From Rhizobiales bacterium NRL2 (GTDB lineage Bacteria; Pseudomonadota; Alphaproteobacteria; Minwuiales; Minwuiaceae): DNA of 64,000 bases. Position 1 is the first letter of the stretch; each line of letters begins with the position of its first letter. The position numbers and the translations under genes were made by a program. The stretch lies in assembly GCA_001664005.1 (NCBI GenBank), contig CP016093.1:2687001-2751000 (forward strand). The letters run 5' to 3'. Below, one piece after another: positions 1 to 64,000 of the stretch. Below the pieces are notes generated by a model. It ran no database searches, had not been told where the DNA came from, and worked only from the letters and a program-made list of their open reading frames with translations.

Positions 1-5
1 AAAGA

Positions 6-40
6 ACTGGGTCCTGGGGTCAAGCCCCAGGACGCCCAGT
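6..40 (-). terminator. Long perfect hairpin, possible terminator of the MoxR-type gene
   Basis: A 9-bp perfect stem (GTCCTGGGG with CCCCAGGAC, loop TCAAG) is extended by an outer ACTGG/CCAGT pairing. It lies 25 bp past the stop of the minus-strand AAA ATPase gene. Read on the minus strand it is followed by only a short T-rich tail (TTCTTT), so termination is plausible but it could equally be a dispersed palindromic repeat. Confidence 0.45.
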
Positions 41-64
41 AATTATATCAACTAGCGTAACGCT

Positions 65-1009
65 CTAAACCGCCTCTTTCGCCTGCTTGACGAACTTGTA
101 GAGCTGGCGGTCGACGGCTTCGACGTCTTCCTGGAACTTCAGCAGCACGTTGATCGTCCGGCGCACGGTCTCGACGTCGAGTTCGCTGACGTTGAGCAGC
201 AGCAGCGTCCGCGCCCAGTCGATGGTCTCGCTGATCGCCGGCACCTTCTTCAGTTCCTCGGCCCGAAGGGCGTGCACGAAGGCCACGAGCTGCTTGCGGA
301 GCGATTCGGCGGCCGCCGGGACGCGGGCGGCGACGATGCGGCGCTCCATCTTCTCGTCGGGGAACGGGATGTAGAGGTGCAGGCAGCGGCGCTTCAGCGC
401 GTCGCCCATCTCCCGGGTGTTGTTGGACGTCAGGAAGACGATCGGCGGGATCTTCGCCTTGATCACGCCGATCTCGGGCACGCTGATCTGGTAGGCGGAC
501 AGGATCTCCAGCAGATAGGCCTCGAACTCGTAGTCCGACTTGTCGATCTCGTCGATCAGCAGGACTGCGCCGTTCTCCGCCTCCAGCGCCTTCAGCAGCG
601 GCCTGGGCTCGAGGAAGTCGTGGCTGAAGAAGACGTCGGAGAAGCTGTGGAGCTGGCCCATCGCCTCGGGCAGCGATTTCGCGCCCTGCATGACGTCGCC
701 CAGCTTCTCCTTCAGCACCTGGGTGTAGAGGAGCTGCTTGCCGTATTTCCACTCGTAGAGCGCCTTGGCCTCGTCCAGCCCCTCATAGCACTGCAGGCGG
801 ATCAGCGGGATGTCGAGCATCTCCGAGGTCGCGATCGCCAGCTCGGTCTTGCCGACGCCGGGCGGACCCTCGACCAGGATCGGCTTGGTAAGCTGCTGCG
901 CCAGGAACACGGCGGTCGCGATCCGGTCGTTGGAGATGTATCCCAGCTGGTCGAACGCCTTGTCGATCTTCGACGGGTCCGACAGCTTTTCCTGCCACTC
1001 TGCGCTCAC
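65..1009 (-). CDS. MoxR-family AAA ATPase
   Basis: A soluble AAA+ ATPase of about 314 aa. The Walker A motif EGPPGVGKTE sits near residue 50 and the Walker B motif LLIDEIDK near residue 155, followed by the sensor-type segment VFLTSNN and the arginine pair KRRC. MoxR-type ATPases act as chaperones that mature metalloenzymes, usually with a von Willebrand factor A partner; such a partner would lie beyond the left edge of the window. Two GTG starts are possible; the one at 1009 (MSAEW) has a GGGGAG ribosome site at good spacing, while the one at 1015 overlaps that site. The specific target is not visible here. Confidence 0.85.
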   Translation of the reverse strand: MSAEWQEKLSDPSKIDKAFDQLGYISNDRIATAVFLAQQLTKPILVEGPPGVGKTELAIATSEMLDIPLIRLQCYEGLDEAKALYEWKYGKQLLYTQVLKEKLGDVMQGAKSLPEAMGQLHSFSDVFFSHDFLEPRPLLKALEAENGAVLLIDEIDKSDYEFEAYLLEILSAYQISVPEIGVIKAKIPPIVFLTSNNTREMGDALKRRCLHLYIPFPDEKMERRIVAARVPAAAESLRKQLVAFVHALRAEELKKVPAISETIDWARTLLLLNVSELDVETVRRTINVLLKFQEDVEAVDRQLYKFVKQAKEAV

Positions 1010-1099
1010 GAACACTCCCCTTCCGCCATCGTGTCATCTGCGGGGCCCGTCATAGCCCGCCCGGGCGGACGGCGAAAGCCGCCTTCGCGCATGGCTGCG

Positions 1100-2497
1100 T
1101 CATTCGGCGGCAAGGGACTTCAGACGCCACCCCATCAGCGCCGCACCGAGAATCATCGGCACCGCCGCAACGGGCACCCAGAACGCGGCCCGCGCGGTGG
1201 CGGCCAGCGTATCCCCGTCCGCCAGGCCGGCGGCGTTGGCGACCAGCCCCGCCCATGCAGCGCCCAGCGCCAGTCCGGTCTGCTGCACCGTGGGCACGGA
1301 GGAGGCCGCGATATCCTCCTCGCCGGGACGCGCGTTGGCCATGACGGTCTGGGCGATGAAGGCCCAGCAGGTTCCCATGCCCAGCCCCATCAGCATGATC
1401 GCGGGCAGGACGAGGAGCAGCGGACCGCGCGGCATCGCCAGCGCCAGCGCGCACAGGCCGACCAGCATGATCACGGGGCCGATGCGGATCAGGCGCAGCG
1501 GCCAGCGTCCGGAAAGCCCCGAGACCACGATCGCGGCCGTGGTCCAGCACAGCGAGGCGGAGGCCACGAAATAGCCCGCAGTCAGGGGATCCGCGCCATG
1601 GATGCGCTGGATGAAGAGCGGCACGAAGCTCGGCATCTGGGTGAAGACCACCGAGACCAGCAGCGCGATCCAGAGCCCCGTCCCCGTGACCGTGGCGAGA
1701 CTGAAGGCGTCCGACGGCAGCAACGGATCGGCCGCGCGCCGATCGCGCCGCAGCATGAGAACGAAGGCCGCGCCCGCCAGCGCGATCATGGCGCCCTTGG
1801 CTGGCGGCGCTTCGAAGACGCTGGCGAACGACATGGCCGCGATGGCCAGAACCAGCAGCAGCAGCCGCAACGCCGGCAGGCGCGGACAGTCCATTTCGCC
1901 GGCGGCGAGCCTCGGCAGGGCGAAGAATGTCAGGCAGGCAAGCGCGGCAGAGATACCAGCCACCGTCAGGAACGCCCCGCGCCAGTGCCCCAGATTGGCG
2001 AAGACGCCGCCCAGCAGCGGTCCGATCAGGACGGAGATGCTCCAGACGCTGGCGAGCATGGCGAAGACCCGGGGCCACAGCCGCTGCGGGAAGGTCTTGC
2101 GCACCAGCACATAGGCGGTCGCCGCGACCATGCCCCCGCCGAAGCCCTGCACGATGCGCCCCATGATCACGTCGATCATCGACGGCGCCATCGCGCAGGC
2201 CAGCGAACCCAGGGCGAAGATCGCCGCCCCGATCAGGTAGCCGCCGCGCGGGCCGACGGCGCGGTTGATCAGGCCGCTCGACGTGGCGGCGACGATGGAG
2301 GCCGCCATGAAGGCGGTCATTGCCCAGGCGATCAGGTGCGCGCCGCCGATATCGGCGACGATGCTCGGCAGCACGGTCGCCACCAGCATGACGTTCATGG
2401 AGTGCAGCAGGATCCCGGCCAGCATGACGGCCAGCGCCGGAAGCCATTCGGGCTGCAGGACCTCGCGCCAGCCGACACGGCCGGCGTCGGCGCTCAC
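1100..2497 (-). CDS. MFS transporter, drug:H+ antiporter type
   Basis: A 465-aa inner-membrane protein with regularly spaced hydrophobic segments consistent with 12-14 helices. The GRIVQGFGGGM segment near residue 115 and the inter-helix GLINRAVGPRGGYLIG segment are typical of the EmrB/QacA branch of the major facilitator superfamily. It starts at GTG 2497, overlapping the stop of the acyl-CoA dehydrogenase gene (GTGA), so it is the last gene of a coupled three-gene operon. The substrate cannot be told from sequence; export of a product or by-product of the neighbouring acyl-CoA enzymes is an inference. Confidence 0.85.
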   Translation of the reverse strand: MSADAGRVGWREVLQPEWLPALAVMLAGILLHSMNVMLVATVLPSIVADIGGAHLIAWAMTAFMAASIVAATSSGLINRAVGPRGGYLIGAAIFALGSLACAMAPSMIDVIMGRIVQGFGGGMVAATAYVLVRKTFPQRLWPRVFAMLASVWSISVLIGPLLGGVFANLGHWRGAFLTVAGISAALACLTFFALPRLAAGEMDCPRLPALRLLLLVLAIAAMSFASVFEAPPAKGAMIALAGAAFVLMLRRDRRAADPLLPSDAFSLATVTGTGLWIALLVSVVFTQMPSFVPLFIQRIHGADPLTAGYFVASASLCWTTAAIVVSGLSGRWPLRLIRIGPVIMLVGLCALALAMPRGPLLLVLPAIMLMGLGMGTCWAFIAQTVMANARPGEEDIAASSVPTVQQTGLALGAAWAGLVANAAGLADGDTLAATARAAFWVPVAAVPMILGAALMGWRLKSLAAE

Positions 2498-3582
2498 CCC
2501 GCGGCCCCGGTCATCGCCGCGCCGCGCTTCGCCAGTTTCGCAGCATCGACGCGGGCCGCGATCTTGCCCATTTCGGTCATGTCGCGGGCCAGCAGGTCGA
2601 GAAATCCGTCCCCGCCGCGAACCGGTTCAAGCAGGGCATTGAACTCCTCCTGAAACCGCCGCCCCAGCCGGCGCAGCGCGAGCAGCCGCGCCTCGTGCTC
2701 GGGCGACGCCGGGTCGCCGCCGCAGTCCGCCATGAGCTGACGCGCCGCCGCGTGATAGAGGTCACGGTCGGCCGCCAGTCCGCCAAGCGCCGCCGCCTGT
2801 TCCTTCTCCAGCAGCGGCGCCAGACGCCGCAGCTCGACCGCCATGCCGCCGGTCTTGATGGCGAGGCCCATGCAGTCCTCGACCCGGCGGAAACGCTTCA
2901 GCACGGTTTCCACCGCGTCGCCGGCCTCCGCCAGCAGCGCCTCGCCGGGCAGTTCGACATTATCCAGCTTCAATCCGCAATGACCGGAGGGCTTCAGGAA
3001 GTCGACCCTGACCCCTTCTGTACGGGTGACCCCTTCCGCATCCTCCGGCACAAGAAACGCGCCGAAGCTCTTGCGGCCATTCACTGCTCCGGTGATCGCG
3101 ACGACGACGAAGACGCCGGCGATCGGCCCGTTTGTCAGCCAGGCCTTCTCGCCATTCAGGCGCCATCCTTCGGCGCTCCGCTCGGCCCGGGTCTTCAGAT
3201 GCTTCGGATGCGCCCCCGCGCCGGGCTCGGAGATGGCGATGCACGGAGAGATGCGCCCCTGCGCCAGGTCGGGCAGCCACTCTTCCTTCTGCGCCTCGCT
3301 GCCGAACTCGGCAATGACGCGGCCGGCGATCATGTGATGGCCCATCCAGGAGGAGCAGAGGCCCACCACTTCCGCCGCCTCGGCGAAGGCGGCCGCGGTA
3401 TCGAACATTTCCACCGGCGTGGCATCGATCCCGCCCCAGTCCCCCAGGCCGAAACCGAGCCAGCCGGCCTCGCCCAGTTCCTGCCAGATCTGCCAGGGGA
3501 AGTCCTCGGAACGGATGAGCGCACCGGCCTGCGGCGCGATGACATCGCGGGCGTAGTCCGCCAGCTCGGCCGCGGCGTTCAC
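2494..3582 (-). CDS. Acyl-CoA dehydrogenase family protein
   Basis: A 362-aa FAD-dependent dehydrogenase expected to oxidise an acyl-CoA to the 2,3-enoyl-CoA. The FAD/substrate-binding segment CIAISEPGAGAHPKHLKT followed by WRLNGEKAWLTNG is the family signature (middle domain, residues about 115-155), and a helical C-terminal domain follows. It is slightly shorter than the usual 380 aa. The start is GTG 3582, two bases after the enoyl-CoA hydratase stop, which implies translational coupling. The reading frame stays open upstream through the hydratase gene, but that part is antisense-free noise in the wrong frame. Confidence 0.85.
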   Translation of the reverse strand: MNAAAELADYARDVIAPQAGALIRSEDFPWQIWQELGEAGWLGFGLGDWGGIDATPVEMFDTAAAFAEAAEVVGLCSSWMGHHMIAGRVIAEFGSEAQKEEWLPDLAQGRISPCIAISEPGAGAHPKHLKTRAERSAEGWRLNGEKAWLTNGPIAGVFVVVAITGAVNGRKSFGAFLVPEDAEGVTRTEGVRVDFLKPSGHCGLKLDNVELPGEALLAEAGDAVETVLKRFRRVEDCMGLAIKTGGMAVELRRLAPLLEKEQAAALGGLAADRDLYHAAARQLMADCGGDPASPEHEARLLALRRLGRRFQEEFNALLEPVRGGDGFLDLLARDMTEMGKIAARVDAAKLAKRGAAMTGAAG

Positions 3583-3584
3583 GC

Positions 3585-4358
3585 CTACCGGCCCTTCCAG
3601 TTCGGTTTGCGCTTCTCGGCGAAGGCCTTCGGCCCCTCGATGAAGTCCTCGGAATTCCGCAGCGCCTCGACAGCCGGATAGTCGTCCAGCATGGCGTCGG
3701 CGACGTCGGCGTGCTCCAGGCCCTGCCGCACCACTTCCAGCGTGGTCCGGAGCGACACCGGCGAGCATTCCAGCATCATCTCCGCCCAGCGCTTCGCGCC
3801 GGCCAGGGCTTCGCCCTGGGGCACGACCTCGGTGACGAAGCCAAGTTCCTTGCCTTCCGCCGCCGGGACGTGGCGGCCGGTCAGCATCATGCCCATGGCC
3901 TGCTTGAGCGGAATTTGCCGCGGCAGCCGATGTACGCCGCCGGCCAGCGCGGCGAGCCCCACCTTCGGCTCCGGCAGCGCAAAGCGGGCATTCTCCGAGG
4001 CGACGATGATGTCGCAGGCCAGCGCGATCTCGAAGCCGCCGCCCATGGCGACGCCGTTGACCGCGGCGATCACCGGCTTCCTGCGGTCGTGGCGGCTGGT
4101 CAGTCCACCGAAGCCCATCGGCGCGTACCATTTCGGATTGCCTTCGGCCTGGTAGACCAGGTCGTTGCCGGCGGAGAAGGCGCGCTCGCCGGCGCCGGTG
4201 ACGATCGCGATCCAGAGGTCGTCATTGGCCTCGAACATGTCGAAGATCGCGCCCATCTCGGCATTCGCCGGCGGATGCAGCGCGTTCATGCGCTCGGGCC
4301 GGTTGATGGTGACGGTCAGGACATGACCGTCCTGTTCGGTGGTGGTGAATTCGCCCAT
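3585..4358 (-). CDS. Enoyl-CoA hydratase/isomerase (crotonase) family protein
   Basis: A 257-aa crotonase fold protein. The oxyanion-hole segments RAFSAGNDL and NGVAMGGGFEIALACD are intact and a PEPKVGLAALAGG segment follows at the position of the first catalytic glutamate. It probably hydrates the enoyl-CoA made by the acyl-CoA dehydrogenase encoded next. The start at 4358 is set by a strong GGGGGAGG ribosome site. First gene of the crotonase-dehydrogenase-MFS operon. The substrate is not determined. Confidence 0.88.
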   Translation of the reverse strand: MGEFTTTEQDGHVLTVTINRPERMNALHPPANAEMGAIFDMFEANDDLWIAIVTGAGERAFSAGNDLVYQAEGNPKWYAPMGFGGLTSRHDRRKPVIAAVNGVAMGGGFEIALACDIIVASENARFALPEPKVGLAALAGGVHRLPRQIPLKQAMGMMLTGRHVPAAEGKELGFVTEVVPQGEALAGAKRWAEMMLECSPVSLRTTLEVVRQGLEHADVADAMLDDYPAVEALRNSEDFIEGPKAFAEKRKPNWKGR

Positions 4359-4387
4359 GGTTTCCTCCCCCGGCGGCTGACGCGCGG

Positions 4388-4582
4388 CTAGTGCTTCGTG
4401 ATCTGTTCGATGTGTTCGACGATCTCCTCCGGATCGGCGGGCTCGGTGCCGGGCAGCACGTAATCGCCGCCCAGCCAGCGGTTGAGATCGACATTGGCGC
4501 AACGCGTCGAACAGAACGGCCGCGCCGCCTCGCTCGCCGGCTTGCCGCAGATCGGGCAGTCTTTCGTTGGTACGCGTGACAT
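4388..4582 (-). CDS. yacG: DNA gyrase inhibitor YacG
   Basis: A 64-aa zinc protein with the pattern CPICGKP...FCSTRCANVDLNRWL, i.e. CxxC and CxxxC that bind one zinc, as in the YacG family, which binds gyrase B and inhibits its activity. Length matches the family. It lies immediately downstream (4 bp) of the RNase E/G-like gene in the infA-maf-RNase-yacG order often seen in alphaproteobacteria. Confidence 0.92.
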   Translation of the reverse strand: MSRVPTKDCPICGKPASEAARPFCSTRCANVDLNRWLGGDYVLPGTEPADPEEIVEHIEQITKH

Positions 4583-4586
4583 GAGG

Positions 4587-5975
4587 TTATCTTTCGCGGC
4601 TGAGGCGGAACTCGTCAACGGCCAGCGCGTCATAGCCGAGCCGCACCGGGCGGCCGAGGAGTCCGTCGAGCCCGCCGGCAAGGCGCGAGCCCACGACAGG
4701 CCGTAGTTCGGCCGACAGCGTCAGCGCCACCGGCACCGGGCCGACGCCGGCCAGCTCCGCCTCGATCCGGCGAAGCACCCGCGCCAGCGCGGCCTCGGGC
4801 CGCAGATGCTGCCGCGCCGGCGCCGTTTCGCAGAGTTGCGTCAGAAGCGCCGCGGCGTCCCGGCTGCGCGTCAGCGTCAGGATGGAAAACCGGTCGATTC
4901 CGCCGATCTCCACCTGCGCCGGGTCGCGCTGGAACGCCTGGCGCAACGCCTTCTCGACCTTCTTGCGTTCCGGCGCACCGCGCAGCGAGATGAAGTCCAC
5001 GGCGACCACGCCGCCGATGCGCCGCAGACGAAGCTGCCGCGCCAGTTCCCGGGCGGCGGCGAGGTTGGCCTTCACCGGATCGCCCGGCGCGTCGACATCG
5101 ACCGTGGTCATGGCCCGTGTCGTCTCGATGGTCAGCCGTCCGCCGCCCGGCAAGACGACTTCCGGCGCAAGCGCGGCGTCGATTTCGTCATCAAGTTCCA
5201 GCGAACGCGAGGCCTCGCAGAGCTCGATCCGGTCGGCGAGGTCCGGCGCAAGCGCCTTGGCGCGCTGCCGCAACTCCGCCAGCAGGCCGCGGTCCGGCGT
5301 CAGGATCGCCTCCGGCGACGGGCCGGCAAGGCGAATGAAGGCCTGCTCGATCAGGTCTGGCGCGGGAAGCACCAGCGCCGGTCCCTTCGTCCGCGCCGCC
5401 TCGATCTGCACCCACTCGGCCCGGAGGCGGCGCAACTCGGCCAGCACCACGTCAATTTCGACCTGCGACGCCGCCGGGTGCACCAGTATCCGGCCCGCAC
5501 CGCCCGCATCGGTCAGCGCCGCACCGAGCGTCTCGCGCAGGTCGAGACCGGCGACGGCCTTGGGGAAGTCGAGGCCCTCGCGCAACGGATGGAAACTGAG
5601 ATAGCGGCCGTGCAGGGCGATGTCGGCGCTGGCCCGGCCCTGCTTGCCGTCGAGTCCCTCACGGCCGGTCTGGACCAGAAGATCCTGGCCGCGCCGCACC
5701 AGTTTCGCGATGGACAGCTTCCTGGCGCCGGCGTCGTCGGCCGCCAGCACCCGCGCATCCGCCGCACGCACGAAAAGGCTCAGCCCCTCGCCCGCGTCTA
5801 CCGTCGCCGCCTGCAGCTCACCGGAGACATGCGTGACGCGGCCCTTCCGAATCTCTCCCGGCCGGCCCGGCCCGGGCTCCGCGCTTTCGATGTGAATCTC
5901 GGCGATGCGGGACTGTTCGATCAGCGCGACCCGGGTCTCCAGCGGTCCCCGGTCGATGAAGAGGCCTCTATCCAT
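4587..5975 (-). CDS. RNase E/G family protein, short form
   Basis: A 462-aa protein related to ribonucleases E and G. An S1-like N-terminal region carries GRVTHVSGELQAATVDAG (residues about 45-65) and the DNase I-like catalytic core carries TRAMTTVDVDAP and RRIGGVVAVDFI. In E. coli RNase E the matching metal ligands are D303, N305 and D346; here the middle one reads Asp instead of Asn. The CPxCxG zinc-link of RNase E/G is absent and there is no long C-terminal scaffold. It overlaps maf by 8 bp. It likely acts in rRNA/mRNA processing, but activity of this short subfamily is inferred only. Confidence 0.8.
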   Translation of the reverse strand: MDRGLFIDRGPLETRVALIEQSRIAEIHIESAEPGPGRPGEIRKGRVTHVSGELQAATVDAGEGLSLFVRAADARVLAADDAGARKLSIAKLVRRGQDLLVQTGREGLDGKQGRASADIALHGRYLSFHPLREGLDFPKAVAGLDLRETLGAALTDAGGAGRILVHPAASQVEIDVVLAELRRLRAEWVQIEAARTKGPALVLPAPDLIEQAFIRLAGPSPEAILTPDRGLLAELRQRAKALAPDLADRIELCEASRSLELDDEIDAALAPEVVLPGGGRLTIETTRAMTTVDVDAPGDPVKANLAAARELARQLRLRRIGGVVAVDFISLRGAPERKKVEKALRQAFQRDPAQVEIGGIDRFSILTLTRSRDAAALLTQLCETAPARQHLRPEAALARVLRRIEAELAGVGPVPVALTLSAELRPVVGSRLAGGLDGLLGRPVRLGYDALAVDEFRLSRER

Positions 5976-6558
5976 CGCGCCGGCTCCAGACGGGATAGCC
6001 GGCGCCCGCGAGCAGCGCCGCGCAGTCATGCAGCGGCAGGCCGACCACATTCGACCATGAACCGTTGATCTGTCGGACGAAGACGTCGGCCATGCCCTGA
6101 ATGGCGTAGCCGCCGGCCTTCCCCTCCCACTCGCCGGAGGCGATATAGGCTTCCCGTTCGGCCCGGGTCAGTCGCTTGAACGTCACGATCGTGGTGACCC
6201 GACGGCTGGACATCTCGCCCGACGGCCGGACCAGAGCCAGCCCCGTGGTCACACGGTGACGGCGGCCCGAGAGCAGGTCGAGACAACCCCGCGCCTCGGC
6301 TTCCGAAGCCGGCTTGGGCAGGATGCGCCGCCCGCAGCCGACGACGGTATCCGCCGCCAGCACGAAATCACCGGCATGGGCCGGCGCGACCGCGCGCGCC
6401 TTCTCCTCGGCCAGCCTGAGCGCCAGCCGATGGGGAGGCTCGTCGCGATGAGGGGATTCGTCGATGTCGGCGGGAACGATGCCGTCGGGCACGATGCCGA
6501 TCTGGCGAAGCAGGTCACGCCGCCTCGGCGAGGCGGAGGCCAGGATCAGGCGCGGCAC
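5968..6558 (-). CDS. maf: Maf-like nucleoside triphosphate pyrophosphatase
   Basis: A 196-aa cytosolic house-cleaning pyrophosphatase of the Maf family, which removes non-canonical nucleotides (dTTP/UTP-type or modified). The N-terminal signature LILASASPRRRDLL and the segments VLAADTVVGCGRRILPKP and EWEGKAGGYAIQG are diagnostic. It starts at GTG 6558 and lies between infA (21 bp gap) and the RNase E/G gene (8-bp overlap), suggesting one transcript. Confidence 0.93.
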   Translation of the reverse strand: MPRLILASASPRRRDLLRQIGIVPDGIVPADIDESPHRDEPPHRLALRLAEEKARAVAPAHAGDFVLAADTVVGCGRRILPKPASEAEARGCLDLLSGRRHRVTTGLALVRPSGEMSSRRVTTIVTFKRLTRAEREAYIASGEWEGKAGGYAIQGMADVFVRQINGSWSNVVGLPLHDCAALLAGAGYPVWSRRDG

Positions 6559-6579
6559 GCCGGTCCCGCTCCCGCCGCG

Positions 6580-6798
6580 CTATTTGAAGCGATAGGTGAT
6601 GCGGCCCTTGCTCAGGTCATATGGCGTCATCTCGACCATCACGCGGTCGCCGGCCAGCACACGGATGCGGTTCTTGCGCATCTTGCCGGACGTGTGCGCC
6701 AGCACCTCGTGTTCGTTTTCGAGCTGCACCCGGAACATCGCGTTGGGCAGCAGTTCCACCACGTGACCCTCGAACTCCAGAAGTTCCTCTTTCGCCAT
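6580..6798 (-). CDS. infA: Translation initiation factor IF-1
   Basis: A 72-aa OB-fold protein, exactly the usual IF-1 length. The sequence [20 protein letters not shown] and the C-terminal [16 protein letters not shown] are nearly invariant in the family. It assists IF-2 and IF-3 in initiation on the 30S subunit. It heads the infA-maf-RNase-yacG cluster on the minus strand, and its 5' side faces the tRNA-Phe gene. Confidence 0.97.
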
Positions 6799-6957
6799 TC
6801 CGCACCAAGTTCCCTATTCGATCGTTGGCGCGCAACATGATCAATCGGACACGCTTAATCAAGCCTCCCGCGGCGCATCAGCCCCTTGCGCGCCGCCACG
6901 GCCTCCGTTATACGCAGCCTCCGTGACCGGCGGTGCGACACGGCTCCGGCGGTACCG

Positions 6958-7033
6958 GCCCAGGTAGCTCAGTTGGTAGAGCAGTGGACTGAAAATCCGC
7001 GTGTCGGTGGTTCGAATCCGCCCCTGGGCACCA
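6958..7033 (+). tRNA. tRNA-Phe (anticodon GAA)
   Basis: A complete 76-nt cloverleaf: acceptor GCCCAGG (6958-6964) pairs with CCTGGGC (7023-7029); D-stem GCTC/GAGC; anticodon stem GTGGA/TCCGC with loop CTGAAAA, anticodon GAA at 6991-6993; T-stem GGTGG/CCGCC with loop TTCGAAT; CCA encoded at 7031-7033. The gene stays intact because the island at its 3' end brought an identical 3' segment. No other RNA gene was seen in the window. Confidence 0.97.
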
Positions 7034-7038
7034 TTTTT
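6987..7038 (+). repeat. attL: 52-bp direct repeat, 3' half of tRNA-Phe
   Basis: Runs from the last bases of the 5' anticodon stem through CCA and five T. Identical to 45373-45424 in the same orientation. The left copy forms part of the functional tRNA gene. Confidence 0.93.
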
Positions 7039-7039
7039 T

Positions 7040-7213
7040 TCAATAGCTTAATGAGATTGATCGCTCACTCAATTTTTTAATAGGTAACATCTCAGGTAAC
7101 AGAACCGCCAGCTTGGCCAACCTTGCCGCATTTTCCGCGCGGCGGAGAAACTGCACCATCGGGTGCGCCGCATACCGTTCATCAAGCTCGAAAAACCCAG
7201 GATGTCTCGCCAT
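7040..7213 (-). CDS. Hypothetical small protein next to attL
   Basis: A 57-aa open frame from ATG 7213, which has a GGGAGG ribosome site 5 bases upstream. The first residues (ARHPGFFELDERYAA) recall the N-terminus of some IS5-family transposases, while the remainder does not, so it may be a decayed fragment. The frame runs through the AGGTAACA repeats and stops 2 bp from the att core, which also argues against a real gene. No function is assigned. Confidence 0.3.
   Translation of the reverse strand: MARHPGFFELDERYAAHPMVQFLRRAENAARLAKLAVLLPEMLPIKKLSERSISLSY
7081..7101 (+). promoter_or_regulatory. Paired AGGTAACA repeats near attL (candidate integrase arm sites)
   Basis: TAGGTAACA at 7081-7089 and CAGGTAACA at 7093-7101, same orientation, 12 bp apart, 43 bp inside the left att core. 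The same motif is paired at 45223-45241 near the other end. Repeated 8-9 bp motifs flanking the core are how tyrosine integrases of the lambda type mark arm sites; the assignment is an inference. Confidence 0.6.
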
Positions 7214-7296
7214 CGCAACCTCCCTCCTCGCCATCACCGCTGTGAATCAAATCCGCCCGAGGAGAGTGAGGTTTTTCGAGACGTCAAGCGCGCCAC

Positions 7297-7322
7297 AAAA
7301 AAAGCCCCAGTTAAACCGGGGC
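7297..7322 (-). terminator. Rho-independent terminator after the 55-aa gene
   Basis: GCCCC (7304-7308) pairs with GGGGC (7318-7322), with an inner GTT/AAC pairing. On the minus strand the stem is followed by seven T (the A-run 7297-7303). It ends the methyltransferase/55-aa transcription unit. Confidence 0.8.
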
Positions 7323-7329
7323 CAGTTTT

Positions 7330-7497
7330 CTATTCGCGCAACTGCCGCAAAAATATCGCGGTCATTTTCGAAAGTGTCTCTTCAACTTCCAAGCCCACTT
7401 TCGACACCCGCCTATCCGGGTCCGCCTGAACACGAGGCGCATATTTCAAGTCCATGGCTATTTCATCCACAAGCTTTTGACGCTCACGATCAGTCAT
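7330..7497 (-). CDS. Hypothetical 55-aa protein downstream of the AT-rich methyltransferase
   Basis: ATG 7497 is preceded by GGAGG at 7-base spacing; the frame ends at TAG 7330-7332, just before a strong terminator. The protein starts MTDRERQKLVDEIA and is charged and helical, with no signal peptide or membrane segment. It begins 15 bp after the stop of the methyltransferase gene, so the two are almost certainly co-transcribed. No family was recognised; a small partner or regulator of the methyltransferase is a guess. Confidence 0.65.
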   Translation of the reverse strand: MTDRERQKLVDEIAMDLKYAPRVQADPDRRVSKVGLEVEETLSKMTAIFLRQLRE

Positions 7498-7512
7498 AGA
7501 TGCCTCCATTCT

Positions 7513-9864
7513 CTATTCTACTTCATATTTTACAATACTTCGGTCCAAAGAAGAAGTAGACCGCCAGTAGTTTGGCTCTCCGCTATCCCAAAAAGCATGG
7601 CGATTTCCCGCACGAATTTCATTTCTCAATCTAATACCGCTATTCATGCAATGACGCCTCAGCTCAAGATCCAGCCACTCAAAGGTTTGATGAAAAGGAA
7701 TAGTTCGGCCATTGCGGGCCCTACGCGGAATCGCAATCGAAATACTCCCATTATTTGTTATACTTCCAATCAATGTAGGAAGTAAGTTTCTAAAAAACTC
7801 AGCCATTTTCTCAGCGCCGCCTTCCTGAATATTATATCCGTAAGGCGGATCGCAAACAATATGGTCTACAGATCTTTCAAGGTTGCGCATTAAATCGAGC
7901 GAATCATCAACCTTGCACAAGAAAACCCCTGGCCTCTTACTTTCCACGATATGTTTCACGTCACCCGGCTTCACATTTTGAATCTTTTTCAATATTTCAT
8001 AAAATTTTTGACTCTGAACTTTTAAGATTGCCGAATAACTCCCCCCTTTACTCACTGAAAATGCCCCCTTTACGACCCCTTGCCACCGAACATCTTCCAC
8101 AAGACTTGTCTTTTCGTAATGATCTTCAAGTTCTAATATTGTTCTATTGATTTCCTCCTTAATGACATGGTCTAAATTTTCTTGGCTGATTTGAATACTA
8201 ATCCATTTTTGAGCAATGGCGCGCCATACTATGTAAAAAATGCACCTTGTTCTTAAATCACACTTGTCATCATCATTTAAAAATTGCATGATATCGTTGC
8301 CAAACCCTTCATCCATCATTCTTTTTATTGCAGATGCGACTTTTCTCTGACTGTTTTCACAACTTTTGACGTCAACGTAATTCATGATACCGCTATAGAT
8401 ATAGATCACTATTTGCAAAAACTTCTCTGTTGCACTTTTGCCCTTGAGCCCTGCCAACTTGGTTTTTTGCGCATTCAATAAGTCGTCGTAGGGCACCAGA
8501 AAAGAGGGGCTATAATTCTCCAACTTTGCAACTATTGCTCGAAGATCCGTTTCCAAATTAGATATTTCCGACGGTGTGTAGGAAAAAAAATGCGCGTTAT
8601 CTTGAACAAGACGGGGGAATAGCGGGTTTCTGTCGAACCCTAATATACATGCGTCTGGATATCTAATTGCCGCATCTAATATTGTTGTTCCGGTTCCACA
8701 AAATGGATCGATAAAAACAAACTGCTCATTCTGATGTTGATCCAAGCCCGCCAGATTAATTAGTGCGCCTGAAAGGGTATGCGGAATTGTTATAGGCGCA
8801 CACCACCCTAATTTTCGTTCCTTAAAGGTATGCAATGGGTTGGCGTTTCGAAAATACTGCGCATATAGTATGAGATACTTATCTCGTGTATTTATTTCGT
8901 ATATTCCAGCTTGACTGTCTGCAATACCACCATCGGTGATCATCCAAATTGTGCAATCGTCGACAGTTTTACTCTCAATTTTTTCTGTTTTATAATTTTT
9001 TATCCCCTGGGGGACGAAAATCTTGTTTTGAAATCTATTTTGTATAAAAGCAACGTAGTCTAACAATGGCGTTCCTTCAATATAATGTTTTCGTAGATGA
9101 AGTCGTATGCCATCAAGGCCATTCCTAACAGATGCCGGGGACATTACCTTTTCATCATCGGAGAAAAGCTCTTCAGCATAGGCGGTAAAGAATATTTTTT
9201 TTCCTTCTTCCAAATTTGCTAAAAACTCATCTAAACGCTTAGTTATAACGTGCTGCTCGGCTTTCTCTGCATTGCGTATATAAAGAGGCAAACCGGCCGA
9301 ATGCGCATAACCGGACATTGCGACGACAGAAATCATGTCGCACTTCAGAACATTCGGAATATGTATCAAAACCGATGTAAAATACGGCTCTATAATGATA
9401 GAGTTCTTGAATAGATCGGCGTATATTGCGCGAAAATGTTCGATAAAATCCAATGAATTGTCGGAAAATTTGGATTCAATGTGCGTTCTGTTAAAAAAAT
9501 CGATCTCATTTATTGCATTTCTTAGCAGAGTGGTTATATAATAGTCGGTTCCTATACAAATAGACTTCTGTCTTTTAGGTGGTATTTTAAGATTAGCGCG
9601 AACGAGAGCTTCTATTTCATTATAAAATAGATCGGTAACTGATGCATTTTTTTGTGAAAGAATAAAAAATGAGCCCGCAAAGTCAGCGAAATCTGGCTCA
9701 CTTCCATAGGATGACATTCCACTTCTGTAATACCAATCCGCCTTAAACGCGCGGATAAAAATGTTCGCGTCAAGTTCGTAGAGCCGCTCCTCGGCGTTAG
9801 GGTCTATTGCCTCCCTAACCGCTAAACTTAGGGCGCGGCGAATGGCGCCGGTTAAATCGTCCAT
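7513..9864 (-). CDS. Putative DNA (or RNA) methyltransferase, AT-rich
   Basis: A 783-aa protein with a split methyltransferase domain. The AdoMet-binding motif FIDPFCGTGTTILDAA is near residues 385-400, followed by the acidic loop ILGFDRNP, and the catalytic motif VCDPPYGYN is near residues 668-676. DPPY fits N6-adenine or N4-cytosine DNA methylases and also the UPF0020/TRM11 RNA-methylase group. The first 340 residues have no recognised domain and the insert between motif I and DPPY is unusually long (about 270 aa). The gene is strikingly AT-rich against the rest of the window and lies directly inside attL, which indicates recent acquisition. A role in host defence or self-marking is inferred from location only. 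Confidence 0.7.
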   Translation of the reverse strand: MDDLTGAIRRALSLAVREAIDPNAEERLYELDANIFIRAFKADWYYRSGMSSYGSEPDFADFAGSFFILSQKNASVTDLFYNEIEALVRANLKIPPKRQKSICIGTDYYITTLLRNAINEIDFFNRTHIESKFSDNSLDFIEHFRAIYADLFKNSIIIEPYFTSVLIHIPNVLKCDMISVVAMSGYAHSAGLPLYIRNAEKAEQHVITKRLDEFLANLEEGKKIFFTAYAEELFSDDEKVMSPASVRNGLDGIRLHLRKHYIEGTPLLDYVAFIQNRFQNKIFVPQGIKNYKTEKIESKTVDDCTIWMITDGGIADSQAGIYEINTRDKYLILYAQYFRNANPLHTFKERKLGWCAPITIPHTLSGALINLAGLDQHQNEQFVFIDPFCGTGTTILDAAIRYPDACILGFDRNPLFPRLVQDNAHFFSYTPSEISNLETDLRAIVAKLENYSPSFLVPYDDLLNAQKTKLAGLKGKSATEKFLQIVIYIYSGIMNYVDVKSCENSQRKVASAIKRMMDEGFGNDIMQFLNDDDKCDLRTRCIFYIVWRAIAQKWISIQISQENLDHVIKEEINRTILELEDHYEKTSLVEDVRWQGVVKGAFSVSKGGSYSAILKVQSQKFYEILKKIQNVKPGDVKHIVESKRPGVFLCKVDDSLDLMRNLERSVDHIVCDPPYGYNIQEGGAEKMAEFFRNLLPTLIGSITNNGSISIAIPRRARNGRTIPFHQTFEWLDLELRRHCMNSGIRLRNEIRAGNRHAFWDSGEPNYWRSTSSLDRSIVKYEVE

Positions 9865-10219
9865 GCTTGCCCCCTCTGATTCGGATTATTCTACGACAGG
9901 CTGTGATGGTCAATGAGTTGCTCAATTCTTGGTGCGTTTGGCTTCGCTCAATGCCGTCCGGGTATTAGTCACCCTCGTCCACAAGGTGAGTGAACCCGCC
10001 GCAAGACACAGTTTGAATTGATCCGCGTTGTGTGTGGATTCCCTCTAGGAAGCAAGCGGAATCCAGACGGGTGAGGTGCGGCCATGTATCTGGCCTGTTG
10101 ATGCCACCGTCATGCGGCGCTGGCCTGTGTAGAGATATGCGGATCGCGTCCCTTGAGGTGGTCCTAGAAAATCGGACGGGGAATTAAGGTGTATTCCGCC
10201 GGGTACGGAGGAATGCGAG
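9865..10219. other. Intergenic, transition from AT-rich segment to IS3 remnant
   Basis: The base composition changes from AT-rich to GC-rich within this stretch. The last part (after about 10120) probably holds the left end of the IS3-family element whose orfA follows; no clear terminal inverted repeat could be fixed. No gene is supported. Confidence 0.4.
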
Positions 10220-10510
10220 ATGGCGAAGCCACGGAAGTTCACGCCTGAGTTCAAGGCGAAGGTGGCGCTGGAAGCGCTGCGGGGCGACAAGGCGATCCAG
10301 GAGATCGCGGCGCGCCACAAGGTCCACCCCAATCAGGTCGGCACGTGGAAGCGCCAGGCGATGAACGGCCTGGGCAAGGTATTCTCGAACGGCGCTGACC
10401 AGGCTCGGCGGGACGTTGAGGCCGAGGTCCACGAGCTGCATGCGAAGATCGGCCAGTTGACGGTGGAGCGGGATCCCCGATCAGGTCGGGGACAAGCTTT
10501 TTGGCCATAG
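10220..10510 (+). pseudogene. IS3-family transposase OrfA, disrupted at the 3' end
   Basis: MAKPRKFTPEFKAKVALEAL and the helix-turn-helix that follows are typical of IS3-family OrfA, and a leucine-zipper-like helix (VEAEVHELHAKIGQLTVERD) ends the recognisable part. After VERD the frame is altered by a short palindromic insertion (10475-10497), so the usual end is lost and the frame runs to 10510. It is one half of an IS3 element truncated on the right. Confidence 0.8.
10475..10491. repeat. Small palindrome inserted in IS3 orfA
   Basis: CCCCGA-TCAGG-TCGGGG followed by ACAAGCTT. Without about 23-25 bp here the reading frame would continue in normal IS3 fashion, so it looks like a mini-insertion. 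No second copy was noticed in the window. Confidence 0.4.
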
Positions 10511-10520
10511 GGCTCAAGCG

Positions 10521-10718
10521 ATGAGCCGGGTGGAACGCAAGGCGATGGTCCGCCGCGACGTTCCCGGCCTGAGCTTGAGCCGGCAATGCGAGATCCTGTC
10601 GATCAGCCGCTCGTCGTTCTATTACACGCCGAAGGGCGAGAGCCCTTCGAGTCTGGCGCTGATGCGGCGGATCGACGAGCTGTTCCTGAAGCACCCCGGA
10701 CCAATCGTCGGGGACTGA
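10521..10718 (+). pseudogene. IS3-family transposase OrfB, N-terminal fragment
   Basis: MSRVERKAMVRRDVPGLSLS, SRSSFYYTPKGE and MRRIDELFLKHP are the characteristic start of IS3 OrfB. Identity to the family stops at about 10703; the integrase core with the DDE residues is missing. The break is followed within 40 bp by the 3' end of the serine recombinase gene on the other strand, suggesting a deletion or insertion event at this point. Confidence 0.8.
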
Positions 10719-10743
10719 TCGGCGGCGGATCGCGAAATGCGAG

Positions 10744-12264
10744 CTATGATGTTCGCACCTGCAGCTTCATACCGATCTTCGAGAGCCGTTCGCACAGGTG
10801 CTGGGATGCACCCTCCCCGGTTCGAGAAGTACCCCGGACTGGGTCACCAAAAGGGGTGGAGGCTAGATTCTCGACCTCGGCTACCCAATCCGAGGGCTCT
10901 ATCTCGACCTCTTTCCCGCGGACCGATCGGTTCGAGGTCGCTGTTTCGAGGATCTGCCGCTTACCGGCGCCATCGGCCCTTTCGTAGGTTGCAGGAAGGC
11001 TCTTCGCCAGTTCGAGTATCTGGGCCAGTTGATCCGGGTTCGGGAGCGCGGAGGTCCGGTTGTCGCGTTGTTCCGTGAGCCGGCGCCGATCGAACATCAG
11101 GCGTTCCCTGCGGCGCTGGAAGGTGTCCTGGTCGATCATGCCGTCGACATAGGCATCGGTGAGCCGATCCATCCGTTGATCGATTTGGGCAAGCTGCGCC
11201 TCCAGAGTGCCAACAACCTCCTCGGAGCGAAGACCGGCGATATAGCTCTCGAACCAGGCCACGACCTTCTCAATGTCCTGGTCCGTCAACCTGATCGAGG
11301 AGAGCCTGTCTTGCACCGCCTTTTCAATCGCTTCTTCGCGAACGCATTTCGTGGGGCAGGCGCGCGCGTGGCACCGGTAGTAGACATGGCCTTTCTGCAG
11401 TTCGGGGATCATCGCGCCGCCGCAATGGCCGCATCGGAATAACCCACGGAAGAGATGGTCACGCCGGGTGAGCTTCTTGCCGCACTTGTTGTCCTTGATC
11501 GCTTGCACGTGCTCGAAGAGCTCGACGGAGATCAGCGGCTCGTGGATTCCCTGATAGGTGGCACCAGTACCCTTTATCCGGACGATCCCGCAATAGAACG
11601 GATTGGAGAGCATCGTCTCGAAGACATGCTTCTTGATGGGCCGGCCGGTTTCGCTCTGGAAGCCGCGCCGCTGCATCTCCGCGAGCAGGGACATCAGCGA
11701 GTACTGCCCCGTCGCATAGAGGCGGAAGGCGTCCTGGACGTGGTGCGCACGTCCCGGGTCGGGTGTCTTGGGCTTGCCGCCACCGTTGTTGAGATAGCCG
11801 ATCGGCGCCTTGAAGGGGTACAGGCCCTGTTTCAGGCGGCCCTCGATGCCCTTGATCGTCTCGTCGCGGAGGTTGCGGATGTAGTCGGCGGCGATGACGG
11901 CCTGGATATCGGCCGTGAGCCGCCCGCCGCGCGAGCGGAAGTCGAGGCTCTCGGTGGCGAAGTGGATGTCGATGCCGGTATCGGAGAGTTCGCCAATCCT
12001 GGCCCAGTCGGCGAAGTTCCGCGCGGAGCGGTCGATCTTGTGAATCACCAGGCCTTCGGCCTTTCGGGCCTTCAGGAGTTTCAGCATACGGTTGAATGTG
12101 GGGCGCCCGCCCTTGGCTGCCGTCACCTTCTCCTCGAACCACTCGACGATCTCGATGTCATGGCGATCGGCGAAGGCCTGGATCGCCTCGCGTTGGGCTT
12201 CCAGCGAGACGCCCTCCCCCTGCTTCACGCTGGAAACGCGGGTATAGCCGAAGCACTTCTTCAT
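10744..12264 (-). CDS. Large serine recombinase
   Basis: A 506-aa site-specific recombinase. The N-terminal resolvase domain (residues 1-150) contains YTRVSS with the nucleophilic serine at 11 or 12 and the KIDRSARN segment; a recombinase domain follows, then a zinc ribbon CGHCGGAM...CHARACPTKC near residues 275-305 and a coiled-coil helix rich in R, E and Q. It starts 12 bp after the 47-aa gene and shares its strand with the HerA-like ATPase, so the three form one run. Such enzymes integrate and excise elements; the site it acts on is not evident here. Confidence 0.9.
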   Translation of the reverse strand: MKKCFGYTRVSSVKQGEGVSLEAQREAIQAFADRHDIEIVEWFEEKVTAAKGGRPTFNRMLKLLKARKAEGLVIHKIDRSARNFADWARIGELSDTGIDIHFATESLDFRSRGGRLTADIQAVIAADYIRNLRDETIKGIEGRLKQGLYPFKAPIGYLNNGGGKPKTPDPGRAHHVQDAFRLYATGQYSLMSLLAEMQRRGFQSETGRPIKKHVFETMLSNPFYCGIVRIKGTGATYQGIHEPLISVELFEHVQAIKDNKCGKKLTRRDHLFRGLFRCGHCGGAMIPELQKGHVYYRCHARACPTKCVREEAIEKAVQDRLSSIRLTDQDIEKVVAWFESYIAGLRSEEVVGTLEAQLAQIDQRMDRLTDAYVDGMIDQDTFQRRRERLMFDRRRLTEQRDNRTSALPNPDQLAQILELAKSLPATYERADGAGKRQILETATSNRSVRGKEVEIEPSDWVAEVENLASTPFGDPVRGTSRTGEGASQHLCERLSKIGMKLQVRTS

Positions 12265-12276
12265 ATGTCGAATTGA

Positions 12277-12420
12277 TTAAGTGTCTAAATTATTATCATT
12301 CTCGGTGTGATTTTCCTCGCCGTTCCAAGGCCAGGACCCTTCGCGGCGCATCCGCTCGTACATCCGCTGGCAGAGCGCCAGATAGGCTTCGAGGCGGGGA
12401 TCGAGGGGTTCCTTGTTCAT
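12277..12420 (-). CDS. Small protein between ATPase and serine recombinase
   Basis: A 47-aa protein beginning MNKEPLDPRLEAYLALCQRM, with an arginine- and methionine-rich helix and an acidic, asparagine-rich tail. It starts 4 bp after the ATPase stop codon and ends 12 bp before the recombinase start, so it is translated from the same message. Similar short proteins next to recombinase genes seem familiar from alphaproteobacterial islands, but I cannot name a family. A recombination-directionality role is a guess. Confidence 0.6.
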   Translation of the reverse strand: MNKEPLDPRLEAYLALCQRMYERMRREGSWPWNGEENHTENDNNLDT

Positions 12421-12424
12421 CTGC

Positions 12425-13651
12425 CTATTGTGCACCGGATGGCGGTGTCGACAGGTCTCCGCCGCGGGCGGGTTCCGCCGGTGAACCGGGGCGCCGGGTG
12501 TAGACGGTGAAGGGCTTGGACTGCCGGCCCTCGACCATGACCCGGGCGAAGCACTCGAAGTTGGCGAGGCCGATCAGATCGCGCGGGTGCACGTCGCCCA
12601 GCTGGTTGCCGAGGATCGGCGCATCGGCGGCGCCGACGCGGAAGATCATCATGCTGCCGGCATTGCCCAGGATCGCGGAGAGCAGCGGCCGCTCGAGCTG
12701 ATCCAGATACTGATGCGCCAGAACGAGGCCGACGCCGTATTTGCGGAGCTGCGGCAGCATGTCGGCGAGCGCCGTGCTCGAGAAGGCGTGGAACTCGTCG
12801 GCATAGACGATGAACGGCCGCCGGTCCCGGAAGGCCAGGCTCGCGCGGCTGTAGCCGGCATGGGCGAAGCCCGAGAGGATCAGCCCGCCCAGCACATTGG
12901 CCGTATCGGCGCCGAGCCGGCCGGTCGCGAGGTTGACGATGAGGTGCTGGCCCTCGTCCATGATCCGGCGGAAGCGGAGCGGTTGATCGGGCTCGCAGAC
13001 GGCGCGGCGGACCAGCGGATGCGAGAGGAAGGCGCCCAGCTTGTTGGCGATGGGCGCGACGCCGTCGACCGCACCCTTGTAGCGAAGTGCGGTGAACTCC
13101 ACGGTCCAGAACTCCCTGACCTGGTCGTCGGTGATGTTGGCGACCATCCGCTCGCGCGCGGCGCTGTCGATGAAGAGCGGTAGGATGTCTCTCAGATCCG
13201 CGTCCGGCTGATCGAGCAGCGCCAGCAGCGCATAGCGCAAGAGATGCTCCATGCGCGCGCCCCAGGCGTCGATCCATTGTTTCTTGAGGGTATCGATCAG
13301 GCTGGAAGCAACGAGCGGGCGATGCTCGACCGCCACATGGGTGAGCGGGTTGTAGCCGAAGGGACAGGCCGGGTCGGCGACATCCCAGTAGATATGGCCG
13401 GACCCGAGCGTCCGGCTCAGCTCGGCGGCCAGGTCGCCATGGGGATCCAGGAGACAGAAGCCCGTGCCGTCCCGGGCGTCCTGCCTGGCGAGCTCGGCGA
13501 TCAGCGTCGACTTGCCGGCCCCGGTCTGGCCGACGACGTAGAGGTGCATCAGCCGGTCGGCCAGCGTCATCGCGAAGGGCGCCGGGCCCGAGCGGCGGTG
13601 GGCCTCCCCCAGCGTGACGCGGCGATCGAGCGGGTTCATTGGCTCCAGCAT
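12425..13651 (-). CDS. HerA/VirD4-like ATPase (DUF87/TraG type)
   Basis: A 408-aa P-loop ATPase: Walker A VVGQTGAGKSTLIAEL at residues 39-54, FCLLDPHGDL at 65-74, Walker B FIVYADEFHAF at 280-290 and the motor motif LAHQYLDQL further on. No membrane anchor is seen, unlike a full coupling protein. Of several in-frame starts, MLEPMNPLDRR at 13651 is the most natural because residues upstream are low-complexity. First gene of the ATPase/47-aa/serine recombinase run. It may pump or remodel DNA during element transfer or replication. A second member of this superfamily lies at 35297-37423. Confidence 0.8.
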   Translation of the reverse strand: MLEPMNPLDRRVTLGEAHRRSGPAPFAMTLADRLMHLYVVGQTGAGKSTLIAELARQDARDGTGFCLLDPHGDLAAELSRTLGSGHIYWDVADPACPFGYNPLTHVAVEHRPLVASSLIDTLKKQWIDAWGARMEHLLRYALLALLDQPDADLRDILPLFIDSAARERMVANITDDQVREFWTVEFTALRYKGAVDGVAPIANKLGAFLSHPLVRRAVCEPDQPLRFRRIMDEGQHLIVNLATGRLGADTANVLGGLILSGFAHAGYSRASLAFRDRRPFIVYADEFHAFSSTALADMLPQLRKYGVGLVLAHQYLDQLERPLLSAILGNAGSMMIFRVGAADAPILGNQLGDVHPRDLIGLANFECFARVMVEGRQSKPFTVYTRRPGSPAEPARGGDLSTPPSGAQ

Positions 13652-13893
13652 GTCACGCCAGCGGCTCTCCCGTGGGCCCCGCCATCTGCCGCCTCGCCCG
13701 ATGGCGGGGTTATGGGGATAGCGCGATCGATGAGAGACTGAGCCCCGGGGGAGAGCGGCGTTCTTCCGCCAACCGGCCACCACCCTCAACGTTCTCCCCT
13801 GGCCATATTCCGTCCAGGGCGGCCTCCCGCCGCCCGGATGCGCCTGACCGATGAAGTGGTCGGGCGTCTCCGGGCGACGACAAGGAGGCTGCC

Positions 13894-14265
13894 ATGACCC
13901 ATGACCAGACGAACAATACGACCGATGAGACGGAAGAGGCCCGGACGGCCCGCATCCGGGAGCTGAACGACCGCTTCCGGACCGGCGCCGGCGGCGCCGG
14001 CCAGGTGTTGATCACCGCCGGCATCGAGGGACTCGGCCCGGACAAGGCCAGAGCGGTGTACGAAGCGGTCCAGCGCTTCGACGACTTCACCGCCGACAAC
14101 GACCCGTATGGCGAGCACGATTTCGGCGCCTTCGACCTGGACGGCCGGAAGATCTTCTGGAAGATCGATACCTACGATCTCTCCATGACGATGATGTCGC
14201 CGGATCCGACGGATCCGTCCGTCACCCGGCGCGTGCTCACCATCATGCTCGCCAGCGAGTACTGA
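13894..14265 (+). CDS. DUF3768 protein
   Basis: A 123-aa cytosolic protein with the DUF3768 hallmarks RIRELNDRFRTG, RFDDFTADNDPYGEHDFG, FWKIDTYD and a C-terminal RVLTIMLASEY. A consensus AAGGAGG ribosome site lies at 13880-13886. The family is common on alphaproteobacterial plasmids and islands, often near partition genes as here; its function is unknown. Transcribed divergently from the HerA-like ATPase across a 242-bp gap and closed by a terminator. Confidence 0.88.
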   Translation: MTHDQTNNTTDETEEARTARIRELNDRFRTGAGGAGQVLITAGIEGLGPDKARAVYEAVQRFDDFTADNDPYGEHDFGAFDLDGRKIFWKIDTYDLSMTMMSPDPTDPSVTRRVLTIMLASEY

Positions 14266-14284
14266 TGGTCGTTCCAACTCACCA

Positions 14285-14314
14285 CCACCCGTCGAGCGAT
14301 CGGCGGGTGGTTTT
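14285..14314 (+). terminator. Terminator after the DUF3768 gene
   Basis: CCACCCG (14285-14291) pairs with CGGGTGG (14304-14310), extended inward by TCG/CGG-type pairs, loop AGCGAT, and followed by TTTT. Confidence 0.8.
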
Positions 14315-14328
14315 CCTTAGTATCCCGT

Positions 14329-14943
14329 TCAGCCCCACATGCGGTCGGCGATCTCGAGCTCCTCGCGGCCGCTGGCATTGGCGTAGATCGCCGTCGTCGA
14401 GAGCGCCGCATGGCCCATCCATTTCGACAGCATGTTGAGCGGCACGCCCATGCGGATGGCGTGGATGCCATAGCCATGGCGCAACCCCTTGGGCGAGGCC
14501 TGGGCGCCCTCGATGCCGGCCCGGGCCATCACCGCCTTGATCCAGCGATAGCCGGTGGAGCGGTTGAGCGGCGCCGCGCCATGCCGCCAGAGCGGACCGG
14601 GACCGGCCCCCTCGCCTTCCAGCCCGTGGGTCTCCTCGAGCAGACGGGCGAGAGCCGCCGGGATCGGCACCTCGCGCATCACGTGCCGGCGGCGTTTCTT
14701 CAGGGTCCGGAACGAGATCACCCGGCCCTGGAGCTGCACCGAGGCCGGCGTCAGCTCGAGCGCCTCGGAGAGCCGGCAGCCGGTATAGAGCAGCGTCAGG
14801 CAGAAGCTCCGGACCTCCGGCGGGGCGCCGCCCGCCGCCGCCACGAAGCGCTCCCGCTCGGCGGCGTTGATGTAGAGGCGGCGCTTCCGATCGTCATAGA
14901 GCCGCATTTCCGAGGGCATGAGCCATGTATCCGTATGCACCAT
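14329..14943 (-). CDS. Small tyrosine recombinase
   Basis: A 204-aa phage-integrase family recombinase consisting of little more than the catalytic domain. Catalytic residues visible are R57 (YTGCRLSEAL), R155 (KGLRHGYG, with Lys where the first His of box II is usual), H178 (WMGHAAL) and nucleophile Y187 (TTAIYANA). The N-terminal core-binding domain is nearly absent, as in some plasmid and island resolvase-type enzymes. No ribosome site clearly decides the start. It converges on the DUF3768 gene. Confidence 0.85.
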   Translation of the reverse strand: MVHTDTWLMPSEMRLYDDRKRRLYINAAERERFVAAAGGAPPEVRSFCLTLLYTGCRLSEALELTPASVQLQGRVISFRTLKKRRRHVMREVPIPAALARLLEETHGLEGEGAGPGPLWRHGAAPLNRSTGYRWIKAVMARAGIEGAQASPKGLRHGYGIHAIRMGVPLNMLSKWMGHAALSTTAIYANASGREELEIADRMWG

Positions 14944-15211
14944 TATTGTGAGGTCTGAATTGGCGATGGCCCCCTCCTAGAGGGCCCGCGGCGGCTCTGC
15001 AACGGAATTGCCAATTCCGGGCGATGAGACGTGAAGCCTCGATATTTCAGTCGGTTATCGCACCGGAACCGGAATCGTAACGAAGCGGATTCACCAATGC
15101 AACCGCAAAACAGGCCGCCAATGACCATCGTACAATATTGGCAATAGTGGTGCAAAGCCGGCCCTGTGGACAGCACCCGGCGGCACGCGACGAACAGAGG
15201 GAGACGACACG

Positions 15212-15700
15212 ATGAGGGGACGCAGAATGCGCCTGCCCCGGCTGGCCGCAACCGCGCTGATGCTGGGCCTGGCGCTCGCCGCCTGCAAGACCACCGGCGA
15301 GGCGAAGCCCGCCACCCTGCCCGAAGCGGCGGCGGTCCAGCCGCCCGGACCCGGTGTGTCCGCCGAACATGCGCGCTTCGCCGGCATCTGGCAGGGCACA
15401 TGGGGCGAGAGCCTCGACGGCAAGCTGGCGGTGACGCGCGTCGGCCCCGATGGCTCGGTCGATGCGATCTACGCCTGGGGCGACAACCCGGGACGGTTCC
15501 GCGGCGGGCACAACTTCGTCAAGGGCAAGATCGAAGGCGAGACACTCACCCTCGAGCGCTTCGGCAGCGGCGCCGACGTTTCCTACGAGATGCAGCCCGA
15601 CGGCTGGCTCAAGGGCCACTACCACCGCCCGGGCCATGGCAACCGCGCCGAGGCGGAGGCCACCGGCCGGTTCGACCGGATCAGCGGACCGGAGGCTTGA
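15212..15700 (+). CDS. Predicted lipoprotein, 162 aa
   Basis: The signal peptide ends in the lipobox LALAAC with the lipidated cysteine near residue 25. The mature part (FAGIWQGTWGESLDGKLAVTRV, then a beta-rich stretch) looks like a small beta-barrel or beta-sandwich domain. A GGGAG site precedes ATG 15212. First of three lipoprotein genes in a row (5-bp gap to the next). The role is unknown; an outer-membrane location is expected unless the +2 residue directs otherwise. Confidence 0.75.
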   Translation: MRGRRMRLPRLAATALMLGLALAACKTTGEAKPATLPEAAAVQPPGPGVSAEHARFAGIWQGTWGESLDGKLAVTRVGPDGSVDAIYAWGDNPGRFRGGHNFVKGKIEGETLTLERFGSGADVSYEMQPDGWLKGHYHRPGHGNRAEAEATGRFDRISGPEA

Positions 15701-15705
15701 GACAG

Positions 15706-16398
15706 ATGAACAGGCAAAGCAGCAAGGTCATCGGGCCGATCGCCCTCCTCGCCGCGCTGGTGCTGGGCGCCTGCGTGACCGGCAGCACCGAGCCGCCCGA
15801 GGGAGCCACGCTCTACCAGAAGCAGCCCCTGCCGGTCGGCACCACCATGACGCTCCGCCGGAGCGAGGGCGGCAATGTCCGCACCTTCACCCAGACAGTC
15901 ACCGGCACCGACATCTTCGAGGGCCGCGAGGTCATCCGCTCGGAGAACGACGACGGCACGACGAGCTTCTATGACAGGGAGACGCGCACCTGGACGGCGA
16001 CGCTGGACCGGGACGGGACGGTCAAGACCTATATCGATCCTCATGCGGGCTATTACGACTGGCCGCTCTTCGTCGGCAAGTCGTGGCGGCCCTCCTACGC
16101 CTTCCACGATGTCGCCGGCGGCAACAGCTGGTCCGGCATCGCCCCGTCTCTCGAGGTGGCCGCGATAGAGACGGTCACCGTCCCGGCCGGGACCTTCGAG
16201 ACACTCCGCATCGAGAGCGGGCCGGGCAACAATGTCGGCTTCGAGGCGACCTACTGGTACGCGCCCTCGATCGGCCTGATCGTCAAGTCGGACTGGGCGC
16301 GGACCACCAACCACTACCAGGGTCCGGGCGGCGCGCGCGAGACGGTGCTGGTCGCCTTCGAGAAGCCGTCCGGCCCCGATGTGGAGCTGATCGAATGA
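15706..16398 (+). CDS. Predicted lipoprotein, 230 aa
   Basis: The signal peptide ends with the lipobox VLGAC. The mature domain has regular beta-strand periodicity and contains VETVTVPAGTFETLRIE-like and YWYAPSIGLIVKSDW segments that resemble secreted beta-sandwich proteins of unknown function. ATG 15706 follows the first lipoprotein by 5 bp and the stop overlaps the third gene (ATGA at 16395-16398). Confidence 0.75.
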   Translation: MNRQSSKVIGPIALLAALVLGACVTGSTEPPEGATLYQKQPLPVGTTMTLRRSEGGNVRTFTQTVTGTDIFEGREVIRSENDDGTTSFYDRETRTWTATLDRDGTVKTYIDPHAGYYDWPLFVGKSWRPSYAFHDVAGGNSWSGIAPSLEVAAIETVTVPAGTFETLRIESGPGNNVGFEATYWYAPSIGLIVKSDWARTTNHYQGPGGARETVLVAFEKPSGPDVELIE

Positions 16399-16832
16399 GC
16401 GGGCCAGGGAGGCCGTCCCGGATGATGACCCGGCGCGCGGCCCTCGTCCTTGTCGCAGGCGGCGTGCTTCTCGCCGCCTGCGGCCCCACGGCAGAGGAGA
16501 TCGCGGCCTATCAGCCGACGCCGGTGGAGGTGGCGCTCTCGGACGGTCTTTACCGCGGCGAGTGGTTGCGGGGGCAGCTTTACGAGATCCGCTTCGACCC
16601 GGCCGGCCCCGACCAGCGCGCCATGATCCGGGTCATCGACGCCGACACGAACCGGACGGAGTACAACATGCCGGCGAAGGTAGACGTCGCGGGCAACAAG
16701 GTGACGCTCCGCTACACCGAGTTCGACCGGACGGACCATCTCAGCTTCGATCCCGAGCGCAATCGCCTGGAAGGCCACATCGTCTTCAACGGCGAGCGTA
16801 CCCACAGGCTCTGGGCCGAACGGGTGGAGTAG
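16395..16832 (+). CDS. Predicted lipoprotein, 145 aa
   Basis: A basic N-terminus with twin arginine-like MTRRAALVLVAGG leads into the lipobox LLAAC. The mature part (SDGLYRGEWLRGQLYEIRFD) resembles the first lipoprotein of the operon, suggesting an old duplication. It overlaps the preceding gene by 4 bp. Function unknown. Confidence 0.72.
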   Translation: MSGPGRPSRMMTRRAALVLVAGGVLLAACGPTAEEIAAYQPTPVEVALSDGLYRGEWLRGQLYEIRFDPAGPDQRAMIRVIDADTNRTEYNMPAKVDVAGNKVTLRYTEFDRTDHLSFDPERNRLEGHIVFNGERTHRLWAERVE

Positions 16833-16872
16833 CGGCGCTGGTGCCGGGCCATGCGACCCATAGCGGGAGTGC

Positions 16873-16909
16873 GGAAGCGGGCGGCCCAGGGGCTGCCCGC
16901 TTCCTTGTT
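16873..16909. terminator. Bidirectional terminator between lipoprotein operon and parB-like gene
   Basis: A perfect 10-bp stem GGAAGCGGGC (16873-16882) / GCCCGCTTCC (16895-16904) with a T-rich sequence on the plus side. It lies between two converging transcription units. Confidence 0.7.
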
Positions 16910-16911
16910 GT

Positions 16912-18663
16912 TCAGGTCTCGTCCGTCGTCTCGAAGAGATGGCCGACCCTGGCCCAGAGGTCGGCTGTCTGCAGGCGGCCCGTCTCGGTCACGGTCCGGA
17001 CCGGGAAGGCCAGCCAGCCGGGCAGCCAGCCTTCGGCCTTCGCCCGGCCATTGGTCCCTTCGGCGAAGTCCCCGATGATCGCCTTCCGCGTCTTCAGCTT
17101 CTCCGAGCGGTTGGCCTCGGCCACGCGCTCGCCGGCGATGTCGGCCAGCATGGCGTCAACGACCGCCCGGTCCCGCAGCATGTCGACGAAGACGCTATCC
17201 GCCGACCAGTGCTTCTTCATGTCCACGGCCAGATGGTTGCCTGCAGCCTCGACCATGGCGCTCCCGGCGGCGAGGGCTTCGGCCATGGCGAAGGCCGCGA
17301 TGCGCAGGAGCTCAGCCTCGCCGAGTTCGAGCAGATGGGCGAACACTTCCGCCGTACCGTAGCCGTCATGGCCGGGCCGGACGACATCGCGGTCCGCCGC
17401 CGGATCGCGGCCCAGAAGTTCGAGCACCGCCTTGCGCTCGCTCTCAAAGGCCTGCTGCGCCCGGCTCCCGGCGATGCTGGCGGCAATGGCCTCGCCCCGG
17501 CAGGCCTGCGGCTCGGGCCGCACCAGCCAGTGGCCCGAGGACGCGATCATGTGCGCCACGATAAGCCGCAGCGCCACGTCGGGCCTTTGCAGAAGCTCGG
17601 CCCGGACCGCCGCATGGCGGTGAAGATCGATATAGTTCTGCATCGCCTGCGTCGCCTCCGGACGGCGGGCGGCTTCGGTGTCCGTCGCGCCTTCGGCATC
17701 CTCGCCCACCATTGCGGCACGGGCGCGGCGCGCTGCCTCCCGGCGGCCGAGATAGCCCTCATGGCATTCCACGTCGCCGCGCCGGGAGACGGCGATGAAG
17801 ACCTTGCCGCCGTCCTCTTTTGCGACCACCTCATGCTCCCAGTTCCGGAAGTAGTCGCCCGGCTCGAGCACCACGACATCGGCCCAGCCCGCCTCGATCA
17901 GGGCGTTGCGCTTTTCCGCGATGGCCCGGTTCTGATGTTCCCAGAACAGCGCCGCATCGGCGAAGAAGCGCTCCTCGCCGAAGAGGTCGGTGACGATCTC
18001 GCCCGGATAGTCATCGAGATCGAACAGCGCGACCTCAACGGGGATGGACTGGCCGCCGAAGAGCCACTGGCGCAGCTGGTGGCCGCGCGGCTCCATCTGT
18101 TCCGGATCGTCCAGGAGCGCCATCCACGCCTTCTGCTGCGCGGCGCTCGCCATCGTGAGCAACCGGACGGTCGCCGCATCGATCCGGTCCTCGCGATAGG
18201 CGGTGCGGATGCGCGGCACGAGATTGCCGAGAGCCAGGCGGCGCTCCACCATCCGCTCCGTGATCGCGAACATGGCGGCGATCTCGGCAACGGACCGCCC
18301 GTTCTTGCCGAGCCGGACGAAGGTCTCGTACTGGGTCATCTCGTCGGGTGCGAGACGGGCGAAGTTCTCGATCAGCGAGGCCTCGAGCGCCTCCGCGTCG
18401 TCGCCCGCGGCCATGACCGCACAGGGCAGCGCCTCGATGCCGCCCGCTTCATCGGCGACCGCCCGGGCCGCGAAGAAGCGCCGCCGTCCCGCGACGATCT
18501 CATAGTGGCCGTCCGTCTTCGCGGGCCGCACCAGCAGGGGCTGGAGGACGCCATGGGCGCGGACGCTGGGGAGGATGTCGGCGATATCGGGCTGCTTCCG
18601 GCCATGGCGCATGTTGAGCTTCGAGACCTCGAGCTGTTCGATCGGGATGTGCTGCAGTTCCAT
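16912..18663 (-). CDS. ParB/RepB/Spo0J-like partition protein
   Basis: A 583-aa protein starting MELQHIPIEQLEVSKLNMR. Residues about 5-100 form the ParB N-terminal nucleotide-binding/nuclease domain, with VAGRRRFFAA (GxRR type) and the ALEASLIENFARLAPDEMTQYE box; an HTH region (VAEIAAMFAITERMVERRLAL) follows. The long C-terminal half is typical of plasmid and island ParB-like proteins. No parA gene is adjacent, so classical segregation is doubtful; regulation or nicking are alternatives. An upstream frame extension to 18780 is rejected as low complexity. Confidence 0.85.
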   Translation of the reverse strand: MELQHIPIEQLEVSKLNMRHGRKQPDIADILPSVRAHGVLQPLLVRPAKTDGHYEIVAGRRRFFAARAVADEAGGIEALPCAVMAAGDDAEALEASLIENFARLAPDEMTQYETFVRLGKNGRSVAEIAAMFAITERMVERRLALGNLVPRIRTAYREDRIDAATVRLLTMASAAQQKAWMALLDDPEQMEPRGHQLRQWLFGGQSIPVEVALFDLDDYPGEIVTDLFGEERFFADAALFWEHQNRAIAEKRNALIEAGWADVVVLEPGDYFRNWEHEVVAKEDGGKVFIAVSRRGDVECHEGYLGRREAARRARAAMVGEDAEGATDTEAARRPEATQAMQNYIDLHRHAAVRAELLQRPDVALRLIVAHMIASSGHWLVRPEPQACRGEAIAASIAGSRAQQAFESERKAVLELLGRDPAADRDVVRPGHDGYGTAEVFAHLLELGEAELLRIAAFAMAEALAAGSAMVEAAGNHLAVDMKKHWSADSVFVDMLRDRAVVDAMLADIAGERVAEANRSEKLKTRKAIIGDFAEGTNGRAKAEGWLPGWLAFPVRTVTETGRLQTADLWARVGHLFETTDET

Positions 18664-19398
18664 TTTGGTGTCGTCTCCGTTTGCGGTTGGGTGATGCGCC
18701 CCCGGCCCGCTCCCGACAGGTGACGGCGAGCGACCGGCGCAGAGCGCGCGAGCCACCCCCGGGGCGAAGAAGCTCCTCATGATCCGGCCTCATACGAACC
18801 CCATGGAGAGCGCCCCGGCCATCCAACCGGCTCGGTGCGGTCCTGTGGTGTCGCGGTATCGGCAACGGCCCTCTCCTTCTTCGCCCCGTTCCCCCGGCAG
18901 GCGGGGTGGGCGGCGAGATCGCCCGGGAGGGCCCGGCAGAAGGGCGGGCCGCACCCGAAGGGCCGGAGCGCAGCGGCGGACCTGGCGCGCAGCGCCAAGG
19001 TTGCGGGCCGCCCTGATGGGCCCAGAAGGGCGCGCCGGCCGCACCGCGCCGGAGGAACCGACAAACCTGGCCGCGCCGGCCCGAACGGGCGCGGCGGCCG
19101 GTTCGGACCGGAGGTCCGCCTGTCTTCAGCGTCGATGGCCAAGGGGCCGCCGAAGGTGGGGAACCGGCTGGGAGTCCAGAGCACACGGATCATGGCCCCA
19201 GGGCGGTGGGGATAACCGGCGGGATGGCAGCGTCGGCGCCGCCGGGCGGAGACCGTATATATCGGAGCGCGGCGGCCTGGGCGCGATGGGCCGGGATGGC
19301 AGGCGCCGGGGACTGGACAGGGGTCGCTCGCTTGCTAGCCTGAAGGAACAAGAGATCCGACGCTGGTGGACCGGCGGAGGTTCACCGCGAGGTCGGAG

Positions 19399-19421
19399 GC
19401 GCGAGGGTTCCACCCTCGCGC
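19399..19421. repeat. 9-bp perfect hairpin upstream of the XRE gene
   Basis: GCGCGAGGG / CCCTCGCGC with loop TTCCA, followed by CTTTC. It could terminate plus-strand transcription or be a protein site. Confidence 0.5.
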
Positions 19422-19471
19422 TTTCGCCGTCTCTGTTCTCGCGGTCGAGCCTTCGCCAGTCGCCATTTGCG

Positions 19472-19490
19472 CACATGGCGGGGTCATGTG
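19472..19490. promoter_or_regulatory. CACATG-N7-CATGTG dyad, candidate operator
   Basis: A perfect 6-bp inverted repeat with a 7-bp spacer lies 60 bp before the XRE start codon, the usual place for autoregulation by a small HTH protein. Confidence 0.4.
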
Positions 19491-19549
19491 GGTTGGGCGG
19501 CGGCGGTTAGAATGGACGGGTTAGCCGTTCATTTAAGTTCTTTCACACC

Positions 19550-19900
19550 ATGCAAAACGAATTATCCCTCGACCTCCGTGTCGCTCGCCGGCAAGCCGGC
19601 CTTACCCAGGCCGATTGCGGCCATCTGCTCGGTATCGATGCCTCCCGCGTCTCCAAGATCGAAAAAGGCAAACGCCAGCTTCTGCCGCTCGACATGTGCG
19701 CCCTGGCGCTGATCTACGGCCGTCCCATGGACAGCCTCTACGCCCCGCTGATCCGTGAGGCCGAAGTGCGGATTGGCGAGCGGTTCCCGACCCTGCCGGC
19801 GCCGCCCAGCCGCTGGGCGGGCACCTTCAACCGCCAGCAGACGCTGTCCGCTCTGGCCGAGAGATTGGAAGCCAGTCAGCGGCGCATCCATGGCGGCTAG
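19550..19900 (+). CDS. XRE-family HTH regulator
   Basis: A 116-aa protein. Residues about 7-60 form a Cro/C1-type helix-turn-helix (LRVARRQAGLTQADCGHLLG then ASRVSKIEKGKRQL). The C-terminal half has no recognised domain. It overlaps the next gene by 11 bp and is likely co-expressed with it. Probable autoregulator through the dyad at 19472-19490. Confidence 0.85.
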   Translation: MQNELSLDLRVARRQAGLTQADCGHLLGIDASRVSKIEKGKRQLLPLDMCALALIYGRPMDSLYAPLIREAEVRIGERFPTLPAPPSRWAGTFNRQQTLSALAERLEASQRRIHGG

Positions 19901-20357
19901 GCCGGAGCGGCTGATCGCCGTCGCGGTCTCCTCCGACGGCATCGCCGCCGTCTGCCTCGTCGGAGGGAAACTGAAGAACTGGCAGCTCTGGCGCCCCGCG
20001 CCCGGCCGCGAGACAGAACTCCGCTCGAAGGTCAGGACGCTCGTCGCCGAGTTCGGTCCCGATATCATCGCGACCGAAGATCCTCATCTGGACTGCCGCA
20101 AGCGCGGCCGGAGCTACGCATCGCTCCTGGCGCTTGTCCAGGATGCGCAGGACCAGCCCGCCCGCCACATTCCGCTGCAACGCATCCAGCTCTACCGGAA
20201 CCAGATCGAGGAGGCCCAGGCGCTGGTCGGGCGGTTCACGGAAATGGCGGCCTACCGGCCGAACCGGGCAATCCCCGCCAACACGCTTCGGAGGTATTTG
20301 CTGTACTTCGAGGCGCTGTCCTACGCGGTGCGGGTCTGCAATGCGAAAAGGCTCTGA
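19890..20357 (+). CDS. Hypothetical protein, possibly RNase H-like (RuvC-type) fold
   Basis: A 155-aa protein starting inside the end of the XRE gene. The beginning (RLIAVAVSSDGIAAVCLVGGKLKNWQLW) and the segment FGPDIIATEDPH have the strand pattern and acidic residues of an RNase H-like domain such as RuvC-type nucleases, but the match is weak and the family is not certain. The C-terminus is basic and helical. With the XRE gene it forms a two-gene unit that converges on the EAL gene. Confidence 0.6.
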   Translation: MAARPERLIAVAVSSDGIAAVCLVGGKLKNWQLWRPAPGRETELRSKVRTLVAEFGPDIIATEDPHLDCRKRGRSYASLLALVQDAQDQPARHIPLQRIQLYRNQIEEAQALVGRFTEMAAYRPNRAIPANTLRRYLLYFEALSYAVRVCNAKRL

Positions 20358-20408
20358 CGCAAACGCGTCAATCGGGGCCGTTGCTGGTTCTGTGAGCCAA
20401 TGAACCGG

Positions 20409-21644
20409 TTATCCGAAGCATCCGCTCGAGTTGCCGAGCAGGCCCGGAGGTGAGAGGAAATAGCCCTGCATCAGACGGATACCCAAGGCTTTCAGCACCT
20501 CCATCTCCGCCCTGGTTTCGACGCCTTCGGCGATCATCTCGATGCCCGTCTTCTGGCCATAGGTTACCAGGGCGTCGATGAGCGCCCGTCTGTCCCGGTC
20601 GGAATCCGCCCTGTGCACAAGGGCCGCATCGAGTTTGATGATATCGGGCCTCAGCTCGAGAATATGGGAAAGGCTCGCATAGCCGGCGCCGGCGTCATCC
20701 ACCGCCAGCCGCAGACCGCGCCGCCGCAGGGGACGCAGCACCCGCTCGATCGACCGGTAGTTTTCGACGACCTGATGCTCGGTAATCTCCAGGACAATCC
20801 GCGCCAGCGGAATGTGTGCGAACAGCGCTTCGAAACCCGGATCGAGAATGGCGTGAGGCGACGCATTCACCGACAGGTATCTCGGGGCCGGCAACTTCAC
20901 GAGTGTGTCGAGGGCGCTGCTGAGCGTCGCCATCTCGAACGGCGCGCCCATCCCGAGCATTTCGGCTTCCTTGAACCATTGGTCGGGCGATCGCCTTGGC
21001 AACTCAGATATCCGGGCCAGACATTCGGCGCCGACCGGCGTTCCGTCGATGGCGTCCCAGATCTCCTGATGGACGTACGAAAAGCGCTTGTCGTCAATGA
21101 TCCGGCGTATCGTCGCCTCGCGATGTTCGATCGTGCTCTTCTTCGTGAGTTCGGCTTCGATGTCGTGCGACACCATTTCCGCAAACAGGGCGAGGATCCG
21201 CGGGTCCTGCTCCGACAGCCCGGGGTTCGGCAGAATACTGGCACAGCAGAACTGGCCAAAGACCGTGCCGTCCCTGAAGGTGATCGGCGAACTGGCAAAC
21301 GAGCCGATCGGAATGTCGCGGGTTATGGCCAATTTCTCCGCGATCGGATCACGGATCGTGTCCGGAATGATCGGCGGAAGCTCATGCCTCAGAATATAAG
21401 GGGTGTATGTGTCCTGAAGGCTGAAGCGATCGTTTTCCTTGAGATGCAGCTTCGCCGATTGGTTATCGAGCACCTCGAGAACCAGGTCTCCGGCATCGAT
21501 GCGAGACAGATAGGCCACGTCCATACCGAGATGCACCCTGACAATGCCCAATGCCCGACGCGCATTCGCAGACCAGCGCGGCTCGCCGGAAACATCAGGG
21601 GCCCCGGATTGGCCCGCCAGCCCGTCGATATCGCCTGAAACCAT
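20409..21644 (-). CDS. GAF-EAL protein, probable c-di-GMP phosphodiesterase
   Basis: A 411-aa cytosolic protein. A GAF-like sensor (residues about 20-160; GSFASSPITFRDGTVFGQFCC) precedes an EAL domain (about 170-400). The EAL motif reads ECLAR, and the other active-site elements look present: SVNASP, LEITEHQ, DDAGAGYA, DIIKLD and AEGVET. It therefore probably hydrolyses c-di-GMP despite the ECL variant. It converges with the XRE/RNase H-like pair and has no obvious operon partner. Confidence 0.85.
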   Translation of the reverse strand: MVSGDIDGLAGQSGAPDVSGEPRWSANARRALGIVRVHLGMDVAYLSRIDAGDLVLEVLDNQSAKLHLKENDRFSLQDTYTPYILRHELPPIIPDTIRDPIAEKLAITRDIPIGSFASSPITFRDGTVFGQFCCASILPNPGLSEQDPRILALFAEMVSHDIEAELTKKSTIEHREATIRRIIDDKRFSYVHQEIWDAIDGTPVGAECLARISELPRRSPDQWFKEAEMLGMGAPFEMATLSSALDTLVKLPAPRYLSVNASPHAILDPGFEALFAHIPLARIVLEITEHQVVENYRSIERVLRPLRRRGLRLAVDDAGAGYASLSHILELRPDIIKLDAALVHRADSDRDRRALIDALVTYGQKTGIEMIAEGVETRAEMEVLKALGIRLMQGYFLSPPGLLGNSSGCFG

Positions 21645-21945
21645 CCGACTCCTCGCATCGCTGTCTACAAGGAATGACCAGAACCCGAGTGTAACAGTGC
21701 GTGGGCGACAATTACCGATTGATGAACGAATGAATGACGGCGAAGGCGGCTGTTTGTGTCCACCGGCACAACGAGTGCCGCGCCAAACGGCGCCGCAAGA
21801 GCGGACAGATTGCGATCAAGGTATCGTATTTTCGGCCTTCCTGCCGATGGATTGGCTGTCGACCACGCATTGGCAATGGTCCGGGCGACAACCGCAAAGA
21901 TGGTCGCGGCCGGCCCGACCCGCTTCGCAGAGAGGACCATAGGAA
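21645..21945. other. Intergenic, no gene seen
   Basis: 301 bp between the EAL gene and a small hypothetical gene. Short open frames exist in several directions but none has a ribosome site or recognisable product. Confidence 0.4.
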
Positions 21946-22161
21946 CTAATCGCGCAAAGGCGAAACCCAGTTTACTTCGCGCTTGGCGACCAGCCGGATT
22001 CCGCCATCGTCAAGGCGAAGCGGAAAAAATGCTGCCGGTCCGTTCAGCATGTCGAGCACACGGTCGGTCGCCAGTACGAAGGCATCCCCCCTCATAATGA
22101 CGCCTCGCCGAAGCGCTACCGACACAGGCACCGCGATCTTCGGGATGTAATGGCCCCTCAT
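21946..22161 (-). CDS. Hypothetical 71-aa protein
   Basis: A small protein starting MRGHYIPKIAVPVSVALRRG and ending in LDDGGIRLVAKREVNWVSPL, with the strand-rich look of a short beta domain of the kind annotated DUF in alphaproteobacteria. It lies 36 bp downstream of mucR on the same strand. No strong ribosome site. Function unknown. Confidence 0.5.
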   Translation of the reverse strand: MRGHYIPKIAVPVSVALRRGVIMRGDAFVLATDRVLDMLNGPAAFFPLRLDDGGIRLVAKREVNWVSPLRD

Positions 22162-22197
22162 CGGATGACGACCTGCTCGAACATGACCGCCTGATGC

Positions 22198-22653
22198 CTA
22201 GCGTGAGGCTCTGGCCTGGCGGCCCTTGCGGCCGAGTCCGATCGACTGTGCCATCTCGGCGCGCCGCTGGGCGTAATTTGGCGCGACCATCGGATAGTCC
22301 GGCGGCAGGTTCCATTTCGCACGATACTCTTCCGGCGACATTTCATAGTTGGTACGGAGGTAGCGCTTCAGCATCTTGAGCTTCTTGCCGTCCTCGAGGC
22401 AGATCAGATGGTCGGGCGTAACCGAGCGCTTGATCGGGACTGCCGGCTTCTGCGGTTCGGCAGGTTCGGGCGCAGCCGCCGAACCGGCCGCATTGAGGGC
22501 AAGATAGGTACGCCGGATGAGCTCTGGTACCTCGTCGGCCGGGACGGCATTATGGCCGACATAGGCCGCCACGATCTCCGCAGTCATTTCCATCAAATTT
22601 CGCAGCTGGACCTGCTCTTGGACTGAATTATTCCGATTGTTCATTAAGGACAT
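22198..22653 (-). CDS. MucR/Ros-family transcriptional regulator
   Basis: A 151-aa regulator; the C-terminal domain VTPDHLICLEDGKKLKMLKRYL...MSPEEYRAKWNLPPDYPMVAPNYA is diagnostic of MucR/Ros. The zinc-finger positions are degenerate: only one cysteine (ICLEDG) remains and the usual histidines read Tyr and Asn (KRYLRTNY). MucR proteins act as H-NS-like silencers of exopolysaccharide, motility and acquired genes; one carried on an island may silence island cargo. The 361-bp AT-leaning upstream region probably carries its promoter. Confidence 0.92.
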   Translation of the reverse strand: MSLMNNRNNSVQEQVQLRNLMEMTAEIVAAYVGHNAVPADEVPELIRRTYLALNAAGSAAAPEPAEPQKPAVPIKRSVTPDHLICLEDGKKLKMLKRYLRTNYEMSPEEYRAKWNLPPDYPMVAPNYAQRRAEMAQSIGLGRKGRQARASR

Positions 22654-23014
22654 GCCTTTCTACTCCCGTGACCGTTCAATTGGACATCACCCAGTTTTTT
22701 CGGTCATTCCTGAATCGATAGTATGTAACGATGAACTTTTGCAGCAACAGCAAATTCCTCGCAAATCTACGTACCTTCAAATATCTGGAATATGCGATCC
22801 GACTGTGTGCAGGCGTTTGCAAAAAGAGTGACGCCAGCGTCAATTAAATCCGCGGCAGGTGACTCGCGTCGATACTCGAATCTGCGATCTCGCGACGCTG
22901 ACGGAATAATCATGTCGGATCGATCACTGAACCGGCCCCGCGATAGCTGGACCGTGCAGTGTCCGATCACTCTCGCAACTGCTTCGAGCGCCAGGTATCC
23001 CGCACGGGCGTTCG
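22654..23014. other. Intergenic between mucR and the copper/redox operon end
   Basis: 361 bp with more A and T than the flanks. A possible 48-codon minus-strand frame (22767-22913) is not convincing. Likely holds the mucR promoter; no site could be fixed. Confidence 0.4.
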
Positions 23015-23758
23015 CTATCCGATCTGTCCCAGGATCGGAAAGGTGTCGAGCAGCCAGAATGCGAAGGCAGAGAGATAGTCGGTGATCATCGCAACGCCCA
23101 TCACGATCAGGATCACCCCGGCGACCTGATGCAGACGGCGGCCCAGGTGGCCGATGGGCCGCAGACGCCGCGCCAGTCGCTCGGTGAACGCCGCAGCCAG
23201 GAGGAAGGGCACGCCAAGCCCGGCCGAGTAGACCGCAAGCAGGGTCGTGCCCTCGGAGACCGTCGCGGACGCCGCTGTTGTCGTCAGAATCGCGCCCAGA
23301 ATCGGCCCGATGCAAGGCGTCCAGCCGAACGCGAATGCGAGACCGAGGACATAGGCAGCGACCGGGCGGCCACCGGGAATCGACAGGTGAATACGTAGAT
23401 CCCGCTGCATCACGCCGAAACGGGCGAAACCCAGCATGAAAAGCCCGAAAACGATGACCACCGTGCCGCCAACGATGTTCAGCTCGTAGCGATAGCCGAG
23501 CATCAGTTGACCCAACGCCGTCGCGCTGGCGCCCAGGATGATGAAGACCGTCGAGAACCCCAGCACGAAGAAGAGGCTGAGCGCCACTGCAGCGAACGGA
23601 AAACGCCGAGGGCCCGGCGAGGCGGAGATCCGGGCCGTGCCGCCGGCGATGTAGGAGACGTAGCCGGGCACAAGCGGCAGAACGCAGGGAGAAAGGAACG
23701 AAATCGCTCCGGCCAGGAAGGTCACGACCAGGCCGACAAGACTGAGTTCGGCTGTCAT
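23015..23758 (-). CDS. ccdA: Cytochrome c biogenesis protein CcdA
   Basis: A 247-aa inner-membrane thiol-electron transporter with six or more helices. The paired cysteines lie in SFLSPCVLPLVPGY (helix 1) and FGWTPCIGPIL (helix 4), both flanked by prolines as in CcdA/DsbD. It passes reducing power from cytosolic thioredoxin to periplasmic thioredoxin-like proteins, and two such proteins (27172 and 26636) are encoded in the same operon. Start at 23758 overlaps the preceding gene by 4 bp. Last gene of the operon. Confidence 0.92.
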   Translation of the reverse strand: MTAELSLVGLVVTFLAGAISFLSPCVLPLVPGYVSYIAGGTARISASPGPRRFPFAAVALSLFFVLGFSTVFIILGASATALGQLMLGYRYELNIVGGTVVIVFGLFMLGFARFGVMQRDLRIHLSIPGGRPVAAYVLGLAFAFGWTPCIGPILGAILTTTAASATVSEGTTLLAVYSAGLGVPFLLAAAFTERLARRLRPIGHLGRRLHQVAGVILIVMGVAMITDYLSAFAFWLLDTFPILGQIG

Positions 23759-24258
23759 GCCTCTGCTTCTCCGCGAGCAGGAACCGTATTGATCCGGAGC
23801 GCCCACCAGAAGCCGGCGAGCGGCACCACGATCCATTGCAGGACCGGGCTGAGGCCCGCATCAAGAACGGGGATCACAGGCATCAACTCGCGATAGGCCC
23901 AGGCTTCCCGCACCTCGATGTTCAGCCACTCGCTGAACATCGTATAGGCAAGCCCGAAGGCGATAGCGCCCGCTACAACCTGAACCCGTCGTTCGGCGGG
24001 CCAACCTGTGTTCCCGAACAGGAACAAGGACAGCATGACGGCGCTGAGCGCGATGAGGATATCGCCGCCGGTGCAATGAACAGCGGCGAAAACGATCTCT
24101 GCTGCGGAGCCGGTTTCCCACAGCGTATAGAGCGGCATGTGCGCGAACTCCCAGATCAGGTTCGCGGCCGCCACGAACCCCATGTAACGTCTCAGAGCCG
24201 TCAGCCATGTGAGCGCGCTGGCAGGAACGTGCGCGCCCGCTGTCCGGGAACCGTTCAT
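23755..24258 (-). CDS. Multi-pass membrane protein of unknown function
   Basis: A 167-aa protein from ATG 24258 with about four hydrophobic segments, including YMGFVAAANLIWEFAHMPLY and a histidine- and cysteine-containing AAVHCTGGDILIAL. It overlaps both neighbours by 4 bp, within the copper/thiol operon. It may bind copper or heme through its conserved-looking His, Met and Cys residues; this is inference. Confidence 0.7.
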   Translation of the reverse strand: MNGSRTAGAHVPASALTWLTALRRYMGFVAAANLIWEFAHMPLYTLWETGSAAEIVFAAVHCTGGDILIALSAVMLSLFLFGNTGWPAERRVQVVAGAIAFGLAYTMFSEWLNIEVREAWAYRELMPVIPVLDAGLSPVLQWIVVPLAGFWWALRINTVPARGEAEA

Positions 24259-24881
24259 TTGAAGAACCCGATGACCCTGTCCCACCAGCTGTCGGGTTCC
24301 GACGTGTCGGCAACCGGGGGCGCGTTCGTCAGGCCGTTTATGTAGAGGACGAGATGGATCTGCCGGAACGCGGTTCCGTGAAACAGGCCGGCATGCCGGC
24401 CTCCCCTGTCGATGACGTGAACCAGCGGGAACGATGGACTCCGATCACTCAGTGCGGTGAAGCGGCGAGCGCTTTCGGCCACCGTTTCGTCCGAGGGCGA
24501 CGCTGATCGCCAGTTTGCGCGGTCCCATGACGGACCGTTGGCGTCGGGGCGATCAAGGATCGTCAGAAAGGTCACCATCTGCTTCATGGGCGTGACGTTC
24601 ACCTGCTCCTGCACGGAGGCGAGGATTTCCTGTTGCTCCGCACAGGGAGCGCCGCAATCGCGAGGCGCGAAGCTCAGAACAACGATGCTGTCCCCGAGGT
24701 CGCGGAGCGTCAGGCTTTGGCCCTGCTCAACCGTCAGCGCCAGGCCCGGGACCGACCGCTGGTCAGTCGGCTCGAAGGCCGGCTCCTTGGTAGCCATCAC
24801 TTCGTCCAACCGTTCACCAGGATGATGGGCGAAAGCCGGCATGGCCACGACGAGAAGGCCGAAGATCAGGAGAGCTTTCAT
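24255..24881 (-). CDS. SCO1-like / thioredoxin-fold exported protein
   Basis: A 208-aa protein with a cleavable signal peptide (MKALLIFGLLVVAMPAFAHH). The segment LSFAPRDCGAPCAEQQEIL has two cysteines (CGAPC) in the position of the SCO CPxxC pair, and a histidine follows late (FHGTAFRQIHLVLYING). It is probably a periplasmic SCO relative that binds or reduces copper centres. Coupled by 4-bp overlaps to PCu(A)C and the membrane protein. Confidence 0.72.
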   Translation of the reverse strand: MKALLIFGLLVVAMPAFAHHPGERLDEVMATKEPAFEPTDQRSVPGLALTVEQGQSLTLRDLGDSIVVLSFAPRDCGAPCAEQQEILASVQEQVNVTPMKQMVTFLTILDRPDANGPSWDRANWRSASPSDETVAESARRFTALSDRSPSFPLVHVIDRGGRHAGLFHGTAFRQIHLVLYINGLTNAPPVADTSEPDSWWDRVIGFFK

Positions 24882-25327
24882 TGGATGTCCTCCGCCGGAC
24901 CCCCGGCCCCGACGCCGAGCACCGGGACAGAGACCGTGATCGCGCCGGCGCGTTCGAATCTCAGGGTGAGGGGAAATCGCGTGCCTTCGGTCAGCCGTTT
25001 CTTCAGCCCCGTCAGCATCAGATGCGCGCCGCCCGGAGCGAGGACGACCCGTTCGCCCGCCGGCAAATCCAGCGCGTCGAGGTTCATCATCCGGTTGACA
25101 TCGTCGCTGTTCTCAATGGCGTGGATCATCACCCTGTCGGCGGCGGGGCTTTCGACCGCCACCAACCGGTCGTCGCGGGCGCTCTCCATGGTCAGATAGG
25201 CGACGCCGGGACGGGATGCGAGAATGGTGGCGCGTGCCCACGGGTCAATGATCCGGACCGCATTCTCGGCCATTGCGGCCAGTGGCGACATCGCCAGGAT
25301 CAAGGCGATCAGCAGGGCGGTTCTCAT
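24878..25327 (-). CDS. Periplasmic copper chaperone PCu(A)C
   Basis: A 149-aa protein with a signal peptide and the PCu(A)C fold (DPWARATILASRPGVAYLTM). The copper ligand pattern is visible: a Met/His pair (VMIHAIE), a downstream Met pair (RMMNLD) and HLM (GGAHLMLTGLKK). These proteins deliver Cu(I) to cytochrome oxidase together with SCO. Neighbours on both sides are SCO-type, which supports the assignment. Confidence 0.92.
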   Translation of the reverse strand: MRTALLIALILAMSPLAAMAENAVRIIDPWARATILASRPGVAYLTMESARDDRLVAVESPAADRVMIHAIENSDDVNRMMNLDALDLPAGERVVLAPGGAHLMLTGLKKRLTEGTRFPLTLRFERAGAITVSVPVLGVGAGGPAEDIQ

Positions 25328-25974
25328 TCTCCATACCTTTCCATGGCGTCCCGGATCTTCCGGGCCATCTCTTCCGGGAGCTGGTCGCTTTCGCGGAATC
25401 CGGTCTCGAACTGTCCGTCGGGGGTCATCAGGTAGATGTAGCCCGAATGCGCCATGACATATCCGTCCGGGGCGCTGTCTTGCTCCATCCGTTCATAGAA
25501 GACGCGAAAGGCGTTCGCCGCGGCGGCGATATCGGCCTCGCTGCCCGTCAGGCCGACGAGCCCGGGATGGAACGCCGAGACATATTCGGCCAACGCTTCC
25601 GGCGTATCCCGGCCGGGGTCGACCGTAATGAACAGGGCCGCGACCCTTTCCGCGGTGTCGCCGCCGAGCATGTCGAGAACCCTCGCCATATAGGCCAGTG
25701 TCGTGGGACACAGATCGGGACAATGGGTGAAACCGAAGAACACCAACTGCCAGCGTCCGAGAAACTCGGCCTCGGTTACGCGCTTGCCGGTGTGGTCAGT
25801 CAATGTGAATTCGGAGCGGATGACCGCTTCTCCGGTTCGGGTCGCCTGCCCGCTTTCCTGCGGCGCTGGCGTCCTCGTCATGTACAGGCCGGCAAGAACG
25901 AGCGCGGCGACGACCGCGAGACCCCAGAGCGCATACCGAATGCGGGCCAACCTCGAGGATGTGAACGAAGTCAT
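25324..25974 (-). CDS. SCO1/SenC family copper protein
   Basis: A 216-aa membrane-anchored thioredoxin-fold protein (one N-terminal helix, residues about 14-32). The copper/thiol motif is FGFTHCPDLCPTTL and the histidine ligand lies in YVMAHSGYIYLM. It functions in assembly of the CuA centre of cytochrome c oxidase or as a periplasmic redox protein. It overlaps the PCu(A)C gene by 4 bp. Confidence 0.93.
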   Translation of the reverse strand: MTSFTSSRLARIRYALWGLAVVAALVLAGLYMTRTPAPQESGQATRTGEAVIRSEFTLTDHTGKRVTEAEFLGRWQLVFFGFTHCPDLCPTTLAYMARVLDMLGGDTAERVAALFITVDPGRDTPEALAEYVSAFHPGLVGLTGSEADIAAAANAFRVFYERMEQDSAPDGYVMAHSGYIYLMTPDGQFETGFRESDQLPEEMARKIRDAMERYGE

Positions 25975-26029
25975 CGGATCACCTCGGAATGCGCCCGCCC
26001 GCGCAGAATGCCCGGGCGGGCCATTACAA

Positions 26030-26296
26030 TCAGCCGTCGCGAGAGTCGGGCGCGTGCGGGCCCGATTTCATGTGGTCCGTCATGGCCGCCATCATCTCGC
26101 GGCATTCCTCCATCATCGGACCCATCTGCTGCATCATCTGCATCATGCCCATCATGCCGGACATCCCGTTTTCGTCCTGCATCATTCCCGGCATCCGTTC
26201 CTTCGGCTGCTGCGGCTGTTGCTCGTCAGCGAAGGCAAGGGATGTCGCGGCGAACAGGCCGCCGACAACGGTCAGGGTCTTGAGTGTATTGCGCAT
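26030..26296 (-). CDS. Methionine-rich exported protein, probable copper binder
   Basis: An 88-aa protein with a signal peptide ending SLAFA and a mature part crowded with methionines (MPGMMQDENGMSGMMGMMQ and MMQQMGPMMEEC). Met-rich periplasmic proteins bind Cu(I) or Ag(I). ATG 26296 has a GAAAGG site. It lies between the SCO gene and a small membrane protein gene in the copper operon. Confidence 0.78.
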   Translation of the reverse strand: MRNTLKTLTVVGGLFAATSLAFADEQQPQQPKERMPGMMQDENGMSGMMGMMQMMQQMGPMMEECREMMAAMTDHMKSGPHAPDSRDG

Positions 26297-26324
26297 GGTC
26301 GGTTTCCTTTCTCGGTTTTGGATC

Positions 26325-26639
26325 TCAGAGTTCTCCAGAACGCTGAGGGGTAACGTCAGGCACTCCTGGCCTGACTGATGCACTGCCGCGGGTCTTGCAC
26401 GCGCCCGCACCGCCGCCGCGCATGCAGAAACCGAGCGCGCACATGGCCAGACACGGGACGAAGGCGAGCAGGATCGGCGCGGCCCCGACCGCCGTCAGCC
26501 AACTCCAGTTCGAAAACAGGCCGACGCCTGCGGCCGCGGCCGCCGCCAGCAAGAGGGTGCGGCGCTCTGTCAGCCAGGCCGGAAGGGTGCGTCGCGGCGA
26601 GGCATGGGCTCCCTTGTCAGGAATATCCTCAGTCGTCAT
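26325..26639 (-). CDS. Small membrane protein with Cys/Met cluster
   Basis: A 104-aa protein with two hydrophobic segments; the second carries PCLAMCALGFCM, a cysteine/methionine cluster suggestive of metal binding. It overlaps the TlpA-like gene by 4 bp. I do not recognise a named family. Confidence 0.65.
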   Translation of the reverse strand: MTTEDIPDKGAHASPRRTLPAWLTERRTLLLAAAAAAGVGLFSNWSWLTAVGAAPILLAFVPCLAMCALGFCMRGGGAGACKTRGSASVRPGVPDVTPQRSGEL

Positions 26640-27175
26640 GGCCTTGTCTGCTTTCCTGTATGTTCGGCGATCACGGTCTCCAGGAACGCGACCATCTCCG
26701 GAGTGTCCCACTCGGCAGGTCCGACGAGCCGGGCCAGTTCGTTGCCCCGGGGGCCGATCAGCAGGGTCGTCGGCAATCCGAAGGCGCCGAGTTCCCTGAC
26801 CGACTCGCCCGTTTCATCGATGAAAAGCCGAAGTCGCCGCACTCCCGTCTCCTCGAAGAAGCTCCGAACGACTCCGACGCCAGCCCTGTCGATCGAAAGG
26901 GCGATAACTTCGAAGCGTTCGCCGCCGAGCTGATCCTGAAGTCTGTCGAGCGTCGGCATTTCATGGCGGCAGGGCGGACACCACGTGGCCCAGATGTTGA
27001 GCAGAACGATCCGGCCGCGCCAGTCATCGAGGTCGTAGTCGCGGCCATCGCCGTCCTTGAACCCGATCGGCGGGATTGGCCGCGGTTCATCATGCAGCGA
27101 CATAGGCGCTTGTTCGGCGCGCAAGGCTGAAGTGACGAGAACTACCGATATGGCGACGAACGCGAGCAGTCTCAT
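26636..27175 (-). CDS. TlpA-like thioredoxin-fold protein
   Basis: A 179-aa exported thiol-disulfide oxidoreductase: signal peptide, then the active site NIWATWCPPCRHEMPTL and the cis-proline segment FGLPTTLLIG. Probably keeps copper-site or heme-site cysteines reduced, with electrons from CcdA of the same operon. Overlaps both neighbours by 4 bp. Confidence 0.9.
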   Translation of the reverse strand: MRLLAFVAISVVLVTSALRAEQAPMSLHDEPRPIPPIGFKDGDGRDYDLDDWRGRIVLLNIWATWCPPCRHEMPTLDRLQDQLGGERFEVIALSIDRAGVGVVRSFFEETGVRRLRLFIDETGESVRELGAFGLPTTLLIGPRGNELARLVGPAEWDTPEMVAFLETVIAEHTGKQTRP

Positions 27176-27768
27176 GGCAGGGGTTTCCCTTCTTCGCGGA
27201 GCCGGCCGATCAGCGGCAGAATCACGTCCTTCAACGCCTGAGGGGTCACGGGGCCGATATGCTTGTAGGCAATGCGGCCGTCTGCGCCGATGACAAAGGT
27301 TTCGGGCACGCCGTAGACACCGAAGTCGATGCCGACCCGGCCATTCAGATCCGCTCCGGTCCGCGAATAGGGATCCCCAAGCTCGTCAAGCCATGCGGCC
27401 GCATCGTTCGGTCTGTCCTTGTAGTTGAGACCGTGAATCGGCACCGCTCCCGATCTGGCCAATTGCATGAACAACGGGTGTTCCGCGCGGCAGGCCGTGC
27501 ACCATGACGCGAAGACATTGAGAAGGCTGACTTCACCCCGGAGGTCCGCATCCGAAAGGCCCTGCGCGCGCCCCTGTACCGGTGGAAGGTCGAATGCGGG
27601 AACGGCCTTGCCGATCAACGCGGAGGGTATTTCCTTTGGATTGAGAGACAATCCGGTCCAGAGCGCCGCCGCTATCACGCCAAAGAGCGCGACCGGGAAG
27701 GCGAAGCGCCAGTTCCTGACCAGGGTTCCAACACGGGTTCCGGCGCTCATGGCGGGATTCTCAGCCAT
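27172..27768 (-). CDS. DsbE/CcmG-like thiol-disulfide interchange protein
   Basis: A 198-aa protein anchored by one N-terminal helix (FAFPVALFGVIAAALW). The active site is FASWCTACRAEHP and the segments GLNYKDRPNDAAAWLDELGDPY and YGVPETFVIG are typical of CcmG/DsbE, which reduces apocytochrome c. The operon also encodes a c-type cytochrome and CcdA, which fits. Confidence 0.92.
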   Translation of the reverse strand: MAENPAMSAGTRVGTLVRNWRFAFPVALFGVIAAALWTGLSLNPKEIPSALIGKAVPAFDLPPVQGRAQGLSDADLRGEVSLLNVFASWCTACRAEHPLFMQLARSGAVPIHGLNYKDRPNDAAAWLDELGDPYSRTGADLNGRVGIDFGVYGVPETFVIGADGRIAYKHIGPVTPQALKDVILPLIGRLREEGKPLP

Positions 27769-27898
27769 TGCCGTCGTCCTTTCGCCGCCGGAAAAAGAGA
27801 AACTTGACCAGCGCGGCGATGGCCAGGACGAGGAGGATCAGGACCAACAGCCAGATCAGTCCCATGCCCCACATCATTCCGTATGAATCGTGCATCAT
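27761..27898 (-). CDS. Small single-pass membrane protein, Met/His-rich N-terminus
   Basis: A 45-aa protein beginning MMHDSYGMMWGMG, followed by one hydrophobic helix and a basic RRRK tail. It overlaps the cytochrome gene start by 4 bp and the CcmG start by 8 bp, so it is a genuine member of the operon. The N-terminus resembles short membrane proteins found beside copper genes; the role is unknown. Confidence 0.7.
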   Translation of the reverse strand: MMHDSYGMMWGMGLIWLLVLILLVLAIAALVKFLFFRRRKDDGNG

Positions 27899-28377
27899 TG
27901 CCTTGGTTCCTTCTCCATCCGCACCGCCGCCGCGCGGCGGCGGGCCCGGATATGCTCGGGCCAGTGCGATTTGATGAACGCCAGCACTGCGCGGATGTCG
28001 TTGTCGGAGAGCGCGTCGCCGAAGCCCGGCATGTCGGTCTCGTAGCCGTCCGGGGCATGCGCGGCGAAGCCGTCGCGCGTGATGGCGAACAGGATTGCGT
28101 CAGGATGGTGCCAGGTGTGTCCGGTCTCGTCGTGAGGCGGTGCGGGCAGCCGGCCGTCCGGCTTGCGTCGACGCCAGTCCGGCTGTCCTTCCAGACGCGC
28201 ACCGTGGCAGGCGGCGCAGTGAAGCGCATAGAATTCACCGCCGCGTTCGACCTGCGCCCCTTCGTCAGGATCCGCCCGGCTGGCGAACGCCGGCCAGGCG
28301 ACCGCCGCCGCCACTACGCCGGCGGCGAACAGGGCACACCGGCCCTGTCCGCGAAACATCGAGGCCGCCGCCCTCAT
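27895..28377 (-). CDS. Exported c-type cytochrome
   Basis: A 160-aa protein with a signal peptide and one heme-binding site CAACH at residues about 54-58; a MPGFGD segment provides the probable axial methionine. The remainder is the fold of class I cytochromes c. It overlaps the DUF411 gene by 4 bp and sits among copper-delivery genes. Confidence 0.9.
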   Translation of the reverse strand: MRAAASMFRGQGRCALFAAGVVAAAVAWPAFASRADPDEGAQVERGGEFYALHCAACHGARLEGQPDWRRRKPDGRLPAPPHDETGHTWHHPDAILFAITRDGFAAHAPDGYETDMPGFGDALSDNDIRAVLAFIKSHWPEHIRARRRAAAVRMEKEPRQ

Positions 28378-28814
28378 TCGACCGCATAGACCGTGGGCGG
28401 AACCGGGCCGATCTCATAGATCGTGAACGGCTGCGTCTTCACGCCGGACATGCCCGGCGAACCCTGCGGCATGCCGGGAAGCGTGATGCCCGCAATCTTC
28501 GGCTTCTCGCTCAGCAACCGCTCGACGGTGGCGACCGGCACATGGCCGCTGACGACATAATTGTCGATCATTGACAGGTGGCAGCCTTCGAAGTTCTCCG
28601 GAATTCCGGCCAGCCTGCTCATCTGCGGCAGTTCGTGGGTCGGCTTCACGGTAACTTCGAACCCGTTCTGCCGCAGATAGTCGGCATAACCTTCGCAGCA
28701 GCCGCATTGAGGCGCCTTGTACAATGTGACGTCATGGGACGGCTGATCGGCGAACGCCGGCGCCGCGACGGCGAGGGCCAGCCCGAAAAGGGCCGCCGAA
28801 ATGATCTTGCGCAT
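28374..28814 (-). CDS. DUF411 metal-binding protein
   Basis: A 146-aa exported protein of the DUF411 (CopG-like) family: signal peptide, YKAPQCGCCEGYADYL with the CxCC cluster, and MIDNYVVSGHVPVATVERLL. Family members occur in copper and silver resistance clusters. ATG 28814 lies behind an AAGGAGG site. Confidence 0.92.
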   Translation of the reverse strand: MRKIISAALFGLALAVAAPAFADQPSHDVTLYKAPQCGCCEGYADYLRQNGFEVTVKPTHELPQMSRLAGIPENFEGCHLSMIDNYVVSGHVPVATVERLLSEKPKIAGITLPGMPQGSPGMSGVKTQPFTIYEIGPVPPTVYAVE

Positions 28815-28839
28815 GATTGATTTCCTCCTTGTCGATGGG

Positions 28840-30306
28840 TCAGGCGACACGAATGACGCCCATCATTCCCGCCGCCTGGTGCTCGAGAATGTGGCAATGG
28901 AACATCCAGTCGCCGGGATTGTCGGCGACGAGGGCGATCTCGACCTTCTCCCGCGGCGCCATCAGGACGGTGTCCTGCCATTCGCGGTGGGCCGTTGGCG
29001 CGCCGTTGCGTGAGATCACGCGGAACGAATGGCCGTGCAGATGCATCGGATGATGCCAGGCTGTCGCGTTGGTCATCGCGATGACATGGCTCCGGCCGCG
29101 TTCGAGCGTCAGCATCGGGTCGAGCACGTGGCCCTCGGCGGCCTTGCCGTTGATGAACCAGACGCCGTTGCCGCGCATCATGCCCATCATTCCGCCGCCC
29201 ATGCCGCCCGAGCCGCCTTGCCCCATGCTGCCGCCCATCTCGCGCATCACCATCGCGCCCATCATGCCGCCGTTGAATACGACGTCGTGCCGGCGCGCCG
29301 GGGCGGGATCGGGCTCCGGCAGCGGGTTGGCCGGCAGGGCGACGGGCCAGTCGGGCGCATCGTCCCGGAGCCGGGACCGGTCATATGCGAAATCGACCAG
29401 CCGGTATTCGAGGCCCTCGTAGAAGCGGTCGGCGACGGTCGCCCGGCTGCCCGGCTCACCGGTCATGTCGATGATCAGGTCGACGCGCATGGCCGGTCCG
29501 AGGACGACGAGACCGTTCGGCGGCTCGTGCGGGGTGACCGGCTGGCCGTCGAGTGCGATCACCGTGGGGGCCTGATCCCGGAAGTCGAGCCCGAAGATGC
29601 GGGCGTTCGCCGCGTTGATCAGCCGCAACCGGACCCGCTCGCCGCTACGCACCGGGAATTCGCCCGGCACGCGGCCGTTGATCGTGACCGTATTGCCGAC
29701 CCGGCCACCGTGGCTGATATCGTGGCGGTTGCCGAAGTCGTCGCTGATCTCGGCCGATTGCGTCAGCCGCCAGTCGTCGAGGACCCAGGTCAGTTCGCGG
29801 TCCACACGGAACGGCTCCGCCTCCTCGATGATCAGGGGACCGTAGAGACCACGCCCGACCTGTTCGAAGCTGCGCTGGTGCGGGTGATACCAGAACGTCC
29901 CGGCATCGACCGCGTCGAACTCGTAGATGAAGGTCTCGCCGGCGGCGATCGGGCGTTGGGTCAGGTGCGGGACGCCGTCCATCGCGTTCGGCAGCCGCAC
30001 CCCGTGCCAGTGGACCGTGGTTTCCTCGGCCAGAGCGTTCTCGACCGTGATGCGAAGTCGCTCGCCCTGGCGAACACGGATCTCAGGACCCGGGACGGCG
30101 CCGTTGTAACCCCAGACCGGCGTCTCGCCGTGCAGATCGGGTGCGAGACGTGTCCGACCGGGCACCGCGCGCAACGTGAATTCCCTGGTCCCGGCGGCGC
30201 GCGCGGCATTTGCCATAAGGTTCGGCATGGCGAGCCCCGCCGCACTGGCAGAAATTGCTGTCAGCAGGCTTCGCCGCGATAGCGGCAGCGTAGGAATTGA
30301 TGACAT
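28840..30306 (-). CDS. Multicopper oxidase, CueO/CopA type
   Basis: A 488-aa periplasmic oxidase that converts Cu(I) to Cu(II). The twin-arginine signal SRRSLLTAISASAAG is followed by three cupredoxin domains; the copper ligands are in TVHWHGVRL, FWYHPHQR, HPMHLHGHSF and FHCHILEHQAAGMM. A methionine-rich loop (residues about 350-380, GGMGGGMMGMMRGNG) is typical of copper-tolerance oxidases. It is the first gene of the long minus-strand operon that runs to ccdA. Confidence 0.95.
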   Translation of the reverse strand: MSSIPTLPLSRRSLLTAISASAAGLAMPNLMANAARAAGTREFTLRAVPGRTRLAPDLHGETPVWGYNGAVPGPEIRVRQGERLRITVENALAEETTVHWHGVRLPNAMDGVPHLTQRPIAAGETFIYEFDAVDAGTFWYHPHQRSFEQVGRGLYGPLIIEEAEPFRVDRELTWVLDDWRLTQSAEISDDFGNRHDISHGGRVGNTVTINGRVPGEFPVRSGERVRLRLINAANARIFGLDFRDQAPTVIALDGQPVTPHEPPNGLVVLGPAMRVDLIIDMTGEPGSRATVADRFYEGLEYRLVDFAYDRSRLRDDAPDWPVALPANPLPEPDPAPARRHDVVFNGGMMGAMVMREMGGSMGQGGSGGMGGGMMGMMRGNGVWFINGKAAEGHVLDPMLTLERGRSHVIAMTNATAWHHPMHLHGHSFRVISRNGAPTAHREWQDTVLMAPREKVEIALVADNPGDWMFHCHILEHQAAGMMGVIRVA

Positions 30307-30446
30307 TTTGGGTGCTCATTTGATGCTCTGGTTGCACGACGCACAGCGATGTTGGCCTGTGCATGAGGTCAGGGCGATGGCCCGGATGACGATCCGGGTC
30401 TCGCGCCGGCACGCAGGAATCGGAGCGCACTCCGAATCCCGTCGGA

Positions 30447-30770
30447 TCAGATGAGGAGTCGCGGAGGATAGGGGTCGGGCTGGCCAACTCGCCCAGTCAG
30501 ATGGTTTGTCTTTGGTGACGTGCCCGACTCCGCAATGCGCGGGCTGTACGAGTCACCCTGGCCAAGATGTGCTGCAAAGGAGATCGTGCAATCAATGTCG
30601 CACGTCAGCAGGTTGTCCTCGCCGTCTTCGACAGCGCCGCAATCCTGGCAATCCGCCATCTCGACCGCGCCGATGTCGCCGAGAGCCATCTTCAGCGACA
30701 TGGAAGCCGTCGCCGCCGAATTCACGACCATGCCCGCCGCGAACAGCGCGAACAGGACAATGGTAAACAT
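30447..30770 (-). CDS. Exported cysteine-rich protein near the copper operon
   Basis: A 107-aa protein (from ATG 30770) with a signal peptide and two cysteine pairs (ADCQDCGA and TCDIDCTI), resembling small DUF2946-like proteins often found by copper genes. An alternative start lies at 30788. It is 140 bp upstream of the multicopper oxidase and may be the true first gene of the operon. Confidence 0.65.
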   Translation of the reverse strand: MFTIVLFALFAAGMVVNSAATASMSLKMALGDIGAVEMADCQDCGAVEDGEDNLLTCDIDCTISFAAHLGQGDSYSPRIAESGTSPKTNHLTGRVGQPDPYPPRLLI

Positions 30771-30797
30771 GCGACTCCGACAGATCATCCGATGCTT

Positions 30798-31724
30798 CTA
30801 CGTTGCCCGGTCCCGAATGTGAAGATGCAAGACGTCACATCTTCGGGAACGGTATCGCCTGGCGCAGGAGCAGGGCGTCGCCGCGTCGCTCCCAAAGCTC
30901 TGTCGTGCGGGCACCGGCCTCGCCGCGGTGATCGTTCCTGCCGTCGAGCGCATGCGCCGGGTGTTCGAAGGTGGCCACGCTCCGTTCGTTGACGCCCGCC
31001 CCCCCACATCCAGAAGCGCGCCCGTGACATAGGAGGCCGCGTCGGACAGCAGCCAGACCACGGCGGCGGCCACCTCGGCCGGCGTGCCGGCGCGACCGAG
31101 AGGCACGGTCGGTCCCACGCGGCTCGCCTGATCGGGTATGCCGGCGCCGTCGTAGATTTCGGTGTCGATCAGTCCGGGCCGTACCGCGTTGACGCGAATG
31201 CCCTCGTCGGCGACCTCGATCGCCAGCCCGTGCGTCAAGGTATCGATGGCGCCCTTGGAGGCGGCATAGGCCGCGAACGCGCCCGGCGCGCCGTGCACCG
31301 ATCCCCGCGACGAGATATTGACGATCACGCCGCCATCGCCGCCACGGCTGCGCGATATCCGCCTTATCGCTTCCTGGGTGGAGAGGATCGTACCAGTCAG
31401 GTTCGTCCGCCACATCGGGGCGAGCACCGCCGGATCCAGATCGACCAGCTTGCCATGGGGCTGGAGGACGGCGGCGTTGTTGACCAGGCCGCGGACCGGC
31501 CCCACCGCGGCTGCGGTCTCGAACAGGCGGGCGACATCCGCCTCTACGCCGGCATCGGCCTGGACGGCGATCGCCTCGCCAGCGCAGGCCGCCGCAACCG
31601 AAGCGGCGGCATCGTCCCGGCTGTGATAGCTGAAGACGACGCGCCAGCCGACGGCCACGGCCTCGCGCACGCATGCGGCGCCAATGCCGCGGCTGCCGCC
31701 CGTGACCACCAGAACCGGGGTCAT
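30798..31724 (-). CDS. Short-chain dehydrogenase with abnormal C-terminus
   Basis: A Rossmann-fold oxidoreductase: TGGSRGIG cofactor site, NNAA, catalytic NISSRGS and YAASK. The normal SDR ends soon after SYVTGALLDVGG, but here the frame continues about 55 codons with a basic, unrelated tail. A run of seven C at 31000-31006 precedes the tail, and the alternative frame after it (NERSVATFEHPAHALDG...) looks more protein-like and ends at 30835, so a frameshift or deletion fusion is likely. Coupled by 4 bp to the alpha/beta hydrolase. Confidence 0.7.
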   Translation of the reverse strand: MTPVLVVTGGSRGIGAACVREAVAVGWRVVFSYHSRDDAAASVAAACAGEAIAVQADAGVEADVARLFETAAAVGPVRGLVNNAAVLQPHGKLVDLDPAVLAPMWRTNLTGTILSTQEAIRRISRSRGGDGGVIVNISSRGSVHGAPGAFAAYAASKGAIDTLTHGLAIEVADEGIRVNAVRPGLIDTEIYDGAGIPDQASRVGPTVPLGRAGTPAEVAAAVVWLLSDAASYVTGALLDVGGRASTNGAWPPSNTRRMRSTAGTITAARPVPARQSFGSDAATPCSCARRYRSRRCDVLHLHIRDRAT

Positions 31725-32647
31725 TGTCCCGCGCCTTCAAGCATCTCGATCAGCCAGGCATTGGCGGTCTCGGGCGCTTCGTAGAACAGCCAGTGCCCCG
31801 CGCCCGGCACGACCCGGAAATCCAGTCCGGCATCGAAGCGTCTCAGTGCCGCTTCCTGGCGCGCGCGCTGCTCGGGCGGGTTGAAGATGTCGGCGCCGCC
31901 CCAGATGGCGCCGAGCCGGGCCGTCACCTGCGGCAGCACGTCCAGCAGCGTGGTCGTGTCGGGATACTTGCCGCAGCGGACGCGGGCGCGCTCGATGTTC
32001 CGCCGCTGAATGCGGACCGCCAGATCATCGACCTTGTGGGCATCGGCGATCATCAGCTTGGCCAGGTTGTGGCGGTGGACGGCGTCGACCTCCGGACCGC
32101 TCATGCCCGGGCGCATCGCGAAGAGCTCCGTCCCGTCCGGCGGTGTCGTCCGCATCCCGAAGCCGCTGGGACCGCTCAGCACGAGACAGCCGACGCGGCG
32201 GCCAAGGCGGGCGGCCATGTGGCCCGCAATGATCCCGCCATATGAGAAGCCGACGATATCGAGTGACGCTTCCGGCCCGAGCAGTTCGTCGACGCCTGCC
32301 TGCAGAAGCGTCGCGAGATGTTCGGGTGCGTGCGGTTCGGGCGGCGTGTCGGAGCGGCCATAGCCCGGCATGTCGGGCACGAGCACCCGGAAATGCTTCG
32401 CCAGCGGCGCAATGTTGTATGCGAAATGCGTCCAGCCACCGAAGTCGCCGTGCAGCAGGACCACGGCGCGCCCCTCTCCGAAGCAATGCCAGGCGACCTG
32501 AGCCCCGGGGCCGGCGGTCATGACGAGGTCGGCGGACGCTTCCAGGTCGGATACGGGATCAATGATGTCTTCGGGGAATTTCAAACCACCCTCCTGCTTT
32601 AGCGGCTGAGCCGTCCTGTATGGGCGAAGCCCGCCGTCCCGCGCCAT
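31721..32647 (-). CDS. Alpha/beta hydrolase
   Basis: A cytosolic hydrolase of about 308 aa (from ATG 32647; an extension to 32716 is possible). The nucleophile elbow is GFSYGG, preceded by LLHGDFGGWTHF (oxyanion) and followed late by the catalytic histidine in VPGAGHWLF. The substrate is unknown. It forms a two-gene unit with the SDR. No link to the copper genes is evident. Confidence 0.85.
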   Translation of the reverse strand: MARDGGLRPYRTAQPLKQEGGLKFPEDIIDPVSDLEASADLVMTAGPGAQVAWHCFGEGRAVVLLHGDFGGWTHFAYNIAPLAKHFRVLVPDMPGYGRSDTPPEPHAPEHLATLLQAGVDELLGPEASLDIVGFSYGGIIAGHMAARLGRRVGCLVLSGPSGFGMRTTPPDGTELFAMRPGMSGPEVDAVHRHNLAKLMIADAHKVDDLAVRIQRRNIERARVRCGKYPDTTTLLDVLPQVTARLGAIWGGADIFNPPEQRARQEAALRRFDAGLDFRVVPGAGHWLFYEAPETANAWLIEMLEGAGQ

Positions 32648-32757
32648 CGGTTTCTTGCGCTCGAACGCTATCGGTTCCGCAGTGGCGGGACCCGGAGATG
32701 CACCTTGCGGAGCCACCCGGACGGCGCCACATCGCTCTCCATCAGTGGAGCAAGTCG

Positions 32758-33178
32758 ATGCCCCGTGACTACGATCTGGCCATTATCGGGACCGGCGTTG
32801 CCGCCAGCACCGTCGCCACCAAGGTCCGCGCAGCGGGCCGGAGCGTCGCGGTGATCGATTCCAGACCCTTCGGCGGAACCTGCGCCCTCAGAGGCTGCGA
32901 TCCCAGGAAGCTGCTGCTCGCCGGCGCCGACGCGGTCGATCACGCGCGGCGGGCGGCGGCCATGTGGCCGCCGAATTCTCCCACATCGCCGCATGCGCCG
33001 GCGCGGATGTGACGATCCTGCAGCGCGGCGAGCGCCTGCCGAAGAACTTCGATTCCGATCTCGTGGACTGGCTCGCCCGGAAGTTCGCGCGCCTCGGCAT
33101 CGAGGTCGAGACCGGCACCGAGGTCCGCTACATCGAAACGGAAGACAACGAGCTGGTGGTGACGGCGCGACGCGGATC
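32758..33178 (+). pseudogene. Pyridine nucleotide-disulfide oxidoreductase, internally deleted and truncated
   Basis: The N-terminus has the FAD motif IIGTGVAASTVATKVRAAG and the redox-active disulfide GGTCALRGCDPRK. At about 32950 the frame jumps to the NAD-binding half (GGHVAAEFSHIAACAGADVTILQRG), so roughly 110 codons are missing and the frames do not match. The coding trace stops at about 33178, well before a dimerisation domain. This is a decayed mercuric-reductase/glutathione-reductase-like flavoprotein gene. Confidence 0.85.
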
Positions 33179-33467
33179 GCTAGATAACTGGAACATTTCC
33201 AGGAAGGGACTCGACCCTCGTCGGAGGAAAGTCTCTCTGCCCTGGTCGGCGGGGGACGCGGTGTTGGCTCACCGCGAACCGGGCGGAGAGGGGCCGCCCA
33301 CGACCGCAACCGGCCGCGCCGCGACCGTCCCGCCACCCCTGCAGGGGCGGGGAGATAGTGAAACCCGAGGATCATGAAGTCGAATCCAAATGCACTCCCA
33401 TCCATCGACCCATTGCGCCAATTAACCCAAGGTCAATAGGATCCCGCTATGGCCCGTTTACCAAGCG
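33179..33467. other. Non-coding remnant after the flavoprotein pseudogene
   Basis: About 290 bp with no recognisable coding; probably a junction left by deletions. Confidence 0.4.
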
Positions 33468-33476
33468 TTGCTTCGA

Positions 33477-34043
33477 ATGGATTACAGGATGACCGGCAAG
33501 GTGCCCGAAAGTCGCCTTCACACCCAGCTCCTTCACCATGAACTGAAGGAGCTGGCGTACCTGGACGAAGCCGTGCTCCCTGAATTGGCGCGATCATTCG
33601 CCAAGGGTTGGATGGCGCAGAGGGGCGATCGCGAAATCCCCCGCCGAAGCAGCTTCGGGCCATTGGACATGCCGCGGGCTACTCTGTCCTGGGTGATGGT
33701 GTGGGAGCCGGTCGACGGGGATTATCGTTGCCGCCTGGCGGGCACGGGCCTCCGGTCAGATTCTGGCCTGGAGCTGACCGGTTGTCTACTGGGCGAGCTC
33801 TTTGCCCGCAAAGACAACGTTTGGTCGGAGTTCGATGGTGTGGCCAGTGGAGCATCCTATTGCTTTGTGGAGCGCCTGATCCTTTGGTCCGAAGCTCCGC
33901 CCATGATCCGTACCCGGCTTTTGCTGCCGCTTGCTTCGGACGATGGTGGACCGCACCGGCTCGTCGGTCTCGTTGGGCCCAGCTTTCGATTCGACTGCGA
34001 TGAACGAGGGCGTTTGAGCAAGAGGGCGAATTCTCCATTATAG
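33477..34043 (+). CDS. PAS-domain protein (PAS_5-like)
   Basis: A protein of about 188 aa. RATLSWVMVWEPVDGDYRCRLAGTGLRS...GLELTGCLLGEL is the PAS_5 pattern common in alphaproteobacteria, a stand-alone sensory domain with no output module. The frame opens with TTG 33468; ATG 33477 is preferred. About 280 bp of apparently empty sequence follow to the next gene. Ligand unknown. Confidence 0.75.
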   Translation: MDYRMTGKVPESRLHTQLLHHELKELAYLDEAVLPELARSFAKGWMAQRGDREIPRRSSFGPLDMPRATLSWVMVWEPVDGDYRCRLAGTGLRSDSGLELTGCLLGELFARKDNVWSEFDGVASGASYCFVERLILWSEAPPMIRTRLLLPLASDDGGPHRLVGLVGPSFRFDCDERGRLSKRANSPL

Positions 34044-34324
34044 TTCTATCAAGGGTGCGCGACGGCATCAGGGACATGCACCGCCATAGCTGGCGTCACT
34101 GTCCGGCTTTCAGAGCACAACTCAGACGACCGATGAGATGAAGCAGACGCCGTTCGCCTATCCGACCACCGCGTCAGATATCCGTTCGATGCTGTAGCCT
34201 GGTTGGCCTTCACGTGCATGGCGCCGAGCGATGCCGGATCATTTGGCAGCTACTGCGCGGAGAAGGCGGCCGAACGCCGTCAGTGGGAAGGCTGGCGACA
34301 TCGCGTGGTCCTTTATGCGCCGGT

Positions 34325-35296
34325 TCAGGGCGCCCCGATGTCGAAGGTCGCCAAATCTAGGCCCAGCCATTGGCGACCGATCAGCTCCTTCATCGGCCCC
34401 GCGGGCCGAAACGTCGGCCCGAAGTTCTCAATTGAACCGAACAGCAGCCAGGGGAAACTGCCGGCAGTTCCGGCCAGTTTGATCATCCGCGCAATTTTCC
34501 GCTCGTCCGTCCCGACGACGAGAACCATCAGAGGCGCCGTGAGCTTCAGATGGTCCCGGTAGTGCCCCTCGCCGACATAGGCCCGATACTGCGCCAACGA
34601 GCGTTGCCAGCTCTTGCGGTTCCAGTTGCTCGTGGTCATGGGTTCGGTGCCGCGGTCGGCCTCGACGAGGAAGAAGCGGTATCGCGCCCCGGCATCGGTC
34701 AGATATTCAAGCCCGAAGAGCGCATCGGGAATGAGGTCCCTGGTTACGGTCCTGCCCGTTTTCGGGTCCTTGATCGGGGTGGGGAAGCGCAGCTGGGCCC
34801 CTGCCCTCTCGAGCACCCGCCAGCCCGGGATGAATTTCAGGTCATCGCGGCTCAAGGTCGCCAGCTCGATGGAGGCAGTGATGCAGGCGGTCATGAAACC
34901 ATGCAGCCAGGGGCCCGAGGGCCGTGTCGCATAGGCCGAGTACGAACCGGCGTCCTTCAGGGCGTCGATTGAGGCCGGCGTCAGATCGTAGACAAGCTGA
35001 TTATAGCGGCTGTCGATCGTGCGGAACTGCTGCAGCGGCCGCGATAGGTAGGGACCGCCATGGCGGGTTTCGGATTCGTTGAAGAGGTCCGTCAAGCGCT
35101 CCCTGGCCCGCTTTACGCTGCGATATTCGCCAGCCGAGAAGCCGTGCAGGTAGGAGGACGGCAAAGGCCCGTGCTCGTGGATCTTGCGAAACCAGAGCAG
35201 ATCCCGGGGCTGCGGACTGATGCGCTTGCCGGTCGAGATCGGCCGCAATCGGTTGCGGCGCTGGATGGCGTCAAAACCGGGCGCCGGCTCCGCCAT
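34325..35296 (-). CDS. Replication-relaxation family protein
   Basis: A 323-aa protein of the replication-relaxation type (PF13814-like): N-terminal winged-helix region (RDLLWFRKIHEHGPLPSSYLHGF), a central YNQLVYDLTPASIDALKD segment and the family block DALFGLEYLTDAGARYRFFLVEADRGTEP with conserved acidic and arginine residues. The start codon directly follows the ATPase stop (TAGATG). The family is implicated in replication or transfer of plasmids and islands; the mechanism is unknown. Last gene of a three-gene operon. Confidence 0.82.
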   Translation of the reverse strand: MAEPAPGFDAIQRRNRLRPISTGKRISPQPRDLLWFRKIHEHGPLPSSYLHGFSAGEYRSVKRARERLTDLFNESETRHGGPYLSRPLQQFRTIDSRYNQLVYDLTPASIDALKDAGSYSAYATRPSGPWLHGFMTACITASIELATLSRDDLKFIPGWRVLERAGAQLRFPTPIKDPKTGRTVTRDLIPDALFGLEYLTDAGARYRFFLVEADRGTEPMTTSNWNRKSWQRSLAQYRAYVGEGHYRDHLKLTAPLMVLVVGTDERKIARMIKLAGTAGSFPWLLFGSIENFGPTFRPAGPMKELIGRQWLGLDLATFDIGAP

Positions 35297-37423
35297 CTAC
35301 CAGGTTGGCGTCGCGTCGGTGGCCGATGAGCTCTCAGCCGCGGGTTGCGGAGATGCTGCCTCCGAAGTGTCCTTGACCTTCGCTTTCCGGTCACTCGCCC
35401 CGGCCGCCTCGACGCTCGGCCTGCCAAGTTCAGAATAGTGCACCGCGTAGCGCGCCCGCATGCGCTCCTGAAGATGGCGCCGGGCCTCCGCGGACATCTG
35501 CGCCCGGGCTTCCAGTTCGCCGAACGGGAAGGACAACGGCAGCGCGTGGCTGGTGGCGCCTCGCACATAGGCGGCAAAGCTGCCCTTGGGCTGGTTCTCG
35601 ATCAGCGCCGGATCGCAATGGAGCATCGGCGCCAGGGCGCGCGCATCCTTCGCCGAGACGCCGCCGGCGAATTTGATCGCCGTATTGGCGGCGAAGGCTT
35701 CCTGCAGCTTGGGCTCAAGCTGTCCCAGATACTGGTGCGCCAGCACCGTGCCGACACGGTACTTCCGCGCCTGACTCAGGATGATGCCGATATTGCGGTC
35801 GAAATAGTCCGCCGCCTCGTCGATATAGACGAAGGTCGGCATGCGTTCCTTCTCCGACAACGTCGCGCGCTCCTGCGCGGCCTGGGCGATCATGGCGATG
35901 AAGAACCGCCCGAAGATCTCGGTGCCCTGCTCCTTCAGGAGATCCTTCGCGGTGTTGATCAGAATAACCTTGCCGGCGTTCATCTCCGCGAAGAGGTCCA
36001 GCTTCGATCGCGGATGGGAGAACATCCGCTCGAAGGTCTGGTTTTCCAGGATGCCCCAGAGGCGGCGGAGCACCTGCTTCTTCGTCTGCTCGAACTCCTT
36101 CGAGGTGAACTCGGTCTCGAAGAAATGCCGCGCGGTGCCGGTCAGCTTCTCGATGTGCTGGGCGAACTTCACCTCGCTGCCGGGTTCCATCAGCTCGCGC
36201 AGCGTGTGGATGGTGGCGTCGGGGATATGGAGCATGAGACGGGTCACGTAACGGAAGATGACGCTCTGCTTCTGGGTCATCTCCGCGGCGAGGAGCGAGC
36301 CCAGGACGAAGTCGTAGAGCTCCAGGATGGAGTTGGTGAGCCGCTCCCGCTCCAGCGGCGCATAGCCCTGGAGCCGTTCGATGCCGACGTCGAAGAGATT
36401 GAGCGAGACCGGCCATTCGACATCAGTCGGATCGATCACGACGATCCGGTCGGCGAGCGCCCCGCCCTCGGCAAACTCGGCCAGGCGGGAGATGGTGCGG
36501 ATAAGATCGCCCTGGCTGTCCAGGACCACCACGCTTCGCGCGCCCAGCGCCACCGCTTCGAGATCATGGCCGATCAGATACTGCAGCGTCTGTGTCTTGC
36601 CGTGTCCCGAACCGGCGACGATGTGGTGATGCTCGAAGCGGGCTTCCGTCGGAATCACGAAGGGCAGCTCCTGATCGAAGAGCTCGAGCAGCGGCGTGCC
36701 GCCGAGATAGGTCGCGGCGAGTTCCGCCGGATCGGCGATATCCGACTTCGATGGCATTTTGGGCATCCGCTGAAAAGCCCGCGGATCGGCCGCCGGATTG
36801 CCGCCCGAGGCCGCCACCAGATTGCGTTCCAGCCGGGCGACGTGCCGGGTGAAGAGGCCGGCCTCCGCCAGCTCGTCGGTGCAGATGGCGGCGCAGACTC
36901 CCTCCGTCAGCCGGCCGACATCGCCGATGCTGCGGATCAGCGGCGCCGGCGCGGGAATGCCATCATCCATGTCCGCATCAGCCGCCAGTGCCGGACAGGC
37001 CCCGTGAAGCCGACCCACGATTTCGGCGAAAGTGTCGATCAGCAGGGATTGGACCAGGGGCAGGCCTTCCAACAATTGCCGCTGGACGTTCAGTTCGTCG
37101 CGCAGCGCCCAGAGCTCGGAAACCGAGCGCCGGTCCGCCCATCCGGGCTCGGGCATGAGGAACAGACCTTCATAGTCGAAGGTCCTTTTGATAAAGCGGA
37201 GCACGACCGCGCGCTGAGGATGATCGTCCGGTAGGTCCAGTCGGGCCAGGACGTCCGATGTCAGCTCCTCGATCAGAACCTCACGCCCTTCCGGCGAACG
37301 CAGCCCATGGCGGCGGAACAGGCCCTCGACGCGATCGAAAAGCTCCTGGGTCACCTGCAGATCGCCCGGCCGGAACAGCCCGTGGATGAAGGCGTGCGTC
37401 CGGGCGGCGAGGTGGAGCGGCAT
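35297..37423 (-). CDS. VirD4/TraD-like DNA-transfer ATPase
   Basis: A 708-aa ATPase. After an N-terminal region of about 250 aa without a clear membrane anchor come Walker A VAGSGHGKTQT (about 269-279), VVLDSQGDL, Walker B TFVYIDEAADYF (530-541) and LAHQYLGQLEPKLQEAF. It is related to the shorter ATPase at 12425-13651. It overlaps the upstream membrane-protein gene (ATGA), so a membrane partner could supply the anchor. It probably drives DNA movement or unwinding at island transfer. No secretion channel is encoded nearby. Confidence 0.85.
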   Translation of the reverse strand: MPLHLAARTHAFIHGLFRPGDLQVTQELFDRVEGLFRRHGLRSPEGREVLIEELTSDVLARLDLPDDHPQRAVVLRFIKRTFDYEGLFLMPEPGWADRRSVSELWALRDELNVQRQLLEGLPLVQSLLIDTFAEIVGRLHGACPALAADADMDDGIPAPAPLIRSIGDVGRLTEGVCAAICTDELAEAGLFTRHVARLERNLVAASGGNPAADPRAFQRMPKMPSKSDIADPAELAATYLGGTPLLELFDQELPFVIPTEARFEHHHIVAGSGHGKTQTLQYLIGHDLEAVALGARSVVVLDSQGDLIRTISRLAEFAEGGALADRIVVIDPTDVEWPVSLNLFDVGIERLQGYAPLERERLTNSILELYDFVLGSLLAAEMTQKQSVIFRYVTRLMLHIPDATIHTLRELMEPGSEVKFAQHIEKLTGTARHFFETEFTSKEFEQTKKQVLRRLWGILENQTFERMFSHPRSKLDLFAEMNAGKVILINTAKDLLKEQGTEIFGRFFIAMIAQAAQERATLSEKERMPTFVYIDEAADYFDRNIGIILSQARKYRVGTVLAHQYLGQLEPKLQEAFAANTAIKFAGGVSAKDARALAPMLHCDPALIENQPKGSFAAYVRGATSHALPLSFPFGELEARAQMSAEARRHLQERMRARYAVHYSELGRPSVEAAGASDRKAKVKDTSEAASPQPAAESSSATDATPTW

Positions 37424-37938
37424 CAGAGCCCTCTGAGGATGACCTGCCGGGCCTCGTCCTTGGGCAGCGGCTCTATTCTGTGGCTCTCGGTGCCGTCCCA
37501 GTGTTTGGCGCTTTCCATGACCTGGCGGAGATAGCCGGTGATGGTCTCGAGCCAGGCTTCCTTGCGGGCCAGCTCGATTACGCTCGGGCAGCTGAAATGC
37601 CGCCCGTGCAGCAGATCCTTGACGAAGATCGTCTCGCGCTTCTCGTGGAAATACCAGTAGCCGGCGCCGATGCCGCCTGCGAGCCCCAGGACGACGCCGA
37701 TGGTCATGCCGATGAAGACGGCAAGCAGGCTTCCCACCACGAAAAAGACCAGCAGCCCGATGATTCCCGCATTGCGAAGCAGCTTCGGCTGGATCGCGGC
37801 AATCAGAATTGCGTCATCAAAGCGGTAGCGCTTCACGAGTTCCTGCTCGCCCGCCTCAAGCTCGACCTTCGCCCACAGCTTGAACTGAACCTTGGCGAGC
37901 TTTCCCTCTGTCTGCTCGCGCCGAAACAACAGGTCCAT
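37423..37938 (-). CDS. Membrane protein of the ATPase/replication-relaxation operon
   Basis: A 171-aa protein from ATG 37938, which has a strong GGAGGG site. Two adjacent hydrophobic helices (IIGLLVFFVVGSLLAVFIGM and VVLGLAGGIGAGYWYF) lie in the middle; both flanks are hydrophilic. It may anchor the following ATPase in the membrane. No named family was recognised. First gene of the operon. Confidence 0.75.
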   Translation of the reverse strand: MDLLFRREQTEGKLAKVQFKLWAKVELEAGEQELVKRYRFDDAILIAAIQPKLLRNAGIIGLLVFFVVGSLLAVFIGMTIGVVLGLAGGIGAGYWYFHEKRETIFVKDLLHGRHFSCPSVIELARKEAWLETITGYLRQVMESAKHWDGTESHRIEPLPKDEARQVILRGL

Positions 37939-38683
37939 CACGCCCTCCCTTATAGGATGTATATATTGGGGGCACCTCACCTAAAGATCGTCAAGGCACA
38001 ATTTCCTTCATCAAGAGCAGAGAGGGGCAGAGCCACACGCCGGCGATCTCGTGACGCGGCCGGCATATCGCGAATTTTGTAGATCTAACGGCCGCGCGAT
38101 TCCTGAAAGGAAGCGCATGAAGTCGCAGCCCACCGAAACGTTCGCTGGCGCCGCCATTTGGATAGATGTGATCCCATGGATGGGGATCGGGACGGCAACG
38201 CTATAGGGATACAGGAGTCTAAGCCCATCGCTCGCCACCCGTCATGACCTCGACCCACCCAATACCCCGTCGTTTCGAACGCAGATGTCCAACCACGTTG
38301 GAATTCGGACCATAACCAGGTCGCCGCCACCCCCAGCTCATGGAACTCTTACGCTCAATCTCGGTGGATTCGTTCCGCACCGGTCGGATGTTGGCGCTAT
38401 CACCTCGGAAAGCCCGGATCGCGATGGGGGCGCTGGTCCGGGGCCGAATAAGCTTCCCACAAGACGATCGAAGGTTCAGATTGGGGGCACGCAGTCGTCT
38501 CAAGTTACTGTTTCAATCTGCAGCCAAACATGGCCAGTGATCCGACCAACGCATGCTGCGCCCATGTCTTTAGCCATGCGTCTCAGAACAAGCCATTGCC
38601 TAATGGCGGAGGGCGGTAGTTCGCAGATAGCCACCTCGTCCCGGCCGCTTCGACGCCTGGCCAGCAGAAGCCCTTTACGCAGC
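37939..38683. other. Intergenic region between the transfer operon and the methylase operon
   Basis: About 745 bp without a convincing gene. Short open frames on both strands lack ribosome sites. It separates two diverging transcription units and should contain both promoters. Confidence 0.4.
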
Positions 38684-38706
38684 AGAAGGGGTATGATACC
38701 CGTTCT
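38684..38706. promoter_or_regulatory. 23-bp operator-like dyad 1
   Basis: Perfect symmetry AGAA-N-GGGTAT-N-ATACCC-N-TTCT centred at 38695. It contains TATGAT, a good -10 candidate on the plus strand, so a bound protein would block transcription. Confidence 0.7.
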
Positions 38707-38713
38707 CGGCGGC

Positions 38714-38736
38714 AGAAAGGGTATCAGACCCATTCT
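38714..38736. promoter_or_regulatory. 23-bp operator-like dyad 2
   Basis: Same dyad with one arm mismatch (AGAA-N-GGGTAT-N-AGACCC-N-TTCT), centre 38725, exactly 30 bp from dyad 1 (about three helical turns) and ending 4 bp before the GGAGGT ribosome site of the regulator gene. Confidence 0.7.
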
Positions 38737-38750
38737 ATGGGAGGTGGCAT

Positions 38751-39269
38751 CTGCGTTATGTAACGACACCTGTCGCCGTACGCCTGACGGGGCTTTCTAC
38801 TGAAAAGCTCCGCGAGTGGAGTAGTCGGCGAGCCCTCATCCCGGCCGACATACGTCCCAAACAGAAGGGCTCTCCGGCCAAATTCACTTGGCAGACCGTG
38901 CTGATGCTGAGGCTGGCGGTTGTCTTGCGTGACCACTTCAATCTCGAGCTACAGGCGCATAAGCCCTTTTTTGCGCAACTTCGACAGGGTCTTCGCAAGC
39001 GGTCGTTTATCACATTGTGGGGACAACGACTTGTGCTGTGTCCTGTCGGCTGGGATTTCATTGAAGAGGGAGCCCCCCTCCCCGAGGGCGACGTACTGCT
39101 GCTGGAACTCGATCCGCATCTGCATGTTCTGCGGGACGGGTTCGCCCTGCCGGACGCAGCTGCAGCGCGCGGACAGCTCGATCTGTTTTCTTTGCCGAAC
39201 CTTCGACGCGCCGACCAGGCAGCGACCGTGGCCGAAGGCGTAGGAACGGATCGAAGGTGGTCGGCATGA
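38751..39269 (+). CDS. Small MerR-like DNA-binding regulator, apparent CTG start
   Basis: The frame is conserved-looking from codon 38757 on: YVTTPVAVRLTGLSTEKLRE followed by WSSRRALIPADI resembles a MerR-type helix-turn-helix, and the C-terminal half ends in QLDLFSLPNLRRAD. The only in-frame ATG (38898) would remove the whole HTH region. GGAGGT at 38740-38745 is correctly spaced for CTG 38751, so a CTG start (172 aa) is the best reading; a sequencing difference is an alternative. It lies 103 bp upstream of the methyltransferase and probably controls the operon via the two dyads. Confidence 0.6.
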   Translation: MRYVTTPVAVRLTGLSTEKLREWSSRRALIPADIRPKQKGSPAKFTWQTVLMLRLAVVLRDHFNLELQAHKPFFAQLRQGLRKRSFITLWGQRLVLCPVGWDFIEEGAPLPEGDVLLLELDPHLHVLRDGFALPDAAAARGQLDLFSLPNLRRADQAATVAEGVGTDRRWSA

Positions 39270-39372
39270 GCGCGTACCGCACATCGGCCTGCATCCGACG
39301 GCTATCGCCTTTGCCCATCGCCATTGTTCCTGTTATGTTCTTTTCTCTGTACATGGGACGAAAGGAACTACT

Positions 39373-42300
39373 GTGAGCCCGGCATCGATGCAGGACTGGC
39401 TAGAAAGGCTCGGCTATACCGCCGAGCCTGCCGTCTTACATCGCCGCGATGAGGCGGTTCCAGAAACCCACCCCTACGCATTGGAGATAAAGACCCTCCT
39501 CAAGCAAGATGGGGCCATACGGGCTCACGCTGTCTTCGACGTAGAGAGTGTGCCTACTGTCGTGTTCGTCGGTGACGACGGTGCCCCCCTGTCACAACAC
39601 GCCCTCGACGAAACGCGCAAACGCATCTGGAATCAGAATCTCGCCACGGTGGTGATCGAAGTGAAGGGCGAGAAGGCACTCGCCTTACCCGCCCGAAAGC
39701 TGCGCAATGCTGGCGAGCAGCTCTTCATACAAGATGCCAGACCGGACGGACCTTTCTCCGCCCTAGACATTGCCTCGGCCAATGTCACCCGCCGCGTGCC
39801 GAACTGGTTCGACGTCAAGGCACGCGTAGACCGCAAGCTGCTCGCCAACCTCTCCACCGTCGTTTCGAAACTGGCAGAGGGCGGCCTCTCCGGGACCACT
39901 GTGGATCATGATGTCCGGCACTTGGCCGAACTCCTAATGGGACAGGTGCTCTTCGTCTCCTACCTCGAACACCGCGAGATTGTAGGTGCCACCTACCGCA
40001 ACCGCCGACGAGTGGTGCCGCTTCACGAGCTCATTGCGGAAGGTGACCGCCAAGGCTTGCGGGCTCTGATCGATTCATTGAGGTCGGATTTCAACGGTGA
40101 CTTTCTCGGCGACGATCGTCATGACCCCTGGACCGCGCTAACTGACGGTGGCTTCCACCTTATCAACCAGTTTCTCCGTCGTACGGACATGCGTACGGGC
40201 CAAGGCGACTTCTGGAACTACGATTTCAGCTATATCCCTGTCGAGCTGCTCTCTGGACTGTATGAGTCCTTCCTCTCTGCAGAGCAACAGGCTAAGGAGG
40301 GCGCTTACTACACACCCCGTCACCTGGCTATGCTGGCCGTCGATCAGGCCTTCTCAAGCTCACCCGATCCATTGTCAGAAACAATCTTCGACGGCGCATG
40401 TGGTTCGGGAATCCTTCTGACCACAGCCTACCGGCGCCTTATCGCCCTGTCGGAGGCCCGCGCAAGACGCCAATTGCGCTTCGGCGAACGGGCAGACTTG
40501 CTCAAGCGCCGCATCTTCGGTGGTGACATCAACTTCATGGCCTGCCGCGTCACAGCATTTAGCCTCTACCTTTCGTTGCTGGAAGGCCTCAACCCGGCGG
40601 ACATCATGGAGGCCCAGGAGCGTGAAGGCACACAATTGCCTTCGCTGAATGGCGCGAACTTGACCCATGGCGAAGAGGCAGCGGACTTCTTCCGCGACGA
40701 GCATGCCTTCAACGACAAGCGCTTTTCACTGATTATCTCGAACCCACCCTGGGCGGAGCCAGAGGGTGCGTCGCGGACGTCCGCAGACGCGTGGACGGAG
40801 CGTGTGGATGCGCCGTTTGTCCGCCGCCAGATTGCTGGCGCCTATGCGCTGCGTGCAATCGACTTTCTCGAGACCGGTGGCCGAGTCTGCCTCATTCTTC
40901 CCATCGGCCAGTTCCTCGGACCATCCAGTGCTGATTTCGTATCGCATCTGCTAGAGCAATATCGCCCTTTGCGCCTGATCAATTTCGGCGATTTGCAAGG
41001 GCTGCTCTTCCCGACCGCCGAGAATACGTGCCACGTCTTTCTTGGTGAGGCTCGGCCAGAGCGCCTTCCGGGCCGGATCCCGTTCGACGAGACCTTTGAA
41101 TACTGCGTGCCCAAGGCGGACATGAGCCTCGCGCTCGGTCGGCTCACCATGCAGTCGGCGGACAAGCACCGGCTACAGACGCGCTCAGTGGCGGAAGATT
41201 CGCAGCTTCTCGTAACGATGATGTGGGGCGACGCCAACGATCTCTCCATATGGACCCGTTTAACCGCACGCGGCACCTTTGCCGATTTCTGGCGCGGCTC
41301 GCGGGAGTTTCGCCGGTGGGTCTACCGTAAGGGCATCCATTTGAACGACAGAAGCCGCGAGCCCGTCAGCGCCGCCCCGCTGCGCGACAAGCGGTTCGTG
41401 CCCGTAGCCGCCTTGAGCGCGGGCTCCCCCGTGCTGCATCCCGATCTCCTCAGGGCCTGGCCTGAAAATCAGGACACTGTGGTTGGCTTGAACGATTCGG
41501 TGCTGGCCGTGTTCGACGGACCGCGCGTGCTATTTCCGGATGGCTTCTCCAGAGAGCAGCTCAACGTTCGAGCTGTCTACTACGATGGTCCGGCGACGTT
41601 CACACATAGTATCGGCGTAATTTCGGGCACACAGGAGGATGCCAAACTCCTACAGTTCGTTGCCGTCTATCTGCGTTCCAGTCTCGCGCGCTACTTCCTG
41701 ATGATGCGCGGCTGGAAAATGCTCTGCGAACGCAACGGCGTTCATCTCACCGATGTCGAAGCGTTTCCCTTCTTCACTCCCGACAACGCCCCGAATCCGG
41801 ACGCGGCGACCGAAGCATTAGTGAGTGTATCTCGTCATGTTGGCAAGATCGCCAACCTCCCGGAACTTGAACAGAGCAGGCGGTATGACTCCCTGAAGTC
41901 GGAGCTCGATCACGCAGTCTTCACCTATTTCGGCCTCACGCCCGAGGAGCAGACGCTGGTTCGCGAAACTGTTGATATCTTGATGCCGTCCATACGACCT
42001 CGCGGATTCAAGAGTCTCGACACACCGGCTCAGCACACCACTCAGCCCGATGATTTTGCGGTCTACGCACGCGCACTCGCAGAGACCCTGACTACATGGC
42101 GGAGCCGAACACGCGGCAAGGGTCGCTTCCAGGTCGACGTCGTGGCCAGCGACCCTCGGCGCGCCGGCCCCTCCGGGATCGTTCGCATAACCTACAAGGA
42201 AAAGCCCACCGGGGCGCCTATCGTGAACACCGCAGTAAATGACGATCTCGTTCTCCAGACGCTGAACCAGCTTCGCGTCTCCGGTCTCAGAGCTATTCCC

Positions 42301-42480
42301 TTGGGAGAATCCCTATCCCTGGTTCCGGATGCACATATCTGGGTCGACCGATCCCTCTATCTCGTTCGCCCCCTCAGCCAGCGCAATTGGACCGTTCGCC
42401 AAGCCCTGCGCGATGCTGAGCAGATCGTAAGAACGGTTCAGTCGCATGGAGCTTCTGGCCAGTTGGGGGTGCCCGCGTGA
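39373..42480 (+). CDS. Large N6-adenine DNA methyltransferase (type IIG/Eco57I-like)
   Basis: A 1035-aa protein starting at GTG with an AAAGGAAC site. Residues about 300-470 are the methyltransferase core: EGAYYTPRHLAMLAVDQAF, motif I IFDGACGSGILLTTAY (about 336-351) and motif IV LIISNPPWAEPEG (about 453-465). The roughly 540-residue C-terminal part resembles the target-recognition region of type IIG enzymes. An N-terminal region of about 150 aa contains VVIEVKGEKALALPARKL, whose E-x-K could belong to a nuclease-like domain but lacks clear partners. It overlaps the next gene by 4 bp (GTGA). Confidence 0.85.
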   Translation: MSPASMQDWLERLGYTAEPAVLHRRDEAVPETHPYALEIKTLLKQDGAIRAHAVFDVESVPTVVFVGDDGAPLSQHALDETRKRIWNQNLATVVIEVKGEKALALPARKLRNAGEQLFIQDARPDGPFSALDIASANVTRRVPNWFDVKARVDRKLLANLSTVVSKLAEGGLSGTTVDHDVRHLAELLMGQVLFVSYLEHREIVGATYRNRRRVVPLHELIAEGDRQGLRALIDSLRSDFNGDFLGDDRHDPWTALTDGGFHLINQFLRRTDMRTGQGDFWNYDFSYIPVELLSGLYESFLSAEQQAKEGAYYTPRHLAMLAVDQAFSSSPDPLSETIFDGACGSGILLTTAYRRLIALSEARARRQLRFGERADLLKRRIFGGDINFMACRVTAFSLYLSLLEGLNPADIMEAQEREGTQLPSLNGANLTHGEEAADFFRDEHAFNDKRFSLIISNPPWAEPEGASRTSADAWTERVDAPFVRRQIAGAYALRAIDFLETGGRVCLILPIGQFLGPSSADFVSHLLEQYRPLRLINFGDLQGLLFPTAENTCHVFLGEARPERLPGRIPFDETFEYCVPKADMSLALGRLTMQSADKHRLQTRSVAEDSQLLVTMMWGDANDLSIWTRLTARGTFADFWRGSREFRRWVYRKGIHLNDRSREPVSAAPLRDKRFVPVAALSAGSPVLHPDLLRAWPENQDTVVGLNDSVLAVFDGPRVLFPDGFSREQLNVRAVYYDGPATFTHSIGVISGTQEDAKLLQFVAVYLRSSLARYFLMMRGWKMLCERNGVHLTDVEAFPFFTPDNAPNPDAATEALVSVSRHVGKIANLPELEQSRRYDSLKSELDHAVFTYFGLTPEEQTLVRETVDILMPSIRPRGFKSLDTPAQHTTQPDDFAVYARALAETLTTWRSRTRGKGRFQVDVVASDPRRAGPSGIVRITYKEKPTGAPIVNTAVNDDLVLQTLNQLRVSGLRAIPLGESLSLVPDAHIWVDRSLYLVRPLSQRNWTVRQALRDAEQIVRTVQSHGASGQLGVPA

Positions 42481-43193
42481 CGGCGACGGCTGAGTGGCTT
42501 GCGGCCTTTCCCATTCAACCTGCAAGGGAAGCCGTCGAGGCACTCCGTGAGGCTTGGTCGGAGCTATCCGAGCGACCGCGCTCCGACTTCAACCCCAAGA
42601 CCAAAGAGACGGCACTGACGAAGCGGCTCAAGGTTTATGTCGAGAACTACACGGCGCGCCAACGAGGCCTTCTCGGCATGTGGGCAGCCGAAGACATCAT
42701 AGGAGAGATCGATCCGGTCACCGGCGAAATGATCGAGGAACGCAGAACCGATATCGTCTATGGCTGGAACGACGAGGCCCAAGATCTGAAGCTCGTGTTC
42801 GAGTTCAAGCGCCTCGGTAAACAGAAGCGCCATCGAGATCACTATTTGCGCGAGAACGGATTGACGCGGTTCGTCACTGGCATTTATAGCCGCCGTCAGG
42901 CAGTCGCCGCGATGGTCGGCGTTCTTCTCGATCCGGAATGCGACGTAGTTCCGCCAATCAGAAAGATGCTCGCTGACAAAGACCTGTCCGACGAGTTGAA
43001 GCTACGGCCAGCAGCCGACGGTACTCCGTTCATCCAACCCTCGCTACTGTTTGAAGCGGCGAACTTCGATACGGAGCATGAGCGAGACCCAGCTCTAGCA
43101 CCCACCCACGGCCATATCCGCGTCGCACACATTTTTCTATCGTTCGGCTACCCAACCACAACCCAGAAATCAAAAACGAAGAAACCAAATTGA
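42477..43193 (+). CDS. Putative PD-(D/E)XK nuclease, partner of the methyltransferase
   Basis: A 238-aa protein translated from GTG overlapping the methyltransferase stop. E44 in KETALTKRLKVYVE, D92 in ERRTDIVYGW and E109-x-K111 in LKLVFEFKRLGK make a full PD-(D/E)XK pattern with the usual N-terminal helix glutamate. The C-terminus is basic (QKSKTKKPN). Pairing with an adenine methylase suggests restriction of unmodified DNA, but the nuclease is not a named restriction enzyme to my knowledge. Confidence 0.75.
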   Translation: MTATAEWLAAFPIQPAREAVEALREAWSELSERPRSDFNPKTKETALTKRLKVYVENYTARQRGLLGMWAAEDIIGEIDPVTGEMIEERRTDIVYGWNDEAQDLKLVFEFKRLGKQKRHRDHYLRENGLTRFVTGIYSRRQAVAAMVGVLLDPECDVVPPIRKMLADKDLSDELKLRPAADGTPFIQPSLLFEAANFDTEHERDPALAPTHGHIRVAHIFLSFGYPTTTQKSKTKKPN

Positions 43194-43206
43194 ACTGATC
43201 AAGGCT

Positions 43207-43507
43207 TAGCAGGCTGTTGAAGAAGTCGGTGGAGCGCCGGGCGGCAACGCGATTCACTCGATTGGCGAGATCGCCGAGCGGTTCTTGGATGCGGTGCTGG
43301 CGCAGCCGCGGGTGGCGCGGCTGCCGCCTACAATCTGGTCCGGCTTCCCAGGCTGCTGGCGCAGGCATCGCCATGACCGCGCCGATGAACTGCCAGCTGA
43401 TCGGCCGACCTGCTCGACGACGGCACCCTTGAGATCGAGTTCGCCTACCATCTCGGCAACGAGGCCGTCCTCAAAGCCGTTCGTGGGCCTTCTTCAACAG
43501 CCTGCTA
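43207..43507. mobile_element. 301-bp IS remnant with perfect 19-bp ends
   Basis: Positions 43207-43225 and 43489-43507 are perfect 19-bp inverted repeats (core AGGCTGTTGAAGAAG). If the ends are drawn 3 bp further in, the flanks TTAG and CTAG fit the YTAR target pattern of IS5-group elements. The inside keeps only the transposase C-terminus and the right-end sequence. Confidence 0.75.
43317..43376 (+). pseudogene. IS5-family transposase C-terminal fragment
   Basis: The frame reads AAAYNLVRLPRLLAQASP then stop, the common C-terminus of IS5-type DDE transposases; upstream codons do not continue into a transposase. Confidence 0.7.
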
Positions 43508-43582
43508 GTTTTCTGGGGTTTCCGAGTGCCAATTCGAACAGGGATATGACCGTCCAGTCTGTCGACCAAAGAAAGAAGAGAC

Positions 43583-43605
43583 GGCCGGGCTGTGCACGCC
43601 CGGCC
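43583..43605 (-). terminator. Terminator after the AlpA-like gene
   Basis: GGCCGGGC (43583-43590) / GCCCGGCC (43598-43605); on the minus strand followed by a T/C-rich tail (TCTCTTCTTTCTTT). Confidence 0.75.
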
Positions 43606-43620
43606 GCCCAGCTCCTGCAT

Positions 43621-43818
43621 TCAGGAGTGTCGGACAGGTTCGTCCCGGCGGTTCAGCCGTTCCTGAAGCCAGTCGAGCACCTCGTCCTCAACCCATCCCA
43701 CTCTGTTGGGGCCGATCTGGACCCGCTTGGGGAACTTCCCGGCCTTCTCCAGCCGTGCGACGTGTTGTGGCGAGTACAGAACCAGCTCCTTCAGCTGACG
43801 CTTCGACAGTATCCTCAT
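43621..43818 (-). CDS. AlpA-family regulator / excisionase-like protein
   Basis: A 65-aa protein: MRILSKRQLKELVLYSPQHVARLEKAGKFPKRVQIG with GWVEDEVLDWLQERL is the AlpA/MerR-type winged HTH found beside integrases. It sits directly downstream of the integrase gene on the same strand, with its own AAGGAG site. It is likely to act as recombination directionality factor or integrase regulator. Confidence 0.85.
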   Translation of the reverse strand: MRILSKRQLKELVLYSPQHVARLEKAGKFPKRVQIGPNRVGWVEDEVLDWLQERLNRRDEPVRHS

Positions 43819-43890
43819 CACGATGCTCCTTGATGGAGAAGCATCGCGATGCCCCTGGTTACGACAATACCCACGGGTGCAGCGATGGTA

Positions 43891-45174
43891 TCAGTCGGCG
43901 GCCTCAGACGCGAGCACTTGAGCAGTCTTGCCACTTAGCGTCGCAATGAAATCAGCCCACGCGTCCACTGCACCACGCTTTTCGTCGGCGAAGTCATGGC
44001 GTTGATATACGGCGACAATGCCCCCGAACGTCCCGCTGGTATGATTCAGGAGCTTCTCGACCACATGAATGCCGACACCGAGCCGCGCCATCCCGGATGC
44101 CGCTGTCCGTCTAAGGTCATGAATGCGCCAGGGCGGTAGCACCACTTTCTCAGGATCCTCACCGCGTTCCTCGGCCATGCGCTGAAGTTCCACGAGCATC
44201 GCCGCATCAAGCCGGTTCTTTGCACGGCCAAAGCCGGAAGCGGGCCGCTCCTTCTCCTCGTTCTCGGTGTCACGGGCAAACCGCGCAGGGAACAGCAGGC
44301 TTGAGCTCTCCTTGCTTTCGAGCTCGGTGATCAGATCAAGGGCTGCCTGGCTCAACGGCACATCATGGGGTTTGCCGTTCTTGGTCCGCTCACCGGACAG
44401 GCGCCACAACTTGTCCTGCAGATCGAACTCGGCCCAGGCGGCCGAGGCGACCTCGTCGCGTCGCTGAGCGGTTAGAAGGAGCAATCGAAAGATTGTGCCG
44501 AACGGGTTGCCGGCCTTGTCGCATGCAGTGAGAAACGCGCGCAGTTCATCGTCCGTCAGCACCCGATCGCGCGCCCGCTCCTTCGCCGGAGGTTTGATCC
44601 CGGTCACGGGTGAAGTCTCTATCAGCCCCCGCTCGACCGCCCATCCAAATAGCCTGCGGACATTCGTCAATATCCGGTTCACGCCAACGGAGAGACCTCG
44701 CTCCTCGGCCTTGTCGAGAACCTCGAGAATGTCCTGCCGACCAATGTCCTTGATCTCCCGGTGACCGATGACCGGATAGAGATGCCGCTCGAACATACGG
44801 ACGATCTCGTCGGCGGTTCGGTTCCGCGGCCGATGCCATTTCTCGATGAACTGCTCCGCCACCCGTTGGACGGTATCGGGCTCACGGCGTCGAGCCTCCA
44901 GCTTCTCGGCGGCGGGATCCCTGCCGAACTCCACTTCGTTTCGGGCATCCCGCCAGGCCTGTCGCGCCTCGGCAAGCGACATCGCCGGCCAACTTCCGAG
45001 CTTCATTCGCCGCTGTTTGCCGCGCAGGCGATAGAAGAACACCCAGCTCTTCCGCCCGCCATATGAGATACGGAGGGCAAGGCCCGGGTAGCCCTTGTCG
45101 AACTGGTCTTCCTGACCTTTTGCCGGCGGTTTGAGCCGCTCCACCACAGCGGCATTGAGGTTTCGTTTTGGCAT
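43891..45174 (-). CDS. Island integrase, tyrosine recombinase with DUF4102 domain
   Basis: A 427-aa integrase starting MPKRNLNAAVVERLKPPAKG. The DUF4102 arm-binding domain spans residues about 5-90 (GLALRISYGGRKSWVFFYRL), the core-binding domain about 100-185, and the catalytic residues are R238 (TAQRRDE), H351 and R354 (HDLRRTAASG), H377 (LLNHTSG) and Y389 (VAVYQRHDF). P4-type integrases of this kind use tRNA 3' ends, matching the attachment repeat 200 bp away. An extension to 45207 is possible. Confidence 0.95.
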   Translation of the reverse strand: MPKRNLNAAVVERLKPPAKGQEDQFDKGYPGLALRISYGGRKSWVFFYRLRGKQRRMKLGSWPAMSLAEARQAWRDARNEVEFGRDPAAEKLEARRREPDTVQRVAEQFIEKWHRPRNRTADEIVRMFERHLYPVIGHREIKDIGRQDILEVLDKAEERGLSVGVNRILTNVRRLFGWAVERGLIETSPVTGIKPPAKERARDRVLTDDELRAFLTACDKAGNPFGTIFRLLLLTAQRRDEVASAAWAEFDLQDKLWRLSGERTKNGKPHDVPLSQAALDLITELESKESSSLLFPARFARDTENEEKERPASGFGRAKNRLDAAMLVELQRMAEERGEDPEKVVLPPWRIHDLRRTAASGMARLGVGIHVVEKLLNHTSGTFGGIVAVYQRHDFADEKRGAVDAWADFIATLSGKTAQVLASEAAD

Positions 45175-45222
45175 CGCTCCAGGCTCCATCGACCTCCAAA
45201 GCGACACTAGGATACTTCTCTA

Positions 45223-45241
45223 TAGGTAACAATAGGTAACA
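45223..45241 (+). promoter_or_regulatory. Paired AGGTAACA repeats near attR (candidate integrase arm sites)
   Basis: TAGGTAACA at 45223-45231 and 45233-45241, 10 bp apart, same orientation as the pair at 7081-7101. They lie in the leader of the integrase gene, so integrase binding might also autoregulate it. Confidence 0.6.
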
Positions 45242-45372
45242 CAGACGCGTTGCTCTGAGGTGTTCCGCTATGTCCAACCTTGGAACGGGTGTCGCAAGAT
45301 TCTTTAATAATATCAGCTAGATATGAGTCTGTTTCGGGAATCTATGAGAACCTATGAATCGGTTCAAATAAA

Positions 45373-45424
45373 GACTGAAAATCCGCGTGTCGGTGGTTCG
45401 AATCCGCCCCTGGGCACCATTTTT
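45373..45424 (+). repeat. attR: second copy of the 52-bp tRNA-Phe 3' segment
   Basis: Identical to 6987-7038. The sequence before it does not restore the 5' half of a tRNA, so it is a partial copy. Core genes resume after it. Confidence 0.93.
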
Positions 45425-45484
45425 CCCTCAAACATTCCCGGACGCCGCCAACCGATCGCCAGCGCACGCCCTCGTGCGCGACGT

Positions 45485-47056
45485 TCAGACCGCTGGCACG
45501 TAGTGATAGAGCCAGGTCTCCGAGAGCGTCCGGTCGCCCAGGCGGAGATGACAGCGGAGATCGACGCCCTCGCCGCCGCTCGTCGCAAGGTCGAAGACGG
45601 CGCGCCAGATATCCGTGCCGACGACCTTGACGACATAACGCCCGGAAACCTTGCCGCGCGAGGCGCTGACCACGGCCTCGACATCATAGCGCGGCGCCAT
45701 TTCCGAGATCGGTCCGCCGCGGAAATCGATGACGAACTTCCTGACCGCGCTGGCGTCGGGCCGCGCCTGACCGGGCCTGCCGCCCCGGCCGGTCCGCGTG
45801 GCGACGACGCTGGCCACCGCATCCGGCGGATAGGGCTGGCGGTCACGCCAGTGCAGCCGGTAGGCGAACCGCATCGTATCGCCGGCGGCGATCGCTCCGG
45901 CGGGCGACCAGAAGGCGGCGATGTTGTCATGAATTTCGTCGTCGGTCGGAATCTCGAGCAGCTGCACCGAGCCCGGCCCCCAATCGTCTTTCGGCTCCAC
46001 CCAGAGGCTCGGCCGCCGGTCGTAGAAGGCGCCGTCATCCTGATAGCTGGCGAAATCGCGGTCCCGCTGAACCAGGCCGAATCCCTTGGGGCTGGTGTCC
46101 TCGAAGCTGTGAAGACGGACCGTCGGAGGATTGGTCAGAGGACGGAAGATGCGCTCGCCGGCGCCGGTCCAGAGCGCCAGTCCGTCACTGTCGTGGACCT
46201 CCGGACGCCAGTCGACCGCCCGCCGGGGTTCGTTCTCGCCGAACCAGTACATGCTGGTGAGCGGTGCAAGGCCCAGGCGCCGAACCGCGCGCCGGAAGAA
46301 CAGAGACGCCTCCACGTCCATGATCACGCCCTCCCCGGGCCGCGCGTCGAAGCGCCAGGCGCCGGTAACGCTCGGGCCGTCGAGCAGCGCATGAATGCGC
46401 ACGCCCCCGGCCGCATCTGCGAGATCTTCCAGCCAGAACTCGGTGAATGCGGGGAACTCCTCGGCGCCCTGCACCGCCGTGTCGATGGCGACGCCGCGGG
46501 CGGAGAGACCGTATTGATCCGATTGTCCGGCGCTGCGGAAATAGCTCGCGCCCTGGAAGGCCAGCCAGTCGGACGGGCCGCCTGCCGGGTCCATGACACG
46601 GAACCCGGCGAACCCGAGATCCTCGGGCAGTTCGTCGGCGAGACCCGGCACGTCCCGTTCGAACATGTCGGGCCGGTAGACGATCTCGCGCGCCTCATCG
46701 CCTTCCACCCGATGAATACGCACCGGGGATGGCGCAAAGCGATGCAGATGGAAGAACCGGATCGGCGCCCCGCCCGGGCGAACGGTCCATGGCGAGGCTT
46801 CCGGCCGGAAGCGGATTTTCTGCACCGCGTCGAAATCGATGCGTTGAACGATGTCGGGTGCCGGGGTCGGGCGCGGCCTGAAGGCGTCTTCCGCCATCCG
46901 GCGGGCGCGGTTCCGGAGCCGGTCATAGCTGAAGGGAACCGCCCGGCCCGAAGACGACCGTGCAAGTGCGCCCCCGTAACCTGCGAGCCAGGCGGAACCC
47001 GTCAGCGCCGCCAGAGCCAGGAAGCTCCGGCGTGTGGCTCCTCTCGAACCGTCCAT
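45485..47056 (-). CDS. Periplasmic glucan biosynthesis protein OpgG/OpgD (MdoG)
   Basis: A 523-aa exported protein with a twin-arginine signal (ATRRSFLALAALTGSAW). FDAVQKIRFRPEASPW, LTSMYWFGENEPRR and HDSDGLALWTG are hallmark segments of the OpgG family, which branches or trims osmoregulated periplasmic glucans. opgH starts the same operon just upstream (gap 1 bp). Confidence 0.93.
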   Translation of the reverse strand: MDGSRGATRRSFLALAALTGSAWLAGYGGALARSSSGRAVPFSYDRLRNRARRMAEDAFRPRPTPAPDIVQRIDFDAVQKIRFRPEASPWTVRPGGAPIRFFHLHRFAPSPVRIHRVEGDEAREIVYRPDMFERDVPGLADELPEDLGFAGFRVMDPAGGPSDWLAFQGASYFRSAGQSDQYGLSARGVAIDTAVQGAEEFPAFTEFWLEDLADAAGGVRIHALLDGPSVTGAWRFDARPGEGVIMDVEASLFFRRAVRRLGLAPLTSMYWFGENEPRRAVDWRPEVHDSDGLALWTGAGERIFRPLTNPPTVRLHSFEDTSPKGFGLVQRDRDFASYQDDGAFYDRRPSLWVEPKDDWGPGSVQLLEIPTDDEIHDNIAAFWSPAGAIAAGDTMRFAYRLHWRDRQPYPPDAVASVVATRTGRGGRPGQARPDASAVRKFVIDFRGGPISEMAPRYDVEAVVSASRGKVSGRYVVKVVGTDIWRAVFDLATSGGEGVDLRCHLRLGDRTLSETWLYHYVPAV

Positions 47057-47057
47057 G

Positions 47058-48797
47058 TCAATGTCGACGCGCCAGCGCGCCGATTATTCCATCGCCCATC
47101 GGGCGATCCGCGTGACCACGCGGCTCGTGCGGCACAAGGAACAGACCGAGTCGCGCTGTCGCCCGTCCCGACGCGGCGCGGCCGGAAAGCACATCGATCG
47201 GCGCTGCCAGCAGCAGGCCGGCCAGGACCGGCGCGAGCCACAGGAAATGAACCGGTGCGAAGACCGACAACAGGACGCCGGCGCCCAGCGCGGCCAGAAT
47301 TTCCCACCTGTACTGGCGCAACGCTTCGGACCATCGCATGCGGTCCGCTTCCCGCCTTTGCGGATTCCACGCGACCGAGCGGCCGGTCAGAACTTCGATG
47401 ACGAAACGCGTGTGCAGGAACATGAGGATCGGCGCCAGCAACGCCGAGAAGATCATCTCCAGCAGAACGCTCGCACTCATGCGCAGGCCGCCGCCATGCC
47501 CGTTCCGGATCCGCCGGCTGCCGAGGCCATGGACAAGAGCCAGAAACTTCGGGCCCACCAGATAGACGACGGTCAGCGCCAGTACGGCGACGTCGCCGGA
47601 GATCGGCAGAGCCACGAGCGCCGCCCGCTGCGGCAGGGCATCGGCCAGCGCCGCAGCCGTCATCGTGGCAAGCAGCAGGAACCAGAGCGGCCCGGCGACA
47701 TAGCCCATGATGCCGAGAACGAAATTCGCCCGGCTGATCCAGTTCAGTCCGGCCACCGGGAGCAGCCGCGCGTGCTGCAGATTGCCCTGACACCACCGCC
47801 GGTCGCGCGTGGCGAAGTCGGTCAGACTGGGCGGCCCTTCCTCGTAGCTGCCGTCAATGTCCGCATCGATGCGGACCTTCCAGCCGCGCCGGCGCAGCAG
47901 CGCAGCTTCGACAAAGTCGTGGCTCATGATGGGTCCGCCAAGCGGCGGCGATCCCGGCAGTTCCGGCAACCCGCAGGCGCCGGCGAATGCCTCCATGCGC
48001 ATGATCGCGTTGTGGCCCCAGTAGAAGGCGGCGTCTCCCTGCGCCGCGGCCATTCCGGGGGTGAACACCGCCCCGTAGAACGAGTTGGCGAACTGCCGGA
48101 TCCGGGCGAAGAGCGTCGCGCCATCACGCTCCAGGGGCCGGGTCTGCAACAGGCCGAGCTTCGGATCGGCCTCCATCTGTTCGACCAATTCGCCCATTGC
48201 GGCGGCCGTCATCAGACTGTCGGCGTCGAGCACGATCATGTAGCGGTAGCGGCCGCCCCAGCGTCGGCAGAACTCGGCGATATTGCCGCTCTTCTTGCCC
48301 CGGTTGTCGGTCCGGCGGCGGTAGAATATCCGCCCGTGCCCCGAAACCTCGGCGCACAGCCCTCGCCAGGCGCTTTCCTCGGCCGCCGCCACCTCGGGCC
48401 GGCGCGAATCGCTGAGGATGAAGAACTCGAAACCACCCAGCCGTCCTTCACGACGCAGCGATTCATGCATGGTCCGGATCCGGGCGAAGACCTCTGCAGG
48501 GTCCTCGTGGAAAACAGGCACGGCGATGACCGTCAGGAACCCGCCCTCAGTCGGCATCCCGGATGATTCAGTGCGCATGTCGGACGATGGCCGCTTGCGC
48601 GCAGATCCGACCTGCCACAATCCCAGACAGGCAAAGACGAAGCCCGCCGCCAGCATGGCATGCAGCGGAAGGATCAGAAGGAGAATCGACGCCTCGATCG
48701 CGCTGATGCCGTCGCCCCCAAAGGCAGTGACGAGCGCAGCGCTCACCGCCAGCGTCGAGACGGCGACGAAGGAGACGGCAACCGGCGCGGCCGACAT
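47058..48797 (-). CDS. opgH: Glucans biosynthesis glucosyltransferase OpgH (MdoH)
   Basis: A 579-aa inner-membrane GT2 glucosyltransferase. The UDP-glucose site is YMIVLDADSLMTAAAM and the acceptor motif is RDRRWCQGNLQH; two N-terminal and several C-terminal helices frame the catalytic domain. It polymerises the beta-1,2-glucan backbone of periplasmic glucans. It is shorter than the E. coli enzyme (about 850 aa) because the cytoplasmic N-terminus is missing; a separate 116-aa gene ends 6 bp upstream. Confidence 0.93.
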   Translation of the reverse strand: MSAAPVAVSFVAVSTLAVSAALVTAFGGDGISAIEASILLLILPLHAMLAAGFVFACLGLWQVGSARKRPSSDMRTESSGMPTEGGFLTVIAVPVFHEDPAEVFARIRTMHESLRREGRLGGFEFFILSDSRRPEVAAAEESAWRGLCAEVSGHGRIFYRRRTDNRGKKSGNIAEFCRRWGGRYRYMIVLDADSLMTAAAMGELVEQMEADPKLGLLQTRPLERDGATLFARIRQFANSFYGAVFTPGMAAAQGDAAFYWGHNAIMRMEAFAGACGLPELPGSPPLGGPIMSHDFVEAALLRRRGWKVRIDADIDGSYEEGPPSLTDFATRDRRWCQGNLQHARLLPVAGLNWISRANFVLGIMGYVAGPLWFLLLATMTAAALADALPQRAALVALPISGDVAVLALTVVYLVGPKFLALVHGLGSRRIRNGHGGGLRMSASVLLEMIFSALLAPILMFLHTRFVIEVLTGRSVAWNPQRREADRMRWSEALRQYRWEILAALGAGVLLSVFAPVHFLWLAPVLAGLLLAAPIDVLSGRAASGRATARLGLFLVPHEPRGHADRPMGDGIIGALARRH

Positions 48798-48803
48798 GGC
48801 GGT

Positions 48804-49154
48804 CTAGCCGCGGACAGCGGGCAAACCGCGTCGCCGGAAGGCGGCGAACCGCCGAAGCCCGGCCATCGGGGCGCGGATCGCCGCAGCGACGGCCGACCAG
48901 GCTGCGAAGGCGCTCAGATCCTGCTCGGGCATGTCCAGCGGCGCGGCGGGCGGGGATTGCGCGAGAGGGTGACGCGGGGCCCGGGCAGCCAACGCGTCCA
49001 GCCGCTCGGCGGTGCGTCTGAGCCGTCTGCCGGCGGCGTCCACCGGCGCGTTATCGTAACCGGGCGCGAGCGCGCGACGGAGCGCCCGCGCCACCTCGCC
49101 ATGACCGCGAGCGCTCCCGAACCGGGCGTCCAATGCTCTTCTTGCTTCAGGCAT
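48804..49154 (-). CDS. Hypothetical protein upstream of opgH
   Basis: A 116-aa alanine- and arginine-rich protein without membrane segment; PPAAPLDMPEQDLSAFA near the middle is reminiscent of the proline-rich stretch before the first helix of long OpgH proteins. It may be a detached OpgH N-terminus or an unrelated small protein. Same strand and 6-bp gap indicate co-expression. Confidence 0.6.
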   Translation of the reverse strand: MPEARRALDARFGSARGHGEVARALRRALAPGYDNAPVDAAGRRLRRTAERLDALAARAPRHPLAQSPPAAPLDMPEQDLSAFAAWSAVAAAIRAPMAGLRRFAAFRRRGLPAVRG

Positions 49155-49274
49155 CTTGCCGACCTCCGATATCCCCGGTCCCGATCCGACGTCGGGAAAG
49201 ACGCCGTGGCCGCCGGCGGCATGGGTTCCTGAAGCTGTCGACTCATCTGGTCCCCGGTTATTCCGCGCCGTGTT

Positions 49275-49652
49275 TCATTCCTTCGAGGCTTCCTCGCCGG
49301 ACGACACCGTCGCCGTTGCCGAAGAGGAGGCCTCGCACCCCTCGCCGTCTCCCCTGGCCACGTCCTCGTCATGATCGACCACACTGCGTTCGCCATCGTC
49401 GGCGCGCGCACTCGAGCTGGCCCTGGATTCGCATTCGCCGTCGCCTGACCGCTTCGTCGAGCTGGAAGCTCTGGCGGACGCCGAGGCCGACGACGAAGAC
49501 GAAGAGGTGGCCGAAGACGTGGCATTGGCGCCCGTCTTCTCGACCGATCCGGCGACCGCCATCGAAACGCCTGTGACGGCGCCGAGCGCCAGGATCCCGA
49601 TCGTGGCCAGGGCAGGCAGCGTCGTGAGGTTGGATGGAGTGAGATTGAACAT
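49275..49652 (-). CDS. Secreted or anchored serine-rich low-complexity protein
   Basis: A 125-aa protein from ATG 49652. A hydrophobic segment (ALATIGILALGAVTGVSMAVAG) is followed by serine/alanine runs and an acidic region with two cysteines. Divergent from the 695-aa repetitive protein and similar to it in low-complexity character. No function can be assigned. Confidence 0.6.
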   Translation of the reverse strand: MFNLTPSNLTTLPALATIGILALGAVTGVSMAVAGSVEKTGANATSSATSSSSSSASASARASSSTKRSGDGECESRASSSARADDGERSVVDHDEDVARGDGEGCEASSSATATVSSGEEASKE

Positions 49653-50015
49653 GAAACCGTATCTCCTGAAGCGGTGATGGCCCGGCGTGCGGCCGCCAGG
49701 CTCCCTGTCTCTCCGACTCATTCAGCCCGGTCCTATTCCGAACGCGACGCCAATTCGCCGACCGAATGCCGAAACGCCGCAGCCCTGACTGGATTGCGCG
49801 GTAGTCTATTACTTACTCGATTCCACCAAATTCGCCACAGACGTATCTCATCGCATTTTATTTCTTAATTTCCTCCCGTTCTTCGATATTTTTATTTATC
49901 TGGAATGATCCTGATCAGGCCCCGTCAACCCGAATGAACGACCTCGAAGTCCGGTCGATGGACCGGCGCGGGATGGGCCGTTCAACGAGTGCAATTCTAT
50001 TTGGGAGACGGACTG
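49653..50015. other. AT-rich divergent promoter region
   Basis: 363 bp, with the segment 49790-49900 clearly AT-rich against its surroundings. It separates the serine-rich gene from the repetitive-protein gene and probably carries both promoters and a long leader. No factor site was recognised. Confidence 0.5.
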
Positions 50016-52103
50016 ATGAAGAACGCATCGATCCGAAAACAACTGCTGGGCTCGGCAAGCGCCGTTGCTCTTCTGGTCGTGGGAACGGCCAGCATGGCGC
50101 AGCCTGCCGCCGTGGCCGACAACAACTGGAACGATCTCATCCAGTCTCAGAAACTGACGGCGTCGGATCCTGAAGGCCGCGCCGTGCTCCATCTCGCCCA
50201 GGCGGGCGGCGATGCCGGTGGCGATGCTGGCGCCGGCGGCGATGCCGGTGGTGATGCTGGCGCTGGCGGCGATGCCGGTGGCGATGCTGGCGCCGGCGGC
50301 GATGCCGGTGGTGATGCTGGCGCTGGCGGCGATGCCGGTGGCGATGCTGGCGCCGGCGGCGATGCCGGTGGTGATGCTGGCGCAGATGCGGGCGCGGATG
50401 CCGGTGGCGACGCCAGCGCGGACGCGTCCGGCGATGCCGGTGCGTCGGCGGGCGATGCCGGTGTCTCGGCCTCGGCCTCCTCGGGATCGTCGGCAAGCGC
50501 TTCCGGTGACGGCTCCGCGAGCGCTTCCTCGAGCGCCGGCTCGTCGGTGAGCGTCGGGGATGATGGCGCGAGCGCGAGCGGCGAGTCCGTGTCGAGCGGC
50601 ACCGCCAGCGGCGATTCGGCCAGCGTTGACACCAGCGCCGGCGTTTCGGTCGACGCGGGCGATGGCGATTCGGCCGGGTCCTCCGCGGCCGCAGATGGCT
50701 CGGTCGACGGCGAAGGTTCGGTCGGCGCGGCTTCCGGCGCTTCGGCCGGGGTGGCCGTCGACGGCACCAACGGCAGCTCGCAGTCGACCGGATCGGCGGC
50801 GGCGAGCATCGATGGCGATGGCACCGGTTCGGCCTCGACCGACAGCAGCGCCGATGTCTCCGTCGACGGCGCGGGCGTGGCCAGCTCCGGCGCCGATGCC
50901 GGCGCGGACATCGACGGCAGCGGTGCGGCGAGCGCCGGCACCACCGCTTCCGCGGACGTCAGCCTGGGCGACGACGGCTCGTCCGTGGCGGATGCGGATT
51001 CGACCTCCACGGCGAGCGCGACCGGCGAAGTCTCCGACTCCGCCGAAGGCGACACCGCCGCGAGCGTCGATCTGGACGGCAGCGCTTCCGGTGACAGCGC
51101 CGCTTCGGCGAGCACCACTGGCGGCTCCGCCAACGCTTCGAGCGGCGCGACCGCGTCGATCGACGTCGGCGAGGACGGCATCGCAGCCGATGCAGGCACG
51201 ACCGCTGCGGCTGATGTCACCGGCGAGGGCGACACGTCGGCTTCGGGCGAGACCTCGATCGACATCTCCCTCGGCGATGATGCCAATGCCACCGCCAATG
51301 GCGCGGCCGACGCCATCTCCGACACCGCGGCTTCGGCGGAGACCGGAGCCAGCGGCAGCGTCTCGCTGGGCGATGACGGTGTCGAGGCGAACGCCGGCGC
51401 AACTGCGGACGCCAACGCCGAGGGCAATGGCGAAGCCAACGCCTCGGTGAACGGCGAGTCCGGGATCGACCTGGGTGAGCTCGGCAACGCCAATGGCGCG
51501 GCCGAAGCCAACGCCGCCACCGAGAATGGCGCGGCCAGCGCAGCGGTCGATACAGCGGCCCGCGGCGAAGTCGACGGCACGGACGTCGGCGTCGACGCAC
51601 AGGCGAACGGCACCGCCGACGTGACCGGCGACGGCACCGCGACGGTCGACACCGATACGTCGGGCACCGCCAACGCCAACACCGAGGCCCCGGACGATGG
51701 CGTCGATGAGGGCGAAGAGTCCGAGACCGGCGCGCTCGACGAGGACGCCACCGAGCTCGACGACGAAACCGCGGCCACCGAGCCGACGGCGAAGGCCCGG
51801 TCGTTCTCGCGCACGCACAGCGTCGTCACGCCGAACATGGCGCTGAGCCTGTCGAAGTCGCACAGCAACGCGATGTCCCTCGACGATGAGGGCGGCGCAA
51901 ATGTTGCCGTCAGCAACGCGATGGGCAGGTCGATGGCGCTGGACACGCCGGGCAAGACCATGGCGAAGGCGGACACGAAGACGAACACCAACGTCATCGG
52001 TGACGCCGAGGCCGAAAGCGATGCGGTCGCCGACGCCTCCGTCGATCCGGATGGGGATATGAACGCCTCCTCCGGTGCGGAGACCAGCGCGACGGCCAAC
52101 TGA
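50016..52103 (+). CDS. Exported 695-aa Ala/Ser/Asp/Gly-rich repetitive protein
   Basis: ATG 50016 follows a GGGAG site. A signal peptide (LLGSASAVALLVVGTASMAQ) leads into GGDAGGDAGA repeats encoded by perfect 60-bp tandem repeats, then about 450 residues of degenerate S/A/G/D repeats (units such as SASVDGDG and GDGSVDADA-like blocks), and a less repetitive C-terminus with KARSFSRTHSVVTPNMALSL. It is highly acidic. The composition suggests an extracellular, perhaps calcium-binding or matrix protein; no anchoring or secretion domain is seen and the length invites repeat-number variation. Confidence 0.75.
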   Translation: MKNASIRKQLLGSASAVALLVVGTASMAQPAAVADNNWNDLIQSQKLTASDPEGRAVLHLAQAGGDAGGDAGAGGDAGGDAGAGGDAGGDAGAGGDAGGDAGAGGDAGGDAGAGGDAGGDAGADAGADAGGDASADASGDAGASAGDAGVSASASSGSSASASGDGSASASSSAGSSVSVGDDGASASGESVSSGTASGDSASVDTSAGVSVDAGDGDSAGSSAAADGSVDGEGSVGAASGASAGVAVDGTNGSSQSTGSAAASIDGDGTGSASTDSSADVSVDGAGVASSGADAGADIDGSGAASAGTTASADVSLGDDGSSVADADSTSTASATGEVSDSAEGDTAASVDLDGSASGDSAASASTTGGSANASSGATASIDVGEDGIAADAGTTAAADVTGEGDTSASGETSIDISLGDDANATANGAADAISDTAASAETGASGSVSLGDDGVEANAGATADANAEGNGEANASVNGESGIDLGELGNANGAAEANAATENGAASAAVDTAARGEVDGTDVGVDAQANGTADVTGDGTATVDTDTSGTANANTEAPDDGVDEGEESETGALDEDATELDDETAATEPTAKARSFSRTHSVVTPNMALSLSKSHSNAMSLDDEGGANVAVSNAMGRSMALDTPGKTMAKADTKTNTNVIGDAEAESDAVADASVDPDGDMNASSGAETSATAN
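50205..50383 (+). repeat. 60-bp tandem repeat within the repetitive-protein gene
   Basis: About three perfect copies of a 60-bp unit, itself two 30-bp halves that differ at two third-codon positions (GGTGGC/GGTGGT and GCC/GCT). Each 30 bp encodes ten residues. Confidence 0.95.
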
Positions 52104-52320
52104 TCGGCCGAAACGCGACGGCCGGCCTGGGCTCGGAACCTTCGGGTTCCGGGCCCTTGGCGTGTCGGAACGTCCGGATGTCGAGCGCTACCACCATCGA
52201 GCATCGGAATATTTCGGGACCGCGACGGGTCAAGAAGGACAGCGCGGGGTGGTCCATGCCGGAACGCCCCGTTCTGTCGCGCCATCACCATCGAAACCAG
52301 CCGACCATCGGAGTACAAGA

Positions 52321-53220
52321 ATGAAAACGACGGCTCAACGCCTTGGCCTGATTGCTGTTATTTCCGGGATCCTGGCCGCTTGCGGCACCAGTCAGAACGC
52401 GTTCCAGAAGCGGACGGGCGTGGAACTGCCCGAGGAGACTGGCGTCTTCGCCATCCGCGGAGACGAACTCCAGCGCCTCGACGGCAGCCCCGAATGGGAA
52501 AACAAGACCTGGGGCGAGCGGTCCGAACTGTCGCCCGATATCCGTTTCGTCATCCATGACCCGGCGGCGTCCGGCGCCGGCGTCAGGTTGTGGCGTGTCG
52601 CCTGGGCGCGAAGCGAGGTCAATGGACCGGCCGCCGTGATGCCCCTCGAAGGATCCCGCTGGGTGGTGGCCCGCCTCTCCGAGTTCGAGACACCGGTTTC
52701 CGTGCATCGTTTCCCCGACCATCCGGGTTATCTGCTGGTCGAGCCGGTGCAGCGGGTCCAACCCGGCCTCTACCAGCTCGAGGTCGGCCCCACGGGTGAA
52801 GTCCGCCGCGCGCGCGTCGGTGTGAACTGGCCGGGAGTCGAGCGCCGGCGCTACTCCTCGCGCAACTGCGTGGACCGCTACAGCGACCTCTCGCCGGCTT
52901 ACCGCCCGTGCCGCAGCCAGGGCGAGGTGTTCAATGAGATGGCGCGCCGGGGACTGGCCATCGAACTGACGGACACGCAGGTTCGGGATGGCACGCTGAC
53001 CCTCCGGGGCAGGATCGTGAACCAGGCCCGTCGGCTCCGTACGATACCGCCTCTGGAGGCGGAACTTGTCGACGCCGAGGGCAATGTCCTGCAGCGCTGG
53101 CTATTCGAGCCTTCGGCCCGCCGCATCGAAGCCGGGGACGACGTCTCCTTCACGACATCGACAGCCAACCCGCCCCGCGGCACGAAGAAGGCCAACATAC
53201 GCTTCCTCGACGCAGGGTGA
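52321..53220 (+). CDS. Predicted lipoprotein, 299 aa
   Basis: A lipobox ILAAC ends the signal peptide (Cys near residue 21). The C-terminal third (LTLRGRIVNQARRLRTIPPLEAELVDAEGNVLQRW) resembles the DUF3426/FxLYD-type beta domain. It lies 217 bp after the repetitive-protein gene and its stop overlaps the longest reading of the sigma-factor gene. Role unknown; co-expression with the stress sigma factor is possible. Confidence 0.75.
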   Translation: MKTTAQRLGLIAVISGILAACGTSQNAFQKRTGVELPEETGVFAIRGDELQRLDGSPEWENKTWGERSELSPDIRFVIHDPAASGAGVRLWRVAWARSEVNGPAAVMPLEGSRWVVARLSEFETPVSVHRFPDHPGYLLVEPVQRVQPGLYQLEVGPTGEVRRARVGVNWPGVERRRYSSRNCVDRYSDLSPAYRPCRSQGEVFNEMARRGLAIELTDTQVRDGTLTLRGRIVNQARRLRTIPPLEAELVDAEGNVLQRWLFEPSARRIEAGDDVSFTTSTANPPRGTKKANIRFLDAG

Positions 53221-53330
53221 AGCGGCCGGCGGGGCTGTTGGCCACAGGATTGTCATCGCGAGGACAGCGATGGGTCATCGGATCCACCCGATGTCCGGAA
53301 CGGGCGCACTTCAACCATGGGAACCCGGCC

Positions 53331-53921
53331 GTGACAGATGGCGCGACAGAGGATTCGGACGGCGCTGAAGGCGCCGTTCCGGATCCCGAAGATCTTGAAA
53401 CTCATGTCCGCGTGCTGCGGCGCTACGCCCGGGCATTGATGGGCAACCCCACCGGCGCCGATGACCTGGTTCAGGAGACCCTCAAACGGGCACTGATCCA
53501 CATCGGCAAGGGCCGTCAGGTCCGCAATCTGAGATCATATCTGCTGACCATTCTGCACAACGTTCGCATGGATCAGATCCGCAAGGAGAAGAACCACGGT
53601 CAGCAGGTGCCGCTGGACGAGGCGATGACCGTTGCCGAGCCCGCTACTCAGCCGCACCGGCTGGAATACAATCGGCTGCTGGCCGCCTTGTCCGAGCTTT
53701 CCGAAGATCAGCGCGCGGTGCTGCTGCTCGCGGGCCTGGAAGGCCGCAAGTACCGTGAAGTCGCCGAGATACTGGGTCAGCCCATCGGCACGGTGATGTC
53801 GCGGCTGAACCGGGGACGCGCCGCGCTCAGGCGCCGCCTGGATGAAGAAGCCCCGTCGCAAGCGGCCGAGACCGGGTACGGCGAGCGGGACAAGCCTGTC
53901 CGGCGGCGCCACGCCCGCTGA
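53331..53921 (+). CDS. ECF sigma factor, EcfG-like
   Basis: About 196 aa from GTG 53331 (the frame is open from GTG 53217, overlapping the lipoprotein). Region sigma2 is RRYARALMGNPTGADDLVQETL...LRSYLLTILHNVRMDQIRK, region sigma4 is ALSELSEDQRAVLLLAGLEG then YREVAEILGQPIGTVMSRLNRGRAALRRRL. Proximity to PhyR and NepR supports EcfG, the sigma of the alphaproteobacterial general stress response. It converges with the kinase gene, unlike the common nepR-ecfG operon. Confidence 0.9.
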   Translation: MTDGATEDSDGAEGAVPDPEDLETHVRVLRRYARALMGNPTGADDLVQETLKRALIHIGKGRQVRNLRSYLLTILHNVRMDQIRKEKNHGQQVPLDEAMTVAEPATQPHRLEYNRLLAALSELSEDQRAVLLLAGLEGRKYREVAEILGQPIGTVMSRLNRGRAALRRRLDEEAPSQAAETGYGERDKPVRRRHAR

Positions 53922-53938
53922 ACCCTCGTCCGGACCGC

Positions 53939-55768
53939 CTACTCCGCCGCTTCGGACAGCGCGCCGGGCTCTGCCCCGTCACCTTCGTCATCCTGGCCCC
54001 GGCCGGCGCTGCCGACCAGGCTGGCGATCGGCACGTCCATCACGATACGGGTGCCATCGCTGCCATCGATCGAAAGTACGCCGCCGATCTGTTTGGCGAA
54101 TGCGTGCATCAGGTGAACGCCGAGTCCCTCCCGCGCGGCCTCGACATCGAAGCCGATGCCGTCGTCGATCAGGATCAGCCGGCCCGTGCCGTCGTCCCGG
54201 ATCGCGAAGGACAGCCCGATATGGCCCGCCCGCCCGCCGGGAAAGGCATGTTTCAACGCGTTGGTGATCGCCTCGGTCACAAGCAGCGCGATCGGCACCG
54301 CCCGGTCCGAAAGGATTGGCAGGTCGGGAATATCACACTCGAACGCGATCCGGGTGCGGTCGTCGCCGCTGCTGGCCAGCACCGCCTGCCCCAGTTCAGA
54401 GACGAAGGAATTGAGATCGACGAGTTGAAGATCATCGCTCTCGTAGAGATAGCGGTGGACCAGGGTCAGGGCGCGTACACGCAGCTTCACCTCGTCCAAT
54501 GCGCGCCGCGCCGACGTCTCGGTGACCGATTTGCCGTGGATGTTCAGCAGGCTGGTGACAATCTGAAGATTGTTCTTCACCCGGTGATGGATCTCCCGCA
54601 ACAGGAGGTCCTTCTGGGCCAAGGAATCGCGCAGCTCCGCCTCCCGCGACTGGATGCGGAGGGCCATGACCTCCAAAGTGTCCCCCAGTTGCCGGAGCTC
54701 CGCCGGCGCTTGTGTGAAATCCCGGCTGACCGAATAGTCGCCCCGGCCATATGCCTGGCTCATCGCCCGCAGATCCGAGGTCCAGTGGATGACCAGCCGC
54801 TGGATGGCAAGCCAAGCAGCTGCGACCGCCGTCAGCCAGATCACCGCCAGGCTTACGAGGCGGGTGATCATGTCTTTCTCCACCCAGCCGAGAGCGCTCG
54901 CCTTGGGCACGCCGAACAGCAGGCTCACGTCTCCGTGCGGCAGGGCGACGCTGCTGTAGAAGCGAGGCACTCCGTCACTGCCGACCGCCTCGAAATCCGC
55001 GCTGCCACGGGCCACGATCCGCTTGCGCAGGTCCGCGTCCACCGTCTCGGAAAATGGCGAGGAACCGGCCCCTTCCGCCTCCGCATTCCATCGCGCCAGG
55101 GCGGCGTCCGTATCGTCCATCGACAGGTCGGATCCGGCGAGCACCCGCCCCCGGCTGTCGAGCAGGAAGGCGACGCCCTCTGCCGGCAATTGCGCCTGCC
55201 GGAGAAAGGAACTCAGCCAGTGAAGGCGCAGCGATGCCGCCAGGACGCCGCGAAAGCGTCCTTCGTCATCATAGACGGCGTGGGCGACGACGATCACCGG
55301 ATCGTTCGAATCCGGCACGAAGGTGTAATCGCTGATCGTGAAACCGCGGTAACGCCGGACGTCGGCGAACCATGACCGCCCGGAGGCGTCGCTCATGCTC
55401 ATTTCCCGGCCGCAGATGCGTCCGCCCGTTGGCGAGAAGAAACCGAGACCGGCAAACTCGGGCGTGTTCTCGAGCGCCCGCGAGAAGACCTCTTCACAGA
55501 CATAATCCGGGGCATCGAGCGGCGTTTCCCGAATGACGCGCTGCAAGGCCGAACGGGTGTCCTCGAACGACTTTCTCTCATAGGTCGCCGCCAGCAGGGC
55601 GAACTGCTTGACCGACAGCCGCGCCCGCCGGGTATGTTCGTCATAGGCGTCCCAGGCAAGATAGACGCTGAGCGTCACCGGCGGCAGCAACACGAGAGCG
55701 AGCACGACGGCCAGGCGCTGACGCAATGCGCCGCGCAGCCACCAGGACGCCAGCCGCGAACCGATCAC
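53939..55768 (-). CDS. Sensor histidine kinase, HisKA_2/HWE type
   Basis: A 609-aa membrane kinase starting at GTG. One N-terminal helix, a periplasmic cache-type sensor (residues about 40-290; [19 protein letters not shown]), a second helix, a HAMP-like linker, then [19 protein letters not shown] (phospho-acceptor His) and an ATPase domain with [13 protein letters not shown] and [10 protein letters not shown]. Located directly after phyR, it probably controls PhyR phosphorylation in the stress response. Confidence 0.92.
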
Positions 55769-55792
55769 TGATCCCCGCCTCGCGATGGCGGA

Positions 55793-56593
55793 CTAGGCCG
55801 CCTGCCTGCCGGCGGGCGCGGCCATCAGCGCGTGATAGATGGTCACCCTGAGCGTCTCCGGCTCGAAGGGCTTGGTGACGAGAAAGGCCGGCTCCCGCCC
55901 CTGCCCGCTCAGCAGGCGCTCGGGATAGGCGGTCACGAAGATCACCGGCACATCCAGGGCGTCCAGAATGTCTTCCACGGCGTCGATGCCTGAACTGCCG
56001 TCGCCCAGTTCGATGTCGGCCATGACGATGCCGGGATTGGTCCGCCGGGCGATGGCCACGGCCTCGTCCCGGGTGGCGGCGGTGCCCACGACCCTGTGGC
56101 CCATTTCCTCGACGATGCCGACGATATCGACCGCGATGATCGGTTCGTCCTCGATCACCAGCGCCGTCGTCGCCGTCTGGTTCTGCAGATCGTCGTAGGC
56201 GAGTTGCAGCAGCCGGCCCACATCCTCCTCCGGGCGGTCGAGGATGCGCGCAGTCTCCTCGGTCGAAAAGCCGTCGATCGCCGTCAGCAGCAGAGCCTGG
56301 CGCTTGTGTTCGGCGAGGGCCTGAAGATAGGTGTCGGCTCCCCGGCCAGCCGGTTCCCCGCCTGAACCCGGTTCCGCGTGGATCGGGCCCGTCCGCTCCC
56401 ACGCATTGTGGAAGCGTCTGTAGAGTTCAACGCGGCTTGCGGGCGGCGGCGTGCCGGCTTCGGCGTCGCAGAGCATGGCCTCCAGGCAGAGAACGACATA
56501 ACGGTCGCCGCGCGTCTGCGAGCCGGTAAGGGCGCGCGCGTAGCGGCGCAGATAGGGCAGGTTGCGCGCAACCAGCCGGTTCTCATTGTTCAT
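55793..56593 (-). CDS. phyR: PhyR-type response regulator (anti-anti-sigma)
   Basis: A 266-aa protein with an N-terminal sigma-like domain (LPYLRRYARALTGSQTRGD...AIDGFSTEETARILDRPEEDV) and a C-terminal receiver (VIEDEPIIA; phospho-acceptor in VMADIELGDGSSG; LVTKPFEP). When phosphorylated, the sigma-like domain binds NepR and frees EcfG. The start MNNEN at 56593 follows nepR by 47 bp; the longer upstream frame belongs to nepR in the wrong frame. Confidence 0.95.
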   Translation of the reverse strand: MNNENRLVARNLPYLRRYARALTGSQTRGDRYVVLCLEAMLCDAEAGTPPPASRVELYRRFHNAWERTGPIHAEPGSGGEPAGRGADTYLQALAEHKRQALLLTAIDGFSTEETARILDRPEEDVGRLLQLAYDDLQNQTATTALVIEDEPIIAVDIVGIVEEMGHRVVGTAATRDEAVAIARRTNPGIVMADIELGDGSSGIDAVEDILDALDVPVIFVTAYPERLLSGQGREPAFLVTKPFEPETLRVTIYHALMAAPAGRQAA

Positions 56594-56640
56594 TTTTCTG
56601 TTGTACTCCCTTGCAACGCAACGCGGCGTTCGGGCCGGCG

Positions 56641-56829
56641 TCAGGCATCGGCGTCGCTGCCGCCTGATCCGCCCCCACGCCTCTTCTTCTCGATCTGAGC
56701 CAGAAGCTCCGCCATCTGCGGCGGCAGGGGATCCTCCAGGACGTCGTTGTAGAGCGCCTCGAGTTCCGTCCGCATCCACAGCTCGAGATCGTCCTGGGCT
56801 TCCCGGTTCCTGTCCGGCTGTTGCGACAC
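56641..56829 (-). CDS. nepR: Anti-sigma factor NepR
   Basis: A 62-aa protein from GTG 56829, chosen because GGAGG lies 7 bases upstream. The helix pair LRTELEALYNDVLEDPLPPQ-like region (TELEALYNDVLEDPLP) and MAELLAQIEKK match the NepR signature. It holds EcfG inactive until PhyR sequesters it. Upstream 250 bp to the next gene may contain the promoter; no GGAAC-N16/17-CGTT stress promoter was found by eye. Confidence 0.85.
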   Translation of the reverse strand: MSQQPDRNREAQDDLELWMRTELEALYNDVLEDPLPPQMAELLAQIEKKRRGGGSGGSDADA

Positions 56830-57078
56830 GTCCACTCCTCCGAAGGCCATCCGATGCGATACAGCGTGGCGTCCACCGGCAGGGCGCCGCGATCGGGCCC
56901 ATCCGCGCAAGCGCCGCCGGCTGGGCGATATCTGCGCCGCCCGACCATTTCCGGAAAGTTTCAATCGATTCATCGAATGCCCTTCGTCATCCCCGCAACG
57001 GGGACACCACTTCTGTACGTACGACGAAGGGGACCTCGAATTATTCCATGAGAATGGGGCTACATGCGCAGAACGGTG

Positions 57079-57336
57079 TCAGGCCGCCTCGGCAGCGTCG
57101 CGGGCGAGCGAGCAGAGACTCGCGTCGACGACGCCCGGCATGCCGGCGACCCGGTCCCGCAAGGTCGCCGCCGCGCCCGCCTTGCCGCCCGAGAACATGA
57201 ACCGGACCCGCGCACGTTCCGTCATCGCATCCGCGATGACCGCCCGGTGCAGATCGAATCCCATCCGCCGCAGCTGGTCGAGGGCGCGCGGAAATGTGTC
57301 CATCGGCCGGTCGGTGGTGAAACGAAGCGCGTGCAT
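57079..57336 (-). CDS. ACT-like small protein divergent from an Lrp regulator
   Basis: An 85-aa protein with the strand-helix pattern of a single ACT domain (LRFTTDRPMDTFPRALDQLR, RVRFMFSGGKAG, GMPGVVDASL), similar to small regulatory subunits such as IlvM-type proteins but not clearly one. Divergent from the Lrp-family gene across 146 bp, so it may be its target. Confidence 0.65.
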   Translation of the reverse strand: MHALRFTTDRPMDTFPRALDQLRRMGFDLHRAVIADAMTERARVRFMFSGGKAGAAATLRDRVAGMPGVVDASLCSLARDAAEAA

Positions 57337-57482
57337 GGTCTACTCCTCAGGGAATGTACGCAGACCATAGGCCCGAAGCCCCGAAATGAGTTTTCGAACT
57401 TGCGGGAATATCATGTGAATGAAGAATTTCCGATCGTGGTAGAAGGAAATTTCAGAAGAATAATTTGATCCGGAGCAACGTC

Positions 57483-57971
57483 ATGAGATCAGCGAAGCCC
57501 CGCGCGCTGGACGATATCGACCGCCGCATTCTCCGCGAGCTCGCCCTGAATGGCCGGCTGACCAGCGCGCAGCTCGGCGAAAGGGTGGGGCTGTCGGCCA
57601 GCCCCTGCTGGCAGCGGGTCCGTCGCATGGAGGACGAAGGCGTCATCGAGGGCTACGCCGCGGTTCTCGACGCGCGGAAGCTGGGATTGCACCAGACCAT
57701 CATCATCGAGGTCACGCTGGAGCGGCACGACGACGACATCATCGAGCGTTTCGGCCAGGCTCTGGCCGAGTGCCCGGAGGTCATCGAGGCTTATCTGACC
57801 ACGGGCGAGTACGACTATTTCATCCGCGTCGCCGTCGACAGTACAGAGGGCTACGAGAAATTCCTGAGAGAAAGGCTCTACCGCATCCCCGGCATCCGCC
57901 ACACCCGCTCCTGCTTCGCGCTGCGCTGCCTGAAGCGGCTGGTGTCGCCCCTGCCGGACCCCGCGGGCTGA
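57483..57971 (+). CDS. Lrp/AsnC-family transcriptional regulator
   Basis: A 162-aa regulator: N-terminal HTH LDDIDRRILRELALNGRLTSAQ...GLSASPCWQRVRRMEDEGVI and C-terminal RAM/ACT sensor VIEAYLTTGEYDYFIRVAV. ATG 57483 has a GGAG site. It probably senses an amino acid and may control the divergent ACT-like gene. Confidence 0.93.
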   Translation: MRSAKPRALDDIDRRILRELALNGRLTSAQLGERVGLSASPCWQRVRRMEDEGVIEGYAAVLDARKLGLHQTIIIEVTLERHDDDIIERFGQALAECPEVIEAYLTTGEYDYFIRVAVDSTEGYEKFLRERLYRIPGIRHTRSCFALRCLKRLVSPLPDPAG

Positions 57972-57978
57972 ACCGGAC

Positions 57979-58383
57979 CTAGCCCGGCCGCCGTTCGAAC
58001 TGCGGCATGCCGTCGGGAATGTGATGGAAGGGCTGGCGGTCGATAGTGAAGATCGCCGCCTGCGGCTTGAAGATCGACGGATCGTCCAGGGTGCCGATCT
58101 TGATGATGAAGGAGTCGGGGCGGTTCGGCGTCCGGGTGCCGATGGCGGTGCCGCAGGTCGGGCAGAACAGCCGCGTGACGGGCCGCTCCAGGTCGCTGCG
58201 GGCGAATGCCTTCGGCTCGCCCTTCGTGAAGCGGAAGCCGTCGGCGGGCACGATCATGATCGCGTTGGGATTGCCGCCGGTGATGTACTGGCACTCACGG
58301 CAATGGCACTGGATCGCCGCCGTCGGCTCGCCGGTGGATTCGTAGCGCACCTCACCACAATAGCATCCGCCCTCGATCTTCAT
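57979..58383 (-). CDS. GFA family protein (glutathione-dependent formaldehyde-activating fold)
   Basis: A 134-aa zinc protein: GGCYCGEVRYES, IQCHCRECQYITGG and LFCPTCGTAIGTR provide the three cysteine clusters of the GFA/CENP-V fold. Start at 58383 (MKIEGG). The substrate is unknown; members may act on glutathione adducts. It converges with the Lrp gene. Confidence 0.9.
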   Translation of the reverse strand: MKIEGGCYCGEVRYESTGEPTAAIQCHCRECQYITGGNPNAIMIVPADGFRFTKGEPKAFARSDLERPVTRLFCPTCGTAIGTRTPNRPDSFIIKIGTLDDPSIFKPQAAIFTIDRQPFHHIPDGMPQFERRPG

Positions 58384-58509
58384 GGTCCACGCTCCTCCGC
58401 TCCGGCCATGGCCTGGGGGGACGGAGACCCAGGGTCCCATCCCCTCTTCAGGCAGCCATGGTAACCGATCCCGCGCCAAGCGCGAGTCCGGCGCCGGCGA
58501 TGCCGCTGA

Positions 58510-60198
58510 TCAGGCGGCCCGGATGCGTTCCAGGAAGGTGGAAACCTGACCGTTCAGGGAATCGAACTGGCCGTTCAGGTTGGCCGCCGCGTCGGAGACG
58601 ACCCGGACAGAAGCCCCGGTCTCGTCGATCCGGGCATGAATCGACCGGATGGTCTGCACTGTCTCCTGCACCGCCGACGCGGCCTCCTGCGCGCTCCGCG
58701 AGATCTCGTGGGTGGCCGCCCCCTGTTCCTCGACCGCCGCGGCGATGGAGGAGGTGACCGAATCCACTTCGCGGGTGGTCTCGGCGATGCGGGCGATGGC
58801 GGCCACAGCCTCGTTGGTCGCGCCCTGGATGGCGGCGATCTGCTCGCCGATGTCCTCGGTCGCGCGCGCGGTCTGGTTGGCCAGGGTCTTGACCTCCGAG
58901 GCGACGACGGCAAAGCCCTTCCCCGCCTCGCCGGCGCGGGCGGCCTCGATGGTGGCATTCAGCGCCAGCAGATTGGTCTGGCCGGCGATGTCCTGGATCA
59001 GGCCGACGACGGCGCCGATGCGATCGGCCGCCTCGGCCAGCGACTTGACCCGCTGGCTGGTGTTCTGCGCGGTTTCGGTCGCGCCCTTGGTCATCTGCAC
59101 CGAATCCGCCAGGCGGCGATTGATCTCGGAGATCGAGCAGCTCAGCTCCTCCGCCGCGGCCGCGACGGCTTCGACCGCCGCGCTTGTGCGCTCCGACGAC
59201 TCGGTCACTGCGCCGGTTTCATCGAGCGCCTGGCTGGCGACGTCGACAAGCTGCATGGACGTGCCCCGCATCTCGGTCACGGCGCCGGTGACGTTGTCGA
59301 CCACCACCCTGACCGAGGAATCGAACTCGCCGGACAGGCTGAGGCGCGCCTGGCGGCGCTCCTCGGACGCGGCGCGCAGCTGGCTCTCCTGATCGACATG
59401 CAACCGCTTCACTTCGAGGGCGTTTTCCTTGAAGACCAGCACCGTATCTGCCATCCGGCCCAGTTCGTCGGCGCGGCCCGTGCGCGGCACCTCGACGTCC
59501 AGATCGCCGTCGGCCAGCCGCCGCATCGTCACCGACAGTGCCTCCAGAGCGCGGACAATCCCGGTCGTGATGAAGGCCGCCAGAGGCAGGATGATCAGCA
59601 TTGCCACGAGCGCGGTCACGATGGATTCCGTCAGGGAGCCGTCGATCGCGCTGCCGGCCTCGGACAGCCGTTGATTCAGCAAGGCCTGGCCCCTGGCCTC
59701 GATCGTGGCGAGGGAAGCGCCCAGGCGGTCGCCGGCCTGATCGACGACATCGTCGATGCGCGCGAATTCGGCCTCGCTGGCGCCGCTTTCGATCGCCTGC
59801 CGCAGATCGGTCCGGATCGCCGTCGTCACGTCCCCGAAGTCCGCCGCCAATGTGCCCGCCGCGTCCTCGGCGCCCAACTCGCGCCCGAGGGATTCGATCG
59901 CCGGCAGGTTCTCGCCGAGATAGGCGACCGCCGCGTCGATGACCTCGGCCCGTTCGGGCTGGACCTGGCCCTCGGTCTTGTCGATGATCGAGTCCATCGC
60001 CGCCAGCAGCATGGCGACGTTCTCCAGCCGCGCCTGGCTGACCATGGCGATGGAACGGCTGAGTTCGGCGGCCTGGCGTGTCTTCGTCTGCACCGAAGAT
60101 GAGGCGAAATATTGGTTCACGCCAAGCACCGCAATGGCCATCACCGCCGCCATCGACAACAGCAGCATCCTGTTCCTGATGGTCCATCTGATCTTCAT
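58510..60198 (-). CDS. Methyl-accepting chemotaxis protein
   Basis: A 562-aa receptor: N-terminal helix ([17 protein letters not shown]), periplasmic four-helix-type sensor (about 35-190), second helix ([19 protein letters not shown]), HAMP domain, and a signalling domain with the hairpin [32 protein letters not shown]-like region ([20 protein letters not shown]). Ligand unknown. Stands alone as a transcription unit. Confidence 0.94.
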
Positions 60199-60308
60199 GA
60201 AACTCGCCTCCGGATCAATATTCCGGATCGTCAATAACCGCCAAATCTTGCCTGATTGTTAAGTGACCGACGGAAAGATTGCGGCGTGACGAGTGGGACC
60301 GGAGCGGA

Positions 60309-60734
60309 TCAGAGTTCGGCGAAGACCCGTGCGCCGACGCGGCCGATTTCCTGGTCCTGTTCGGGCGTGCCGCCGCTCTCGCCCAGGGCGCCCAGGACGT
60401 CGCCGGCGGCGGATTTCAGCAGGATACCGCCCCAGACGGGCGTGTACATGGGATCGCCGAACCAGGCGATGTCGCGGCGTTCCTCGCCCAGTCCCATGTC
60501 GAACAGCCGCTCCTTCAGCACCTTGGTGTCGCGCCGCCATTTCACGGCCGTATAGGCCTTGTTGTGACTCATCCGCGCGTTCAGCGCCGAGCCGCCGTCC
60601 ATGCGCGAGAGATGGATCAGGTCGCCCCCGGCGTCGACCACCGCTGCCGCCATCACCAGACCGCGCTCCGCCGCCGCCGCCAGCATGGCGTCCACCACCT
60701 TGCGCGCCTCGGTCAGTCCCAGCCGTTCCGTCAT
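60309..60734 (-). CDS. GlcG/HbpS family protein
   Basis: A 141-aa cytosolic protein with AVVDAGGDLIHLSRMDG, SHNKAYTAVKWRRDTKVL and VLGALGESGGTPEQDQEI, the family core. HbpS members bind heme; GlcG members are of unknown function. No conserved partner is adjacent. Confidence 0.88.
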   Translation of the reverse strand: MTERLGLTEARKVVDAMLAAAAERGLVMAAAVVDAGGDLIHLSRMDGGSALNARMSHNKAYTAVKWRRDTKVLKERLFDMGLGEERRDIAWFGDPMYTPVWGGILLKSAAGDVLGALGESGGTPEQDQEIGRVGARVFAEL

Positions 60735-60848
60735 TTACTTGCCTCCCTCGTCGCCTGCTCTCGTCGGCGCGTTTCCATCCTACCCCTTCGCTGGCCGCCG
60801 GAAATGCCCATGTGGTGCGGTAACGACGCAACAAGAGGAGACAATCCC

Positions 60849-61097
60849 ATGCGTATCGCCGCCCTCACCGCCCTGATCCTGGGCCTCGCCGCCTGCGCGT
60901 CCGCCGAGCGCGACTGGAACCATCCGACGGCCACCGCAGCGCAATTCGAGAACGACCAGGCCCATTGCCGCAACGAGGGCCTGCTGACCATCGGCGAGCG
61001 GTCGGAACTGCCCATGGATGCCGATGCTTTCGGCTTCGCCCGCGAGCGCGCCTACGAGGACTGCATGGCGTCGCTCGGCTACCGCTTCGGGACCTGA
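60849..61097 (+). CDS. Small predicted lipoprotein
   Basis: An 82-aa protein; the signal peptide ends with lipobox LGLAAC. The mature part has a cysteine pair (AHCRNEG and YEDCMASLGY) as in short glycine-zipper-free outer-membrane lipoproteins of alphaproteobacteria. AAGAGGAG precedes the start. Function unknown. Confidence 0.75.
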   Translation: MRIAALTALILGLAACASAERDWNHPTATAAQFENDQAHCRNEGLLTIGERSELPMDADAFGFARERAYEDCMASLGYRFGT

Positions 61098-61105
61098 ACG
61101 CGCGA

Positions 61106-61879
61106 TCAACGCTGGTGCTGGCCGTCGTCCACCCGCACATAGGTGCCGGTCACGAAATCGGACGACGGCGAGCAGAAATAGAGCAGCGAACTGTCGAGCT
61201 GTGACGGATCGCCCAGCCGCCCGCGCGGGAAGCCCTTGGTGATGTCGCCCATGCGCGAGAGCATGCCGTCCATCATCTCCGAGGCGAAGGCGCCCGGCGC
61301 GATGGCGTTGACGTTGATGTTGAAGCGCGCCCATTCCACGGCCAGCGCCTCGGTCATGCGGATCACCGCCGCCTTGCTGACCGAATAGAGCGCCGCGCCC
61401 TGGCCGCGGTAGTTGAACGCTCCGGCCGAGGAAATGTTCACGATGCGGCCGGGCGATTTCACCTCGATCAGCCGCCGCGCGACCTCGCAGGACAGGATCC
61501 ACGGCGCCCGGACATTGGTGTCCAGCACCCCGTCGATCAGGTCCGTCGACATCTTCGTCGCCCACTGGGCGTCGGGAATGCCAGCATTGTTCACTAGGAT
61601 CGTGGGCACGCCGAGTTCGGCCTCAACCTGCGGCACGATGGCCTTGAGCTGCTCGGCGTCGGTGACGTCCAGAGCGAAGGGCGCGGCCGTCCCGCCGGCC
61701 TTGCGGATTTCGGCCGCCAGTTCCTCCAGCCGTTCGACCCGGCGCGCGGTCAGCGCCACCTTCGCGCCGGCGGCCGCCAGCACCTTCGCGAACCGCAGGC
61801 CGAGGCCAGAGGATGCGCCGGTCACGATCGCGGTCTGGCCGGTCAGGTCAATCGAGAAATTGGGCAACGGAGCGGTCAT
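61106..61879 (-). CDS. SDR family oxidoreductase
   Basis: A 257-aa short-chain dehydrogenase: TGASSGLG cofactor motif, NNAGIPD, NISSAGAFNYRGQGAALYSVSK with the catalytic Ser-Tyr-Lys, and a normal C-terminus (VRVDDGQHQR). Together with the next SDR and the crotonase it forms a same-strand run, probably in acyl-CoA or secondary-alcohol metabolism. Confidence 0.92.
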   Translation of the reverse strand: MTAPLPNFSIDLTGQTAIVTGASSGLGLRFAKVLAAAGAKVALTARRVERLEELAAEIRKAGGTAAPFALDVTDAEQLKAIVPQVEAELGVPTILVNNAGIPDAQWATKMSTDLIDGVLDTNVRAPWILSCEVARRLIEVKSPGRIVNISSAGAFNYRGQGAALYSVSKAAVIRMTEALAVEWARFNINVNAIAPGAFASEMMDGMLSRMGDITKGFPRGRLGDPSQLDSSLLYFCSPSSDFVTGTYVRVDDGQHQR

Positions 61880-61893
61880 GTCGTTCGATCTCC

Positions 61894-62595
61894 TCAGAAG
61901 CGGCCATAGACGGGCACCAGCCCGCCGCGGGTCACGCGGTTGTCGGGGCCGGCCAGGAAGACGATGGTCCGCGCCACCTCCTCCAGCTTCGGCCACTGGC
62001 CGTGATCGGCCTTCGGCATTGCCGAGCGGTTGGCCGGCGTGTCCAGGATCGACGGCGCCACGGCGTTGATCAGGATGTCTTCCTTCGCCGTCTCCTCGGC
62101 CAGCGCCTCAGTCAGCGCCGCCACCGCCGCCTTCGCCGCCGTGTAGGCGGCCATGCTCGCGCCCTGCCTCGGTTCCAGGCCGGGCCGCGCCGTCACGTTG
62201 ACGATGCGCCCGCCCCCGTCCTGGCCGCGGAAGGTCGCGATCGCCGCCTGGCAGCAGTGAAAGCAGGTCTGGGCGTTCATGCGCCACTGCTTCTCGAAAT
62301 CCGCCGCGCTGGTCTCCGCCACTGGCGCGAACAGGAAACCGCCCGCCAGATGGATGGATGCGCCGATCGCCGGCAATCCCTCATAGAAGGCCGCGACCTG
62401 GCCGGCGTCGGTCAGGTCCACGCCCTCGATGATACGCACACGTTCATGACCGCGATGGGCGAAGCTCTCCAGTTCGGCGGCGATCAGGTTCGGAATGTGA
62501 CAGATCGCGCCCTGCGCCAGCAGCAGGCCGACGACGGCCTGCCCCAGATCGCCGGTGCCGCCGGTCACGACGACGTCGATGTTTTCGAAGCTCAC
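61894..62595 (-). CDS. SDR family oxidoreductase
   Basis: A 233-aa short-chain dehydrogenase. GTG 62595 is selected by the strong GGGGAGGGG site upstream. TGGTGDLG, NVTARPG and the catalytic YTAAK are present; the canonical Ser is replaced in the NVTA strand, so the activity may differ. It lies 14 bp upstream of the other SDR. Confidence 0.87.
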   Translation of the reverse strand: MSFENIDVVVTGGTGDLGQAVVGLLLAQGAICHIPNLIAAELESFAHRGHERVRIIEGVDLTDAGQVAAFYEGLPAIGASIHLAGGFLFAPVAETSAADFEKQWRMNAQTCFHCCQAAIATFRGQDGGGRIVNVTARPGLEPRQGASMAAYTAAKAAVAALTEALAEETAKEDILINAVAPSILDTPANRSAMPKADHGQWPKLEEVARTIVFLAGPDNRVTRGGLVPVYGRF

Positions 62596-62658
62596 TCGGC
62601 CCCTCCCCCAAGATGCTGGCGTCATACTAACCGCCACCGCGCGGCGGACAACCGGGTC

Positions 62659-63570
62659 TCAGACCAGACGCCCGTCCTTGTCGCGAACCTCGGGCCCGCG
62701 CACCCGGGCGCGGCCGTCGCCGAAGCCGCTGTCGCGGCCCTGCAGCGCCGCCTTCAGCCCCTTTTCGCGCGCGGCCTTGCGGAAGGCCTGCGTGCCCGGC
62801 GCCAGATGAGCGCGGGCGTCATTCTCGGCGGCGATCCGCTGCAGCGTCCGCCCGCCCATCAGCTCGATGCCCAGATTGACGATGCGCTTGTTGGCCGTCA
62901 GCAGGTCCGGATCGATCTTCGCCATCCGGTCGGCCAGACCCTCGACCTCCGCCTCCAGCATGTCACCGGGCACGGCCTTCAGCACCAGCCCGATCAGCGC
63001 CGCTTCCTCGCCGGTGACCGTATCGCCGGTCAGCAGCAGCCGCTTCGCCCACTGCGGCCCGCAGTTGTAGAGCCACATCTGGTTGGGCAGCGAGCCCAGG
63101 TCGCGCGCCGGCGGAAAGCCGATGGTGGCGTCCTCGGCGGCGATGATGATGTCGCAGAGCAGCGCCAGATCCGAACCGCCGGCCAGGCAGTGTCCGTGCA
63201 CCTGGGCGATGACCGGCTTGTGCATGTCGAAGATCGACATGCGCAGGCGCTGGGCCTGCTCCAGGCGCCAGATGTCGTCGTCGATGGTCGGGTCGGCGTA
63301 TATGCCGCCATCGCGGTACTGGCCTTCCGGATCCAGGCCCTGCACCCGGCTGTTCTGACCCGGCGTCAGATCGTAGCCGGAAGAAAAGGACGGACCGTTG
63401 CCCCGCAGCACGACGCAATGCACGCGCTTGTCGTTGTCCGCTTCCCAGAGTGCGCGGTTGAGTTCCTCCAGCAGCGGGATCGACAGCGCGTTCCGCTTCT
63501 CCGGCCGGTTCAGCGTGATGCGCGCGCGGCCGTCGGCCACCTGGTAGATGATGTGCTGCAGTTCGGTCAT
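62659..63570 (-). CDS. Enoyl-CoA hydratase/isomerase family protein
   Basis: A 303-aa crotonase-fold protein with oxyanion segments PSFSSGYDL and HGHCLAGGSDLALLCD. At the place of the common catalytic PE the sequence reads PPARDLGSLP, so classical hydratase activity is doubtful; isomerase or hydrolase chemistry is possible. The start at 63570 lies behind a GGGGAGAT site. Confidence 0.87.
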   Translation of the reverse strand: MTELQHIIYQVADGRARITLNRPEKRNALSIPLLEELNRALWEADNDKRVHCVVLRGNGPSFSSGYDLTPGQNSRVQGLDPEGQYRDGGIYADPTIDDDIWRLEQAQRLRMSIFDMHKPVIAQVHGHCLAGGSDLALLCDIIIAAEDATIGFPPARDLGSLPNQMWLYNCGPQWAKRLLLTGDTVTGEEAALIGLVLKAVPGDMLEAEVEGLADRMAKIDPDLLTANKRIVNLGIELMGGRTLQRIAAENDARAHLAPGTQAFRKAAREKGLKAALQGRDSGFGDGRARVRGPEVRDKDGRLV

Positions 63571-63664
63571 CCTGATCTCCCCTTTCAAGATGCGCGCATT
63601 CTGTCCGTCCGGGCGACCCCGCGCAAAGCCTGTGCGCGCATGGCCACCGTGACAGCAGCCGGCG

Positions 63665-64000
63665 TCAGCCGAAGATCACGCCGGGGAGGAAGGTCGAAAG
63701 GCCGGGCAGGGCGACAAGCAGCGTCAGCACCCCGAGTTCCGTCGCGACGAAGGGCCAGACGCCGCGATAGATCTCGGCGACCGGCACCCTGGTGACGCCG
63801 CTGACCACGAAGACGTTCATGCCCATGGGCGGGGTCACCAGTCCGATCTCCGCAGTCTTGACGAACACCACGCCCATCCAGATCGGATCGAAGCCGAGTT
63901 CGGTCAGCAACGGAAAGGTAAGCGGCAGCGTCAGCAGCAATATGGCGAGCTGGTCCAGGAAGAACCCGAGTACGAGCAGCAAAAGCAGGACCATCACCAG
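63665..64000 (-). CDS. TRAP transporter large permease (DctM-like), C-terminal part
   Basis: The last 110 or so residues of a DctM/TRAP large membrane subunit: FFLDQLAILLLTLPLTFPLL, DPIWMGVVFVKTAEIGLVTPPMGMNVFV and a final GVWPFVATELGVLTLL helix. The gene continues beyond the right edge. It works with a small permease and a periplasmic binding protein to import an organic acid. Confidence 0.92.
   Translation of the reverse strand: MVMVLLLLLVLGFFLDQLAILLLTLPLTFPLLTELGFDPIWMGVVFVKTAEIGLVTPPMGMNVFVVSGVTRVPVAEIYRGVWPFVATELGVLTLLVALPGLSTFLPGVIFG

Follow-up and report, generated by a model that had tools for sequence, protein, structure and literature searches.

The closest described relatives of the locus analysed here belong to rather different systems. 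CamA of Clostridioides difficile, a 577-residue orphan methyltransferase (MTase) that has no nuclease paired with it (PMC8187626), was the best Foldseek match (E=1e-13) of the catalytic core and recognition region of our MTase. Type II systems with a gamma-class MTase of the M.BseCI kind have in common with the locus the order of the motifs, the recognition region and a separate PD-(D/E)XK protein. However, M.BseCI is a chain of 585 residues and the MTase described here is almost twice that size, with about 290 extra residues at the N-terminus and 200 at the C-terminus, and the sequence of the accompanying nuclease is not related to that of any named enzyme. The type IIG enzymes, as represented in PADLOC by the model PDLC03623, are alike over the whole length of the MTase, but here the MTase has no conserved nuclease site and cleavage apparently resides on a separate gene for which PADLOC has no model. 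PglX/BrxX of BREX and MAD2 of MADS have a related MTase core. Finally, the type I restriction-modification systems controlled by RptR encode a small DNA-binding protein first and carry repeated TAGCTA sites upstream (PMC12255303). Our locus also begins with a small predicted DNA-binding protein and has palindromic sites ahead of the gene for it, but this protein is MerR-like and not of the RptR fold, the sites are paired 13-bp sequences 30 bp apart, and the MTase belongs to another class.

We have analysed a stretch of 64,000 nucleotides from Rhizobiales bacterium NRL2 (hereafter the window), in which a cassette at 38751-43193 (+ strand) encodes, in this order, a MerR-like regulator, a 1035-aa gamma-class adenine MTase and a 238-aa protein. 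The cassette and its surroundings comprise the following features.

6987..7038, + strand: attL, the 3' end of tRNA-Phe plus 5 bases (52-bp direct repeat)
38689..38701, + strand: operator 1, GGGTATGATACCC, a perfect palindrome, also kept ahead of the regulator gene in relatives
38719..38731, + strand: operator 2, GGGTATCAGACCC, 30 bp downstream of operator 1, a conserved paired site
38751..39269, + strand: MerR-like regulator, 172 aa, CTG start (relatives found by tblastn in the corresponding position of 35 loci)
39373..42480, + strand: gamma-class N6-adenine DNA MTase, 1035 aa, GTG start (Pfam N6_Mtase and Eco57I, PADLOC, Foldseek, motifs)
42477..43193, + strand: predicted PD-(D/E)XK nuclease, 238 aa, GTG start (invariant quartet, AlphaFold, Foldseek)
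43621..43821, - strand: AlpA-like excisionase/regulator of the island, a neighbour outside the cassette (Pfam Phage_AlpA, 2e-9)
43891..45207, - strand: tyrosine integrase of the island, a neighbour (Pfam Phage_integrase, 5e-22)
45373..45424, + strand: attR, the second copy of the 52-bp direct repeat

We believe that the cassette is probably a restriction-modification operon that regulates itself and divides modification and cleavage between two proteins. The gene order, the catalytic motifs, the predicted fold of the nuclease, the conservation of the operators and the fixed association of MTase and nuclease are read directly from the sequence. In the libraries and literature that we searched we found neither the nuclease family nor its fixed pairing with the MTase nor the operator pair; the MTase is known. 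No description of the cassette was found in the literature covered, most subscription papers and preprints lying outside this coverage.

The methyltransferase and the predicted nuclease

The MTase is made up of an N-terminal domain, a helical linker, the catalytic core (about residues 286-560), the CamA/M.BseCI-like recognition region and a C-terminal domain. The motif order YYTPR, DGACGSG, NPPW is that of the gamma-class adenine MTases and is the one found in this protein, the core of which is matched by Pfam N6_Mtase and Eco57I. Within motifs I and IV, residues D340, G344, N457 and P459 were invariant and their neighbours nearly so among 15 relatives, down to 20% identity. The AlphaFold model is of moderate quality (pLDDT 65); CamA, M.BseCI, BpuSI and BREX PglX were found near the top of its Foldseek matches, and CamA also ranked first in a profile search of the PDB sequences. 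The MTase itself is not new, being already modelled in PADLOC: PDLC03623 (‘REase_MTase_IIG’) matches residues 6-1028 (E=5e-254), and also all of 15 diverse relatives.

The second enzyme gene overlaps the MTase stop by 4 nt (GTGA). Its product has a quartet of residues, E44, D92, E109 and K111, that was invariant in 32 close relatives and again in 22 diverse relatives with identities as low as 18%, far above chance; Y123, F132, M146, H201 and H218 were likewise invariant in the diverse set. The AlphaFold model (pLDDT 85.5, pTM 0.85) consists of a helix (44-62), three strands (68-78, 85-96 and 105-113), helices between 117 and 134 and a further strand (143-150), with E44 in the helix, D92 on the second strand and E109-x-K111 on the third. 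Foldseek against viral models retrieved a PD-(D/E)XK nuclease from Halogranum tailed virus 1 (probability 1.00, E=1.5e-4), with several more ranked below it; against the PDB, BamHI, MunI and EcoRV came near the top, none of them significant. Of the features of the PD-(D/E)XK superfamily, the catalytic residues on neighbouring core strands and the similarity of fold were both found, and from sequence and model we predict that the 238-aa protein is a nuclease of this superfamily.

At the sequence level the family had no convincing match in Pfam, NCBIfam, PADLOC, PHROGs or the PDB sequences, and no match to named restriction enzymes. The ‘protein A’ matches that came up in these searches were judged to be due to chance or composition. 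We detected no relatives of the nuclease in phage records by tblastn, and no DNA-level relatives in E. coli genomes or phage records. In RefSeq, nuclease relatives on the plasmids NZ_CP098363.1 (L053) and NZ_CP087096.1 (L068), and their relatives, bear the name ‘Fis family transcriptional regulator’. We rejected this name, motif and fold being those of a nuclease, and it is probably a misannotation.

A preliminary description of this DNA had proposed three co-directional genes, the last two joined by the GTGA overlap, a nuclease candidate with precisely this quartet, and an operon with operators in an integrase-proximal slot, and all of these hold, the start of the regulator at CTG 38751 included. 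Its view of the MTase as a large protein with unassigned terminal regions was right as to size and class but not as to the assignment, since PDLC03623 spans nearly the whole chain. It had also called for searches for a named family with the same three genes, which yielded no library that has all three and none that recognises the nuclease; the structure prediction that it asked for supported the nuclease, as detailed above.

Operators and the regulator gene

Twin GGGTAnnnTACCC sites, 28-31 bp apart, were present upstream of the regulator in 34 out of 36 loci, and with the same spacing in none of 10,800 mononucleotide shuffles. The perfect GGGTATGATACCC was also found in a Ciceribacter relative, the MTase of which is 37% identical to that of the window. 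Searching by consensus, we found no sigma-70 promoter near the operators. There were no other paired operators in the same genome under a strict pattern, which the pair of the window itself (with one mismatch) fails as well. From the position and the conservation of the operators we infer that the MerR-like protein regulates its own operon.

The regulator gene appears to use a CTG start at 38751, preceded by a Shine-Dalgarno-like GGGAGGT at 38739-38745, and no ATG, GTG or TTG start would be able to retain its helix-turn-helix. The codon aligned to this CTG in 35 relatives was CTG in 13 and ATG, GTG or TTG in 22, which suggests that the start is conserved. Gene callers that accept only ATG, GTG or TTG place the start at 38898, with loss of the helix-turn-helix. 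The match of the regulator to Pfam MerR_1 (E=0.008, 16.7 bits) is below the cut-off of 21.6 bits, and that of the regulator of the Ciceribacter relative (25.8 bits) is above it. Distant systems carry other small proteins in the first position, HTH_3-like or without a family match, and for this reason the MTase-nuclease pair is the core of the system and the regulator an exchangeable part. In the neighbourhoods of the related loci we found no fourth gene recurring beside the cassette across the family.

Island and mobile context

A 38.4-kb tRNA-Phe island (6987-45424) carries the cassette as cargo and is bounded by the two 52-bp repeats, with the AlpA-like gene and the integrase at its right end, which agrees with the integrase-proximal slot proposed at the outset. 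Among the other genes on the island are those for a multicopper oxidase, an EAL protein and a second recombinase. Its left end has a 783-aa protein (7513-9864, - strand) with weak matches to UPF0020, N6_N4_Mtase and MAD2, and at 34325-37423 (- strand) a Replic_Relax protein adjoins a TraD/HerA-like ATPase (weak MAD8 match), the two being possibly a mobilisation module of the island. A 301-bp element with perfect 19-bp inverted repeats TAGCAGGCTGTTGAAGAAG (43207-43507) starts 14 bases past the nuclease stop and looks like a MITE or the remnant of an insertion sequence. The Rfam family RF02649 (Ruegeria Trans44 sRNA) matches with 221 bits at 43587-43851 (- strand), spanning the whole AlpA-like gene on the same strand, and what this family describes may in part be a coding gene for AlpA and not a non-coding RNA.

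We looked for the empty attachment site within the genus and found one relative with the right flank, without the tRNA beside it. None of the six other genomes of the same genus had a close copy of the nuclease, and one had a distant nuclease relative with its own MTase (L045). Relatives are found on plasmids, of which many are conjugative or mobilizable, and some lie near integrase, ParB-like or conjugation-like genes (these names are our reading of the sequences). In the MTase tree the host families are intermixed, the window joining Parvibaculum and a Rhodobacteraceae bin. This tree and the distribution in the genus are consistent with horizontal transfer, rather than proof of it.

Association of the two genes and how the cassette may work

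Scanning a genome collection with the MTase we obtained 41 loci in Alpha-, Beta- and Gammaproteobacteria. The nuclease was directly 3' of the MTase in 39 out of the 39 loci whose contig continues far enough, although several of these are near-identical and not all are independent; at one of the loci (L028) a stop codon cuts the nuclease frame. The minus-4 overlap between both genes was kept in 33 of the 35 loci measured. The reverse search, with a nuclease profile, revealed the MTase directly upstream in 8 out of 8 further genomes, and the PADLOC MTase model, applied to the same 399 genomes, gave four other matches, all four with the nuclease. On plasmids, every locus that we opened (10 out of 10) had the nuclease 3' of the MTase, even with MTases only 20-37% identical to that of the window, and the nuclease relatives there (about 215-250 aa, annotated as hypothetical) keep the quartet. 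Among viral contigs the nuclease was present at nine loci of the MTase family and absent from three distant MTase loci (L072, L080 and L081), while another (L077) ends too early to tell. The identities of the two proteins co-vary (r=0.91, not reached in any of 5000 permutations), as plain co-inheritance would also give. Adjacent and co-inherited genes are what is expected of type II systems with separate R and M proteins, and the genes of this pair are both. The neighbourhood comparison suggested in the preliminary description has borne it out, the nuclease being tied to the MTase nearly wherever either was found. As to the wider proposal made there, of an undescribed restriction-like system, it is supported for the nuclease and for the pair; it does not extend to the MTase, already in PADLOC, and the MerR-type regulator is inconstant in distant relatives.

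In the restriction-modification operon that we favour, the MTase would recognise a DNA sequence through its CamA/M.BseCI-like region and methylate adenine in the host DNA, and the co-translated 238-aa PD-(D/E)XK protein would cut DNA without the mark. The MerR-like protein would bind the two palindromic operators, 30 bp apart, before its own gene and tune the operon, and such tuning would ease entry into new hosts on mobile elements. Methylation, cleavage, sequence specificity, the dependence of cleavage on the mark and repression by the regulator are all what we infer from the features read in the sequence. Against this reading stand the three distant MTase loci from which the nuclease is absent, its failure to match any named restriction enzyme in sequence or, significantly, any PDB fold, and the carriers with a broken MTase described next. 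The nuclease may be either a free type II enzyme or active only when docked on the MTase. An open nuclease frame accompanies a broken or shortened MTase frame in Mesorhizobium sediminum, a Pseudosulfitobacter plasmid group, pRSB223 and Rhizobium gallicum. Because a free nuclease should harm the cells unless silent, these loci lean towards a nuclease that depends on the MTase, although sequencing errors or lost expression could be responsible instead.

The docked version would represent a split class of restriction-modification, in which the MTase recognises the target and senses its methylation and the small co-translated PD-(D/E)XK subunit cuts only when docked. We put this forward tentatively, as somewhat less likely than not. 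If true, the split class would be the two-protein counterpart to type IIG and type I systems, widespread on proteobacterial mobile elements, that has stayed hidden as annotation tools detect the MTase alone.

The end-to-end match to PDLC03623 and the presence of BpuSI, a type IIG enzyme, among the Foldseek matches would also suit a single-chain type IIG enzyme, in which the 1035-aa protein would perform both reactions, cleavage and methylation, with the 238-aa gene as an accessory. The gamma-class core within a chain of ca. 1000 residues is indeed there, but a PD-(D/E)XK endonuclease site within the same chain does not seem to be: in the N-terminal domain (residues 1-290 of the relatives) no D...EXK is conserved, the lone candidate IEVK losing K98, and the invariant EXK site sits on a separate, nearly always present protein. 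We consider this explanation improbable. Since we tested for a nuclease feature in the single chain and did not find it, we have not filed the cassette as type IIG, and the PADLOC label looks incomplete for it, because the MTase N-terminus is without a conserved EXK and the nuclease is a separate unmodelled gene.

There is similarly little to expect from epigenetic regulation or plasmid and island addiction in place of defence, with an MTase that alters expression or a pair that punishes loss of the element. CamA, the top structural match, is an orphan MTase (PMC8187626), and the cassette is carried by plasmids and islands, which would profit from addiction; however, an MTase with its own co-translated nuclease, the catalytic residues of which are invariant, is anything but an orphan, and for restriction-modification systems addiction and defence are not exclusive. 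A non-cleaving exclusion akin to BREX or MADS, with self marked by the MTase and defence by something other than simple cleavage, is very improbable: PglX and MAD2 models match the MTase core and PglX structures are among its Foldseek matches, but the scores are far below the curated NCBIfam cut-offs (MAD2, 30.9 bits vs. 720; PglX, 23.6 bits vs. 400), neither PglZ, an ATPase or other BREX genes nor the MAD gene set recur nearby, and no other gene at all recurs beside the cassette.

Taken as a two-protein restriction-modification operon, the cassette appears to be a widespread mobile one that is on record either under the name of a single type IIG enzyme or as an ‘N-6 DNA methylase’ followed by a ‘hypothetical protein’ or a ‘Fis family transcriptional regulator’. 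The nuclease was missed by every library searched, and a profile for it would allow the system to be properly counted in defence catalogues. The fixed twin operators provide a clear and testable regulatory model, and the pair raises the question of whether an MTase as large as a type IIG enzyme can function when a second protein provides the cleavage in trans.
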